Below the pieces are notes generated by a model. It did no database searches and was not told where the DNA came from. It was given only the letters and a program-made list of their open reading frames with translations. From contig CAIJXV010000073.1 in assembly GCA_903824675.1 (NCBI GenBank), positions 1-50,162 on the forward strand: 50,162 nt of DNA. The letters are read 5' to 3'. Below are positions 1 through 50,162 of this stretch, in pieces. Within the stretch, counting starts at the first letter, position 1. Every line of letters begins with the position of its first letter. A program made the translations under genes and the position numbers. Origin of the DNA: an uncultured bacterium. Its GTDB lineage: Bacteria; Verrucomicrobiota; Kiritimatiellia; CAIKKV01; CAIJXV01.

Positions 1-1
1 A

Positions 2-97
2 GCCGTCGAGGAGGCAATTCATCTGTACAATACTCGACGGCCTCATCGCTCCCTGCAGTTTCGCACGCCGGACCAGGTGCATCAAGCCGCCGCGTGA
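2..97 (+). CDS. IS3-family transposase OrfB, C-terminal end (partial)
   Basis: An open frame enters from the window edge and stops with TGA at 95-97. Its last 31 residues include YNTRRPHRSLQFRTPDQV. This is the classic end of the IS3/IS150 integrase domain (rve superfamily, after the last catalytic Glu), where an N-R-P-H-x-S-L motif is followed by TP. The enzyme is a DDE transposase that normally needs OrfA joined by -1 frameshifting. Only the tail is present, so catalysis cannot be judged. The start of a matching OrfA lies at the other edge of the window in the same orientation. Confidence 0.85.
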   Translation, partial: AVEEAIHLYNTRRPHRSLQFRTPDQVHQAAA

Positions 98-99
98 AT

Positions 100-131
100 T
101 TTTCGCCCCTCCTCCGGAGGAGGGGCGAAAA
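100..131. repeat. perfect 32-bp palindrome after the transposase stop
   Basis: Positions 100-115 (TTTTCGCCCCTCCTCC) are the exact reverse complement of 116-131, with no loop. It begins three bases after the OrfB stop. Transcribed in either direction it gives a GC-rich stem preceded by T and followed by A residues, so it could act as a bidirectional terminator that insulates the element, or form a cruciform. The palindrome is seen directly; the function is inferred. Confidence 0.7.
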
Positions 132-286
132 GGTGCTGCGGCCCCCTTCAGAGAAGGATCTAAAGGAACGGAAATAGTAGCGTCAAAGTGACAACTTTAA
201 ACCAGGACTTGACCGCTGTCGGGGAATTTTCAAAAGTGGAAAGTCCGTGGAGCGAGCAAAAGTGGAAAACGGTCTATAAGGGCCGC

Positions 287-646
287 ATGAAAACACAAAT
301 CGGTTCCCGGTTGGGCTTGGCGCATGTGCAGGACGTGCTCAAGCAGGTGTGTGAGCGAAAATTATCCATCGAGCAGGCGTGTGAATCGCTGAGCGTCGGC
401 AAGAGTCGGCTCTACACGTTGCGGTATGACCATCTGAAGGCCCGAACGGCAAGGACGGCGAATGTTTGGCGTCCGAATGTGTCCGGTGGAAATCATGCGG
501 CACCGTGGGATGAGCGGGTTGTGACCGTCCTGGGATCAGCGATTCTTAAAGGCTACAGCTATGCGTTTGCGGCGAGTGAGGTGGATCGTCTCTACGGGGT
601 CTCACTGGCCCGATCTCAAGTTCGACAATGGGCGATACGGGAAGGG
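287..646 (+). pseudogene. N-terminal remnant of a helix-turn-helix transposase/integrase
   Basis: The frame open from the GTG at 188 contains an ATG at 287. From there a basic helix-turn-helix region (QVCERKLSIEQACESLSVGK, then SRLYTLRYDHL) is followed by a second segment (KGYSYAFAASEVDRLYGVSL, then RSQVRQWAIREG) typical of the DNA-binding N-terminus of rve-type transposases. No DDE catalytic domain follows. The frame runs to a stop at 776-778 through sequence that reads as another protein in a different frame. The AT-rich stretch with two AAAAGTGGAAA copies at about 226-270 could be this second element's terminal region. This is best read as a truncated IS fragment next to, or interrupted by, the IS3 element. 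The exact family is not certain. Confidence 0.5.
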
Positions 647-848
647 GTTGGCGAAGGCGGGGCTTTCCTATGCGATGAAGAGACTGGCCCAATGGCACGA
701 TTGTGCCTACCTGGCGACCAGTATCGGACGGGTGGGGGCGATCCAACTCTATCTCCGCTTGGGATTTCAACCCGATAGGGAACATCCCCGGGCGCTCGAA
801 GCCTGGGCGCATTTTTACGCGGTTGCCGCCGACAATAAATGTAAATAA
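612..848 (+). pseudogene. C-terminal fragment of a GNAT-type N-acetyltransferase
   Basis: In the frame ending at TAA 846-848, the residues GRYGKGLAKAGLSYA followed by LATSIGRVGAIQLYLRLGFQP match the acetyl-CoA binding loop and the last strands of GNAT enzymes (RxxGxG/A, then xAxxLYxxxGF). The N-terminal half is missing, and the preceding sequence in this frame is out of phase with the transposase remnant. The junction lies somewhere between about 610 and 650. The fragment would be the stump left by the transposon, with no start codon of its own in a sensible place. Confidence 0.5.
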
Positions 849-953
849 ACGGCTTGCAGGGGGATGGTTCAGGCTGTATTTTCAACAGAACTTTGTATTC
901 GCAAAAGTAGGGTTGGCGCCATGTAAGAGGGCGGATTTATTCTGGAGGATGCC

Positions 954-2003
954 ATGAAGAAGAATGACACGATAGGGATTGGGATTATTGGTTCCGGCGG
1001 TATTGGCCGGCATTACATCAATATTTTTAAAAAAGTCAAAGGGGCCCGCGTGGTGGCGGCTGCCGATGTTCATCCCCAGGCGTTGGCGGAAGCTCAAAAG
1101 CTGGAGCCATCGATCACTTGCTATCCCCATTATCGAGATTTGCTTAAACGCAAGGATATTGATGCGGTTGCCGTTTGCACCCCCAATAAACTGCATTACC
1201 AGCCTACCTTGGATGCCCTGGCCAGCGGCCGTCCGGTGATTGTTGAGAAGCCGATGGCCATGAATGCCCGGGATGCCGCGGCCATGTGTGCGGCGGCCCG
1301 TAAAGCCAAACGCTTGTTGATGATCGGATTCCAGTGGCGATTCACGCCTGCCGCCCAATTCATGCGGAAGGCCATTGTGCGGGGCGATTTGGGCAAGATC
1401 CTTTATGTTCGCTGTCAGGCCTTGCGGCGGCGCGGAATTCCGTCGTGGGGAGTTTTTGGTCGCAAGGATATCCAAGGCGGCGGCCCCATGATCGACATCG
1501 GTGTGCACATTCTGGAGATGGCCCATTATGTGATTGGCCGCCCGACCCCCATTGCGGCGGATGGGTCGTGTTATACCTATCTCGGAAATAAAAAACCAGC
1601 AGCCAAATGTTCCTGGGGCGTGTGGGACCACAAGACCTATACCGTCGAGGATTTGGCCGTGGGTTTCTTGCGGTTCGATACCGGCACCAGCCTGACCATC
1701 GAGTCCAGCTTTGCAGCGCATATTGAAAAGGATGTCTGGAATGTCCAGATTATGGGGGAAAAAGGCGGCGCACTGTTGGATCCCCCCACGATCTTCAAGG
1801 ACGATATGGGGTATATGTTCAATAATACGCCCGCCTTTTTGGGCGACGGGGACTCCTTCCAGTATAAACTTCAACATTTCGTCGATTGCATTTCGGACGG
1901 GGTGGCTTGCGATGCGCCCGGCGAGGATGGATTGGTCGTGCAGAAAATGCTGGATTCGATTTACGCCAGCTCAACCGCCGGCAAATCCGTCTCAATCCGC
2001 TGA
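954..2003 (+). CDS. Gfo/Idh/MocA family oxidoreductase (paralogue 1)
   Basis: A 349-residue NAD(P)-dependent sugar or cyclitol dehydrogenase of normal length. The N-terminal Rossmann domain starts with IGSGGIGRHY (residues 12-21). The EKP motif with the catalytic Lys follows near residue 99. The second half carries the dehydrogenase motif GGGPMIDIGVHILEMAHY, which has the conserved Asp and His. The ATG at 954 is preceded by GGAGG at 944-948. Substrate specificity cannot be read from the sequence. It is separated from the three paralogues at 35.6-41.9 kb, and followed 17 bp later by a yajD-like gene. There is no signal peptide, so it is presumably cytoplasmic. Confidence 0.9.
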   Translation: MKKNDTIGIGIIGSGGIGRHYINIFKKVKGARVVAAADVHPQALAEAQKLEPSITCYPHYRDLLKRKDIDAVAVCTPNKLHYQPTLDALASGRPVIVEKPMAMNARDAAAMCAAARKAKRLLMIGFQWRFTPAAQFMRKAIVRGDLGKILYVRCQALRRRGIPSWGVFGRKDIQGGGPMIDIGVHILEMAHYVIGRPTPIAADGSCYTYLGNKKPAAKCSWGVWDHKTYTVEDLAVGFLRFDTGTSLTIESSFAAHIEKDVWNVQIMGEKGGALLDPPTIFKDDMGYMFNNTPAFLGDGDSFQYKLQHFVDCISDGVACDAPGEDGLVVQKMLDSIYASSTAGKSVSIR

Positions 2004-2019
2004 CCGTTGGATAAATGGC

Positions 2020-2400
2020 ATGAATTCTCCACTGACAGCCGCGCAGCAGGCACAGATCCGTGCGGATCTAAAAAAAGACATCGATTTGCGCGAACGGAAT
2101 TATCGCGATCGAGCGCTCAAGTTGTTCCCGCATGTCTGCGCGCGCTGTGGCCGTCAATTCGAAGGCAAACGGTTGCGCGAATTGACGGTGCATCACAAGG
2201 ACCAAAACTTCAAAAACAATCCACCGGATGGAAGCAATTGGGAACTCCTGTGTCTCTATTGCCATGATGATGAACATGCCGCCGCCCATGATCGGGGCGG
2301 TGCCGGAGGCAGTGCGACCATCGATCCCCGTGAACGATCCACCATCGTCAATCCTTTTGCGAATTTGGATGCGCTGGTGAAACCCGGGCCGGCTAAATAG
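2020..2400 (+). CDS. yajD: YajD-like HNH nuclease-fold protein
   Basis: A 126-residue protein that closely follows the YajD pattern: CARCGRQF zinc knuckle, RELTVHHKDQN (HNH first His), then GSNWELLCLYCHDDEHA with the second zinc pair and last His, and the family's NPFANLDAL tail. HNH proteins of this type coordinate zinc with two CxxC pairs and a metal ion with the His-Asn-His set. The biological role of YajD is unknown even in Escherichia coli. The chosen ATG at 2020 gives the family's usual length. The frame is open much further upstream inside the oxidoreductase gene, which is a shadow. No strong ribosome-binding site is visible, so translation may be coupled to the upstream gene. Confidence 0.85.
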   Translation: MNSPLTAAQQAQIRADLKKDIDLRERNYRDRALKLFPHVCARCGRQFEGKRLRELTVHHKDQNFKNNPPDGSNWELLCLYCHDDEHAAAHDRGGAGGSATIDPRERSTIVNPFANLDALVKPGPAK

Positions 2401-2582
2401 GATTGGAATTACCATTTCCTTATTTCGGCCCTCTTGATCAATCCCTAATATCCCGGACATTTCGTTCAACACTACCTGGCGTATCGGGCTGATTTGAAAG
2501 CCCAAGGCGTTCGCTTATCGTTGGGGTCAGATTCCAACGAGCGCCCGGAGAGTGATGCTCTCCAAAAGAAGTTTGTACCGGC

Positions 2583-5129
2583 TTACTCCAGTCGGGTCAG
2601 GGTCAGTTCTTTTATCGCGAGCGGCGCGGTGCGCGCATAATTCAGTCGGAATTCAATCAGGCGGTTATCCTTCACATTCAGGATTGCGGAAGAGGCTTGT
2701 CCGGCGATCAGTCGGGTGGCGGGGAGTAGGTCTTGGCCTTCGACGGTCAAAGCCCAGGTTCCCAGGACATCCCCTGTCGCTGAAGCCGAATCAAAATTCA
2801 ATTCAACTTGGTAGCGGCCCGCGTCGAGGGGAAGACGGAGTCCATAGAAGACGATACCATTGGGGTCGCGTTCAGGATCCAGCCGGACGCTGCCGGTTTG
2901 CTTGTCGGTATATCCCGCATGGAAGAAAAGGGGCGCCGCCAGGCGGATCGTCTGTCCGGTTTGCAGCGGTTCCCACCGGCTCGCGGTATAGAGGAGGGTA
3001 TCGAGATCAACCCGCCCCCGCAAGCGGGTGAGGGTTGATGTGAATTCGGGAGTAGGCGGCAGGTTGGTGAAGCTAATATTTTTCCATTCCCAAGTGGACT
3101 GGGTGCTCGTCAGGACGTATTGCCGTGTTTCACCCTGGCGTCCGTTGATTTTCCACTGAACCGCGCCGGGCCCGCGTAATCGGACCATGAACTTGCCGTC
3201 TGGAACCGGCAGATATTCGAAAGGGGGCAGGGAGTGTTCGGGGTGCTCGGCGGAGAGTGCGATATAGGCCGTTCCGTTCGCGTCGCCGGATTCCCTGCGT
3301 TGATCCGGTGCGGTGGCGGACCATTCCATTTCCCGCACATACGTCGGGAAAAAGACCGTCCAATTGGAGAAGGCCGGGGTGGACTGCAGAACTGGCGTAG
3401 GCCGGATTCGGAAGGACCAGACGGCGTGATCCTGGGCGAGGAATTCAAGGCGGGGATGATTCAGAAATTGATGAAGCGTAAAGGCGACAGGGAAATAACT
3501 GACTTTTTCGGGGAATGCATCCTCATGGAGGATGACGTAGTCGACTCCGCGTCGCAAAAGGTCGTCGAGTTGGACGTCATCGAGATGCCCGCTGTTGGCC
3601 GAATTGAAGCGGTCGAAGACATCGCGGATATAGTCGTGAGAAACGATGGGCGTATATCCGTTAAGCATACGGATTCGGTAGAGCGATGCGTCGTGTTCGT
3701 AGAGGGAGGACCAGGATGAATCGCCCGGCCATAGGGGAATGACCAGAGCGTGGGGCGCTTTCCCTTCTTGAGCGGCTGAGCGCGCCACCGCTTGATAGGC
3801 GGATTGTTGGGTGTCGATCCGGCACAGCGTGGGCTGGATTTTCATCTTGGACTCGGCTGCCAGGGCAACCAGGAGCAGGATTCCGATTCCCACCAGCGTT
3901 CGAGACCGACGCGTTGCGGCAAAAAACAGGGCGATGATAAGGGCGCAGAAGGTGGGCAGCAGGCAGAATATTTTTGCGGGTTGTCGAACCATGGAATAGG
4001 GCGGAATCCATTTTTTAGCCAGGCGGAAAGGGGCTGCGTCATGGGGTCCATTGACGCCCAAGGCGAGGAGAACGAGAACGATTACGAGGGCCAGGAGACC
4101 GAGCGAGGCCAGATGCGTTTCGCGATGATCCCGATCCCGAACCAGGAGCCACAGTGCGGTCCCGCTCATCAGAATGAACAAAAACAGGAACCCATATCCC
4201 AGAAAAATTTGCGCATCGATGCCCTGGGCGGACCAGGACCAAAGACCGGAGAGGTGGGGCGAATACAGTGCGATTTCGCGCCAGGATCGTCCGCCGCCGA
4301 TGGTGGAGTTCGCCAAATGAGTGTTTTTTTGAATATGGCCGAGAAGGACCAGCAGTCCCGCCGTCAGGGCCGGGATAGCCAGCCGGGCGAGGGACCCCGG
4401 CCAGGATTTCACGGCCGACCGGATTTGATGGCGGTCCGAAAGCGCGAGGAAAAGGACCCAAACGGGAAGGGCGATGACGCTGAAGAAGAAGACATGGGTA
4501 TCGCTCCAGCGCATAAAAACGATCGTCAGGGCGGCGATGAGGGCTCCGATCCAGCGGCGTCCGAAAAGGGCTGCGTGAACACTCCAAAAGAGGATGGGAA
4601 CCCACATCATGGTAAATCCCATGGGACTCCCGCCGAGCAAGTTGGCCCAGCGGAAGGGGATGAGGAGGACCGGCGTAGCGGCCAGAAAAGCGAGCGGATC
4701 GTTTGGGCAAAAAAGACGGAGCAACATCCATGTGGCGAAAAAGGTGATCCACAAGGCGATGAGACCGGTGAGATTCCAGGCAAAGGCCCGTCCTCCGAGG
4801 CGATAGCCGAGAGTAAAGATGGCGGTGAACGGTTGATCGATGAGATTCCCCCAGGCGTCTTGCTTGAGCGGAACATTCGCTCCGGTGTTGAATTCATAGG
4901 GATTGGTTGCCCATGGGGTGTGCCCGGTGGTCATGTCCGCAACCAGCCAGTAATTGTAAAGGAGTTGGAGATGATCGCCCTGGATCATGCTTCGGATCGG
5001 CTGATGTTCGACTTTTTCGGCAGAGGAGGGGATGGCCTGGGAGAAGAAGCGGGGCAGCGGCCAGGAGAAGACGGACCAGATGAGCAGGGTGAACAGGAAG
5101 CTAAGGGCTAAATCGCGATAAATTTTCAT
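2583..5129 (-). CDS. large polytopic membrane protein, probable GT-C type glycosyltransferase
   Basis: A predicted 848-residue inner-membrane protein with many hydrophobic helices over the first 440 residues or so, then a long soluble C-terminal part rich in beta-type sequence. The N-terminal loop QGDHLQLLYNYWL and the overall plan resemble membrane glycosyltransferases that use polyprenyl-linked sugars, but no exact family is certain. The ATG at 5129 is chosen because it lies 4 bp after the upstream gene's stop with GGTGA before it. An earlier start at 5168 would overlap that gene. It is the second gene of a two-gene minus-strand unit with the 414-residue membrane protein, suggesting a shared role in glycan or glycoprotein assembly. 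Confidence 0.6.
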   Translation of the reverse strand: MKIYRDLALSFLFTLLIWSVFSWPLPRFFSQAIPSSAEKVEHQPIRSMIQGDHLQLLYNYWLVADMTTGHTPWATNPYEFNTGANVPLKQDAWGNLIDQPFTAIFTLGYRLGGRAFAWNLTGLIALWITFFATWMLLRLFCPNDPLAFLAATPVLLIPFRWANLLGGSPMGFTMMWVPILFWSVHAALFGRRWIGALIAALTIVFMRWSDTHVFFFSVIALPVWVLFLALSDRHQIRSAVKSWPGSLARLAIPALTAGLLVLLGHIQKNTHLANSTIGGGRSWREIALYSPHLSGLWSWSAQGIDAQIFLGYGFLFLFILMSGTALWLLVRDRDHRETHLASLGLLALVIVLVLLALGVNGPHDAAPFRLAKKWIPPYSMVRQPAKIFCLLPTFCALIIALFFAATRRSRTLVGIGILLLVALAAESKMKIQPTLCRIDTQQSAYQAVARSAAQEGKAPHALVIPLWPGDSSWSSLYEHDASLYRIRMLNGYTPIVSHDYIRDVFDRFNSANSGHLDDVQLDDLLRRGVDYVILHEDAFPEKVSYFPVAFTLHQFLNHPRLEFLAQDHAVWSFRIRPTPVLQSTPAFSNWTVFFPTYVREMEWSATAPDQRRESGDANGTAYIALSAEHPEHSLPPFEYLPVPDGKFMVRLRGPGAVQWKINGRQGETRQYVLTSTQSTWEWKNISFTNLPPTPEFTSTLTRLRGRVDLDTLLYTASRWEPLQTGQTIRLAAPLFFHAGYTDKQTGSVRLDPERDPNGIVFYGLRLPLDAGRYQVELNFDSASATGDVLGTWALTVEGQDLLPATRLIAGQASSAILNVKDNRLIEFRLNYARTAPLAIKELTLTRLE

Positions 5130-5133
5130 GAGG

Positions 5134-6378
5134 TCACCCAATGCGGATATATTGACTGAGGACATCATTCTGAAGCCATTTCAGCGCAGGCACTCCGAAG
5201 AGCGCCAGGCCATTCAGAAGGACGGCATAAAGGATGGCCGCCTTTAACCAAGTGTTAGGTTTCGCCTTTCGAGCGCCGAGCGCGATCAGGACCATGATAA
5301 TCGGAAGAAAATCGAGTGTGAAACGATGGGTGTTATATTGGAGAAAGCCGTTGTTGTAATAGAAGAGTTGGTGAATCAGGGTTGCCCCGATGGCGAGCCA
5401 GGCCCCCGTCAAAAACAGAGGTTTTTCCCGGGCCCGGAAAGCAAAGAAAACGAACGGGCTGGCAAAGGTGATGGAGGTGCCAAAGCGGTTCATGCCTTTC
5501 AACTGCATCAGGTCCGCACCCTGGTATTCGAGATTGAACCCTTGCAGGAAAAGATGCGTGAAATTGTAGGGAATATAGGCCCAGTTGAATTGGCCGAACC
5601 GTTCAACCCGGACTTTCAAAAACGAGGAGAGATTCAGGTAGTCATATCCGGTGTCGAGGACATGGTCGAATCGAACCCAGTTGAAATAAAGATACAACAC
5701 GAAGCAAACCGCAAAACCTGCGGCGAGTCCGGCGACTTGCAGTACTTTGATCCGTTTTGGGCCGGAAAAACGGGCATTACACCAGATGGCTGCGACCAGG
5801 AAAATTCCGGCATAGAGCGACAATTGGCGCGAGAGAAAGGCGCAACCGAGGAGGAGTCCGGCCAACCAGCCCCGTCCGCCCAGGGTTTCGTGAATGGCGC
5901 CGATCAAGCAGGTCGCCGCGACCACATGGGCAAAATACCAGACGCCTTCACAGAAGCCGGTGGCGAACCAATACCCGGTGCCCAGGAAAAAGGCGGCACA
6001 CAGCCACCCACAGAGAACCGGTTCACATCCCAACCGCCTGAAAATTCTCCAGAACAGCCAGAGCGATATCAGGGCCAGGGTTAGGCTAAGGAATACGATT
6101 TCGGCATCGAGCGGGCCGCCAATGGCGACAAAAGGGGTCAGGAGGGCGGCGGGGAAAGGGGGATGGATGACATAATACTGCCCCTTATAAACGGCGGCAT
6201 CATGGACATAGTGAGGAATATCCAATTGTCCACGGAGAAAAGCGCGGGCCTGAAGGATGTAGGCATTGACCTCGGCATCCGGATGCGGGGCAACAGAATA
6301 GGCGGCGAAAAGGGCCAGCAGAAAAAACATCAATGCCACCGGCTTGAACCATCGGGATAGATTCCATTGATCGAACAT
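5134..6378 (-). CDS. GT39-like (GT-C fold) membrane glycosyltransferase
   Basis: A 414-residue polytopic membrane protein. After the first transmembrane helix (about residues 12-28) comes PHPDAEVNAYILQARAFLRG and then a loop ending HPPFPAALLTP. This is the pattern of the ArnT/PMT-like superfamily, in which an acidic residue in the first periplasmic loop is catalytic and a P-x-x-P element follows. About ten further hydrophobic helices follow. The ATG at 6378 has AAAGG upstream; the open frame extends to 6513 but that extension has no family features. A sigma70-like promoter sits at 6421-6450. It is co-directional with the downstream 848-residue membrane protein (4-bp gap). Confidence 0.65.
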   Translation of the reverse strand: MFDQWNLSRWFKPVALMFFLLALFAAYSVAPHPDAEVNAYILQARAFLRGQLDIPHYVHDAAVYKGQYYVIHPPFPAALLTPFVAIGGPLDAEIVFLSLTLALISLWLFWRIFRRLGCEPVLCGWLCAAFFLGTGYWFATGFCEGVWYFAHVVAATCLIGAIHETLGGRGWLAGLLLGCAFLSRQLSLYAGIFLVAAIWCNARFSGPKRIKVLQVAGLAAGFAVCFVLYLYFNWVRFDHVLDTGYDYLNLSSFLKVRVERFGQFNWAYIPYNFTHLFLQGFNLEYQGADLMQLKGMNRFGTSITFASPFVFFAFRAREKPLFLTGAWLAIGATLIHQLFYYNNGFLQYNTHRFTLDFLPIIMVLIALGARKAKPNTWLKAAILYAVLLNGLALFGVPALKWLQNDVLSQYIRIG

Positions 6379-6420
6379 CGGGCCGCAACCTTTCTGACGG
6401 AATTGAATTGAAGAGCCTAA

Positions 6421-6450
6421 AATATAACAGCCGACCCGGATTGAAAACAA
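6421..6450 (-). promoter_or_regulatory. candidate sigma70-type promoter for the membrane-protein pair
   Basis: Read on the minus strand, TTGTTT (6450-6445) and TATATT (6426-6421) are separated by 18 bp, and the ATG of the 414-residue protein follows 43 bases after the -10 box. The surroundings are markedly A/T-rich compared with the rest of the window. The boxes are visible; their use is inferred. Confidence 0.35.
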
Positions 6451-6680
6451 GACAACGTTTTTTAAAATACTTTTTTTATACCCGTCAACCGGCAGGCAAT
6501 CGGTCGATTTCACTTTTTTCGCAAGGTTGAAGATAATAAGGTGAAAACTGTCTGCTTAGCCGTATTCTGGGACGAAGCGTGCCGCATCTAACCCTCTGGC
6601 GTAAAACGCGGTTTCATCCCATTCAGCGTAGCGTCCGGTGCGGGCCCTTGTTTTGACGGGAAAAGAAGTAATTTTAATGC

Positions 6681-6709
6681 TTGACGGCAGGGGGTTCATG
6701 CCGCAGATT
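6681..6709 (+). promoter_or_regulatory. mreB: weak candidate promoter for the mreB block
   Basis: TTGACG at 6681-6686 and CAGATT at 6704-6709 are 17 bp apart, ending about 70 bp before the mreB ATG. The -35 box is good and the -10 box poor. A second TTGACG lies at about 6654, with TAATGC 16 bp further on. Either could drive the operon; this is a guess from spacing. Confidence 0.25.
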
Positions 6710-6778
6710 AACCCGTCAAAGTGAGACCCGGATTCGGGCTCGAACCGGCGGGGCTAACCGGTGTTTTGAGGAAACCAT

Positions 6779-7819
6779 ATGCTGAACTCATTGCTGGGAA
6801 TTTTTGCCGACGATATCGGGATCGATTTGGGGACGGCGAACACACTGGTCTATGTCCGTGATCAGGGTATCGTATTGCGCGAACCTTCCGTGGTAGCGGT
6901 CCAGGCGGGAACGCACCGGGTTTTAGCGGTGGGGGAAGAGGCCAAGAAAATGTTGGGCCGCACCCCGGGTAGTATTGTGGCCATCCGCCCAATGAAGGCC
7001 GGGGTTATTGCCGATTTTGAGATCACCGAGGCGATGTTACGGTATTTCATCCGGCGGGTTCAGAATACCCGGCGCATGATCCGGTTCCGTCCACGGGTGG
7101 TGATTGCGGTTCCCAGCGGGATCACCGAGGTGGAAAAGCGGGCGGTCAAGGATTCCGCCTTGCATGCCGGAGCGCGGGAAGTCTTTTTGATTGAAGAGCC
7201 GATGGCGGCCGCGATCGGGGTGGGTTTGCCGGTGCAGGAACCTGCCGGGAACATGATCGTGGACATCGGCGGCGGAACGACCGAGGTGGCAGTGATTTCC
7301 CTGGCGGGAATCGTGTTCTGCCGGAGTGTCCGCGTCGGCGGCGATGAAATGGACGAGTGCATCGTCCAGTACATGAAGCGGGTTTACAATTTGATGGTTG
7401 GCGAACGGACGGCAGAAGAGGTTAAAATCGACATTGGGTCCGCTTATCCAATGGCGGAAGAGACCACCATGCAGGTCAAGGGACGAGACTTGGTGGCGGG
7501 ACTTCCTAAAACCTTGACGATCACGTCCGAAGAGATTCGCGAGGCGTTGAAGGAGCCGGTTTCGGCAATTATCGACGCTATTCGGCTCACCTTGGAACGC
7601 TGTCCCCCGGAACTCTCCGCCGATCTGGTGGATCGGGGCATGGTGATGTCGGGTGGGAGTTCGATGTTGCGTGGGCTCGACAAGTTGATTGCCGAGCATA
7701 CAGGCCTGCCGGTGCATCGGGCGGATGATCCGCTCAGCGCTGTGGCCGAGGGAACCGGTGTCGTTTTGAACGAGCTGAATTTCCTGCGCAAAGTCGCCTC
7801 CAGTTCCGACCGAATCTGA
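6779..7819 (+). CDS. mreB: rod-shape-determining actin homologue MreB
   Basis: A 346-residue bacterial actin that polymerises on ATP beneath the inner membrane and positions the elongation machinery. All actin-fold signatures are visible: [15 protein letters not shown] (phosphate 1) near residue 12, [14 protein letters not shown], then [18 protein letters not shown] (phosphate 2) and the adenosine motif [12 protein letters not shown]. The N-terminal MLNSLLGIF forms a short amphipathic or hydrophobic start suited to membrane attachment. The ATG at 6779 has GAGG ten bases before. It is the first gene of an approximately 14-kb co-directional block, followed by mreC after 104 bp. Confidence 0.97.
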
Positions 7820-7923
7820 TCGCCTTTCAAATTTATATCCCCGCCGGCCTTCGGGCCGAGTCTGAAAGTTGCGAATGGCGCGGCGGTTTAATAACCGGTT
7901 CCGCCCCAGTGAGGTTGTGATTT

Positions 7924-8814
7924 GTGCGGGGCAAAGGATATCTGACGGTTGTCATTTTAATTGTGGTTTTCCTGGTGGTGTTGAATCTCCCCCTGGCGGT
8001 TACCGGTCCTTTGCGGATGGCGGCCCGCGAACTCCTGACGCCTTCTCAAACCGTTCTGGTCCGGTTTCATCAATCCTTTCATTTTTGGTGGGAAGGTTGG
8101 GTTGGCGCCGGGCAATTGGCGAGGGAGAACGACCGCTTAAAGGGAGAAATGGCCTTATTGCGGGGTGAACTGGAAAAAGCCGATCGAGCCAATCGCGAAA
8201 ATGCCGAATTACGCGATTTATTGGGATTGAAGCAACAGGCCCGGGTGCCCCTGGTGGCGGCGGAAGTGATTGCTCGCGAAGACGGGGGCGGTTGGTGGCA
8301 GACGGTCCGTATTAATCGTGGGGATAACCATCGGATTCGTCCGGGATTACCGGTGATCGCATTGGAGGGATTAGTGGGGCGGACGACCAATGTAACGCCC
8401 AATACCAGTGATGTTCTGTTGATTTCAGATCCCAACTGCAAAGTGGGGGTACGCCTATCCGCAACCGGGGAGTTTGGAATTCTAAAAGGCTCTGGTCTGG
8501 CCGCTTCAGGCATGCCTCAGTTTGATGTGGTTTTACCTGCCGCTCCGCCGGAGATCGATTACCTGGCCAAGGAAGGGCCGGTCCTTGAAGGGGAAAAAGT
8601 TGTGACTTCTGGATTGGGTGGTGTTTTCCCTCCTGATATCCCGGTCGGTGTTCTGCTCAGCTCGAAAATGGATATTACGGGGCTTTTTCAACGGGCGCGG
8701 ATCCGTCCGTCCGTGGATCTGGCGCGATTAAGCAAAGTGTTTGTGATGATTTTGCCGGAAGAGACGGATCCGGGCCTGAGGAAATCAACCCTGATGGAGG
8801 GTGATGCGCCATGA
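7924..8814 (+). CDS. mreC: rod-shape-determining protein MreC
   Basis: A 296-residue periplasmic scaffold of the elongasome. One transmembrane helix lies at residues 5-27. A coiled-coil stretch of charged heptads covers about residues 60-100 (ENDRLKGEMALLRGELEKAD and following). The double beta-barrel MreC domain contains VIAREDGGGWWQTVRINRG and the segment VLLISDPNCKVGVRL. The start is GTG at 7924, with GTGAGG about ten bases upstream. Its last four bases overlap the mreD start (ATGA), indicating translational coupling. Confidence 0.93.
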   Translation: MRGKGYLTVVILIVVFLVVLNLPLAVTGPLRMAARELLTPSQTVLVRFHQSFHFWWEGWVGAGQLARENDRLKGEMALLRGELEKADRANRENAELRDLLGLKQQARVPLVAAEVIAREDGGGWWQTVRINRGDNHRIRPGLPVIALEGLVGRTTNVTPNTSDVLLISDPNCKVGVRLSATGEFGILKGSGLAASGMPQFDVVLPAAPPEIDYLAKEGPVLEGEKVVTSGLGGVFPPDIPVGVLLSSKMDITGLFQRARIRPSVDLARLSKVFVMILPEETDPGLRKSTLMEGDAP

Positions 8815-9323
8815 TCGGGGTGATATTGGCCGTCTTACTGGTGGGGGCCGGATTAATCCAGGACTTTATTCCAGGGGTATTGGTGTTGGGGCAGGTGAAA
8901 GCTCCGATTTTGTTGTCCCTGGTTCTCTATTACGCCCTGGCTCATTCGCGGACCACCCTGTTATGGGCGGCGATTCTCGGTGGGATCCTACAGGATTCGT
9001 TGAGCCTGGTTCCCATCGGTTACTCCGCCCTGACTTTCTGCCTCGTCGGGTTATGGCTTCGCCGTTTTCGCGAAGTTCTTTTCACCCAGTCCCTGGCGAC
9101 GGCTATCCTGGTCGGAGGAGTCGGGCATTTGCTGGTGTTGGGTTTGATCCAGATTTTGCTTCGATTGGGTGAGGATTGGGGGGGGGGCAGTTGGGGGAGC
9201 GCCCTCATGCGCCTGTTGGGTGCCTTGATCATGGGGATGGTGACCACCCCTGTTGTCTGGTGGCTGGCCCGGGCGATGGACGAACGCGTCGGTAATTTGT
9301 CGCCGACCCACGCGGAGATATGA
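8811..9323 (+). CDS. mreD: rod-shape-determining membrane protein MreD
   Basis: A 170-residue polytopic inner-membrane protein with about five hydrophobic helices, the size expected for MreD. MreD sequences are poorly conserved; the call rests on hydropathy, length, the segment GGILQDSLSLVPIGYSAL (the family's 'G-x-x-x-D' substrate-like loop) and its position between mreC and the PBP2 gene. It overlaps both neighbours by 4 bp. Confidence 0.85.
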   Translation: MIGVILAVLLVGAGLIQDFIPGVLVLGQVKAPILLSLVLYYALAHSRTTLLWAAILGGILQDSLSLVPIGYSALTFCLVGLWLRRFREVLFTQSLATAILVGGVGHLLVLGLIQILLRLGEDWGGGSWGSALMRLLGALIMGMVTTPVVWWLARAMDERVGNLSPTHAEI

Positions 9324-11137
9324 AGGATATGTCGATCGACTGGCAAGATGAGTTTATCAAGATTCGCGTGCTGATGCTGGCGATGATTGTCGTGCTCGTC
9401 TTGCTGATGGGGTTGCTCTGGCGTATCCAGGTAGCGCGCGGGGAAGATTATCGTGAAAGCCTCGCCCGGCAGAGCCTGCGGCGGATCCGGATTCCCGCTC
9501 AACGCGGTCGGATTTTGGATCGGAATGGCGTGTGTCTGGCCGATAACCGGCCGGAGTACAACGTGGCTCTTTATCTGGAGGAAATCAGGCGGAAAGGGAG
9601 TACGGTTCAGACCTTGCAATATGCGCTGGCCATCATTGACGAGATGTCGGACCTGTTGGGGCGACCGGCTGAAATTACCGAGGCGGATTTAAGATCACAT
9701 ATGCGACGGCGTTTGCCGTTACCTCTGATCTTGTGGCAGGATCTCGATTCAGCCGCCATCACCCGTTTGTCCGAACATGGCGAAAGTTTCCCCGGGACCG
9801 AGTTGGTGGTAGAGCCGATCCGGCATTACCCGCAAGGGACGATGGCCGCTCACCTCCTGGGTCAGGTGGGACGGGCGGGCGATTCGGGTGATGAGGGGGG
9901 GGGGTACCACTACGCCCTTCGCGACACCGAAGGTAAACGGGGGGTGGAGCTGACGTGCAACCGGGTTCTGAGCGGAACGCCGGGCGATCAGGTGGTGCGG
10001 ATTGATGTGGCGGGTTTCCGGCATGCGGAAAGCCAGGAGCGCGCGCCAGTCCCCGGGGATGATGTAGTTTTAAGTGTGGATATAAAAATTCAGCGCCTGG
10101 CCGAGGAAGCGCTGGCAAACGAAACCGGTGCGGTGGTTGTTTTGGATGTACAGAGTGGCGATGTATTGGCGATGGCCAGCGAACCGGGCTACGATCCAAA
10201 TGCCTTTGTGCCGGCCATTTCCGACCAGGATTGGAAGGCTCTCCTGGAGGATCCGGGCCGTCCGCTGATCAACCGGGCGACAGCCGAAACATATGCGGCC
10301 GGTAGTATTTTCAAGCCGGTGGTGGCGCTGGCCGCGCTATCCAGCGGATTAACCCGTGCCGAGACGGTTCATGACTGTCCGGGTTATTTCCAATTGGGCG
10401 CGGTGCGGTTTCATTGCGCGAATGCCAATGGGCATGGCCCGATCGCCTTGCGCAAGGCGATTGAACAGTCGTGCAATGTTTATTTTTGCGCGATGGGTAT
10501 GCAATGTGGCCATCAACCGATCGCGAATATGGCCCGGGCTTTTGGATACGGTGAACGGACGGGGATCGATCTGGATGTCGAAGCGGAGGGGTTGGTTCCG
10601 GATGAGGCCTGGAAACGCAAGGCGTGGCGGGATGCCTGGCGGGCCGGCGACACCTGTAACCTGTCGATCGGGCAGGGGGCGCTGTCGGTGACCCCTCTGC
10701 AGGTCGCGGTGATGGCCGCGGCCCTGGCCAATGGGGGGACGGTGCTGCGGCCCCGGTTGATTCGCGAGATCCGCAATCGGGAGGGCGGGCCCGTGCAGTC
10801 GTATGCTGTGGAGCGGGTTCGGACGCTGGCTTTGAATCCCGGGTATTTGACGGTGGTTCGACAGGGGATGCACGATGTGATTGAGTCGCCGGTGGGAACT
10901 GCGCATCGGGCGAGGATTGATGAGGTGGAGATGGCGGGAAAAACAGGGACGGCCGAATACGGGCAGAAAGGCGCCGGGCGCAAGCATGTGTGGATGATCT
11001 TGTATGCACCCTATAATCAACCGAAATACGCCGTGGCGATGGTGCTGGATGACGGCGTATCGGGGGGCCTGACGGTCGCTCCACGGATGCGGCTCTTGAT
11101 GACGGCCTTATTTGGGGGGGGAGAGTCAAACGGATGA
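9320..11137 (+). CDS. mrdA: penicillin-binding protein 2, elongation-specific transpeptidase
   Basis: A 605-residue class B PBP that cross-links peptidoglycan in the periplasm with RodA. There is a single transmembrane helix at about residues 14-34, then the dimerisation/pedestal domain beginning IPAQRGRILDRNGVCLADN. The transpeptidase domain has its three catalytic motifs: SIFK (Ser329, Lys332), SCN (Ser384, Asn386) and KTG (Lys541). The length and RGRI/DRNG signature fit PBP2 rather than FtsI. It overlaps mreD by the ATGA at 9320 and rodA by the ATGA at 11134. All active-site residues are present, so it is expected to be functional and beta-lactam sensitive. Confidence 0.95.
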   Translation: MKDMSIDWQDEFIKIRVLMLAMIVVLVLLMGLLWRIQVARGEDYRESLARQSLRRIRIPAQRGRILDRNGVCLADNRPEYNVALYLEEIRRKGSTVQTLQYALAIIDEMSDLLGRPAEITEADLRSHMRRRLPLPLILWQDLDSAAITRLSEHGESFPGTELVVEPIRHYPQGTMAAHLLGQVGRAGDSGDEGGGYHYALRDTEGKRGVELTCNRVLSGTPGDQVVRIDVAGFRHAESQERAPVPGDDVVLSVDIKIQRLAEEALANETGAVVVLDVQSGDVLAMASEPGYDPNAFVPAISDQDWKALLEDPGRPLINRATAETYAAGSIFKPVVALAALSSGLTRAETVHDCPGYFQLGAVRFHCANANGHGPIALRKAIEQSCNVYFCAMGMQCGHQPIANMARAFGYGERTGIDLDVEAEGLVPDEAWKRKAWRDAWRAGDTCNLSIGQGALSVTPLQVAVMAAALANGGTVLRPRLIREIRNREGGPVQSYAVERVRTLALNPGYLTVVRQGMHDVIESPVGTAHRARIDEVEMAGKTGTAEYGQKGAGRKHVWMILYAPYNQPKYAVAMVLDDGVSGGLTVAPRMRLLMTALFGGGESNG

Positions 11138-12315
11138 GCCCTGGCATCTCCATCGGAACGGCCCTGAAGCGAATGAACTGGGTGATGAACCTGGCCATAT
11201 TGGTTTTGCTGGTGGTCGGTGTATTGTTCGTCTACAGCGCAACCTCTGCCCGTGAGGAACAGACGATCCGGTGGCTGTGGCGTAAGCAGTTGTTTTGGGC
11301 ACTGGCCGGATTGGGGGTTTACCTGGGAATGGCGGTTTTTGACTATCGCCGATTGAGAGATCAGGCTCCGCTGATCTATGGTTTCGCCCTTGTTTTGCTG
11401 GTCGTAGTGCTGGTGATGGGGACCCGGATTTATGGCGCGCGCCGCTGGCTGATGTTTTTCGGGATGGGAATCCAGCCGTCTGAATTGGCAAAAGTGGCGG
11501 TGATCCTGGCGTTGGCGGCGTGGCTGAGTCGTCACAAGACGGGGAACGACCGACTGTCGGTGTTTTTGGGCGCGGTGGCTCTGGCCGCCATTCCGGCAGC
11601 GCTGATCCTGGTGGAGCCGGATCTCGGGACCACGTTGATATTGGGGCCGATCCTGCTGGCCCTGTTGTATACGGGGGGCGGTTCAATGAAGGCGTTGACG
11701 GTTGTGTTGGCGCTGGGTTTTCTGGCGGTCACCTTCATTCTAGGGGCGATCCTGTTGCCGGAACGGTGGGGCTGGTCGCCTGAGCGGCAGGAAAAAATCC
11801 AGACCCTGACGGGGCTGAGTACTTATCAACGTGACCGGGTTCGGGTGTTTTTGAATCCTGACAGCGATCCGATGGGCGCAGGGTGGAACAAGCGCCAGTC
11901 GGAAATTGCGGTGGGGTCGGGCGGATTGTTGGGAAAAGGATTTCGGAAGGGGACCCAGAATATGCTAGGGTTCCTTCCGAAAACGGTGGCGCCGACGGAT
12001 TTTATTTTTTCCGTGATTACGGAAGAGATGGGGTTTATGGGGTCGGCGTTGATTCTAGGCTCCTTTGCCATGCTGATCCTGAGCGGGTTACAAGCCGCGA
12101 TGGCCGGGAATGACCGGTTTGGGCGGCTGATTTGTGTGGGAGTTATTGCGATGTTGTTCAGTCATGTTGTGGTGAATGTGTCGATGACCATCGGCTTGAT
12201 GCCGGTAACGGGGTTACCGTTGCCCTTGATCAGCTATGGGGGCACATTCATGGTGTCGATTTTGGCGGCGCTCGGAATGACGCAAAGCGTTTATATTCGG
12301 AGGGCCGGAATTTGA
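11134..12315 (+). CDS. rodA: SEDS-family peptidoglycan polymerase RodA
   Basis: A 393-residue polytopic membrane glycosyltransferase that polymerises lipid II in partnership with PBP2. About ten hydrophobic helices are visible. Hallmarks are GARRWLMFFGMGIQPSELAK (fourth helix region), VEPDLGTTLILGPI with the SEDS-type Asp, and the C-terminal GLMPVTGLPLPLISYGGTFM. FtsW shares these motifs; the RodA identity rests mainly on its place directly after the PBP2 gene in an mre cluster. Its start overlaps mrdA by 4 bp. Confidence 0.95.
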   Translation: MSPGISIGTALKRMNWVMNLAILVLLVVGVLFVYSATSAREEQTIRWLWRKQLFWALAGLGVYLGMAVFDYRRLRDQAPLIYGFALVLLVVVLVMGTRIYGARRWLMFFGMGIQPSELAKVAVILALAAWLSRHKTGNDRLSVFLGAVALAAIPAALILVEPDLGTTLILGPILLALLYTGGGSMKALTVVLALGFLAVTFILGAILLPERWGWSPERQEKIQTLTGLSTYQRDRVRVFLNPDSDPMGAGWNKRQSEIAVGSGGLLGKGFRKGTQNMLGFLPKTVAPTDFIFSVITEEMGFMGSALILGSFAMLILSGLQAAMAGNDRFGRLICVGVIAMLFSHVVVNVSMTIGLMPVTGLPLPLISYGGTFMVSILAALGMTQSVYIRRAGI

Positions 12316-12350
12316 AAACGGATGGATTGGATAGAATGAAAGAGGGAGTC

Positions 12351-13964
12351 ATGAATTTGTTGAATCTGTTTCGGCGCAAAAAATTCAACCGGGAAATCGT
12401 TGTCAATTGCGAGCGTTTGGAGACGCGGGTGGCGGTGATGGAAAATAAGCGCCTGGAGGAGTTCCAATTGGAGCATCCCTCCGAGGAACGGTTGGTGGGC
12501 AGTGTCTTTAAAGGGCGGATCCAGAATCTGGAGAGCGGCTTGCAGGCGGCATTTGTCGATATCGGTTTGAAAAAGAACGCCTTTTTGCACTATTGGGACA
12601 TGATTCCGGAAGATGCGGCCCGACTGGAGGCGGCCGAAGAAGGGGGCGGGCGCAATCTGCCCCGTAAAAAGCGTTTTGCGCACGATGAAATTCAAAAAAT
12701 GTTCCCGATCGGTTCGGAAATTGTGGTCCAGGTGACCAAGGGTCCGATCAGCACCAAAGGGCCGCGGGTGACGACGAATCTGAGTATTCCCGGGCGATTC
12801 CTGGTGATGTTGCCGGGAAGTGATTTGAAAGGGGTTTCGCGCAAAATCGAGAATGACAAGGAGCGCCAGCGTCTGAAAAAAATCCTGAGCCGGCTACCCA
12901 TTCCGGAAGGCATTGGATTGATCGTGCGGACGGCCGGGGAGGACGCCAACCAGCGCAGTTTCGTGCGCGATGCCCGGAGCCTGATCGAGATCTGGGAACA
13001 GATTCGGACCGGGATGCGCGACCTCGCCGCTCCCTGCTGTCTCTACCGCGAACCCGATTTGGTGGAACGGGTTTTACGTGATTGGATGACCGAGGAGATT
13101 GATCGCATCGTCATCGATTCCGCAGAGCCCTATGAAAAAGCCCGTGACTTGGCGACCCGGATTTCGCGCCGGATGCGTTCCCGAATCCAACTCTACGATG
13201 GACAGAATCCCATTTTTGAACATTTCAACATTGAGAGTCAGATCGAGCAGGCCTTTGGACGCAAGGTAAATCTCAAGTCCGGCGGCTGCGTGGTGATCGA
13301 CGAAACCGAAGCCATGATTGCGATCGATGTCAACACCGGCCGCCACAAAGGCGCCCATACCCAGGAGGAATCGATTCTGGAGGTGAACACCGAGGCGGTC
13401 GAGGAAGTGGCGCGTCAGTTGCGCTTGCGAAATATCGGCGGGTTGGTGGTGATCGACCTGATCGATATGAAGCAAAAGAAGAACCGCAATGCCGTTTACA
13501 AGACGCTCAAGGACGCTTTGCGCCGGGACAAAGCCCGGACCAATGTCCTGCAGATTTCCCAGCTGGGTCTGCTGGAGATGACCCGTCAGAGGGTGGAGGA
13601 GGGGGTTCGTTCGGCAATGTATGTCACCTGTCCCTATTGTGGGGGGCATGGCAGTGTTAAATCTCCATTGAGTATGAGTGTGGAGGTGCAGCGGCAGATT
13701 TCGGCCGTCATGCGGCGGCGGAGCGATCCGCGCAAGGGCGCGTTAAAACTTCAGATTGTCGTCCATCCGACGGTCTTGGAAAGATTGCGGACAGAGGACG
13801 AGGCGATTTTAGTTAATTTGCAGGAGAAATTTGCAGGCGACCTGTCCTTCCGCGCAGATTCCAATCGACATGTGGAGGAATTTGCGATACGTAATGCGGA
13901 AACGGGCGAGTTATTGTACGGGAAAAATGAAACTCCGGCGGCCGAACAACGGGCGCCCGGGTGA
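12351..13964 (+). CDS. rng: ribonuclease E/G family endoribonuclease
   Basis: A 537-residue RNase G-like enzyme that processes rRNA and mRNA 5' monophosphate ends. The S1 domain is near the start (VGSVFKGRIQNLESGLQAAF, VDIGLKKNAFLHY). The DNase I-like catalytic domain contains IAIDVNTGRHKG and VVIDLIDMKQKKNR, which supply the two Mg-binding Asp residues. The zinc-link CPYCGGHG follows. There is no long C-terminal scaffold, so it is G-type rather than a full RNase E. The ATG at 12351 is chosen because AGGGAG precedes it by a few bases; an ATG at 12336 is possible. It follows rodA after 35 bp. In many bacteria rng sits beside mre genes, consistent with this order. Confidence 0.93.
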   Translation: MNLLNLFRRKKFNREIVVNCERLETRVAVMENKRLEEFQLEHPSEERLVGSVFKGRIQNLESGLQAAFVDIGLKKNAFLHYWDMIPEDAARLEAAEEGGGRNLPRKKRFAHDEIQKMFPIGSEIVVQVTKGPISTKGPRVTTNLSIPGRFLVMLPGSDLKGVSRKIENDKERQRLKKILSRLPIPEGIGLIVRTAGEDANQRSFVRDARSLIEIWEQIRTGMRDLAAPCCLYREPDLVERVLRDWMTEEIDRIVIDSAEPYEKARDLATRISRRMRSRIQLYDGQNPIFEHFNIESQIEQAFGRKVNLKSGGCVVIDETEAMIAIDVNTGRHKGAHTQEESILEVNTEAVEEVARQLRLRNIGGLVVIDLIDMKQKKNRNAVYKTLKDALRRDKARTNVLQISQLGLLEMTRQRVEEGVRSAMYVTCPYCGGHGSVKSPLSMSVEVQRQISAVMRRRSDPRKGALKLQIVVHPTVLERLRTEDEAILVNLQEKFAGDLSFRADSNRHVEEFAIRNAETGELLYGKNETPAAEQRAPG

Positions 13965-13990
13965 TGACTTACCGCAAGGATTCAGCGCCT

Positions 13991-16225
13991 ATGAAACGGA
14001 TGATACGAGCGTTGTGGCTGGTCAGCTGGTTGGCTGGTTCGATCGGGGTTTGGGCGGGGCCCGCCGGAGTGGTCAAAGATCCGCTGGCCGGACTGGATTG
14101 GAATTCCTCCGCGAGTCCGGTCGCGGTCAACGCCCGCGAGATGAATTTCGATCTCAAAGAACAGGTGATGACGCTGACCGGGGATGCCATGATCCGACGG
14201 GAAGATGTCTCTCTGCAGGCGGATTCGATTGAATGGCGCAAGCAGGATCAGATCGCGCATGCCCACAGTAACGTGGTGTTCCGACGTGGAAATATGGTCT
14301 GGCGCGGCCAGGAAATCACCTATAATTTTTCAAATCAATATTGGAAAACGGGTGCGTTCACGGCCTTTATTGATCCTTACTATGTGACGGCCGCCGGGGC
14401 GGAACGGGTATCCGAGACGGAATACCTGTTGCGCGATGCCCAATTGACCACCTGCACCAATTCGGCCTGCCATGAGCATTATGTGGTTCAAGCCCATGAT
14501 GTATCCGTCAAGCCCGGGGATCGGTTGCTGGCACATCAGGCGACCTTTTACCTCGGGGCGGTTCCCATCTTTTACAGTCCCGTCTGGCGGCGTATCCTGG
14601 ACGATCGGTATGCCGGTTTGAGTTTGCGGCCCGGGTATGCGAGTTCGATGGGCATTTACCTGTTGAGCGCTTATTCATGGCCCCTCGCGCCGGGTTTGAA
14701 AACAACCAGTCATGTGGATTTGCGGTCCTCGCGCGGAGTGGCCGCCGGACAGGATCTCGATTGGAATTCGGCTTCCGGCGGTGACGGGGGCGCTGAATTC
14801 TATTTTGCCAATGATCTGAAAGCGGAAGACGATTACCCGGATGAATTCGATGCCGGGGATGTCGATAGCAATCGGTACCGGTTCCGGTTGCATCACCATC
14901 AACCGATATCCCAGGAGGATTATTTCCTGGCGGAAGTGAATTATGTGGCCGATCCCTACGTCATCGATGATTTTTTTGAAAGTGAATACCGGCGGACGGG
15001 TGAGCCGGAAAATTATCTCAACCTGGTTCATAGCGATGAACTCCTGACCGCCGGCTTGTTGACCCGGTTTCGTCTCAATGATTTCTACACCGTTGTTGAG
15101 CGCCTGCCGGAAGCCACGTTGGATTTCAACCGCCGGGAAATTCCGGACACGTCTTTCTATTTCGAAAGCTTCAATTCCGCCTCCTTTTTGAATAAAGCGT
15201 GGGAATCCGATTCGACTGAGGACGATTTCTCTGTTTTCCGGATGGATTCACAGGATACGATCTATTATCCCGGCCGATATTTTGGGTTTCTGAGTGTCGT
15301 GCCCCGCGCCGGGGGTCGGGGGACCTTCTATTCTCAGACGATTGAGACGCGGGAGATCAGCGAGGTGACGGCCAATGTCGATACGAACGGCGTGATGACA
15401 ACCGTGACCAATACCACCTTGACGACGGAGGAAATGGGGGCTGCGGTGCGCGCCATGATGGAACTGGGGGTGGAAACCTCCTTCAAGGCCTTCCAGAGCT
15501 GGGATACCGCACCCTCACCCCTGTTTGACGGTCTGCGTCACATCGTTGAGCCTTATATGAATTATACCTTCATTCCAGAACCGAATATTGAGCCCGGAGA
15601 ACTCTATCAATTTGACGATCTGGATGCACTCGACAAGCAAAATACCGTCGCTTTCGGGGTGCGCAATAAGTTGCAGACCCGCCGCGACAACCGACCCTGG
15701 GACCTGATCGATTTGGACCTTAATACCGTCTATAATCTGGATCCCAAGGAGGGAGACGACAATCTGGAATCGATCAATCTCTGGACTGAAATCAAGCCCG
15801 TAGATTTTTTCAAGCTCAATGCCGATGGCTCCTATGACACGCAGGAGAGCCAGTTGTCGACGTTTAACACCCGACTCTGGTATATCGAAGAGCTTTGGCG
15901 GGTGGGCGTCGAGCATCGGTACCGGGTCGACAGCAGCGATCTGATTTCAACGATGGTCAATTGGATGCCGAATTCCCGATGGTTGGTCGAGGCCTACTGG
16001 CGTTATGAAGCACAGGATTCCCAGTTGGAAGAGCAAGGGTATGTGGTGCAGCGAAACTTGGATTGCCTTTCGATCCGGATGGGCGTCACCCATTTGCCCA
16101 GTTATACCCAGGAGGATGGCACCGAGCAGGCACAAGATTTCCGGATTGAATTCGCAATCGGAGTGAATGCGTTTCCGGATGCTTTGCTGGGTAATTCCCA
16201 GCGCCATAAAGTGGTTATGCCCTGA
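13991..16225 (+). CDS. lptD: LptD-like LPS-assembly outer-membrane protein
   Basis: A 744-residue protein with a signal peptide (MKRMIRALWLVSWLAGSIGV, cut near WAG). An OstA/LptA-like beta-jellyroll follows (VNAREMNFDLKEQVMTLTGD to about residue 150). The rest is a beta-barrel-rich region that begins after AQLTTCTNSACHEHYVV, where LptD proteins have paired cysteines. It would insert lipopolysaccharide in the outer leaflet with LptE, supporting a diderm envelope. The ATG at 13991 has AAGGA ten bases upstream and gives a clean signal peptide. The alternative ATG at 13961 overlaps rng by 4 bp and would add ten residues. The C-terminal barrel contains an unusual Thr-rich insert near 15390-15430. 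Confidence 0.85.
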   Translation: MKRMIRALWLVSWLAGSIGVWAGPAGVVKDPLAGLDWNSSASPVAVNAREMNFDLKEQVMTLTGDAMIRREDVSLQADSIEWRKQDQIAHAHSNVVFRRGNMVWRGQEITYNFSNQYWKTGAFTAFIDPYYVTAAGAERVSETEYLLRDAQLTTCTNSACHEHYVVQAHDVSVKPGDRLLAHQATFYLGAVPIFYSPVWRRILDDRYAGLSLRPGYASSMGIYLLSAYSWPLAPGLKTTSHVDLRSSRGVAAGQDLDWNSASGGDGGAEFYFANDLKAEDDYPDEFDAGDVDSNRYRFRLHHHQPISQEDYFLAEVNYVADPYVIDDFFESEYRRTGEPENYLNLVHSDELLTAGLLTRFRLNDFYTVVERLPEATLDFNRREIPDTSFYFESFNSASFLNKAWESDSTEDDFSVFRMDSQDTIYYPGRYFGFLSVVPRAGGRGTFYSQTIETREISEVTANVDTNGVMTTVTNTTLTTEEMGAAVRAMMELGVETSFKAFQSWDTAPSPLFDGLRHIVEPYMNYTFIPEPNIEPGELYQFDDLDALDKQNTVAFGVRNKLQTRRDNRPWDLIDLDLNTVYNLDPKEGDDNLESINLWTEIKPVDFFKLNADGSYDTQESQLSTFNTRLWYIEELWRVGVEHRYRVDSSDLISTMVNWMPNSRWLVEAYWRYEAQDSQLEEQGYVVQRNLDCLSIRMGVTHLPSYTQEDGTEQAQDFRIEFAIGVNAFPDALLGNSQRHKVVMP

Positions 16226-16240
16226 CCCTGAAAGGATCTC

Positions 16241-17194
16241 ATGCCGGTGGAATATCTTGTGACAGGCGGTTGTGGTTTTATTGGTTCCAACATCGTGCGG
16301 ACACTGGCGAAGGAGGGTCGTCCGGTCCGGGTTCTTGACAACCTGGCCACGGGGAATCTCCTCAATATTCGAGATTTAATCGATCAGGGGATCGTCGAAT
16401 TTCAACATGGCGACATCCGTAGTCCGGACGCAGCCGCGAAGGCCTGCGAAGGGATTCGTTATGTTCTGCACTTGGCGGCCCTGCCGTCCGTGATTGGGTC
16501 GGTCGAGGATCCCGCGTTGTCCCATGCGGTTAATCTCGATGGGGTGGTGAATATGCTGGTCGCCGCCCGCAAGGCGGGTGCGCAGCGATTCGTGTTTTCC
16601 TCCTCGTCCGCAGTTTATGGAGATGATCCGGAATTGCCCAAACGCGAAAACATGCTTCCCGCTCCGCTTTCGCCGTATGCCGTTCAGAAACTTTCCGGCG
16701 AGTATTATTGCCGTATTTTTCATGGGCTTTACGGTTTGGAGACCTTCTGCCTGCGTTATTTTAATGTCTTTGGACCCCGCCAAAATCCCCGGTCACAATA
16801 TGCCGCGGTGGTGCCGTTGTTCATCGAGGCGGTGAAACAGGGACGCCAACCCGTGGTCTTTGGAGATGGCGGGCAAACCCGTGATTTCATTTATGTCGGC
16901 GATATTGTTCGGGCTAATCTTCAATGTTGTCGTGCGCCCGCTTCAGCTGCCGGCGGGGTTTATAACATCGCTTGGGGCGATCGAATGACCATCAAGGAAT
17001 TAGCGGAGACGGTTGCGAAAACCATGGGCCACCCCGAAATCCTTGCGCGGCACGAACCGCCCCGGCCCGGCGAAATCCGCGATTCGCAGGCGGATACCAC
17101 CCAGGCGAAAGGGGTCTTGGGATGGACGCCACAAGTGCCTTTTGTCGAAGGCCTCAAACGCACCGTCGAATGGTTTGCTCATGGCGTGGGATGA
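16241..17194 (+). CDS. extended-SDR nucleotide-sugar epimerase/dehydratase
   Basis: A 317-residue NAD-dependent enzyme of the UDP-glucose/UDP-GlcNAc 4-epimerase group. The Rossmann motif TGGCGFIGSN is at residues 8-17. The catalytic set includes the SSSSAVYGDDPELPK serine region and Tyr-x-x-x-Lys in YAVQKLSGEYY. The RYFNVFGPRQNP motif is typical of WbpP/TviC-like epimerases acting on UDP-N-acetylhexosamines, but substrate is not provable by eye. AAGGA lies six bases before the ATG at 16241. It sits between lptD and the DNA polymerase gene, and its last 14 bp overlap the polymerase start. A role in surface glycan precursor supply would fit the envelope genes upstream. Confidence 0.88.
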   Translation: MPVEYLVTGGCGFIGSNIVRTLAKEGRPVRVLDNLATGNLLNIRDLIDQGIVEFQHGDIRSPDAAAKACEGIRYVLHLAALPSVIGSVEDPALSHAVNLDGVVNMLVAARKAGAQRFVFSSSSAVYGDDPELPKRENMLPAPLSPYAVQKLSGEYYCRIFHGLYGLETFCLRYFNVFGPRQNPRSQYAAVVPLFIEAVKQGRQPVVFGDGGQTRDFIYVGDIVRANLQCCRAPASAAGGVYNIAWGDRMTIKELAETVAKTMGHPEILARHEPPRPGEIRDSQADTTQAKGVLGWTPQVPFVEGLKRTVEWFAHGVG

Positions 17195-19460
17195 ACTGAA
17201 AGATCCCCTGTTGGCTGGTGCCAATTCCCGTTCCGGAGTGGTGGCGGTTGAGTGGGTTGAAGGTCGGGGATCAGTGGGCGACCGAATGGCGGTTTTTACG
17301 CGTGCCGCCGATCAGGTTCAGGTCGACGAGGAGCCGTTTCGCCCCTTTCTTCTTCTGGCGGATCGCGTTCTTCTCGCTGATATTCCAGGCATTGAATGGG
17401 TGGAATTAGAGGGGGCCGGCGCCCTCCGCTGGCAGGCGGTTTTCACCCAATGGAAGGCTTGTGTAAAGGCCAAGACCCGCCTGGCTCAACAAACCGGTGT
17501 TTCTGCCGGTGCGCCCAATGCGCCTTATCTGTTTCTTTCGGATCCTGTTCATCAGCACCTCCTGAATACCGGCCTGACGCTGTTTAAAGGAATGCGGTTT
17601 GATCGCCTTCGCCGTCTCCAACTGGATATCGAATGCCGAACAACGCCCGGCTATGAATTCTGTAATGCCGGACGTGAAGGCGATGTCATTCTCGCCATCG
17701 GGTTGGGTCTGTCGGATGGGTCGGTTCAGACTCTGGCGCTGGGACGCGATGGGGACGAGGCCGATCTCTTAAAAAAACTGGTCGACTTTGTCCGTCAATA
17801 CGACCCGGATGTCATAGAGGGTCATAATCTATTCAATTTCGATTTGCCTTACTTAGCGGAACGGGCCGCTCGTTTGGGAATTCCTTTAACCCTGGGCCGC
17901 ATGGATCGGCTGGTGCAGATGAAGCCCAGTCGTTTTTCCATAGGGGACCGAATGGTGGCCTATTCGCGGTTCGATTTGTTTGGCCGACAGGTTATCGATA
18001 CCTATTTTCTCGCACAACTTTACGATTTGTCCCACCGTGAATTAGAGAGCTATGGGTTGAAAGCCGTGGCCCGCCATTTCGGCGTGGCGGCGCCTGACCG
18101 GACTTACCTGGCGGGAGGCGAGATCTCCGCTGAGTTTGACCGAAATCCCCAAAAAGTCCTGCATTATTTGGCCGATGACATTAGGGAGACCCGCTCGCTG
18201 TCTGATCTGTTGACCCCGGCCTATTTTATCCAGTCCCAATTTTTGCCCTTCAGTTATCAAAATATCGCCGTACGGGGAAACGCGACCAAGATCGACGCCC
18301 TGTTGGTTCGTGAATATTTACGGCAGAAAACCGCCTTGCCGCTATCGGATACCGCCCGCGCTTTTGCCGGGGGGTATACCGATCTTTTTCGTCAGGGGCT
18401 GGTCCGAAATGTTCATCATGTGGACGTACGGTCACTCTATCCATCCTTAATGCTGACCCGTCGGATAGCGCCGCGAAGCGATGGGTTGGGGGTCTTTTTA
18501 AAACTCTTGGATACCTTGCGCACTTTTCGTCTCGATGCCCGGCAGCGGATGTCCGTATCGGACGGAACCGAGCGATCCTATTTGGATGCCCTGCAGTCGA
18601 CCTATAAAATCCTGATCAATTCTTTTTATGGATATCTGGGTTTTAGTCAGGCTCATTTCAGCGATTTTGATGCCGCTGAGCGAGTTACGGCCGATGGGCG
18701 GGCACTGATGAACGATATGCTGGCGACCCTGCGCCGGTTGGGGGCCACTCCGGTCGAAAGTGATACCGACGGGATCTATTATGTGCCGCCACCCTTCCTG
18801 ACGCCGAAAGACGCCCCCGCATTCCAGGAGGCGTTCCGGTTCTCATTGCCCGAAGGCATTGAAGTCGAGTTTGATGGTGAATATCCGGCGATGTATGCCC
18901 ATCGGATGAAAAATTACGCCTTGGCCACCGCCGAAGGCGGAATGATTCTCAAAGGCGCGGCCTTGAAATCAAGAGGGTTGGAACCTTTCCAACGTGAATT
19001 TATGCGTGATTTTCTGCGCTGTCGATTGGCCGGACAGGAGGAGCGCCTGCCGGCGCTCAAGGCGGAGTATGGTGAGGCAATTCGTTTGCGCCGTAAACCG
19101 ATTCGCTGGCTGGCCAAGACGGAAACCCTTCAGGATAACCCCGCCACCTATGCCGCCAAACTCGGCAAAGGGGCCCGGTCCCGGAATGCCGCCTATGAAC
19201 TGGTCCTGCAGTCGAACCGCACTTATCGCGCCGGCGACCAGGTCTCGTATTATGTCACCGGCACCCGCGCCGATGTCCCTGTCCATAGCCACGCCCGGCT
19301 GACCGCAGATTGGAATCCCGCTGCCCGTGATGAAAATATCGCCTATTATCTCGCTAAATTGGACGCTTTGTATGATAAATTCACAACCGCCGTGGATGAC
19401 GCGGCTGAGGATAGTCCGGAATTGCCCGGCTTGGGTCGGGTGTCTGGAACTTCAGAATAA
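17181..19460 (+). CDS. family B DNA polymerase with 3'-5' exonuclease
   Basis: A 759-residue replicative-type fold polymerase. Exonuclease motifs: I, LDIEC (Asp149, Glu151); II, GHNLFNFD (Asn216, Asp221); III, YLADD (Tyr329, Asp333). Polymerase motifs: A, DVRSLYPS (Asp415); B, KILINSFYG (Lys476, Asn480, Tyr483, Gly484); C, SDTDG (Asp528, Asp530). All catalytic residues are present. The spacing between motifs A and B (about 60 residues) is short, making a compact enzyme compared with Escherichia coli Pol II (783 residues). The start ATG at 17181 overlaps the epimerase gene by 14 bp; the open frame upstream is a shadow. A damage-tolerance or repair role is likely, as bacteria replicate with family C enzymes. 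Confidence 0.92.
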   Translation: MAWDELKDPLLAGANSRSGVVAVEWVEGRGSVGDRMAVFTRAADQVQVDEEPFRPFLLLADRVLLADIPGIEWVELEGAGALRWQAVFTQWKACVKAKTRLAQQTGVSAGAPNAPYLFLSDPVHQHLLNTGLTLFKGMRFDRLRRLQLDIECRTTPGYEFCNAGREGDVILAIGLGLSDGSVQTLALGRDGDEADLLKKLVDFVRQYDPDVIEGHNLFNFDLPYLAERAARLGIPLTLGRMDRLVQMKPSRFSIGDRMVAYSRFDLFGRQVIDTYFLAQLYDLSHRELESYGLKAVARHFGVAAPDRTYLAGGEISAEFDRNPQKVLHYLADDIRETRSLSDLLTPAYFIQSQFLPFSYQNIAVRGNATKIDALLVREYLRQKTALPLSDTARAFAGGYTDLFRQGLVRNVHHVDVRSLYPSLMLTRRIAPRSDGLGVFLKLLDTLRTFRLDARQRMSVSDGTERSYLDALQSTYKILINSFYGYLGFSQAHFSDFDAAERVTADGRALMNDMLATLRRLGATPVESDTDGIYYVPPPFLTPKDAPAFQEAFRFSLPEGIEVEFDGEYPAMYAHRMKNYALATAEGGMILKGAALKSRGLEPFQREFMRDFLRCRLAGQEERLPALKAEYGEAIRLRRKPIRWLAKTETLQDNPATYAAKLGKGARSRNAAYELVLQSNRTYRAGDQVSYYVTGTRADVPVHSHARLTADWNPAARDENIAYYLAKLDALYDKFTTAVDDAAEDSPELPGLGRVSGTSE

Positions 19461-19480
19461 CACCGAACAGGAGCATAATC

Positions 19481-20734
19481 ATGGCTGTCAAAGATTTTAA
19501 GTCTGCTTACAAAACCATCATGGATGACCACTTTGCGTCTGAAATGGAGATCAGTTTCATCGACGGAAACCGGCGGGAAACTCTGCGCTATGCCAAGGTC
19601 TCCTGGCTGATCGACGGCGTGAACAAAGGGTTGCGTTATGGGGAAAATCCTGGCCAGGAGGCGGCCCTGTACAAGTTGGTGAATGGTAATCTGGCGCTCG
19701 GTGATGTGCAGACGATCCAGCCGGGTCGGTATTTGGCTTCGGATGTCGAATTGGTGCAATCCGGCAAACATCCCGGAAAAACCAATATCACTGACATTGA
19801 CAACGCTCTCAACATTCTTCGCTATTTTGTCGATCAGCCTTGCGCCGTGATCGTCAAGCACAACAATCCCAGTGGCGTGGCCTTGGGCAAGACCCTGGCC
19901 GAGGCGTTTCACCGGGCCAACATGGCGGACCGCGTAGCGGCCTTTGGCGGTGCGATTGCCTTGAATCGGGAGGTGGACCGCGAAACTGCCGAAGCGATCG
20001 CTTCGCAATATGCCGAAGTGGTGGCTGCGCCCGAATTCGCGCCCGGGGTCATGGATCTATTTGGGAAGAAGAAGAATCTGCGCGTGATGCGGGTTGCCAA
20101 TATGAGTCGCCTCCAGGAATTTGTCGGTGAGATCTGCGTCGATTTCAAGTCGCTGATCGATGGCGGATTGATCCTTCAAACGTCATTTGTGCCCCGGGCG
20201 CGGCGCTCCGCGGATCTTCAGCCGGCCCAGGCAACCTTCCAGGGGCGGGAGGTGCGCATTGCGCGATTGCCGACCGAAGCGGAGATGTCAGACCTGCTTT
20301 TTGGATGGTTGGTCGAAGCGGGCGTGTCGAGTAATTCGGTCCTGTATGTCAAGGACGGGGTGACCGTTGGGATTGGGACCGGCGAACAGGACCGTGTGGG
20401 CGTGGCTGAAATCGCACGAGACAAGGCCTATCGCAAGCTGGCTGACCGGATTTCCTGGGAACGATTCAAAACTCCTTATAATAGTTTGAAAGACCTCGAT
20501 GCCCGGGCCATGATCGATCGCGAAGTGGCGGAGAAAAAAGGAGGGCTGATCGGCGCCTGCATGGTGTCGGATGCCTTTTTCCCCTTCCGCGATGGGGTCG
20601 AAGTGGGGTTGCGCGAAGGCATTACCGCTGTGATTCAGCCAGGCGGATCGGATCGCGATGCCGAGGTGATCGACGCTTGCAATGAGTATCAGGCGGCCAT
20701 GGTCTTCACGGGACAACGCAGTTTCAAGCATTGA
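19481..20734 (+). CDS. purH: AICAR transformylase, stand-alone (PurH C-terminal domain only)
   Basis: A 417-residue enzyme that formylates AICAR with 10-formyl-THF in the ninth step of de novo purine synthesis. Recognisable elements are LRYGENPGQEAALY, the active-site VIVKHNNPSGVALG (Lys126, His127; the usual Cys before Gly is Ser here), AFGGAIALNREVD, DAFFPFRDGVE and the C-terminal MVFTGQRSFKH. The MGS-like IMP cyclohydrolase domain that fills the first 150 or so residues of normal PurH is absent; only about 50 other residues precede LRYGENP. The start at 19481 has AACAGGAG upstream. It ends the mreB-initiated block, 20 bp after the polymerase. IMP cyclohydrolase must be supplied elsewhere. 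Confidence 0.88.
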   Translation: MAVKDFKSAYKTIMDDHFASEMEISFIDGNRRETLRYAKVSWLIDGVNKGLRYGENPGQEAALYKLVNGNLALGDVQTIQPGRYLASDVELVQSGKHPGKTNITDIDNALNILRYFVDQPCAVIVKHNNPSGVALGKTLAEAFHRANMADRVAAFGGAIALNREVDRETAEAIASQYAEVVAAPEFAPGVMDLFGKKKNLRVMRVANMSRLQEFVGEICVDFKSLIDGGLILQTSFVPRARRSADLQPAQATFQGREVRIARLPTEAEMSDLLFGWLVEAGVSSNSVLYVKDGVTVGIGTGEQDRVGVAEIARDKAYRKLADRISWERFKTPYNSLKDLDARAMIDREVAEKKGGLIGACMVSDAFFPFRDGVEVGLREGITAVIQPGGSDRDAEVIDACNEYQAAMVFTGQRSFKH

Positions 20735-20948
20735 AATTGCAAACAGATGGAATTGGGGCGGGAAATGTTCGTCGATCGTGTTCTTGCCGTGACGGGAAAC
20801 CGCTAAGGTGTCGGTAAGTCAAAAACGGACGCCCTGTGGCGGTACGTGCGACCGATATCTCCGGGTTTCATTCATTGCGAAATGAGTTGAAAAATAAAGG
20901 CGGATGGCGCAGAGTTCCCCGTTGAATCACCCCTTTTGTGAGAATTTC

Positions 20949-21833
20949 ATGGAATGGATTAATTTAACGGGTATGGAATTAAAACGCGCGGCCCAAAAGG
21001 GGGGCGTGGTGGTGTTGCCCTTGGGGAGTATTGAGGCCCATGCAGATCATTTGCCCTTAGGGAACGATACATTTAAAGTGAATGCGGCCTGTATTGAGGC
21101 CACGTCTCGTGCGGAACCGGCGGTTCTGCTTCCTCCGCTCTATTATACCGAAGTCAAGTCCATGCAGGCGGCTCCCGGTGCGGTTACTTTGCGGGGACGC
21201 ATTTTGGTCGATCTGGTGCTCGACTTGTGCGATGAAGCCGCGCGAAACGGGTTCTCCAAGATCCTTCTGGTCAGCGGCCATGGGGGGAATCGACATTGGG
21301 TCGATTTTTTTATGACAGAGTGGCTGGCCTTGGATCGGGCTTATTCGATTTTCTTCTGGTACATGCCCTTATTGGGCAAACCGGAGAACAAAAAGTACAT
21401 GGAGACAGAGTTTGACGGGCATGGCGGGGAAGCGGAGACCAGCCTGGCTCTGCACCTCTTTCCGCAACTGGTGAAAATGAAGGGGGCGGGGCGTGCCTTG
21501 CACCCGGCCCGGGTTCCTGATTTGCGGGGTGCGGTGACGCCCTTCGATTGGGTATCAAAATGGCCCCAGGCCGTGTCGGGCGATCCCTTCCCGGCGACGG
21601 CAGAGAAGGGGCGCATCTTTTTTGAGAGTGCGGTGGACGCGATGGCGGAGGTGATTGAGGCCGTGCGGGCGGACCAGATGACGTCTCAATTCCAGCAAAA
21701 ATATCAGAAAGCCCGCCGGGCACCGGTCTGGCCAACGGTATTGGGTCCTCGGGCGAAGAGTCGGGTGGACCGGAAAAAACAATCCGCGCGTAGAGCCGGG
21801 GCATTGAACTCAGGAGACCGATATGAGCACTGA
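20949..21833 (+). CDS. creatininase/MftE-family amidohydrolase
   Basis: A 294-residue metal-dependent hydrolase. The ligand motifs are complete: GSIEAHADHLPLGND near residue 31, SGHGGN near 115, and GHGGEAETS near 157. Family members cleave cyclic amides (creatinine, formamide derivatives) or process a peptide cofactor; the substrate here is unknown. The ATG at 20949 matches the usual family N-terminus. An in-frame ATG at 20904, with AAAGG very close before it, would add 15 residues. It is followed by rubrerythrin with an 11-bp overlap, so both are probably transcribed together, though no functional link is obvious. Confidence 0.85.
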   Translation: MEWINLTGMELKRAAQKGGVVVLPLGSIEAHADHLPLGNDTFKVNAACIEATSRAEPAVLLPPLYYTEVKSMQAAPGAVTLRGRILVDLVLDLCDEAARNGFSKILLVSGHGGNRHWVDFFMTEWLALDRAYSIFFWYMPLLGKPENKKYMETEFDGHGGEAETSLALHLFPQLVKMKGAGRALHPARVPDLRGAVTPFDWVSKWPQAVSGDPFPATAEKGRIFFESAVDAMAEVIEAVRADQMTSQFQQKYQKARRAPVWPTVLGPRAKSRVDRKKQSARRAGALNSGDRYEH

Positions 21834-22365
21834 AAAGTTAAAAGGGACACGGACGGAACAAAACTTGAAGGCGGCTTTCGCCGGCGAATCCGAAGCTCGC
21901 AATAAATACACCTATTTTGCCTCCGTCGCCAAAAAAGAAGGTTATGAACAGATTGCCGAGGTGTTTTTGCAGACGGCTGAGCAGGAAAAGGAGCACGCCA
22001 AGCTGCATCTGAAGAATTTGGACGAGATCGGCGATACGCGGGCGAATCTCATGGCTGCCGCAGGGGGCGAGGGCGCGGAGTGGACCGATATGTATCCCCG
22101 CATGGCGAGGGAGGCACGGGAGGAAGGTTTTGAGGATTTGGCTCGAATCTTCGAAGGAATTGGACGGATTGAGAAGCATCATCAGGCCCGGTATCAAGCC
22201 TTATTGGCACGATTGGAAACCGGGAAGGTTTTCGAGCGTCCGCAGGCGGTCAAATGGGTTTGCCGGAATTGCGGGTTTACCCATGAAGGTCCCCGGGCCC
22301 CCGAAAAATGTCCAGTCTGCAAACATCCCCAGGCTTATTTTCAAGTAGTGAGTGAATCGTTTTGA
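21823..22365 (+). CDS. rbr: rubrerythrin
   Basis: A 180-residue non-haem di-iron peroxidase that removes hydrogen peroxide in anaerobes. The ferritin-like four-helix domain shows the iron ligands in FAGESEARNKY, AEQEKEHAKLH, AREEGFEDLARIF and IEKHHQARY. A C-terminal rubredoxin domain has two CxxC pairs, CRNCG and CPVCKH. The ATG at 21823 lies inside the end of the creatininase gene with a GGAG motif a few bases upstream. Its presence points to an anaerobic or microaerophilic lifestyle (inference). Confidence 0.95.
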   Translation: MSTEKLKGTRTEQNLKAAFAGESEARNKYTYFASVAKKEGYEQIAEVFLQTAEQEKEHAKLHLKNLDEIGDTRANLMAAAGGEGAEWTDMYPRMAREAREEGFEDLARIFEGIGRIEKHHQARYQALLARLETGKVFERPQAVKWVCRNCGFTHEGPRAPEKCPVCKHPQAYFQVVSESF

Positions 22366-22411
22366 AGACGGGAATCCGCCGGGATGCGATAACCCGGCGC
22401 AAGGAGGCCAT

Positions 22412-22594
22412 ATGCGTGGAAAAGATGGATTGACCTTTGCGGATGTGCTGATTTTGGTGGCCTTGGTCCTGTTGGTGGTGGCTTTGGCAATCCCTTTTTT
22501 CCGGCGTCACACCGAGTTGAGCGATGAAGAAATCGTCGGAGATAATGTGACGACCAACGTCTTACCCGTGAAACCAGCGGCGCCAGCGCCCTGA
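22412..22594 (+). CDS. 60-residue pilin-like single-helix membrane peptide
   Basis: A short gene with an excellent ribosome-binding site (AAGGAGG at 22401-22407) before the ATG at 22412. The product starts MRGKDGLTFADVLILVALVL and continues as one hydrophobic helix to about residue 31, followed by a charged, Pro-rich tail ending KPAAPAP. The order basic residues, Gly, then L-T-F-x-D and a long helix imitates the prepilin peptidase site (G|FTLxE) of type IV pilins and pseudopilins, but the globular domain is absent. It could be a minor pseudopilin-like peptide or a small membrane protein of unknown role. It ends 5 bp from the convergent panC. Confidence 0.6.
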   Translation: MRGKDGLTFADVLILVALVLLVVALAIPFFRRHTELSDEEIVGDNVTTNVLPVKPAAPAP

Positions 22595-22599
22595 ACCGG

Positions 22600-23472
22600 T
22601 CAGGTGGGTGGGAGGAAGTCCGCGGCGCGTCCGGACAGAATCTGGTTGTCGATCAGACGGGTATTCCCGAGCCGTAAGGCAATCGCTGCGACGGTGGCCT
22701 CGTCGGCGGTATCGACCGGTTGGAGGGTTCGACCGTCAACGATTTCAAGATATTCGAGGCGAGCCTGAGGGGTTTGATTTAGCCGTTGATGCATACCCGC
22801 CTGGAGTTCAGCCGAAGAGCGGCGGCCGGCAGCATAAAGGCGACGGCCCACGTCGAGGGTTTCGGGCACACATAAGGCCAAGTGGCGTTCTTCGATCGAA
22901 AGGTATCGATTGCGGGAACTCAGGGCAAGCCCGTCGGCCTCGCGAATCGTCGGGGCAATCTTAATTCGCAGGGGGAAATTCAAATCCCTGACCATTCGTT
23001 CGATCAATCGTGCCTGTTGATAATCCTTTTGGCCAAAGACCGCGACGTCAGGTAAAACGATATTAAATAATTTAGCCACTACGGTCAAAACCCCTTTGAA
23101 ATGACCGGGGCGAAACGGACCGCAGAGTCCCCGGGTCAGCAACTCCTCGACCACGCAACAGGAGTGGTCGGGGGCATACATCAGGTCCGGGGTGGGGTAA
23201 AAGAGGGCCTCGACTCCCGCTTCACGGCAGAGGGTTTCGTCGTGAGCGAACGTACGGGGATATTTTTGCAAATCTTCCTGGGGACCGAATTGGGTGGGAT
23301 TGACAAAGATACTGACGACGACGCAGTCAGCCTCACGGCTGGCGATCTCGATCAGGGCCCGGTGGCCTGCATGTAGAGCCCCCATCGTGGGGACAAAAGC
23401 GATTTGCCGGCCTTCGCGACGGCGGGAGAGAGACCAGAGCTGCATGGCGTCGATCGTAGGGAAAATATCCAT
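22600..23472 (-). CDS. panC: pantoate-beta-alanine ligase
   Basis: A 290-residue cytoplasmic enzyme that joins pantoate and beta-alanine with ATP to make pantothenate, the coenzyme A precursor. Motifs: PTMGALHAGH (HxGH adenylate site) near residue 32, VSIFVNPTQFGPQED, VFGQKDYQQ and LALSSRNRYLS (KMSKS-like). The start ATG at 23472 is chosen because the protein then begins at the family's normal N-terminus, 4 bp after the kinase stop; the longer frame to 23676 lies inside the kinase gene. panB and panD are not in this window. Confidence 0.95.
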   Translation of the reverse strand: MDIFPTIDAMQLWSLSRRREGRQIAFVPTMGALHAGHRALIEIASREADCVVVSIFVNPTQFGPQEDLQKYPRTFAHDETLCREAGVEALFYPTPDLMYAPDHSCCVVEELLTRGLCGPFRPGHFKGVLTVVAKLFNIVLPDVAVFGQKDYQQARLIERMVRDLNFPLRIKIAPTIREADGLALSSRNRYLSIEERHLALCVPETLDVGRRLYAAGRRSSAELQAGMHQRLNQTPQARLEYLEIVDGRTLQPVDTADEATVAAIALRLGNTRLIDNQILSGRAADFLPPT

Positions 23473-23476
23473 GGGA

Positions 23477-25546
23477 TCAGAACCGGGCATGGATGGCAGC
23501 CAGGAGATCGTCGACTTGGACCGGTTTCCGAAGAATGGTGTGACGTGAGCCGTCACCGACGATCTGGCTGAGGGATTCGGGAGGGGCGAAGCCGGTGCAA
23601 AAGATAATGGTTGGTTCGGGAATCTTAGATGACGCGCAATGCCGTTGGATTTCGAGGGCGGCTTCGCGTCCGGCAACCCGGGGCATCTGGAGATCCATGA
23701 TCAGCAGGTCATAGGGTTGGGTCTTGAAAAGGTGGATGGCTTCCTCGCCATCGGCCGCCTGATCGATGGGGACATTCGGGAATTCGGTCGAGATGATCAG
23801 ATCGAAGAGCTTACGAATCAATTTATCGTCATCGGCGAGCAAAATTCGACGTTGGCGGGGCTGGGGGACGGTTCCCGTCGCTGGCGCCGGTCGGGGGGCG
23901 GCCATCGGGGTTTGAGTCGGGATCGGGGGCGGGGAAAAGGAGTGAGCCGTAGGAGGGGTGTTTACGGTGGGCAAATTAAACACTTGGGCTACGGTACGGG
24001 ACAAAAGGGGCTGATCAATGGGTTTGGCGAGATAGATCCCGGCGCCTTCCCGCTGAGCTTGCAGTACTTTGGGGGCGGCATGATTATACCCGGACATGAG
24101 AAGGACGGGCAAGTTGGCATTAAATCGGTGAATGGCGCGGAAGGTGTCGAGTCCATCCATGCCCGGGAGCATGACCAGATCCAGGAGGACGAGATCGATG
24201 GTCGTCTTGGGGTCACGCAGGAGACGCAATCCGTCTTCTCCGGAGTGGGCTCCGATGGCCTGATAACCCGCCGATTTGAGCATATCACAGAGCAGAGTTA
24301 CCTGAATGTCGTCGTCATCGATCACTAGGATAATATGAGAGCTGGGATGTTCGGGTGTGGCGATTTCACCGGTTTGAATGTCGCGATGGGTAGGGATATA
24401 AACGGAAAAAGTGGTGCCGCGGGCGATTTGACTTTCGAGATCGATGTACCCGCCATGATCCTTAATGATCCCATGGACGATACTCAGGCCGAGACCGGAT
24501 CCGCGTTTTTTGTCTGCCTTTTTGGTGGTGAAGAAGGGGTCGAAAATGCGGTCCTTGATATTCTCGGGGATGCCGCATCCGGTGTCGGCAAAACTGATTT
24601 TAACATATTCCCCGGTATTGACCATTTCGTATTGGCCAAATGGGGCATCGAGGTAGATGTTTTCTGTCCGGATGGTAAGAGAGCCGGAATCCCCCATGGC
24701 ATCAATGGCATTCTGGCAGATGTTTTGCACAACCCGCAACATCTGGTCCCGACTGCCTTTGACCTCCATAGGACGTAAAATCTTTTGATGATGGATGGTG
24801 ATTCCCTGCGGCAGGGTGGAGGACATCAGGCCGATGACGCGCTCGATGACCTCCTCCAGATTGAAGACTTCCCGCCCAATCTGTCCCCGGCGCGAGAGGG
24901 AGAGCAATTGTTGGGTCAGATGGGACATGTCCTTGGATGTTTTTTCCAAAAGGTTCAGGAATTCAAGGGCCGGCGAACCGTTGGGAATCGCTTTACGGAT
25001 CAATTGGGGATAGGCGATGAGGGGGGTGAGCAGGTTGTTGAAATCATGCGCGATCTGGCCGGCAACCGTTCCGGCAGTTTCGAGGCGTTCGGCACGGTCC
25101 AACCGGGTTTGGATGAGCCTGCGTTCATCTTGGGAGGGGGCGGATTCCTCCTCGGTCGCAACCAGCCGGATGTTGTCCCCGCCGGTTTCGGGGTGCGGGT
25201 CGGCATGGGCTTCGAGCGTGAGGAGGGCTGAATGCCCCCCCCGCCGGCCGCAGACAGCGGAAATATGGACCGGCATGGTCACGAGACCCTGTTGGACGGT
25301 CGCGAGGACTGCAGGTTCAAATCCGGGGATCAGGCTGTTGACGGGTTTCCCGCGAACCTCATCAAGACGACGTTCGAGACGGGAAAGGAGGGTGGGACTG
25401 GCATCGAGAATGGTCCCGGTGGCATCGAGAAGCAGGTCCGTAGTGGCTGGGGTCGTTCGCGGGGCATTGATGGAAGGAAGCGACGAGCCCTCCCCTTCAG
25501 GGGCGAGCTCGATGCGCATAGCCTTTAAAATGCAATTGGACTCCAT
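23477..25546 (-). CDS. soluble hybrid sensor histidine kinase with two receiver domains
   Basis: A 689-residue signalling protein without membrane helices. A PAS-like segment (TTDLLLDATGTILDASPTLL) covers about residues 35-130. The HisKA dimerisation domain has the phospho-acceptor in AGQIAHDFNNLL (His167). The ATPase domain has its N box (QNAIDAMG), G1 (DTGCGIPE), F (FDPFFTTK) and G2 (GSGLGLSI) boxes. Two receiver domains follow, with acceptor Asp in LVLLDLVM and LLIMDLQMP, linked by a Pro-rich spacer. No DNA-binding output is present, so it must pass phosphate on or act by protein contact. The start ATG at 25546 has a G-rich Shine-Dalgarno-like stretch. It is divergent from carA and probably co-transcribed with panC. 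Confidence 0.92.
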   Translation of the reverse strand: MESNCILKAMRIELAPEGEGSSLPSINAPRTTPATTDLLLDATGTILDASPTLLSRLERRLDEVRGKPVNSLIPGFEPAVLATVQQGLVTMPVHISAVCGRRGGHSALLTLEAHADPHPETGGDNIRLVATEEESAPSQDERRLIQTRLDRAERLETAGTVAGQIAHDFNNLLTPLIAYPQLIRKAIPNGSPALEFLNLLEKTSKDMSHLTQQLLSLSRRGQIGREVFNLEEVIERVIGLMSSTLPQGITIHHQKILRPMEVKGSRDQMLRVVQNICQNAIDAMGDSGSLTIRTENIYLDAPFGQYEMVNTGEYVKISFADTGCGIPENIKDRIFDPFFTTKKADKKRGSGLGLSIVHGIIKDHGGYIDLESQIARGTTFSVYIPTHRDIQTGEIATPEHPSSHIILVIDDDDIQVTLLCDMLKSAGYQAIGAHSGEDGLRLLRDPKTTIDLVLLDLVMLPGMDGLDTFRAIHRFNANLPVLLMSGYNHAAPKVLQAQREGAGIYLAKPIDQPLLSRTVAQVFNLPTVNTPPTAHSFSPPPIPTQTPMAAPRPAPATGTVPQPRQRRILLADDDKLIRKLFDLIISTEFPNVPIDQAADGEEAIHLFKTQPYDLLIMDLQMPRVAGREAALEIQRHCASSKIPEPTIIFCTGFAPPESLSQIVGDGSRHTILRKPVQVDDLLAAIHARF

Positions 25547-25723
25547 GTCCCCCCACTTCGATTCATTGTCTTTTCAAATAGTCTTTAAGAATACCCCCTT
25601 TAAAAAGAGAATCAAGCATAAATTGACTTCAGACTTGCCGTCTTTTGTCGCAGGTGCTTTAATCAAGACCCGGTTGTGACAGCCGGACGGGTGGCGATTT
25701 ATTTCCCATTGAGGAGCACGGGT
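25547..25723. promoter_or_regulatory. divergent promoter region, histidine kinase / carA
   Basis: This 177-bp space serves two divergent genes. It includes an A/T-rich stretch (25570-25625) and TTGACT at 25624-25629, but no convincing -10 box 16-18 bp after it. A weaker plus-strand pair is TTGCCG then TTAATC, 18 bp apart, near 25635-25665. Nothing resembling a pyrimidine attenuator was seen. Confidence 0.3.
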
Positions 25724-26893
25724 ATGGTAGCGCGCTGGAATTGGCGGGAACGACGTGAGAAACGGGCTTTCTTGGCTTTGGCCGATGGAACGATTTTTCG
25801 CGGTTATTCGATCGGGGCACCGGTGGACGCCTTGGGCGAAGCGGTTTTTAATACCGGATTGACCGGTTATCAGGAAATCCTGAGCGATCCTTCTTATAGC
25901 GGACAGTTCGTGACGATGACCTATCCGGAGATCGGCAATACGGGAATGAATGCGGAGGATGGGGAATCCGCCCGGTTGTATGCCGCAGGTTTTTTGATCG
26001 CAGAAGCCAATGAACCGAGTAATTGGCGCAGTCAATCGACCTTGTCGGAGATGCTCCGCAAACAAGGCATTCCGGCCTTGGCGGGAATCGATACTCGGGC
26101 CTTGACGACGATCCTGCGGGATCGGGGTACCCAGCGTGCCTATCTCTGCATGACCGGTCAGGTGGGCGAAGCGGAGGCGGTGCAGCGGGCACAGGCGTGG
26201 TGCGGGTTGGATGGTCAGGATTATGCGGCGCGGGTAACCTGTCCGGCCGCCTATGTCTGGGATCCCGATGGTCGGCACACCTGTTCATGGGGGATGGCGG
26301 CGACGCTCCCGTCGGCGGATTTGAAAGTGGTGGCTTACGATTTCGGAATCAAATGGAATATCCTGCGAAGTTTACGGCGGGCGGGGATGAACGTAACGGT
26401 GGTGCCGGCTCAAACGACCGCTGCCGACGTGCTGGCACTCAAGCCCGATGGGGTGTTTTTATCGAATGGTCCGGCTGACCCGTCGGCGGTGACCTACGCG
26501 GTGGAGGCCGCCCGTGGCCTGATGGGGCGGGTACCCATTTTTGGGATTTGCCTGGGGCACCAGATTCTCGGATTGGCCGTGGGGGGTAAAACCTACCGTT
26601 TGAAATTCGGTCACCATGGATGCAACCATCCGGTGAAGGATCTCCAGACCGCCAAGGTGGAAATAACCTCTCAGAATCATAATTTTTCGGTGGATATGGC
26701 GACTTTGGACAGCAAGGAGGTGGCCGTCACCCATGTGAATTTGAATGACCAGACGGTGGAAGGGCTTGCCCACCGCCGGGTTCCGATGTTTTCGGTTCAA
26801 TATCACCCGGAAGCCTGTCCCGGCCCCCATGATCCCTACTATCTGTTCGCCCGTTTTCGTGAAATGATGATTAACCGCCGGCCTATCGTATGA
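25724..26893 (+). CDS. carA: carbamoyl-phosphate synthase small subunit
   Basis: A 389-residue glutamine amidotransferase subunit that feeds ammonia to CarB for carbamoyl phosphate, used by arginine and pyrimidine synthesis. The CarA N-terminal domain has [20 protein letters not shown]. The class I GATase domain has the nucleophile in [19 protein letters not shown] and the His-x-Glu in [11 protein letters not shown]. The ATG at 25724 is preferred because GAGGAG stands 7 bases before it; a GTG at 25676 is possible but lacks this. It overlaps guaA by 4 bp. carB is not adjacent, which is unusual. Confidence 0.95.
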
Positions 26894-28431
26894 GCACAAA
26901 CTGGATTGCCATTCTCGATTTTGGGTCCCAATACAGCCAATTGATTGCGCGTCGTATTCGGGAACAACATGTTTATTCCGAACTGATTCGCTTCGACACC
27001 CCTGCCGAAGAACTGGCCCGCCGCTGTCCGGCGGGGATTATTTTTTCCGGTGGTCCCGCCAGCGTGCTCGATGCCGGGGCGCCCCTGTGTGATCCGAAGA
27101 TTTACGCTCTGGGAATCCCGATCTTGGGGATTTGTTATGGCCAGCAAATGACCGCCCAATTGCTGGGGGGGGCGGTCAAGCCCGGCCGGGCTCGGGAATA
27201 CGGCAGTGCCCGCATCCGGGTGACTGAGCCCGACCGTTTGTTTAAAGGATTGCCGTCCGATCTCGAGGTCTGGATGAGTCACGGCGATCAAGTGGCCCGT
27301 TTGCCGGAAGGGTTCCGGTCACTGGCCGAGACCGATACCTGTCCGGTGGCGGCCATGGGGCATCCGGGCCGGCGGATTTACGGTTTGCAATTTCATCCCG
27401 AGGTGGTGCATTCCCCCCAGGGGACGGAGATTTTGCGTCGTTTCCTTTTTGATCTGTGCGGATGTACACCGGATTGGCAGATGGCCCGTTTCATTGTCGA
27501 AAGTGTCGATCGCATCCGCGCCAAGGTGGGGACCGGTCAAGTGCTTTGCGCATTGAGCGGCGGGGTGGATTCCGCGGTGGTGGCGGCCCTGATTCACCGG
27601 GCGATCGGACGACAGTTGCATTGTGTTTTTGTCGATAATGGATTGCTGCGTCACGGTGAGTCGGCCCAAGTCGAGTCGACCTTCGGTCAGGCTTTTGGCA
27701 TGGATTTAAAGGTGGTTGATGCCGCCGCGCTTTTCCTGGGGCGGCTTAAAGGGGTCGAGGATCCGGAGAAAAAACGGCGAATTATCGGCCATAGTTTCAT
27801 CGAAGTTTTTGCTGAGGAAGCCCGCGCCCGGGGAGATATCAAGTATCTGGCCCAAGGGACCCTCTATCCCGATGTCATCGAAAGTGCCTCGCCGATTGGC
27901 GGTCCTTCCGCCACGATCAAAAGCCATCACAATGTGGGCGGCCTGCCGCCGGATTTGAAATTTGAATTGATTGAACCACTCCGGGAATTATTCAAGGATG
28001 AGGTCCGGGCGTTGGGCCGTGAACTGGGGCTACCCGAAGCCTTGGTGAGTCGTCAGCCTTTTCCCGGTCCCGGCATGGCGGTGCGGATTTTAGGTGAAGT
28101 CACCGCCGAGCGTGTGCGGGTGGTTCAGCAGGCCGATTTGCGGGTTCAAGAAGAGATTCTCAAGCTTTCTAATTACGCCGACATCTGGCAGGCCTTCGCC
28201 GTGCTGTTGCCGATTCAGACCGTCGGGGTCATGGGTGACAGCCGGACCTATGAGAATGTGGTCGCTTTGCGCGCCGTGGAAAGTCTGGACGGGATGACGG
28301 CAGATTGGTTCAAAGTCCCGTACGAAACCCTGGGCCGGATTTCCTCGCGAATTATCAACGAAGTCGCGGGGGTCAATCGCGTGGTGTTTGATATCAGTTC
28401 CAAACCGCCGGCAACCATTGAATGGGAATGA
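26890..28431 (+). CDS. guaA: GMP synthase (glutamine-hydrolysing)
   Basis: A 513-residue enzyme that aminates XMP to GMP. The GATase domain carries [13 protein letters not shown] (nucleophile Cys) and [12 protein letters not shown]. The ATP pyrophosphatase domain begins at [20 protein letters not shown] (P-loop SGGVDS). The dimerisation domain has [16 protein letters not shown] and ends with KPPATIEWE, the invariant GuaA C-terminus. The length is standard. Its ATG overlaps the carA stop (ATGA), placing two glutamine amidotransferases in one unit. Confidence 0.97.
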
Positions 28432-29063
28432 CGAGCCGGATCCAGCCCTGTCCGACCGAATCCGGCAGAGCCTTGCCGTCCTCCTTTTATCGTCGTGCGG
28501 ATGTGATCCGGATCGCCCGCGAATTACTCGGTAAATTCATCGTGACCGGCGGGATAGGTCGGAAGACCGTGGGAATGATTGTCGAGACCGAGGCCTATGT
28601 GGGGGTGACGGACCGCGCCTGTCATGCCTTTGGCGGGCGGCGTACGATTCGAAATGAAGCGATGTACGCTGCGGGTGGAATTGCCTATGTATATCTCTGT
28701 TATGGACTGCATGCGCTGTTGAATGTGGTAACCCATCGGCGGGGTGCTCCCTATGCTGTATTAATTCGGGCGGTCGAACCGATTGGCGGATTGGCGTTGA
28801 TGCGCCGTCGCCGGGGGGCGCAGGTGCCGGATCGACGGTTGACTGCGGGACCGGGAAGTCTAACCCAGGCCCTCGGAATCGGCGTGCGTCACAACGGCGT
28901 AAATTTGGCGGGACCCGAGGTGCGCATCGAGGATCGAGGCGTGCGGATTTCCCCTTCCGGCATTGCCGCCCGGCCCCGAATTGGTGTAAACTATGCGGGT
29001 GCAGATGCCCGGCGCCCCTGGCGGTTTTATCTTCTGGGGAATCCCTGGGTCAGTCAACGTTGA
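28428..29063 (+). CDS. mpg: 3-methyladenine DNA glycosylase (AAG/MPG family)
   Basis: A protein of 211 residues that flips out and excises alkylated and deaminated purines. Family motifs: [26 protein letters not shown] with the catalytic Glu, [36 protein letters not shown] and [14 protein letters not shown]. The ATG at 28428 overlaps the guaA stop by 4 bp, the pattern common in this genome; an ATG two codons earlier (28422) is equally possible. The C-terminal [16 protein letters not shown] matches the family end. Confidence 0.93.
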
Positions 29064-29077
29064 AGAAGGAGTCGAGG

Positions 29078-29806
29078 ATGAAACGTATGGTGCGCTGGAT
29101 GGCGGTTCTGATGATGGGTTGGAGTGGAACCGTTGGGGCCGGTGATATCCTGACCTTGACCACCGGGACCCAATATGAGGGCATTTTCGACGGATACAAG
29201 AATGGCGGTTTTGCCATCAATATCGAACGGGGTCCGGTAAAAAAAGAGGCCGGTAGTCGGGTCCGTAAATTGGTGCTCGCGTCTCCGTGCAAGACCTCGG
29301 TCATTCTGCAAGGCGGGAAAAACCCACAATCGTTGCGTCTGTTGGGCTATGAAAAATCGACGTTTCAATTTGATCAGGAAGGTCAGCCCGTGACCTATCC
29401 TTTGAGCAAGGTCAAAGAGATCCAGGTTGAAATCGATTTTAGCCGGGTTGAGGATACGAGCGCGACGGAGGCCACCGTGATTACCCAGGGGAATGACGTG
29501 GAGCTATCGACCGTGATTCAAAAAGGGGTGGTGAACGTGCTCCATATTCATGGTGAAGGACTGATGCAAAGCGAACGGGTGATCGAGTATCTCAACAGCC
29601 TGCCTAAAAAGTCCGAAAATAAGGGTAAAGTGGTGATTTTACGGGCTGATCTCAGGGATATGGACAACGCCTTCTGCGAAAAGAAAGAGATTAAATCCCT
29701 GCCTCAATTCTGGTTCTACAACAAGCGCGGTGAATTGACGGATCGGTTGGTTGCGCGCTTTACTCCCGCGGATATCGATGCGGCCCTGAAAAAAGCTAAG
29801 CGATAG
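29078..29806 (+). CDS. secreted thioredoxin-fold protein without a CxxC site
   Basis: A 242-residue protein with a signal peptide (MKRMVRWMAVLMMGWSGTVG, cut near AGD). Residues 24-115 or so form a beta-rich N-terminal part (GDILTLTTGTQYEGIFDGYK), similar to short SH3-like or Sm-like modules. The C-terminal part has the thioredoxin outline: VNVLHIHGEGLMQSERVIEY, then IKSLPQFWFYNKRGELTDRL with the cis-Pro loop and the last helix. The CxxC motif is missing; the only cysteines lie elsewhere. A chaperone or sensor role in the periplasm is possible but unproved. The ATG at 29078 has AAGGAG seven bases upstream. It follows mpg after 14 bp. Confidence 0.6.
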   Translation: MKRMVRWMAVLMMGWSGTVGAGDILTLTTGTQYEGIFDGYKNGGFAINIERGPVKKEAGSRVRKLVLASPCKTSVILQGGKNPQSLRLLGYEKSTFQFDQEGQPVTYPLSKVKEIQVEIDFSRVEDTSATEATVITQGNDVELSTVIQKGVVNVLHIHGEGLMQSERVIEYLNSLPKKSENKGKVVILRADLRDMDNAFCEKKEIKSLPQFWFYNKRGELTDRLVARFTPADIDAALKKAKR

Positions 29807-29820
29807 ATCGTGCGAATTTA

Positions 29821-30714
29821 ATGCAAACCATTCTTGTCACAGGCGCTGGCGGATTGCTTGGGTCAACGGTTACGGCCCAACTGCGGGCCGCAGGGCGAAC
29901 CGTACTGGCCTTGGGGCATTCCCGTCCGCCGGCCGGTGACGGCCGGATGTGTAACTTGGAAGATGCGGCGGAATTGGCTGCACTCGACCGGCTGGATTGG
30001 GCGGGACTGGTCCATTGTGCCGCCTATCGGAGTCCGGATTATTGCGAAGCCGAACCTGCCCGGGCCAACCGGTTGAATGCTGAAGTTCCAGGTGATTTGG
30101 CCGTTTTGGCGGCACGCCGGGGCGCCCGGATGATGCATATTTCGACCGATTATGTGTTTCCAGGAACTCATCCTCCCTACCGCGAGAGCGATCCGATCCG
30201 TCCCTTAAATCGATATGGAATAACCAAGGCGGAGGCTGAACACCGGGTCGTCGACGCCTATCCGGAGGCCTTGATTTTGCGGATACCGGCCCTATACGGA
30301 AATCCAGCACTTCCTCTGACCTCGCCTTTACTGGACGAGGGACTACAGGCGGCGCGGGCCGAAACACCGGTTGAGGTGGATGATCGGATTGTGCGCTACC
30401 CGACTTGGACGGACGACGTGGCGGCGGTGATTACCTATTTTATGGATCATCCGGCGGCCGGGATTGTGCAGGTCAGTTCCGGTGAGGCGGCCACCCGCTA
30501 TCGCTGGACGATGGCGATTGCCCGGCTTTTGGGCCGGGATGGAGGCCATCTAGTGCCCGTTCAGCGCGATCTGGGTCGGGCAGCACCCCGGCCCGTCGAC
30601 TGTCATTTGGATACGACCCGGTTGGCGTCTCTGGGCGCACCGGTGCCTCAGGGATATTCAGCGGTATTGCCGGAGCTAGTGCGCGCCCGGCAGGTTCGGG
30701 ATGGACTGATTTAA
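29821..30714 (+). CDS. RmlD-like NAD(P)-dependent sugar reductase
   Basis: A 297-residue extended SDR of the dTDP-4-dehydrorhamnose reductase / MAT2B type. Rossmann motif TGAGGLLGSTV at residues 7-17. The CAAYRSPDYCEAEPARANRLN segment corresponds to the family's N-x-A-A-Y-T-x-V-D-x-A-E region. The catalytic stretch is MHISTDYVFPGT with Tyr-x-x-x-Lys in YGITKAEAE. No rmlA/B/C genes are near, so the nucleotide sugar substrate is open. It starts 14 bp after the thioredoxin-fold gene without a clear Shine-Dalgarno. Confidence 0.82.
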   Translation: MQTILVTGAGGLLGSTVTAQLRAAGRTVLALGHSRPPAGDGRMCNLEDAAELAALDRLDWAGLVHCAAYRSPDYCEAEPARANRLNAEVPGDLAVLAARRGARMMHISTDYVFPGTHPPYRESDPIRPLNRYGITKAEAEHRVVDAYPEALILRIPALYGNPALPLTSPLLDEGLQAARAETPVEVDDRIVRYPTWTDDVAAVITYFMDHPAAGIVQVSSGEAATRYRWTMAIARLLGRDGGHLVPVQRDLGRAAPRPVDCHLDTTRLASLGAPVPQGYSAVLPELVRARQVRDGLI

Positions 30715-30759
30715 CGAGGCCACTCCGGTGGGGTGGCGGTGACAGCTAAGGATCGGAAT

Positions 30760-31515
30760 ATGTCCAAAGAACCTCTGAATTGGAATAAAATGTTGCGCTT
30801 GCTGGGGGAATTCCGAAAAAAGTTCGGACATTGCAAGGTGCCTGCTCAATGGAAATCCAACCCTCAATTGGGTCGATGGGTGACCGCCTTGCGTTATCGG
30901 CAGAAGATGAAAGACCTGCCGGCAGACCGATTCCGTCAATTGGATGCGTTGGGATTTGTCTGGGCGGCGAATGATGCCGCATGGAACCGGCAATTTAAGA
31001 AGTTGGAAGCTTTTAAAAAACGGTATGGCCATTCTAACGTGCCCTCCTTATGGAAAGGCAACCCCTTGCTGGCCGCTTGGGTGTCCAATCAGCGGACCCA
31101 GCATCGTCAGGGAAAGCTGACGACGGAACGGATCAAACGGTTGGAGGAGCTCGGCTTTGAATGGGCCATATATGGTCCGAATCGGGCGGCTAAGCGGCGT
31201 CCGATGCAAATCCCGCCGAAACCCAAGCCGGATGCGGAAAGAGCGGGGGAAGAGCGGATGTATAATTTGGGGAACGACCTATATATTCAGTATGACGGGG
31301 TTTCGTCGATGCTGCCGGAATTGGCGCGCTACGCGGCGCGGCATCGGGGGGAATTGCCATCCTATATCCCTCTACCCAAGAAGCGGACGCTCTTCTTTCT
31401 GCCCCATCCCGCCGGCCGGGGGTTGCGGAAAATTGGGTGGCCCGGAACCGGTAAATTGCCATCTGAAGTCGTGGATTTCCTGCGAGAGAATGGGGCCTTG
31501 CCGGCTTACGAATGA
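30760..31515 (+). CDS. stand-alone helicase-associated (HA) repeat protein
   Basis: A 251-residue protein with two tandem HA repeats. The first is about residues 7-75, NKMLRLLGEFRKKFGHCKVP onward with W-x-x-x-L-R. The second is 76-145, KLEAFKKRYGHSNVPSLWKG onward. In both, G-H-x-x-V-P is followed by LxxWVxxxR and LxxLGFxW. HA repeats normally sit behind DEAD-box-type helicases and probably bind nucleic acid. No helicase is joined here. The C-terminal 90 residues are a separate, unrecognised domain (FFLPHPAGRGLRKIGWPGTG). The ATG at 30760 has AAGGA seven bases before; the GTG at 30733 is unlikely. Confidence 0.7.
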   Translation: MSKEPLNWNKMLRLLGEFRKKFGHCKVPAQWKSNPQLGRWVTALRYRQKMKDLPADRFRQLDALGFVWAANDAAWNRQFKKLEAFKKRYGHSNVPSLWKGNPLLAAWVSNQRTQHRQGKLTTERIKRLEELGFEWAIYGPNRAAKRRPMQIPPKPKPDAERAGEERMYNLGNDLYIQYDGVSSMLPELARYAARHRGELPSYIPLPKKRTLFFLPHPAGRGLRKIGWPGTGKLPSEVVDFLRENGALPAYE

Positions 31516-31562
31516 TCCGTGCCGTTTGGCGGAAAGGTTTCATTCGCGGGTGTGGAAAAAGC

Positions 31563-31743
31563 GGTGGATTGTAAAGTTAAATGCCGCACAAGTTTTCCCT
31601 GATCTCCTATAGTTTTCAATCGATGTGGGCCCGCCCTCGGTGGCGGGCGTCTGGTGATGGAGGGGATTGGATCAGCGGACGCCGGGCGCAGAGGCCCGGC
31701 CGACAACCCCCTGAGATCCCTCGACTTCGCCTGCTCTGAGGAT
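31563..31743 (+). repeat. interspersed repeat, copy A (181 bp)
   Basis: It matches copy B at 44103-44273. The first 59 bases (starting GGTGGATTGTA and running to CTGATCTCC and TTTTCAAT) are nearly identical. A shared hairpin GCCCGCC-CTCGGT-GGCGGGC follows at 31629-31648. A variable centre is followed by a second near-identical block from GCAGAGGCCCGGCCGAC to CTGAGGAT. It starts 48 bp after the stop of the HA-repeat gene. Non-autonomous: no coding capacity. Confidence 0.85.
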
Positions 31744-31787
31744 ATCGATGGGCTCGGGATGACAATGGGTAGGGCGAGCTCTTCCAG

Positions 31788-31821
31788 CCTTCGTAGTCAC
31801 GCCTTGGCGTGACGGAGTAGG
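31788..31821. repeat. REP-like palindromic unit 1
   Basis: CCTTCGTAGTCACGCCTTGG, continuing to GAGTAGG, contains the hairpin GTCACGCC-TT-GGCGTGAC (31796-31813). A related unit at 42136-42168 keeps the flanks (CCTT.GTAGTC and GACG.AG..GG) but has a different stem, GTCCCGC-CTT-GCGGGAC. Both stems remain perfectly paired, as in REP families under structural selection. Confidence 0.6.
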
Positions 31822-31913
31822 CTCGAGCGAGCCGGAGCTGAATATAAGAGGGCTCACAGCACGCAGTTATAAAACGGCATTTCACATTACAATTCTCAAT
31901 GTGTGGAAAAGCG

Positions 31914-34559
31914 CTATTCGACCTTGACGCGGAATAGGGTTGGAGACATGGTTCCCAGGTCGATGTGCTGTGTAATCGATCCGCCCGTGGTTTGTAGATT
32001 AGTGAACGGGGGCAGATTCGACCATGTCGTCGGGCTCACGGTGGGGGTTGATTCAATGGTGTAGTGGGCCGAAGGGTTGCTTTCCCAGGTTAGCTCGAGG
32101 GTTTGATTGGTTCCAGCTCTGATGAAGATGGGGGGCATGGGATTCAGGATCGTATAGGTGTAGGTTGAAATCGGACCGAGATTGGCGACTGAAGAGCCGG
32201 GTGCGAGGGTCAGGACCACCGTTTTGAGTTTTGGCACGGAGTCATGGATGACCGTGAACGGAATGAGGAACGGCAATGGGGCCAGCGCGCCATAGAAGGT
32301 AATCAACGCCTCGTTCATCTTGTAATCCACCCCGTATTTCGCGGTACTGCTGGGGTCGATTCGGAGGGAGAATACCTGGTTTCCGCCCCAGTTGGTTACG
32401 CCGGCCGGAAGGGTCATGGTCACGGGAATCATAACGGTACCCACGTTGTCCGCACTCTGCGTCCCGTTGGACAGGAACCCGGTCAGGGGCATTGCCCCCG
32501 GAATGTCTATGAAAAAATGCAACGTATTGACATTATCCACCACGGAATAGGGTTTGGGGAAGTCGGATGATATCGTGTAGGTCGGGTTGGTTGTTGTTGC
32601 CGTCAGGGTCACGAGCGTGCCGTCGTCCTCGTTCAATTGCCAGACCCCATTGGTGACCAAGGCACTTTGGGTCCCGTCGCTCACCCATACATCGCCATAG
32701 GTCGCACTGTTATAACCGTGCCCGGCCAGGTAGACGTTGCCGGAAATCACACGTTGCGTCCGTACCCGTGTAAAGTTCACATTTGGAACACTGGCGTTAT
32801 TAACGGTGACGGTTCCGCCGAGCGAATTGGTGAATGAATAGCCCTTATACAGGGCCGTGAGCTTGTACGTGGCATGATTCAGGGGGACGGCAATCTGGTA
32901 TTTTCCGTCCGCCGCCGTCGCGCTGGATCCCGCGAAGTTCGTCGCCCCATAAGGAACTCCGGACCTGAAATTGTTGACGAGGGCTCCCTCCAGCGGGTTG
33001 CCCAGTTCGTCCTTGATCACGCCACTAATGATAAAAGGGGCAAGGCTGCCGTTGGTCACCGTCACTGTCGCGGAGGCCGTCAGGGTGTGCCCCTTCATAT
33101 CGGTGACCGTGCACCGGACGAAATTTGTTCCTTTCTGGGTCCATGCGTGGAGGCCATTTGTGGCGAGCCTTGAATCGGCATTGAGGCCGCCGAAATCGGT
33201 CCCGCCAGATGAGGTGTTATCATCGAATTCCCAGTAATAGGCCAGTGGATCTCCATCCGGGTCCAATGCGGTTGCGGTGAATATTTGAGCGACATTCGAA
33301 CTGAGGGAAACCGTCGCGGGTGAAATCGTCAGGGTGGGTGCCTGATTACTGGGAAACGGCCCAAAGTTAACCATCACGTCCAGCGACTCCGGTGTCGTGC
33401 CGCCTTTCTTGATCGGCGTGACGTGGAGATTCGCTTCCGCATCGGTGAAGGTGCGTCCCATTTGGAGGGGCGCGTCATGCATGGTGGAAAAGGTCGTGCC
33501 GGTGGGCCCGCGGCTCCCCGGGGTCATGTCCCACAAAACAGTGGTCCCGCTGGAACTACGGGGGAATTCGGCGCCAAAATGAATTTCCAGGCCGTTCAGG
33601 GACCACTTGGAATCCGGCCAATTGGTAATGGCCTGTCTGAAATCATACCAATAGATGTGACTCGAATCCCGGGCAATTCGCATGGCATAGTTCGCGCCCT
33701 CATTCAAACTGCCTTGATCAAAGGCGTGGATGCGATAGAGGCCGGAGGCGTCAGGGGTCACGATATAGTTGGTCGGCAACCACCCGAGTTCATATTTGAA
33801 ATAGGCGTTAATATCCCTATCCGGTGGCGGGGATGCCGACCGGGTGTTTTCTTTCCATCCCATGAGACAGTAGACATCGCCATAGGCCTGATAGAAGTAG
33901 GAGCCCGATTGAACCGGGGAGTAGTATGAGGCGCGCGAATAGCCATTGGCGTGTTGCAGGCCCAGGCAGTGACACAATTCGTGAGGGATCGCCGTGAAGT
34001 AGTTGTGGGTCAGGACCGTTCTGCCGCCGTCGGACGCGGCGCCCGACTTGCCGGGAATGTATCCGGTTGCAATGATGTCCAGGTCGTAGTTGGCGCTCTC
34101 GTAGAGGGCAGCCATTCCGTTGGTCAGGCCGATCGCCCGCGCCTTGGTTCGCGCATCGTCCGCCAGGGATCCGGGTGCACCCCAGGCTGTCCACTTAGGA
34201 TCGGGAGTGCCTGGACAGATGTTGGTGTAGTAGGTCGTGGGGACGCCCAGATCGATGACCGGAAGGATCGTGAACCCGACCGTGAACTGGTTGTAGGACT
34301 GGGTGAGAAAAAAGTTGCTGATCGCTGCCGTTATCGTGCCATTCGTGAATTTATCCCATCCGGTGAAACCGTTGGGATCTGAATTCGTAGGGCCGGCGGC
34401 ATCCGTAAAGCGCACCGGAATAACGAGAATATTTCTGTGCCCCTCGGTCCATGTGGCGCCTGCGGCATCCGCCTTTGTCGGTTCGGAAAGAAGGGTCGCG
34501 GCGACGATTAGTGACGCGATGCATCCCCATCGCCCGATGGTTAGTCGTTCTCTTGTCAT
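31914..34559 (-). CDS. secreted metzincin-type metalloprotease with PKD and accessory domains
   Basis: An 881-residue exported protein. A signal peptide (RWGCIASLIVAATLLSEPTK region) is followed by a peptidase domain with the zinc site HELCHCLGLQH (His193, Glu194, His197, His203), the metzincin HExxHxxGxxH, and a later CLMGW that may be the Met-turn. Then come a PKD-like domain (about 400-500; ATALDPDGDPLAYYWEFDDN), a carboxypeptidase-regulatory-like domain (ISGVIKDELGNPLEGALV), further beta domains with a Calx-beta-like stretch, and a tail (LELTWESNPSAHYTIESTPT) seen in many PVC secreted proteins. The ATG at 34559 is chosen; the open frame starts with a TTG at 34577. GAAGGA abuts the ATG, so initiation is uncertain. 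The target is presumably extracellular protein. Confidence 0.78.
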   Translation of the reverse strand: MTRERLTIGRWGCIASLIVAATLLSEPTKADAAGATWTEGHRNILVIPVRFTDAAGPTNSDPNGFTGWDKFTNGTITAAISNFFLTQSYNQFTVGFTILPVIDLGVPTTYYTNICPGTPDPKWTAWGAPGSLADDARTKARAIGLTNGMAALYESANYDLDIIATGYIPGKSGAASDGGRTVLTHNYFTAIPHELCHCLGLQHANGYSRASYYSPVQSGSYFYQAYGDVYCLMGWKENTRSASPPPDRDINAYFKYELGWLPTNYIVTPDASGLYRIHAFDQGSLNEGANYAMRIARDSSHIYWYDFRQAITNWPDSKWSLNGLEIHFGAEFPRSSSGTTVLWDMTPGSRGPTGTTFSTMHDAPLQMGRTFTDAEANLHVTPIKKGGTTPESLDVMVNFGPFPSNQAPTLTISPATVSLSSNVAQIFTATALDPDGDPLAYYWEFDDNTSSGGTDFGGLNADSRLATNGLHAWTQKGTNFVRCTVTDMKGHTLTASATVTVTNGSLAPFIISGVIKDELGNPLEGALVNNFRSGVPYGATNFAGSSATAADGKYQIAVPLNHATYKLTALYKGYSFTNSLGGTVTVNNASVPNVNFTRVRTQRVISGNVYLAGHGYNSATYGDVWVSDGTQSALVTNGVWQLNEDDGTLVTLTATTTNPTYTISSDFPKPYSVVDNVNTLHFFIDIPGAMPLTGFLSNGTQSADNVGTVMIPVTMTLPAGVTNWGGNQVFSLRIDPSSTAKYGVDYKMNEALITFYGALAPLPFLIPFTVIHDSVPKLKTVVLTLAPGSSVANLGPISTYTYTILNPMPPIFIRAGTNQTLELTWESNPSAHYTIESTPTVSPTTWSNLPPFTNLQTTGGSITQHIDLGTMSPTLFRVKVE

Positions 34560-34603
34560 TCCTTCAATATACCACAAAACCTATGGATTAGAAAGAGATT
34601 AGA

Positions 34604-35485
34604 CTAAACATTCAGGGGGGCGGTTTGCCCACGGGTCCGATACGAGCGAGGGGTCATGCCGACGACTTTTTTGAACTGACGCGAAAAATAATTACTGTCG
34701 TTGAATCCACATTCATAGGCGGCTTCGGTGATGCGCATGTCGCCTCGCAGGAGCAGTTCGCGGGCCCGGGCAATCCGGACCCGGATGACATGTTCCATGG
34801 GCGCGAGTCCGGTGATCCGATGGAACATGCGGGTCAGGGAGCTTTCGGACATGTGGGCGCGTCGGGCAAGTTCGCGGATGGTCAGTTGTCCAGCGCAGTT
34901 TTCTTCCACGTAACTCAGCACTTCGCCAAACCGCATCAGGGGTTTGACCTCGGGATGTTGCGCTTGGGAATAACAGCGCGAAAGAAAACCGATCAAACTC
35001 ATGAGATGTGTGCTGGCCATGAAGCGGAAGCCCGGGGGGGTTTCGTGTAATTCATCCTGGAGCCGGGCGATCAGGGTGCCCGCTTCAGCCAGATCCCCGG
35101 GTTCGAGCCGGAGACGACTGCGGAATCGGCCTTGCCGGCGCAAACGCGGTTCGACCCGGAAAAGAACATGGTAGCCGGGGAGATCCTGTAAGGCGGCCAG
35201 AGGGAGTTTGAGGCGACGGGGATCAAAGAGGATATTGACCAGGGTCATATTCTGGGTATCGGCGTAGCCGTGTGCCATTTCGCCGCGGATCAGAAACACG
35301 TCTCCCGCCCCAATGGGATAGTCTTCAATTTCCGTCACATGCCGTCCGCGTCCAGCCAGGATGACCACCAGTTCGTGAAAGTCGTGACGGTGTAGGCCGG
35401 TATCGGCATGGGTATCATGCCGCAGGCAGGCCAGAGGGAAGGCGCGATCCTTGAAAATAGAGATCGATTTCAAGCGGTTAATCAT
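34604..35485 (-). CDS. AraC-family transcriptional regulator
   Basis: A 293-residue regulator with an N-terminal cupin sugar-binding domain (LHRHDFHELVVILAGRGRHV, GDVFLIRGEMAHGY) and a C-terminal AraC/XylS DNA-binding domain. The two helix-turn-helix motifs are in QLTIRELARRAHMSESSLTR and DMRITEAAYECGFNDSNYFS. The layout matches RhaS/RhaR-type activators. It is divergent from the Gfo/Idh gene at 35600 and most likely controls that cluster in response to a sugar. The ATG at 35485 is preferred over a TTG at 35521, which overlaps a promoter -35 box. Confidence 0.92.
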   Translation of the reverse strand: MINRLKSISIFKDRAFPLACLRHDTHADTGLHRHDFHELVVILAGRGRHVTEIEDYPIGAGDVFLIRGEMAHGYADTQNMTLVNILFDPRRLKLPLAALQDLPGYHVLFRVEPRLRRQGRFRSRLRLEPGDLAEAGTLIARLQDELHETPPGFRFMASTHLMSLIGFLSRCYSQAQHPEVKPLMRFGEVLSYVEENCAGQLTIRELARRAHMSESSLTRMFHRITGLAPMEHVIRVRIARARELLLRGDMRITEAAYECGFNDSNYFSRQFKKVVGMTPRSYRTRGQTAPLNV

Positions 35486-35492
35486 TGACTGG

Positions 35493-35521
35493 ATTGTGCT
35501 ATTATTTGCGCGAAAAGTCAA
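35493..35521 (-). promoter_or_regulatory. candidate promoter of the AraC-type regulator
   Basis: On the minus strand TTGACT (35521-35516) and CACAAT (35498-35493) are 17 bp apart. The predicted transcription start, about 7 bases further, falls at or next to the ATG at 35485, which would make a leaderless or nearly leaderless mRNA. Confidence 0.4.
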
Positions 35522-35599
35522 GGTGCCGGGAAGCGCTTCGCGCTACTATGCGAATCAATAGTCGGATTTAAATTGGACCCAATTTCAACCGGAGGATTC
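35522..35599 (+). promoter_or_regulatory. probable activator-dependent promoter of the Gfo/Idh cluster
   Basis: TACTAT at 35544-35549 could serve as a -10 box. The -35 position 17 bp upstream is poor, as expected for a promoter needing an AraC-type activator. A small inverted repeat AGCGC-TTC-GCGCT lies at about 35532-35544, just upstream of the -10 box. GGAGG at 35591-35595 is the ribosome-binding site. Inference from spacing only. Confidence 0.35.
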
Positions 35600-36733
35600 A
35601 TGAAATCGCAATCCAAAAATAAGGCGCCACTTCGCGTCGGAGTGGTCGGAATGGGCGGGATCGGCAATACGCATGCGTCGGCCCACAAACAGGATCCATT
35701 GTCAAAGCTGGTCGCTGTCTGCGACGTGGTGAAAGACAAGGCGACGGCGGCGGCAAAGACCCATGGGGTCAAGGCGTATACCAGTTTGAAAGAGATGCTG
35801 GCCCATGAGGATTTGGACATCGTGGACGTGACGACCGGGGGATATGAAAACGGGAGCTGGCATTTTGAACCGACGATGGAAGCCCTGGCGGCGGGGAAGC
35901 ATGTACTGTGCGAAAAGCCTCTTTCAAATGATATTGGCGAGGCGCGGGAAATGGTCCGCGAGGCTGAAAAGCGCAAGCTCTATCTGGGCTGTAATCTCAA
36001 TCACTATTTCACTCCGACCGCCGAACGAGCCCGGAAATACATGGCGGATGGCCAGGTGGGTGAGCTGATTTATCTCCTGTTCAAGGTGGGCTTCAATGGC
36101 GGGGAAGAGACTTATGGTTTCAATCCGTCGCCGCGTTTTAATCAGCCCTATGCCCATATGAAGGCTTTTCTAACCCATCCCTTCAGTGTCATGCGCCATT
36201 TCTGTGGCGACATCACCCATGTCCAATCGTTTTCCTCCCGTCCAGGGTTCCGCAAAAACAAAGGCGATCTCCTGGTATCGGTCAATAGCGTCCATGTCAC
36301 CTTCGCCAACGGGACGATCGGCTACTTGTTGAGCCAGCGCGGCGACGCAGTGTGGGGTTTGGGGGGATGGTGGAGTTGCGAAGTGGCGGGCAGTAAGGGA
36401 TCCTTCTGCATCGAAAATTGTATTGAGAGACTGACCTACTGGCCGGCACCCAAGCCGGGTCAGTCCTTCGGGCTCGGTCAGGGGCCGACTCCGGAGATTC
36501 TCGACACGGGTATCAAGGATTTCGGTGTGACCTTTCCGCGCCGGATTCACGCTTTTCTGGAGGATGTCACCAACGGGGTTCCTCGCGATCATTTGCGTTC
36601 ATCCGCCCGGGATGCCCTCGCAACGCTGGAATACATCTGGGCCGTGATCGAGTCCTATGAACAAGGGGGCGTGTTGGTTCGGCCACACTCCCTGCCGCCG
36701 ATGCATGGCGATCCCAAGACCGAACGGATTTGA
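35600..36733 (+). CDS. Gfo/Idh/MocA family oxidoreductase (paralogue 2)
   Basis: A 377-residue NAD(P)-dependent sugar dehydrogenase. Rossmann motif GMGGIGNTHASAH, then the strongly conserved block TTGGYENGSWHFEPTMEAL and GKHVLCEKPLSND with the catalytic Lys. It resembles the frameshifted paralogue at 40893-41886 through shared TGGYE.GS.H.EPT and CNLNH.FTP motifs. The ATG at 35600 has GGAGG five bases before it. It is the first gene of the cluster transcribed away from the AraC regulator, and is followed by the sugar isomerase after 14 bp. The substrate is not known. Confidence 0.9.
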   Translation: MKSQSKNKAPLRVGVVGMGGIGNTHASAHKQDPLSKLVAVCDVVKDKATAAAKTHGVKAYTSLKEMLAHEDLDIVDVTTGGYENGSWHFEPTMEALAAGKHVLCEKPLSNDIGEAREMVREAEKRKLYLGCNLNHYFTPTAERARKYMADGQVGELIYLLFKVGFNGGEETYGFNPSPRFNQPYAHMKAFLTHPFSVMRHFCGDITHVQSFSSRPGFRKNKGDLLVSVNSVHVTFANGTIGYLLSQRGDAVWGLGGWWSCEVAGSKGSFCIENCIERLTYWPAPKPGQSFGLGQGPTPEILDTGIKDFGVTFPRRIHAFLEDVTNGVPRDHLRSSARDALATLEYIWAVIESYEQGGVLVRPHSLPPMHGDPKTERI

Positions 36734-36747
36734 ACGAGGAGCCAACC

Positions 36748-37554
36748 ATGATTCGATTAGGTGTCAATACCGTGCTTTTTCAAGGGCATGATCTGGCGAC
36801 GGCGATGCAGCATATCGCCTGGGCGGGATATGACGGGGTCGAACTGTCGGCCATCCAGGGGATGTGCGAACATCTGGACCTGGACCATTGGGCTGAGCAG
36901 GCGGAGACGATTCGGGGGCTGGCGGCCGAACATCGGCTCGCCCTGCTGAGTATGGAAGTGGCGACCTTGGACGAGGAGCGCCTGACGAAGGCGTTTGAGG
37001 CCGGGCAGGCCATCGGGATCCCGATCGTTAATGTCGGGCCGGGCGGCAAATCAGATCTCGAAGACGATTTTGTGAAACAAATCGGGGTGATCGCGAAACG
37101 GGCGGAGTGCGCCGCCCGTTACGGAGTGACCTTGTGTTGCAAGGCGCACGTCGGCGGCTCGATTTACAATACGCCGACGACCTTGCGGGCGATGAAAGCG
37201 ATCCCGTCCTCTGCGTTCGGGATCGATATGGATCCGAGTCATATTTACCGGGCCCAGGAGAATCCCGCCGAGGCCTTGCCCGCCGTGTTGAGCCGGGTGC
37301 GGCACATTCATATCCGGGACTGCAAAGGGCGCGGGCCGAGCCCGGGTGAACCCTGTGATCAGGCTTGTGGTCGGGGGGATATCGATCTCCGGGGATATTT
37401 CAAGGCGATGGTGGATGCCCAATACAAGGGGCCGGTCTGTCTGGAAATCATCGGCGCCGGGAAATACGAGTTAGGGCGTCGGGATGTGATTGCGGCCGAA
37501 AGTTTTGGATACATGAACGCCTGCCTCAAGGCCCTGGGCGCGAGGTCGGTTTAA
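36748..37554 (+). CDS. sugar phosphate isomerase/epimerase (xylose isomerase-like TIM barrel)
   Basis: A 268-residue TIM-barrel protein of the AP-endonuclease-2 superfamily (IolE/IolH, tagatose epimerase relatives). It opens IRLGVNTVLFQGHD and has the metal-binding and catalytic positions in TLCCKAHVGGS, FGIDMDPSHIYR, RHIHIRDCKG and PVCLEIIGAG. Such enzymes work with Gfo/Idh dehydrogenases in inositol or rare-sugar catabolism. The ATG at 36748 has GAGGAG about six bases upstream; the open frame starts 18 bases earlier. Its stop overlaps the next start by one base (TAATG). Confidence 0.87.
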   Translation: MIRLGVNTVLFQGHDLATAMQHIAWAGYDGVELSAIQGMCEHLDLDHWAEQAETIRGLAAEHRLALLSMEVATLDEERLTKAFEAGQAIGIPIVNVGPGGKSDLEDDFVKQIGVIAKRAECAARYGVTLCCKAHVGGSIYNTPTTLRAMKAIPSSAFGIDMDPSHIYRAQENPAEALPAVLSRVRHIHIRDCKGRGPSPGEPCDQACGRGDIDLRGYFKAMVDAQYKGPVCLEIIGAGKYELGRRDVIAAESFGYMNACLKALGARSV

Positions 37555-38603
37555 TGGATTCGATGGGCATAGGAATACTGGGCTTTGCCCACGGGCATGT
37601 CGGGGCCTATTGTGAACGCTGGCGGCAGACTCCCGAATGGGGAATCCGCCTGGTGGCGGGTTGGGACTCGGATGCGGCTCGCGCCAGTGCGGGGTGCGCG
37701 GCCCACGGTCTGGAGCCGTCCGCGACCGCGGCTGAACTGCTGGCCCGACGGGATATCGGGGCGGTGGTGATCACTGCGGAAACCGCGCGGCATGCCGAGT
37801 TGGTTGAGCAGGCGGCGAGGGCGGGCAAGGCTATTATTCTGCAGAAACCCCTGACCTTGACGATGACGGAGGCCGACCGGATGGTGGCGGCGGTTGGGCG
37901 GGCGCAGGTTCCGTTCACTTTGGCCTGGCAGATGCGGGTGGATCCGCATAATCTTAAAATTCGTTCCTTATTGGCGGATGGGCGGTTGGGTCGCGTGTTT
38001 ATGGTGCGCCGCCGACATTGCCTGCCGACCCAACAGTGGAAGGATTTTGATAAAACCTGGCATGTCAATCCCGCCCTCAATCGCGATATTTTTGCGGACG
38101 ATGCAGCCCATGCCCTCGATTTTATCTATTGGTTGAGAGGCCGGCCGGTCAGTGTCATGGCGGAGATGGGAACCCTGGGCAATCCGGCCATTCCGAATGA
38201 CAATGCGATCGCGGTGTTTCGCCATCCCGATCAGTCCTTTTCGGAAGTCTCCTGTACCTTTAATGCGGTGGCCGGCGAGACGGTGACCGAAGTGGTTTGC
38301 GAGCGGGGGGTGATTATTGAACAATACGGGGATGTGCCCAGTTGCAATATTCCCTGGCCGCCCGGCGGTATCCAGTTGAAATGGTATTTGGAAGACGAGA
38401 AACGGTGGACGATCAGTGATCTCCCGGAGATCCATCAGCAGGGCGAGCGGATTGCCGGGTTGGCGCAACCTCTGGCCGAATTCTTAACGGGGCGGCGTCC
38501 GCCGTTGGCCACGGTGGAGGAGGGGCGTGAGGTGTTGCAGATGGTGCTGGCGTGCTACGCCTCGGCGGAGCAGGGGCGGCGGGTCGCGATCGACTCAATT
38601 TAA
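37554..38603 (+). CDS. Gfo/Idh/MocA family oxidoreductase (paralogue 3)
   Basis: A 349-residue member that diverges from its neighbours. The nucleotide loop reads GILGFAHGHVGAYCERW instead of a standard GxGxxG, and the catalytic Lys is in ILQKPLTLTM. The second half keeps DDAAHALDFIYWLRG (D-x-x-x-H-x-x-D). The unusual first loop occurs in a subset of family proteins. The start at 37554 is coupled to the isomerase stop; an ATG at 37563 is also possible. Confidence 0.87.
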   Translation: MDSMGIGILGFAHGHVGAYCERWRQTPEWGIRLVAGWDSDAARASAGCAAHGLEPSATAAELLARRDIGAVVITAETARHAELVEQAARAGKAIILQKPLTLTMTEADRMVAAVGRAQVPFTLAWQMRVDPHNLKIRSLLADGRLGRVFMVRRRHCLPTQQWKDFDKTWHVNPALNRDIFADDAAHALDFIYWLRGRPVSVMAEMGTLGNPAIPNDNAIAVFRHPDQSFSEVSCTFNAVAGETVTEVVCERGVIIEQYGDVPSCNIPWPPGGIQLKWYLEDEKRWTISDLPEIHQQGERIAGLAQPLAEFLTGRRPPLATVEEGREVLQMVLACYASAEQGRRVAIDSI

Positions 38604-38652
38604 GTTGGAACGGATGGGAATTGAAGACGGACTATTCAAAAAGGAGACGAGG

Positions 38653-40062
38653 ATGAAGAGGAAGTTAAACCTGGTATTGCTGGGAATTGACAGTTTACGG
38701 GCTGATCACATGAGTCTGTACGGGTATCCACGCCTGACCACTCCTCACCTGGATAAATTCGCATCGCAGGGCGCGGTGTTCACGAACATGTTCAGCCCGC
38801 ATATTCCGACCACCCCGGGCTATACTTCGATGTTCACGGGGATGGATGCGTTTGGCATGGACGTCGTCGCCCTGCGCCATGAGGGTGGGTTGTTGCCGAA
38901 CTTGGTGACATTGGCCGAACTCTTGGGGCGTGAGAATTACAATACGACCTGTGTGGGATTCAGTGGGAACCCGGCCTCCCGCGGTTTTCAAAAATACATC
39001 GATTTCGAGGGGTGGGGTTCCTGGGAAGCCGGACGGAGTCCCAAGGCCGAGAATCTGAATGCGGTGACCCTGCCGGAACTCAAGCGCCTGGCCGCCGACA
39101 AAAAACCGTTTTTTCTGTTCATGCGCCACATGGATCCGCATTCGCCCTATTTGCCGCCCCGTCCGTTCGAGCGCATGTTTTATGCGGGTAATGAGTGCGA
39201 CCCGAAAAATCGATCTTTGGCTCCGGTCTATAAGTTTAAGCCCTTTTGCGATTACTTCGCGAGCTGGTTCCCCCCCGACTGTACCGACAAGGACTATATC
39301 ATCGCACAGTATGACGGCGCCCTGGCGTATATGGACTCCTGTATTGCCAACCTGTTCGCCACCTTGCAAGAGCTGGGGGTCGAGGAGGATACGTTGGTGG
39401 TGATCGATTCAGACCACGGTGAGACCTTGCACGACCACGACTGTTTTTATGACCATCACGGTCTGTACGATTGTACTTTGCACATCCCGCTGGCCTTCGT
39501 TTTGCCCGGCAAAATCCGGGCCGGCCAACGGTTTGACGACTATTGTCAGATGAAAGATGTTTTACCCACCATCCTGGAACTGATGGGGATGAAGCACACT
39601 CTGAAGATGGACGGGCGGAGCCTGGTCCCGGTGCTGCAGGGTGCGCGACGGCCGCAGGAGAAGGAATTCTATATCACCGAGTGCACCTGGATGCGTAAAC
39701 ACGGCTGGCGCACTCCCGAATGGAAGCTGATTCACGCCCTGGAGCCCGACTTCCATTACAAGCCAGAGGTCGAACTCTACAATCTCCAGGATGATCCGGG
39801 CGAAAACTGTAATGTGGCGGCGAAGTATCCCAAAGTGGTGAAAATGCTGGAAGCGCGCATGTTGACCCATGTGGCCCGGCGTGAAAAGGAAACCGGCCGG
39901 CCCGATCCGATCTATACCAATCTCAATTGGCATGGACAGGGATGTGGTCCGTTCAAGAGTTCAAAACAAGCCTACAACACTATGCACATCGGTTCTCCAA
40001 AGGCGGCGAAAGGGTTGCAGGCCAAGGAATTGAGGACCCAGCGCGGCGCCAAAAAGCTGTGA
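38653..40062 (+). CDS. sulfatase-fold hydrolase lacking the formylglycine motif
   Basis: A 469-residue alkaline-phosphatase-superfamily enzyme. Metal-site elements are LGIDSLRADHMSLYG (Asp13; the usual second Asp is Ser14) and DSDHGETLHDHD. The arylsulfatase signature CxPSRxxLLTG aligns with TTPGYTSMFTG (residues 53-63), so Thr53 replaces the Cys that becomes formylglycine and Tyr57 replaces the Arg. This excludes a classical Cys-type sulfatase. A Thr nucleophile is typical of phosphodiesterase, phosphonate hydrolase or phosphoethanolamine transferase relatives. No membrane helix is seen. The ATG at 38653 has AAGGAG six bases before. It is followed by a strong hairpin and then the sulfotransferase gene. 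Confidence 0.75.
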   Translation: MKRKLNLVLLGIDSLRADHMSLYGYPRLTTPHLDKFASQGAVFTNMFSPHIPTTPGYTSMFTGMDAFGMDVVALRHEGGLLPNLVTLAELLGRENYNTTCVGFSGNPASRGFQKYIDFEGWGSWEAGRSPKAENLNAVTLPELKRLAADKKPFFLFMRHMDPHSPYLPPRPFERMFYAGNECDPKNRSLAPVYKFKPFCDYFASWFPPDCTDKDYIIAQYDGALAYMDSCIANLFATLQELGVEEDTLVVIDSDHGETLHDHDCFYDHHGLYDCTLHIPLAFVLPGKIRAGQRFDDYCQMKDVLPTILELMGMKHTLKMDGRSLVPVLQGARRPQEKEFYITECTWMRKHGWRTPEWKLIHALEPDFHYKPEVELYNLQDDPGENCNVAAKYPKVVKMLEARMLTHVARREKETGRPDPIYTNLNWHGQGCGPFKSSKQAYNTMHIGSPKAAKGLQAKELRTQRGAKKL

Positions 40063-40071
40063 TCCTCCCAT

Positions 40072-40101
40072 CGCCCCGGCCGATGAGAATCGGCCGGGGC
40101 G
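40072..40101 (+). terminator. 13-bp GC-rich hairpin between hydrolase and sulfotransferase
   Basis: CGCCCCGGCCGAT (40072-40084), loop GAGA, then the exact reverse complement at 40089-40101. The stem is very stable but no T-run follows, so it is either a terminator that needs Rho, or an mRNA-stability or attenuation element within the operon. Confidence 0.5.
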
Positions 40102-40112
40102 CAAAGTTGAGC

Positions 40113-40847
40113 ATGAAACAAAGACCTTTGATTACCATTATTGGCCGCGGGCATTCCGGGACGCGCGCCATTTCCCACACCCTGTCCGCCAGCGGCGTCT
40201 TCATGGGCGAACCCTTGAATGAGTCCGGTGATCTGTTGCCACCCGAGGCGATGTACGAGGCCTGCCGGGTACTGTCCCGGAAAGTCCGGTGGACCGGCGG
40301 TCTGACCTGGGATTTCAGTGAGCTGATGTCAGGACCGATTCCCGGGGAATTCACCGACTTGATCTCCGATTATCTGAAAACCGTCCACAGCAGTACGGCC
40401 TTGTGCCGGGGCTGGAAGATCCCGGAAACCACGTTGGCCTACCCTTGGATGGTCCGGATGTTCCCCGACATCAAGTACATCTTCTGGGTTCGGAATCCGC
40501 GCGACTGCATCATCGGCAAGCATGTCACCGACGATTTAAATGTTTTCGGAATTGAATATCCACCGACCGAAGACGACCGCTTGCGTCGTGCGATTTCGTG
40601 GAAGTATCAGTATGACTTGGTCCGGGCGACTCCCCAGCCCAGAAATTGGATTGAAGTCCGTTTCGAGGATTTTGTATTGCAACAGGATGAAACTCTGGGC
40701 CGGTTGAGTAAGTTTATCGGGTACGCTCTGGCGAAAATTCCGGTCCGGCCGGAGTCCGTGGCTCGCTGGCAGAGCGATCCCGGGATCAACTATTTCGATT
40801 TTTTTGAACCGGCCATGCGGGATCAGGGCTATGAAATACCCACCTGA
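40113..40847 (+). CDS. PAPS-dependent sulfotransferase-like protein
   Basis: A 244-residue P-loop protein. The 5'-PAPS loop is GRGHSGTRAI at residues 11-20, and the 3'-phosphate binding segment is FWVRNPRDCIIGKHV. The C-terminal part has the helix that usually ends these domains (FVLQQDETLGRLSKFIG). It would transfer sulfate to a glycan or small metabolite, in contrast to the neighbouring sulfatase-fold enzyme, so the pair may remodel one sugar. The ATG at 40113 is chosen because the earlier ATG at 40083 lies inside the hairpin at 40072-40101. Confidence 0.72.
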   Translation: MKQRPLITIIGRGHSGTRAISHTLSASGVFMGEPLNESGDLLPPEAMYEACRVLSRKVRWTGGLTWDFSELMSGPIPGEFTDLISDYLKTVHSSTALCRGWKIPETTLAYPWMVRMFPDIKYIFWVRNPRDCIIGKHVTDDLNVFGIEYPPTEDDRLRRAISWKYQYDLVRATPQPRNWIEVRFEDFVLQQDETLGRLSKFIGYALAKIPVRPESVARWQSDPGINYFDFFEPAMRDQGYEIPT

Positions 40848-40892
40848 AGAGTGATCTCGTGTAAAGCCGCGGAAGTCGCAAAGGAGGTTGAG

Positions 40893-41886
40893 ATGTTGCG
40901 CGTTTGTATTATCGGTATGGGACCCATCGGCAATCGTCATGCGCGGATGTATCAGGAGAATGATCAGGTCCAGTTGGTGGGGGTATGTGACCGGATTCCG
41001 GAGCGGGCCGATGCGGCCGCGAAAGCGTTGGGGGTGCCGGCGTTTGGCGAGGCGTCCAGAATGCTGGCCGAATTAAAGCCGGATCTTTGCAGTGTGGCGA
41101 CCGGCGGTTACGAATACGGCAGTGACCATTATGAACCGACCCTGCAGGCCTTGGAGGCGGGGGCGCATGTGTTGTGCGAAAAGCCTATTTGTAATGAAAT
41201 TCCAAAGGCAGAGGCCATGGTACGGCTGGCCCGTGAAAAAAAAACGGTGTCTGGGCGTCAATCTGAACCACCGCTTTACGCCGGCCGGTGTGCTCGCTAA
41301 GAAATGGGTGGAGGAGGGGCGGTTGGGGTCACTGCTCTTCATCAACATGAGCATGTGGATCAAGAATCCGAATGAGAGTTCTCCCTATTTCCAGATCAAA
41401 GCCCTGCATCCGCACACGGTGGATGTCATGCGATATTACTGCGGCGATGTCGAGGCCGTGCAATGTTTCGCACTCAAGGCTCCAGGGCGAAAGATCTGGT
41501 CCACCGCGCATTTCAGTCTGCGCTTCAAGAATGGCGTGGTTGGGGGATTGACCGGGAGCTATGACATCGAGCGGGGCCATCCCATGGAACGGTGTGAGGT
41601 GGCGGGGACCGGGGGCCGCTTTGTGTTGGACGACATGTATCGCGAACTGACGCTATATCCTGCAGGTCATTTGGAAAAGACGGTTTATTCCAATCCTCTC
41701 TTTGGGGGGATGCGGGATTTTGAAGATACCTTTCGCAATCGGATCAATCGCTTCGTGGAACAGGTGGGCGCCGGCGTATCGCCCGACCAGATCGATGGTT
41801 CCGGTGCGGACGGTCTGGCCGCCCAGAAGGTGTTGGCGGCCGCGATCGAATCGCTGGAGCAGGGGACTGTCGTGCGGGTGGGGTGA
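40893..41886 (+). pseudogene. Gfo/Idh/MocA oxidoreductase (paralogue 4), frameshifted at an A9 run
   Basis: Two overlapping frames together make one complete protein. The first runs from ATG 40893 (AAGGAGG at 40881-40887) with GMGPIGNRHA, TGGYEYGSDHYEPT and HVLCEKPICNE. The second, shifted by one base, continues LGVNLNHRFTPAG through to the stop at 41884-41886. The switch is at nine A residues, 41236-41244. One A fewer restores an open frame of about 330 residues reading REKKRCLGVNLNH, which aligns with paralogue 2 (EKRKLYLGCNLNH). It may be a real mutation, a sequencing error, or a slippage site. Confidence 0.8.
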
Positions 41887-42391
41887 GTTGTTTTTAGAGG
41901 TTCATTCTGATCACCACTGAGTCACAGAGACACGGTGGAGAATGCCCAAAAATCGCAGAGGCGGCCAGCCTTCGCACGCAACGTGCCAAGTCAGTCCGCG
42001 CGGGTTTACGGAAAGAGCAGGAGGCCACAGGAACGATTCAATCCTGTGATCTCATTTCCCTCCCTGTAAACACGCGGGCTGGATTGAAAGGCGGCCTTTC
42101 AAGACGGCCCGCCTCGGCGGAATCGCACGGTTTACCCTTTGTAGTCCCGCCTTGCGGGACGAAGAAGGGCCCTGTCTTCAAGCTGGTCTTAACTCTATCT
42201 GAACCCTGTGAAACTCTGCGAGAGACTCTCCATTCCCGGATTTCATCGACTTTGATAGGACTCGATCTCCAATAATCCACAGTAATGCAAAAAGAGCCTT
42301 TTAAGATTTCTTAACGTCCCGCTTGCGTTCACACCAGGCTTCTGGCACATTTTTTTCGATGGCCGGGCACGGTGTAAACGCATGGACCGGG
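41887..42391. other. 505-bp intergenic region rich in inverted and simple repeats
   Basis: No gene is supported here. It holds ACCACTGAGTCACAGAGACA near 41912, like the 'ACAGAG' short repeats common in environmental genomes; a TTGAAAG-GCGGC-CTTTCAA hairpin at 42084-42102; and REP-like unit 2 at 42136-42168. The last 70 bases precede the exonuclease start without a clear promoter. Confidence 0.5.
42136..42168. repeat. REP-like palindromic unit 2
   Basis: CCTTTGTAGTCCCGCCTTGC and its continuation to GAAGAAGG form the hairpin GTCCCGC-CTT-GCGGGAC (42144-42160). It shares flanks and loop with unit 1 at 31788-31821, while the stem bases differ in a compensated way. Confidence 0.6.
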
Positions 42392-42928
42392 ATGAACTTA
42401 ATGAAATCGGCAATATTTGCAGCCATTGACTTTGAAACCGCCGATTATGGGCGGGATAGTGCCTGTGCCGTCGCTGCGGTTGTAGTGAATGGAACCACGA
42501 TCGAGCGAAAACTGTTCCATCTGATCAAGCCGCCGCGCCGGAACTTTGTGTTTACTTATATCCACGGAATCGAGTGGAGACATGTCGAGCAAAAGCCGGC
42601 CTTCGATGGAATCTGGGATGACCTCCATGATCATATCGGGCCGGTTGACTTTATCGCCGCGCATAATGCTTCTTTTGACCGATCCGTGATGCGCGCCTGC
42701 TGTGCGACGAGCAATATCGCGATGCCTGCGAAAAAATTCCTCTGTACGATGAAAATGGCCCGTAAAATTTGGGCCATTCGCCCCACCAAACTGTCGGATG
42801 TCTGCACTCAATTGCGACTGCCGCTCCAACACCACGATGCCGCATCGGATGCGCTGGCTTGCGCAAATATCGTTTTGCGGGCGATGGATGAGGGGTTCGA
42901 TCCGGTGCAGTTTGTTGACCAGAAATAG
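42392..42928 (+). CDS. DnaQ-like (DEDDh) 3'-5' exonuclease
   Basis: A 178-residue exonuclease-domain protein. Motif I is FAAIDFETADYG (Asp, Glu), motif II HNASFDRSVMRACC (Asp), and motif III HHDAASDALACANIVLRA (His and Asp). These are the full catalytic set. It is not the replicase epsilon subunit by context. Proteins of this short type often act alone in DNA or RNA end trimming. The ATG at 42392 is chosen from the domain boundary; ATG 42401 or 42359 are possible. A stretch of 264 bp without a gene follows. Confidence 0.85.
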   Translation: MNLMKSAIFAAIDFETADYGRDSACAVAAVVVNGTTIERKLFHLIKPPRRNFVFTYIHGIEWRHVEQKPAFDGIWDDLHDHIGPVDFIAAHNASFDRSVMRACCATSNIAMPAKKFLCTMKMARKIWAIRPTKLSDVCTQLRLPLQHHDAASDALACANIVLRAMDEGFDPVQFVDQK

Positions 42929-43193
42929 AATGGGTGTCCGGTGTGTAGGTCCTCAACAGGAGGACCTGCGGAAGCGCCCCGAACTTGTCCGGCTGATGCG
43001 GAGGTCCGGCGCATCACTCATTTCCTGGCAGTAGGGTAACACCCCATAGTACGGTCCCTGTTAATCTCCTATTGTCGCTCTTGCAAACAGAATTAGATGC
43101 CCGATGGGGGAACCCGCTAAGACCGCGCAGGAGTCATCCGCGTCGGGCGGAATTGAATAACCTTCATTGCAACAGAAGAAATGAGTTGGAACC

Positions 43194-44087
43194 ATGAAAC
43201 GGAAATCAATTTGTGGGTTGTCGCCTTCGATCCTACTGATTCTTTCAAGTCTGTCGTTGGGCGTTTGGGCGGCCGATGAGGACATTGAACGATCATTTCA
43301 GCAGACTTATGTCTACGGGACCTACCTGAAGCATGAAGTCGTTCGGGTTACGGCCCATGAGGGAGTGGTTACGCTGGCCGGGACGGTCGACCAGGAGTTT
43401 CATAAGGCATTGGCGCAGGAGACCGTTGCGCATCTGCCCGGGGTTATTCATGTGAATAATCAACTGCGCGTCAAAGAAGAAATCGATCCCGGGAACTCCG
43501 ATGCAGTGATTCGCGAGAAAGTCCAAAACATGCTCACTTTGCATCGTAGCGTGAACAACTCTAGAACCGAAGTTTTAGTCCACAATGGCGTCGTAACCCT
43601 TCGCGGTCAGGCGATCAGTCAGAACCAAAAAACAATAACCACCCAATACGCCAAAGCCATCGAAGGCGTTACCGAAATCCGGAATGAAATGACCGTGGAT
43701 GTTTCGCTCGATCAAGCCCTTCCGTTGCCGAATGAAAAGATTGACGATGCGTCCATTACCGCCCTGGTCCGATTAACCCTGCAATATCATGGCGCGGCCT
43801 GCTCGCTGGCGAACGAAGTCGTGACGCTGGACGGGGTGGTTTTATTGAGCGGCACCGCCCGGAATCAGGCTGATCAAGACTTGATGGCCACTCTTCTTAG
43901 CGATATTTACGGGGTTGAGAGTGTGGTCGATACGCACAACGGCATTGCTGTTTATGGTTACTATGCGGGGCCGCCTCCGGTACGTCCCAGTGAACGCCTG
44001 GTCGAAAATAATGCCGGGCTGATTTCTGCCCCGCTTCTCGTCGACAGTGCCCCAATCGGGGATGGGGTTGTGGACATACAAAAATAA
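43194..44087 (+). CDS. secreted protein with three BON domains
   Basis: A 297-residue exported protein. Signal peptide with hydrophobic core SPSILLILSSLSLGVWA, cut before ADED. Three BON repeats follow: about residues 30-95 (VRVTAHEGVVTLAGTVDQ), 100-165 (VLVHNGVVTLRGQAIS) and 185-260 (EVVTLDGVVLLSGTARN). Each has the conserved G-x-V-x-L-x-G turn. BON domains bind phospholipids and stabilise the envelope (OsmY, DolP). The tail is Pro-rich. Stop at 44085-44087, 15 bp before interspersed repeat copy B. Confidence 0.85.
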   Translation: MKRKSICGLSPSILLILSSLSLGVWAADEDIERSFQQTYVYGTYLKHEVVRVTAHEGVVTLAGTVDQEFHKALAQETVAHLPGVIHVNNQLRVKEEIDPGNSDAVIREKVQNMLTLHRSVNNSRTEVLVHNGVVTLRGQAISQNQKTITTQYAKAIEGVTEIRNEMTVDVSLDQALPLPNEKIDDASITALVRLTLQYHGAACSLANEVVTLDGVVLLSGTARNQADQDLMATLLSDIYGVESVVDTHNGIAVYGYYAGPPPVRPSERLVENNAGLISAPLLVDSAPIGDGVVDIQK

Positions 44088-44102
44088 AGGGCCCATCCAT
44101 CG

Positions 44103-44273
44103 GGTGGATTGTAACGTTAAATGCCGCACAAGTTTTCCCTGATCTCCGACTGTTTTCAATCGATGGCGGCCCGCCCTCGGTGGCGGGCGGAGACGGCGGG
44201 GACGGGAGGCGCCAGGCGCAGAGGCCCGGCCGACAACCCCCTGCGATCCCTCGACTTCGCCTGCCCTGAGGAT
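44103..44273 (+). repeat. interspersed repeat, copy B (171 bp)
   Basis: The second copy of the element at 31563-31743, in the same orientation. It has the same 5' block, the GCCCGCC-CTCGGT-GGCGGGC hairpin at 44169-44188, and the same 3' block ending CTGAGGAT. The centre differs (rich in GGCGGGGACGGGAGGCG). It lies just after the BON gene stop, as copy A lies after the HA-repeat gene stop. Confidence 0.85.
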
Positions 44274-44298
44274 GATCTTCTAAAATCCGAAGAGGCGC

Positions 44299-44496
44299 GA
44301 TCCCCCCTACTATAAGGCGCTACAGGATTCGCATCCTGGCACGGTGGATTGCCGACCGTTTATAGACTTCATGCTCGATGCCATCGGTAATTCGCTTTAC
44401 AAGTATATCGATATCGCGACGGAAACCGCAATTAATGGTGGCGCAAATGTCCCTGTAAATGTCCCCGCAAATGGGATTTCGGACAAGGGGGAGTAG
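44299..44496 (+). pseudogene. C-terminal remnant of a Fic-family protein
   Basis: An open stretch with no start reads DPPYYKALQDSHPGTVDCRP and then FIDFMLDAIGNSLYKYID, ending at TAG 44494-44496. The Y-x-A-L-x-x-S and P-F-I-x-F-M-L-x-A-I pattern is that of the helices after the catalytic core in Fic/DOC proteins. The HPFxxGNG catalytic motif is not present. The preceding stop at 44281-44283 closes the frame. It lies at the border of the restriction island, where Fic genes are common passengers. Confidence 0.6.
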
Positions 44497-44645
44497 GGAC
44501 AGGTTATTAGTCAGGATAGGAATTGACGAGGGCGAGTTAGGGCGTACTGGACATATTTCTCCAGCCTGTCGTGATTTTACCACCAGAAAGCAAATCTTGA
44601 ATGAGCTGCGGCTTGCTTATCAAAAACAAGACTAATAACCTGTCC
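44496..44645. repeat. 16-bp inverted repeat pair flanking 118 bp
   Basis: GGGACAGGTTATTAGT (44496-44511) is the exact reverse complement of ACTAATAACCTGTCCC (44630-44645). The first arm overlaps the Fic remnant's stop codon. Similar 'ACAGGTTATTA' arms flank IS200/REP-associated elements in many genomes; here the inner 118 bp have no coding capacity, so it may be a decayed or miniature element. Confidence 0.65.
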
Positions 44646-44741
44646 CTGGTGACCATCCATCGCTGTGCCTCCGGGGTGGTGCCTTTCCCCCAGCTACGGT
44701 CTATACAGCTCGCCGTCTTTTGGTGTGGAGAATAACAGGGG

Positions 44742-47700
44742 TCACCCCGCCCCGGCATACACGCTGTGCTCCGCGTCCTGATACGAGTCGAAGACGTGCT
44801 GGTAGACGAGGTCGCATTTCTGGGCGAACAGTTTCGGGTCGTAAGTCTTGGGCAGCTCGTCCAGCAGGGTCTCGATGGTCAGCCGCACCGCCGCCCGCGA
44901 CTGCTGACGCTTCCGCCAGTCCAGCACCAGCTTCTCCGCCTTTAGCCGCCTCAAAAGCTCCCGCGCGACCTTCTTGACAGCCTCCTCTTCCTTCTTCTTC
45001 AGCTTCATCTCGGGCTTGGTCAGGATGTCGAACACGGTCAGCTCCTCCTCTGAAAGCCCCTCCCGAACCGACCGCCGCTCCTCGTGATCCAGCTCCCGGA
45101 CGAACTTGGTCAGCTCCTTGAAAAATTGCTCGATGTTCTTGCTGCCCGAGTTGTACTCGTCAATCATCTGCTGGAACTGGGTCAGATAGTCAATCCGGGT
45201 CTGGTTCAGCCCCACCAGCAGCGCCAGCCGCTCCTCGATGGCCGCCCTCAGCCGCTCCACCACCGTCCGCTTCTGTCCCTTGTCGAACTTGGCCTTCAGG
45301 GTCTCGAAGTCAATCTTGGAGAGGTCAATCAGCCGGGCGTCGGGCGCCGTCCCCTCCTTGGTCTGGCTGGGCTTCGAGGGGATGCTGTATCCGTTGGTCG
45401 CGATCGAGCGGTCCAGCAGAGCCTCCACCGCTTTCAGGACGACGCCGATGTCCACCTTGGGCGGAGGCAGGTACACGTTCGCCGCGATAGCCTCCAACAC
45501 CCGCCGTATGCCGTCGTATCCGTGCGCCGCCTCGTCGGGCATCACCGCCTTGTGAATGCGGACGACCAGCCCCGCCATGCGCAGGAACTCTTTCTTCGTT
45601 TCGTCGGGATGGACCAGCTTGTCCACGGCGTCGGCGACCAAAGCCGTGCGCGCGTAGACGTCCTTCTCGGCCGCAATCGCCCCGACGTCGACGTCCCGTT
45701 CCTTGCAGAAGGCGTCCGTCTCCTCGACGACGGCCTTGAGCATGACGACCAGTTCCGCCTTGCTCTGGACGGGCGTGTCCCCCGGCTTGACGCCCCCGCC
45801 GGAATCGGTGCCGTAGATGGAGAGCGCCTTCTGGAGACTGCGGAAGATGCCCACGTAGTCCACGATGAGCCCGTTGTTCTTCTCGGGGAAGACCCGGTTC
45901 GCCCGCGCGATGGTCTGCATCAGGGTGTGGTTCCGCATGGGCTTGTCGAGGTAAATGGTGGAGCAGGACGGCACGTCGAAGCCGGTCAGCCACATGGCGC
46001 AGACGAAGACGAGGCGCAGGGGGTCCTTCTCGTTCTTGAAGTCGGTCTCCAAGTCCTCCTTCGCCATCCGCTTGCGGTGAGGCAGGATGTCGAGTCCCTT
46101 CTTGGCGAACGCCTCCTGCTCGTTCTGGGCCGTGGAGATGACCACCGCCATGTCTGTCTCTTTCACGTATTGCGCTAGTTCGATAAGGTCCTCTTCGCCC
46201 TTCTCGATGCGCTTCTGCAACTGCGCGAGGTATATTTTCCGGTGCTTTTGGACCTTGTCGTACATCCGGATGGCGGTGAAGCGGTCGATGCAGACGACCA
46301 TGCCCTTGCCGAGGGTGCCCCGACCGAAGAAATGGCTCACGATGTCTTGGGCGATGGTTTCGAGGCGGTCGTCCCGCGTGATGAGGAGGTATTCCTGCGC
46401 GAACGTCCGCTCCAGCTTCTTCTCCTGCTCCTCGTCCAGTTCGGCGTCTTCCAGCAGGGCGGCCATGTCCTCGTTGAGCTGGTCGTTGGTGAGCTGGAGT
46501 TCGGGGATGCGGTTCTCGTAGTAGAGGGGAACGGTCGCCCCGTCGTCCACGGACTGCCTGAAGTTGTAGATGGAGACGTAGTCGCCGAACACCTGCCGGG
46601 TCTTCTCCTCGGCGGCGATAAGCGGCGTGCCGGTGAATCCCAGAAAGGCGGCGTTGGGAAGCGCCCGACGCATGTTCATGGCGAGGGTGTCGTACTGGGA
46701 CCGGTGGGCTTCGTCGGTGATTACAATGACGTCCGCGCGGTCGGAGAGCTTGGGGTAGAGTTCGCCCTTCTTCGCGGTGAACTTCTGGATGAGGGTGAAG
46801 ACGAACTGATGGTCCTCGGTCAGGAGCTGCTTGAGATGGTCGCCGCTGTCCGCTTGGCACTGCTTTTCGGCGATGAACCCGGCGGCGGCAAAGGTCTTGT
46901 ATATCTGGTCGTCCAGCTCGTTTCGGTCGGTGACAATGACGAACGTCCAGTTGCCGGGTATCTTCCGCATCACGTACTGGCAGAAGAAGACCATGGAGAA
47001 GCTCTTGCCGCTACCTTGGGTGTGCCAGAAAACGCCCAGCTTGCCCCGGTTCTTCTTCAGCCCTCTCACGGCGGACGCGGCGTTCAGGACGCCCAGAAAT
47101 TGATGGTTCTTGGCGACAATCTTAGCCGTTCCGCCCTTGACCTCGGAGAAGACGATGAAGTTCTCGATGAGGTTCAGCAGGCGGGTTGGCTCGCAGGTGC
47201 CCAGAATCATGGTGTCGAGGCTGATGACGCCCTTTTCCTTCTCGTCTGAAATCTTCTTCCATTCGGTGAAGTGGCCCCATTCCGCCGTGATGCTGCCCAT
47301 GCGGGTCTCGATGCCGTTGCTGAGGATGATGAAGGCGTTGTACCACCAGAGCTGGGGTATGGTGTTATTCTTGTAGTCCTGAAGGTTGTCGTCGAAGGCG
47401 TGCCTGACGTTGACGCCGGGCTTCTTGAGCTCAATGAAGACCAGCGGGATGCCGTTCACGCAGGCGATAAGGTCGCACCGCTTCTTGTAGATTTCGCCCG
47501 TCACCCACATTTGCTGGACGAGAAACAGGTCGTTGTTGGCGGGCTTGTCCCAGTCGACGATTCTGACCCGGTCCGAGCAGTCCTCGCCGTCCTTGCCTTT
47601 CCATGAGACCGGGACGCCGCTCTTCAGGAGGTTGTGGATTTCCTGATTGGCGAGGACGGGGTTCATGGCGCTGCGGTCGCGGGTCAGGGTCTCGACGGCG

Positions 47701-47954
47701 GTGACGATGGCTTCGGGGGGGAGGTCCGGGTTCAGCTTATGGAGAGCCTGCCGGAGCCGGGGACGAAAGACCACTTCGGAGGGGTTGGCTCTGCCCCAGT
47801 AGCCGTCCTTGCCGGAGGGGATGGGAGAGAGCGGGAGTTCGTCCTCGCGGAAGGTTTCGTGGTAGAGGTTGGCGGTGGTGAAGCCCATCGCCTTGAAGCG
47901 CTCGATGGTCGCTTTCTCAATGGCGTCTTCTGAATCTGGATGGGTGGGGCTCAT
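44742..47954 (-). CDS. hsdR: type I restriction enzyme, HsdR subunit
   Basis: A 1070-residue motor-nuclease subunit of full length. The N-terminal PD-(D/E)xK nuclease has VFIELKKPGVNV. The SF2 translocase has Walker A in FWHTQGSGKSFSM, DEAHRSQY (Walker B), the FTGTPL motif III, and later VCAMWLTGFDVPSC and MQTIARANRV. A C-terminal helical region binds the methylase complex. All motor motifs are intact. It is read after the NucS-like gene (9-bp gap), which itself follows hsdS. The gene body is GC-rich with long open antisense frames; these are shadows. hsdM is not in the window. Confidence 0.93.
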   Translation of the reverse strand: MSPTHPDSEDAIEKATIERFKAMGFTTANLYHETFREDELPLSPIPSGKDGYWGRANPSEVVFRPRLRQALHKLNPDLPPEAIVTAVETLTRDRSAMNPVLANQEIHNLLKSGVPVSWKGKDGEDCSDRVRIVDWDKPANNDLFLVQQMWVTGEIYKKRCDLIACVNGIPLVFIELKKPGVNVRHAFDDNLQDYKNNTIPQLWWYNAFIILSNGIETRMGSITAEWGHFTEWKKISDEKEKGVISLDTMILGTCEPTRLLNLIENFIVFSEVKGGTAKIVAKNHQFLGVLNAASAVRGLKKNRGKLGVFWHTQGSGKSFSMVFFCQYVMRKIPGNWTFVIVTDRNELDDQIYKTFAAAGFIAEKQCQADSGDHLKQLLTEDHQFVFTLIQKFTAKKGELYPKLSDRADVIVITDEAHRSQYDTLAMNMRRALPNAAFLGFTGTPLIAAEEKTRQVFGDYVSIYNFRQSVDDGATVPLYYENRIPELQLTNDQLNEDMAALLEDAELDEEQEKKLERTFAQEYLLITRDDRLETIAQDIVSHFFGRGTLGKGMVVCIDRFTAIRMYDKVQKHRKIYLAQLQKRIEKGEEDLIELAQYVKETDMAVVISTAQNEQEAFAKKGLDILPHRKRMAKEDLETDFKNEKDPLRLVFVCAMWLTGFDVPSCSTIYLDKPMRNHTLMQTIARANRVFPEKNNGLIVDYVGIFRSLQKALSIYGTDSGGGVKPGDTPVQSKAELVVMLKAVVEETDAFCKERDVDVGAIAAEKDVYARTALVADAVDKLVHPDETKKEFLRMAGLVVRIHKAVMPDEAAHGYDGIRRVLEAIAANVYLPPPKVDIGVVLKAVEALLDRSIATNGYSIPSKPSQTKEGTAPDARLIDLSKIDFETLKAKFDKGQKRTVVERLRAAIEERLALLVGLNQTRIDYLTQFQQMIDEYNSGSKNIEQFFKELTKFVRELDHEERRSVREGLSEEELTVFDILTKPEMKLKKKEEEAVKKVARELLRRLKAEKLVLDWRKRQQSRAAVRLTIETLLDELPKTYDPKLFAQKCDLVYQHVFDSYQDAEHSVYAGAG

Positions 47955-47963
47955 GAGACAATA

Positions 47964-49067
47964 TCAGTCTTTCACTCCAAAAGGTTGCTTCAGCCGGGAG
48001 ATAGTGAAATCCCATCGTTTTGATGTTGGCTGGCAGACAGTGTTTTGGTTCCCGAAGAAACCTCGCTCTTTGATGGCTTCACTCAGAGGACGAGTATGAA
48101 TCCATTCGATACCGACCAGATACTCGGCTTTCTCGCTATTGTCCATTTGGGAAAGCATGTCGGGAGCCTTTAGCGGGAGGTCCTTGATGGGTACTTCCTT
48201 CCCCTTATCTTGCGTCACCATAAACTGGTCAACCCGTACGACAGGCTTTTGGACGATGCCAACCCCTACAAAGCCAAGACCGGGAACGTTCACCCAGATT
48301 CTATTGCCGTGTTCCAGCGTCTGAAGGGTTTGGCTATACCAACTTCCGCCGCCTGCTGAGATAAATCCAAACTTCCGAGCATCATCCCAGTTTCTACGCT
48401 CTCCATGCCCGAAGGAAACGTAGAACTCGTGATTCCACTCGCCCCGCTCTTTGCCAACTTGGCTTACGCTGGCAACTTCTGTGGGGTCAATGAACCACGC
48501 GCGGGTCAGGTATTCATTGTTGCCGTCCTTGAAAACACGGAAGAAAATAACATTAATGGGCACTCCGTATTGTCCAGAAAGATGCGTCACAATCCGCTCA
48601 GTGCTCTCGTCCAGACTTGATGCCACGACCACCAGTTCCTGTTGTTCGTTTAGGTTCTCCGGCATTTCTTTGACCTGAAACCGCGCGCAAAAGGCTTTGT
48701 CAATGGATTGAGAGGCTTGGGCACGATGGTATTTGGAGAGATAGGCAGTGAAAATTCTGCCGATGTCGTCGTCATCGAGGTTTTTTACCCATGAGGCATA
48801 ATCAAGAACCTGTGCAACCACGTCCCTTGGGGTTCTGTCCCGCTTGAGTTCGATGACAATGAGGTTCCCGTCCCGGTCGATGGCAAGGAGGTCGATGATG
48901 CTCCCGTAGTCTGTCTGAACCTGTCGCCCGATGACCATCCAGTTGGGCGAGGCGATGGAAATGTCCTTTTCGAGGAAATTCTCCAGCCGTGATTCATCTG
49001 TGATAGACGAAACTTCAATTCTTTGGCACTTGTCGTCTATTCGCCATATTCCGAGTTCAAGCGGCAT
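47964..49067 (-). CDS. NucS/DUF91-like nuclease with a C-terminal PUA/EVE-like domain
   Basis: A 367-residue protein. The N-terminal part (to about residue 100) matches the NucS/DUF91 endonuclease core: GSIIDLLAIDRDGNLIVIEL with Asp59 and Glu73-x-Lys75, then RDVVAQVLDYASWV. The middle is unassigned. Residues 213-275 (EFYVSFGHGERRNWDDARKF, GFISAGGG, GNRIWVNVPGLGFVGVGIV) look like a PUA/EVE-type module, the kind that reads modified bases. The ATG at 49067 has GGAAGG upstream. It stands between hsdS and hsdR in one transcription unit, so a role as an accessory or type IV-like restriction nuclease is likely (inference). Confidence 0.7.
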   Translation of the reverse strand: MPLELGIWRIDDKCQRIEVSSITDESRLENFLEKDISIASPNWMVIGRQVQTDYGSIIDLLAIDRDGNLIVIELKRDRTPRDVVAQVLDYASWVKNLDDDDIGRIFTAYLSKYHRAQASQSIDKAFCARFQVKEMPENLNEQQELVVVASSLDESTERIVTHLSGQYGVPINVIFFRVFKDGNNEYLTRAWFIDPTEVASVSQVGKERGEWNHEFYVSFGHGERRNWDDARKFGFISAGGGSWYSQTLQTLEHGNRIWVNVPGLGFVGVGIVQKPVVRVDQFMVTQDKGKEVPIKDLPLKAPDMLSQMDNSEKAEYLVGIEWIHTRPLSEAIKERGFFGNQNTVCQPTSKRWDFTISRLKQPFGVKD

Positions 49068-49089
49068 GGTGAAATCCTTCCTTGGTCAA

Positions 49090-50028
49090 CTACGCTACCT
49101 CGGGCACCTGAATATCCAATTCGCTCACATCCACCTCGCCCGAAATCAGTTTCGGCAACAACAGGTCACGGGTCTGGCGGAGATTCTTGCTGTGAATGCC
49201 AAGCGTCGCAATATGGGAAAACAACGGGGCAACATGTTCCCGAAAAAGGGTCCGAACTGATTCCGGGGGAACTGCCCGAAGCGTTTGTGCGATATATTCA
49301 GTCCACTTGAAATTTGATATGCCAGTTGATTGAACTTGGAATTCTTCGATTTCACCAGAGCCGTATCCTTCAAGAAATGACAGATAGAGCAATTCTGAGC
49401 CATAACCTGCTACATCGGGACAAACTCGCTTGCAGAAACTGGCACAAATCATGGATTCGCCTGCAAATATAGACAAGAGCTTAGGCGTTACCAATAATGT
49501 TCGCCCAACAGGTTGGTCTTTACTGCCGCCGGAAACTTCAAAGATAATGTCATGTGCCTGAAGACGACGTGTCCGAAGATTAGACTGAGTATGAAACCGA
49601 CGTGGAACATTGTTTACCTGACAATGGCGAGCACTGGGAATGTCAGTACCCCGAATTACCCAAGCTGGTTCAGTGTAGTCGCTATCTAAAGTCTCCTTCC
49701 CCCAACCTCCGCCGATATGAGCAATTAGCAGGGATTCGAGGTTGCGTATTTCCCATCCCTGCGGAATCTTACCCAGCGGAGAGTCCACCAGCTTGACCTT
49801 CTCATGCCCCGGATACCTGAACTTGACGAACCATTCCCGGTAAAGATTCTGTGCCATTTCCTCCAGAATCTTAATCCGCCGCTCGTTGTTCTCAATTAGG
49901 TCGTCATAGGCAGACAACACGGCAGCTATCTTCTTTCGATGCTCTGGATAGGGAATCTCGAAATCAAAAATGGTGTCCTTTGTCAAATTAGGGAAGGTGC
50001 CGCCTCCTGCAAACTTCAAAAGTGAGGT
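49090..50028 (-). pseudogene. hsdS: type I restriction specificity subunit HsdS, N-terminus lost to an IS
   Basis: About 313 residues of HsdS remain. The first recognisable part is the end of target-recognition domain 1 (FAGGGTFPNLTKDTIFDFEI), then the central helix (EHRKKIAAVLSAYDDLIENN and EMAQNLYREWFVKFRYPG). The complete second recognition domain follows (IPQGWEIRNLESLL to the final helix TRDLLLPKLISGEVDVSEL). The first TRD is missing because an IS3-family element begins at about 50029. The open frame runs into the IS to 50112 but that part is not HsdS. Without TRD1 the enzyme should not recognise its bipartite site. Confidence 0.8.
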
Positions 50029-50162
50029 TGCCCCGTTTTGACGGACACGGGGGGAGAAGTGTATAAATGGGATTGGGAGGAACGCCAATGCCTGAATTAC
50101 ACCAGCGATCATATGATGAGGAATTCAAGAGGAATGCCGTGGAGATGTGGGCCAGTTCCGGG
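50029..50162 (+). mobile_element. left part of an IS3-family insertion sequence
   Basis: The probable left end begins TGCCCCGTTTTGACGGACAC at 50029 (IS3 ends start TG). The OrfA gene starts 59 bp later and continues past the window edge. It is inserted in hsdS. The right end of this or a sister copy is at positions 1-193. Confidence 0.7.
50088..50162 (+). CDS. IS3-family transposase OrfA, N-terminus (partial)
   Basis: Starts at ATG 50088, with GGAGG at 50076-50080. The 25 visible residues, including QRSYDEEFKRNAVEMW, match the first helix of IS3-type OrfA, a helix-turn-helix protein that binds the IS ends. It is cut by the window end. Confidence 0.85.
   Translation, partial: MPELHQRSYDEEFKRNAVEMWASSG

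Follow-up and report, generated by a model that had tools for sequence, protein, structure and literature searches.

The polB locus and its product

The window, i.e., the whole 50,162-nucleotide stretch of an uncultured kiritimatiellial genome that was analyzed (contig CAIJXV010000073.1), carries polB, a reading frame that is open and intact in translation and, following an epimerase gene, closes an operon comprising mreBCD and the genes for PBP2, RodA, RNase G and LptD (Table 1). An earlier note, made from the letters of this DNA, had placed the gene in an envelope-biogenesis setting, which is borne out by the mre, PBP2, rodA and LptD-like genes upstream; it had likewise correctly seen that polB overlaps the epimerase gene, by what proves to be 14 bases, and that a purine gene, here of the PurH type, comes next. 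A promoter-like site (19451-19479) precedes this latter gene.

Table 1. Genes and polB motifs of the locus, in window coordinates
Feature	Position	Strand	Basis
MreB	6779..7819	+	Annotation
MreC	7924..8814	+	Annotation
MreD	8811..9323	+	Annotation
PBP2-type transpeptidase	9320..11137	+	Annotation
RodA/FtsW family	11134..12315	+	Annotation
RNase E/G family, start codon approximate	12132..13964	+	Pfam
LptD-like outer-membrane protein	13961..16225	+	LptD models under cut-off
NAD-dependent sugar epimerase/dehydratase	16241..17194	+	Pfam
14 bases shared by the epimerase 3' end and the polB 5' end	17181..17194	+	Sequence; ATG at 17181, epimerase stop at 17194
polB, group G3 B-family DNA polymerase, 759 aa	17181..19460	+	ORF, Pfam, trees
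Exo I, D149 and E151	17625..17633	+	Invariant in 39/39 rows
Exo II, N216 to D221; GHN at 214-216, not GWN	17826..17843	+	Alignment A2
Exo III, Y329 to D333, DEDDy type	18165..18179	+	Alignment A2
Motif A, D415 (DVRSLYP)	18423..18443	+	Sequence, alignment A2
Motif B, K476 (KILINSFYG)	18606..18632	+	Sequence, alignment A2
Motif C, D528/D530, ESDTDG with the G3/Pol-epsilon-N glutamate E526	18756..18773	+	Alignment; PMC7544198
KxY motif, K577-Y579	18909..18917	+	Alignment A2
PurH-type AICAR transformylase without IMP cyclohydrolase part	19481..20734	+	20 bases after polB

Pfam profiles recognize the product through partial matches to DNA_pol_B_exo1 (68 bits) and DNA_pol_B (65 bits; cut-off 23 each), and at an E-value of 0.001 it is the sole match to PF00136 in the whole genome. 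Its AlphaFold model (pLDDT 91.6) displays a confident B-family fold, and structure searches with this model matched B-family structures over the whole length. Among solved structures, profile comparison puts archaeal PolB first (264 bits), ahead of Pol delta (137), Pol II (122), Pol alpha (118) and, last, Pol epsilon (106), a ranking that counts against the Pol-epsilon-like placement given below. The best 50 Foldseek rows are all archaeal-type and the structural Z-scores (Pol II, 28.7; Pol epsilon, 28) do not separate the groups; the fold search was hence set aside as a means of telling Pol epsilon from archaeal kin.

Active sites and placement in group G3

All three exonuclease and three polymerase motifs that the earlier note ascribed to a compact B-family polymerase are present in the 759-residue product. 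In alignment A2, which comprises 39 rows (the window protein plus 35 of 80 genome and three of 13 viral loci), the tested residues of Exo I, II and III, motifs A, B and C and the KxY motif are invariant throughout; this alignment shows the predicted DEDDy exonuclease and polymerase sites of polB to be intact. The interval between motifs A and B, previously put at about 60 residues, measures 61 (D415 to K476). It spans 61-63 residues in 78 of 80 relatives, the other two being unreadable by the regular expression used, and is therefore a mark of the group, which rules it out as a peculiarity of the window protein. To judge from the model, the compact interval reflects a shorter palm loop, with both finger helices retained.

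The P domain of eukaryotic Pol epsilon is situated in this same interval. Described as a palm insertion (PMC7544198, in the text available), it would find no room in 61 residues, and the long C-terminal half of Pol epsilon is also missing, whereas the N-terminal, active half of that enzyme resembles the window protein in fold (Z 28) and, according to the published account, in its motif C glutamate. This glutamate, given there as a trait of the Pol-epsilon-N/B10/G3 set (PMC7544198), is E526 in the window protein and recurs in 79 of the 80 genome loci, the remaining locus having no readable motif C; the row of Nostoc phage N1 lacks it. The inactivated exonuclease and altered motif C reported for PolB2 (G2) in the same source (PMC7544198) are not encountered, both sites being intact in the window protein.

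Two trees bear on the affinities of the protein, both built without Pol epsilon, B8, B9 and B10 sequences and with Pol II represented by three rows. The first (65 rows, including 38 of the 80 genome loci), for which the tool warned of long branches meeting, places all 50 G3 candidates on one side of a branch, with the Pol II rows apart. The second (50 rows) unites 38/38 G3 candidates (bootstrap/SH-aLRT 100/100), leaving the three Pol II rows outside; the Salinibacter and Nostoc phage polymerases fall inside this 38-row side, and the use of the Nostoc phage as a published G3 anchor is an assumption (PMC7544198). The kinship with these phages, the motif C glutamate and the active sites, along with the domain order, show at the level of sequence and tree that polB belongs to G3, a published, Pol-epsilon-N-like group of bacterial PolB (Kazlauskas et al. 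2020, PMC7544198; Timinskas et al. 2026, PMC12926913).

Alternatively, polB could be orthologous to enterobacterial Pol II, though diverged, and would then be a translesion polymerase induced by the SOS response. DNA polymerase II of E. coli (G1) has a similar size (783 aa), the same order of domains with a DEDDy exonuclease and a polymerase, and a like fold (Z 28.7), and the best NCBIfam model for the polB product is a Pol II model. However, at 92, 72 and 60 bits the Pol II models stay far below their respective cut-offs (570, 1103 and 1435), Pol II forms a separate clade in both trees, its interval between motifs A and B is 74 residues in all three rows, its motif C reads YGDTDS, and the GWN in Exo II that marks its clade in the published description (PMC7544198) is replaced by GHN in the window protein. 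On trees with three Pol II rows, motifs and NCBIfam scores, orthology is thus rejected as very improbable. The distinctness from enterobacterial Pol II asserted in the earlier note is upheld: in the phylogeny with bacterial Pol II and phage enzymes that it had proposed, polB lies with the phages and not inside enterobacterial-type Pol II. Its label of a "PVC-type" polymerase proved too narrow, since published G3 covers many phyla and phages (PMC7544198), and kin are found in Deltaproteobacteria, Rokubacteria and on Deinococcus plasmids.

Distribution and the conserved place beside lptD

G3 is an already described family, ranked second in size among the bacterial B-family groups (PMC7544198, PMC12926913, in the portions available), and the novelty here lies mainly in how often it occurs in one phylum and in its conserved position next to lptD. 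Within the order and class, 45 of 97 genomes, among them the one that holds the window, contain a match to polB, which is far beyond chance; the full-length copies among them are 46-60% identical. Further, a match is present in 190 of the 387 genomes sampled from the phylum, suggesting that G3 is common across the whole phylum. The gene is missing from approximately half of the relatives and is therefore dispensable. Among the best 29 matches (L003-L031), lptD lies directly upstream of polB in 19 of the 29 loci, a count made with the window's own LptD as query over at most about 1,500 bases, such that a divergent LptD would escape; several of these genomes reappear among L039-L058. The survey thereby gives G3 a conserved operon setting, and the mre-rod-rng-lptD operon is absent from the searched portions of the G3 accounts. 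The literature searched, which excluded subscription journals and supplements, held neither an assay of a G3 enzyme nor a linkage of lptD and polB.

G3-side genes are carried by phages of Salinibacter and cyanobacteria and by plasmids of Deinococcus and cyanobacteria, which could be taken to mean that polB is a replicase acquired from a phage or plasmid. Against this, the phage rows of the second tree stand outside the 29-row chromosomal clade, the chromosomal place beside lptD is kept in the above 19 of 29 loci, and the Pfam matches of annotated genes between 6.8 and 22.4 kb include no phage family. Phage capture is accordingly unsupported and very improbable.

Damage control and proposed role

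The genome carries a lexA-umuD-umuC run, and candidate LexA motifs were deduced from lexA promoters, namely 13 upstream regions of lexA-like genes from 30 loci including its own, for which LexA orthology is proven in part at most. An exact TACAnnTGTA precedes four of the 13 genes, the genome's own lexA being one, an exact GAAC-N4-GTTC five, and either of them nine. The window contains no exact copy of these two motifs, which, as deduced from lexA promoters, may not be the host's box. With one mismatch, TACAnnTGTA has six sites in the window versus 3.8 expected, one of them within the operon (10649), and GAAC-N4-GTTC has 23 versus 20.8, of which those within the operon lie at 10463 and 11257, with none between 11300 and 22900. 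Genome-wide, TACAnnTGTA occurs five times versus 26 for the reversed control, and, judged by eye, only the lexA site is at an evident SOS gene. For the box of Verrucomicrobia, which we take to be TGTTC-N4-GAACA, two mismatches yield 13 sites versus 19.5 expected, one of them inside polB (17546). In the search for a LexA box that the earlier note had proposed, no SOS box was found before polB with these motifs, which may differ from the host's own; this may count further against an SOS-induced Pol II.

These observations make it likely that polB is a catalytically complete, proofreading G3 polymerase serving as a constitutive, high-fidelity accessory polymerase. Produced constitutively with the growth operon and working alongside DNA polymerase III, it would fill gaps, or take over 3' ends that are mismatched or have stalled, and accurate gap-filling or fork rescue would be its most likely role; the sense of "repair polymerase" in the earlier note is plausible. 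A stronger version, in which G3 in this class is a growth-coupled, standing replication component of the elongation/envelope operon, its level tracking growth and able to replace lost Y-family polymerases, appears unlikely.

In many relatives, the tail pattern suggests access through the beta clamp. A clamp-like C-terminal pattern, written after the tails had been inspected, matches 32 of 64 scorable tails versus 3.4 expected from shuffles, with 16 of the 80 rows unscorable; two of the 32 matches look false (QEFL in L082 and L090), and clear QPTLF/QLSLF/QLTLF-type motifs close the tails of five unscorable rows (L065, L087, L110, L112 and L114). With an earlier pattern, 42 of 105 tails had given matches, false ones among them. 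G3 is described as experimentally uncharacterized but conserved in its exonuclease, polymerase and clamp motifs (PMC12926913, in part), whereas the C-terminal tail of the window protein does not match the clamp pattern and has no recognizable clamp motif; recruitment here must therefore differ or be weak.

A function as an outside proofreader replacing a lost DNA polymerase III exonuclease is hardly to be expected. The HxH and NDVH motifs bear on the activity of the PHP domain, and both are retained in DnaE1 of the window genome; these motifs look intact, and therefore nothing seems in need of replacement. The idea draws on the Chlorobi, for which it is reported that every species has G3, that PHP is inactive and that no canonical DnaQ has been detected (PMC12926913).

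It also seems unlikely that polB is specialized for mutagenic lesion bypass under some other damage control. All five of the 97 genomes lacking a PF00817 (Y-family) match at an E-value of 0.001 carry polB (Fisher p 0.019, uncorrected for kinship), although two of the five are of one genus, one is 63% complete and in one polB is just a fragment. If the Pfam cut-off is applied instead, G093 becomes a sixth genome without Y-family polymerases, and it lacks polB as well. Otherwise, Y-family copy number is no different (Mann-Whitney p 0.32), and the proofreading site is intact in 39/39 aligned rows. The PolB of Deinococcus deserti (Deide_1p00180), printed as "Pol II" and, in PMC2669436, named a TLS polymerase, lies on the same side of the tree, shares the motif C glutamate in its aligned row and has a comparable length (765 aa) and a likewise short interval between motifs A and B (58 residues), but is plasmid-borne, 31% identical to the window protein and on a deeper branch. 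The sequences indicate that this Deinococcus "Pol II" belongs to the G3 side, and its mutant data may therefore provide in vivo hints for G3: in the parts of the reports available, the gene is transcribed but not UV-induced (PMC2669436), and UV mutagenesis is unaffected in its absence (PMC8072749), contrary to a bypass role. The D. aetherius homologue is located near other repair genes.

Sequence features and affiliation of polB

The polB protein partially matches the B-family exonuclease and polymerase domains, both above the Pfam cut-off, and is the only match to PF00136 in the whole 4.24 Mb genome. The exonuclease and polymerase motifs attributed to it in the earlier note are all in place (table), as seen in an alignment of 39 rows comprising the window protein, 35 of 80 genome loci (the best 80 of at least 535 relatives, themselves among at least 588 pattern-matched stretches of genome contigs) and 3 of 13 viral loci. 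The AlphaFold model (mean pLDDT 91.6) is confident apart from the final 21 residues. Judged by its sequence, polB is a real and complete enzyme, which the earlier note rightly picked out.

Features of polB and associated genes; motif residues are all present and invariant in 39/39 rows of the protein alignment
Feature	Position	Strand	Remark
polB	17181-19460	+	open reading frame, 759 aa
Exo I	D149, E151
Exo II	N216, D221
Exo III	Y329, D333
Motif A	D415
Motif B	K476
Motif C	D528, D530
KxY	K577, Y579
PurH-type protein	19481-20734		417 aa; profile 205-511 of 511 matched, AICAR transformylase part only
lexA, S24 (umuD-like) gene, Y-family (umuC-like) gene	L037 703-3200 (G000:C32)		single run in the window's own genome

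The interval between motifs A and B, put earlier at about 60 residues, measures 61. Among the 80 genome loci it was readable in 78, always at 61-63 residues. Two Deinococcus rows have 58, and a pair of Salinibacter phages 63 and 65; it is longer in the three Pol II rows (74) and in Pfu (83). The model retains the two helices of the fingers (438-457 and 462-486), so the part that is short is the palm loop leading from motif A to the fingers.

Three tests, each drawn from sequence, agree on placing polB in G3, a published bacterial B-family group, rather than with E. coli-type Pol II. First, a tree of 65 rows (including 38 of the 80 genome loci), which drew a long-branch warning from the tree tool, put all 50 G3 candidates on one side of a branch; a second tree, from which 15 of these rows, among them the long crAss row, had been dropped, united 38/38 G3 candidates with support of 100/100; the polymerases of Salinibacter and Nostoc phages fell within the G3 side and the three Pol II rows outside it, both trees being drawn without Pol epsilon, B8, B9 or B10 sequences. 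The available portion of Kazlauskas et al. (PMC7544198) names phages of Salinibacter and Nostoc as the sole viral carriers of G3, and gives a motif C glutamate as a synapomorphy of Pol-epsilon-N, B10 and G3. This second marker is E526 in polB and recurs in every genome locus with a readable motif C (79 of 80); it is absent from E. coli Pol II, Pfu and also the Nostoc phage N1 row. Third, polB scores far under the cut-off of each of the three matching NCBIfam Pol II models, and its Exo II reads GHN, unlike the GWN that marks the Pol II clade (PMC7544198, same portion). Pol II is thus rejected, and the distinction from the enterobacterial enzyme proposed earlier holds.

Pol epsilon carries a P domain as an insertion in the palm (PMC7544198, in the portion available). 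Compared by profile with solved structures, polB scores best against archaeal PolB (264 bits), followed by Pol delta (137), Pol II (122), Pol alpha (118) and Pol epsilon (106), and the structural Z-scores lie near each other (best archaeal chain 33.0, Pol II 28.7, Pol epsilon 28.0), which together disfavour a close link to Pol epsilon. The P domain, which we take to sit within the A-B interval, would find no room in that of polB. G3 is already known as a group, and polB is a further member; its interest is modest, lying in the conserved lptD setting, the frequency in the phylum and enzyme activities that are so far predicted.

Distribution of the relatives

Of the 97 genomes surveyed in the order and class, 45 have a polB family match, the window's own genome counted, as do 190 of 387 genomes sampled across the phylum (143/310 among the better-quality ones), the phylum counts including a handful of weak hits with E-values from 1e-4 to 1e-17, which are possibly other polymerases. 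The nearest named relatives bear the titles Kiritimatiellae and Lentisphaerae; further labels include Verrucomicrobia, Deltaproteobacteria, Rokubacteria, Methylomirabilota, Binatota, Nitrospirota and anammox Planctomycetes, and remoter kin lie on Deinococcus and cyanobacterial plasmids and in phages. On account of this spread, the earlier description as a PVC-type polymerase is too narrow.

On the cyanobacterial conjugative plasmids pCHRO.01 and pANACY.02 (L034 1891-9844, L180 1-4051), a relative of about 600 aa adjoins plasmid dnaN and gamma/tau genes, with holA also nearby in pCHRO.01; this cluster is possibly a plasmid-borne replisome. On a Deinococcus aetherius plasmid (L033 1150-14112) the relative lies amid dinB, a NucS-domain gene, a UvrD-type helicase and a uracil-DNA glycosylase gene. 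Four Rokubacteria loci (L087, L110, L112, L114) have a radical SAM gene, SplB-like when read by eye, one or two ORFs downstream. The record L178, filed as a Klebsiella plasmid, shows araA-araD-polB-rapA, the usual chromosomal order; it probably carries a wrong label or represents a large excised fragment.

Operon setting and linkage to lptD

The envelope-biogenesis setting reported around polB is borne out by its gene content: upstream lie, in order, mreB, mreC, mreD, a PBP2-type transpeptidase, rodA, an RNase E/G gene, an LptD-like gene and a sugar epimerase, whose end polB overlaps by 14 bases, and the purine gene follows after 20 bases. The latter's product lacks the IMP cyclohydrolase part, and that step would therefore be another protein's task. 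A simple promoter scan of 16000-21000 (5 sites in total versus 2.8 from shuffling) found no sigma-70-like site from 16000 to polB, which makes its co-transcription with the upstream genes likely, and one at 19451-19479, directly before the AICAR transformylase gene.

Among the 29 best matches after the window itself, 19 have an lptD homologue directly upstream of polB or one epimerase gene off. The same holds for 17 of the 80 genome loci, the genomes of the two sets overlapping. The order PBP2-rodA-RNase G-lptD is likewise kept in seven loci, PBP2 and RodA having been identified there by reading representatives. The titles of the 17 linked loci read Kiritimatiellae, Lentisphaerae/Lentisphaerota, Verrucomicrobia or uncultured, and the query used, the window's own LptD, found no linkage among loci titled Deltaproteobacteria, Rokubacteria or Planctomycetes. 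The setting is hence old within one lineage yet specific to that lineage, and this favours growth-linked expression of polB over a direct envelope function.

SOS regulation and the proposed role

The LexA of the window's genome retains its DNA-binding domain, and the palindrome CTATACATTTGTACAG precedes its gene. Upstream of 13 lexA-like genes, exact TACAnnTGTA occurs in 4 (the own genome and three relatives) and exact GAAC-N4-GTTC in 5 others; the lexA-upstream palindrome is a possible candidate for a new LexA box of the lineage. The search for a LexA box at polB that the earlier note proposed, conducted with these candidates from lexA-like upstream regions, found none: the window has zero exact copies of either, and its near-copies show no excess over chance, with none near polB.

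Besides polB, the genome encodes DnaE1 and a DnaE2-like protein and has two Y-family genes. Five of the 97 genomes have no PF00817 match at E 0.001, and all five have polB (Fisher p 0.019, uncorrected for kinship); at the Pfam cut-off a sixth, G093, also lacks a Y-family gene and lacks polB. Y-family copy number otherwise shows no difference with and without polB (p 0.32), and a tie between Y-family absence and polB presence is a weak lead.

A clamp-like C-terminal pattern, defined only after the tails had been inspected, occurs in 32 of 64 scorable relatives' tails versus 3.4 by shuffling, and is absent from that of the window polB. Such tails, together with proofreading sites intact throughout the alignment, suggest an accurate, clamp-assisted polymerase, as the available part of PMC12926913 likewise has it for G3. 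The combined evidence, with the Deinococcus deserti data given below, is best read as pointing to a constitutive, proofreading accessory polymerase, whose substrate in the cell we infer.

Deinococcus deserti polB (Deide_1p00180, 765 aa; identical in length and plasmid to the L036 gene) is transcribed without UV induction (PMC2669436), and its loss leaves UV mutagenesis unchanged (PMC8072749), as far as the accessible parts of these papers go. Both trees set this protein on the G3 side, which makes the published label "Pol II" look misleading.
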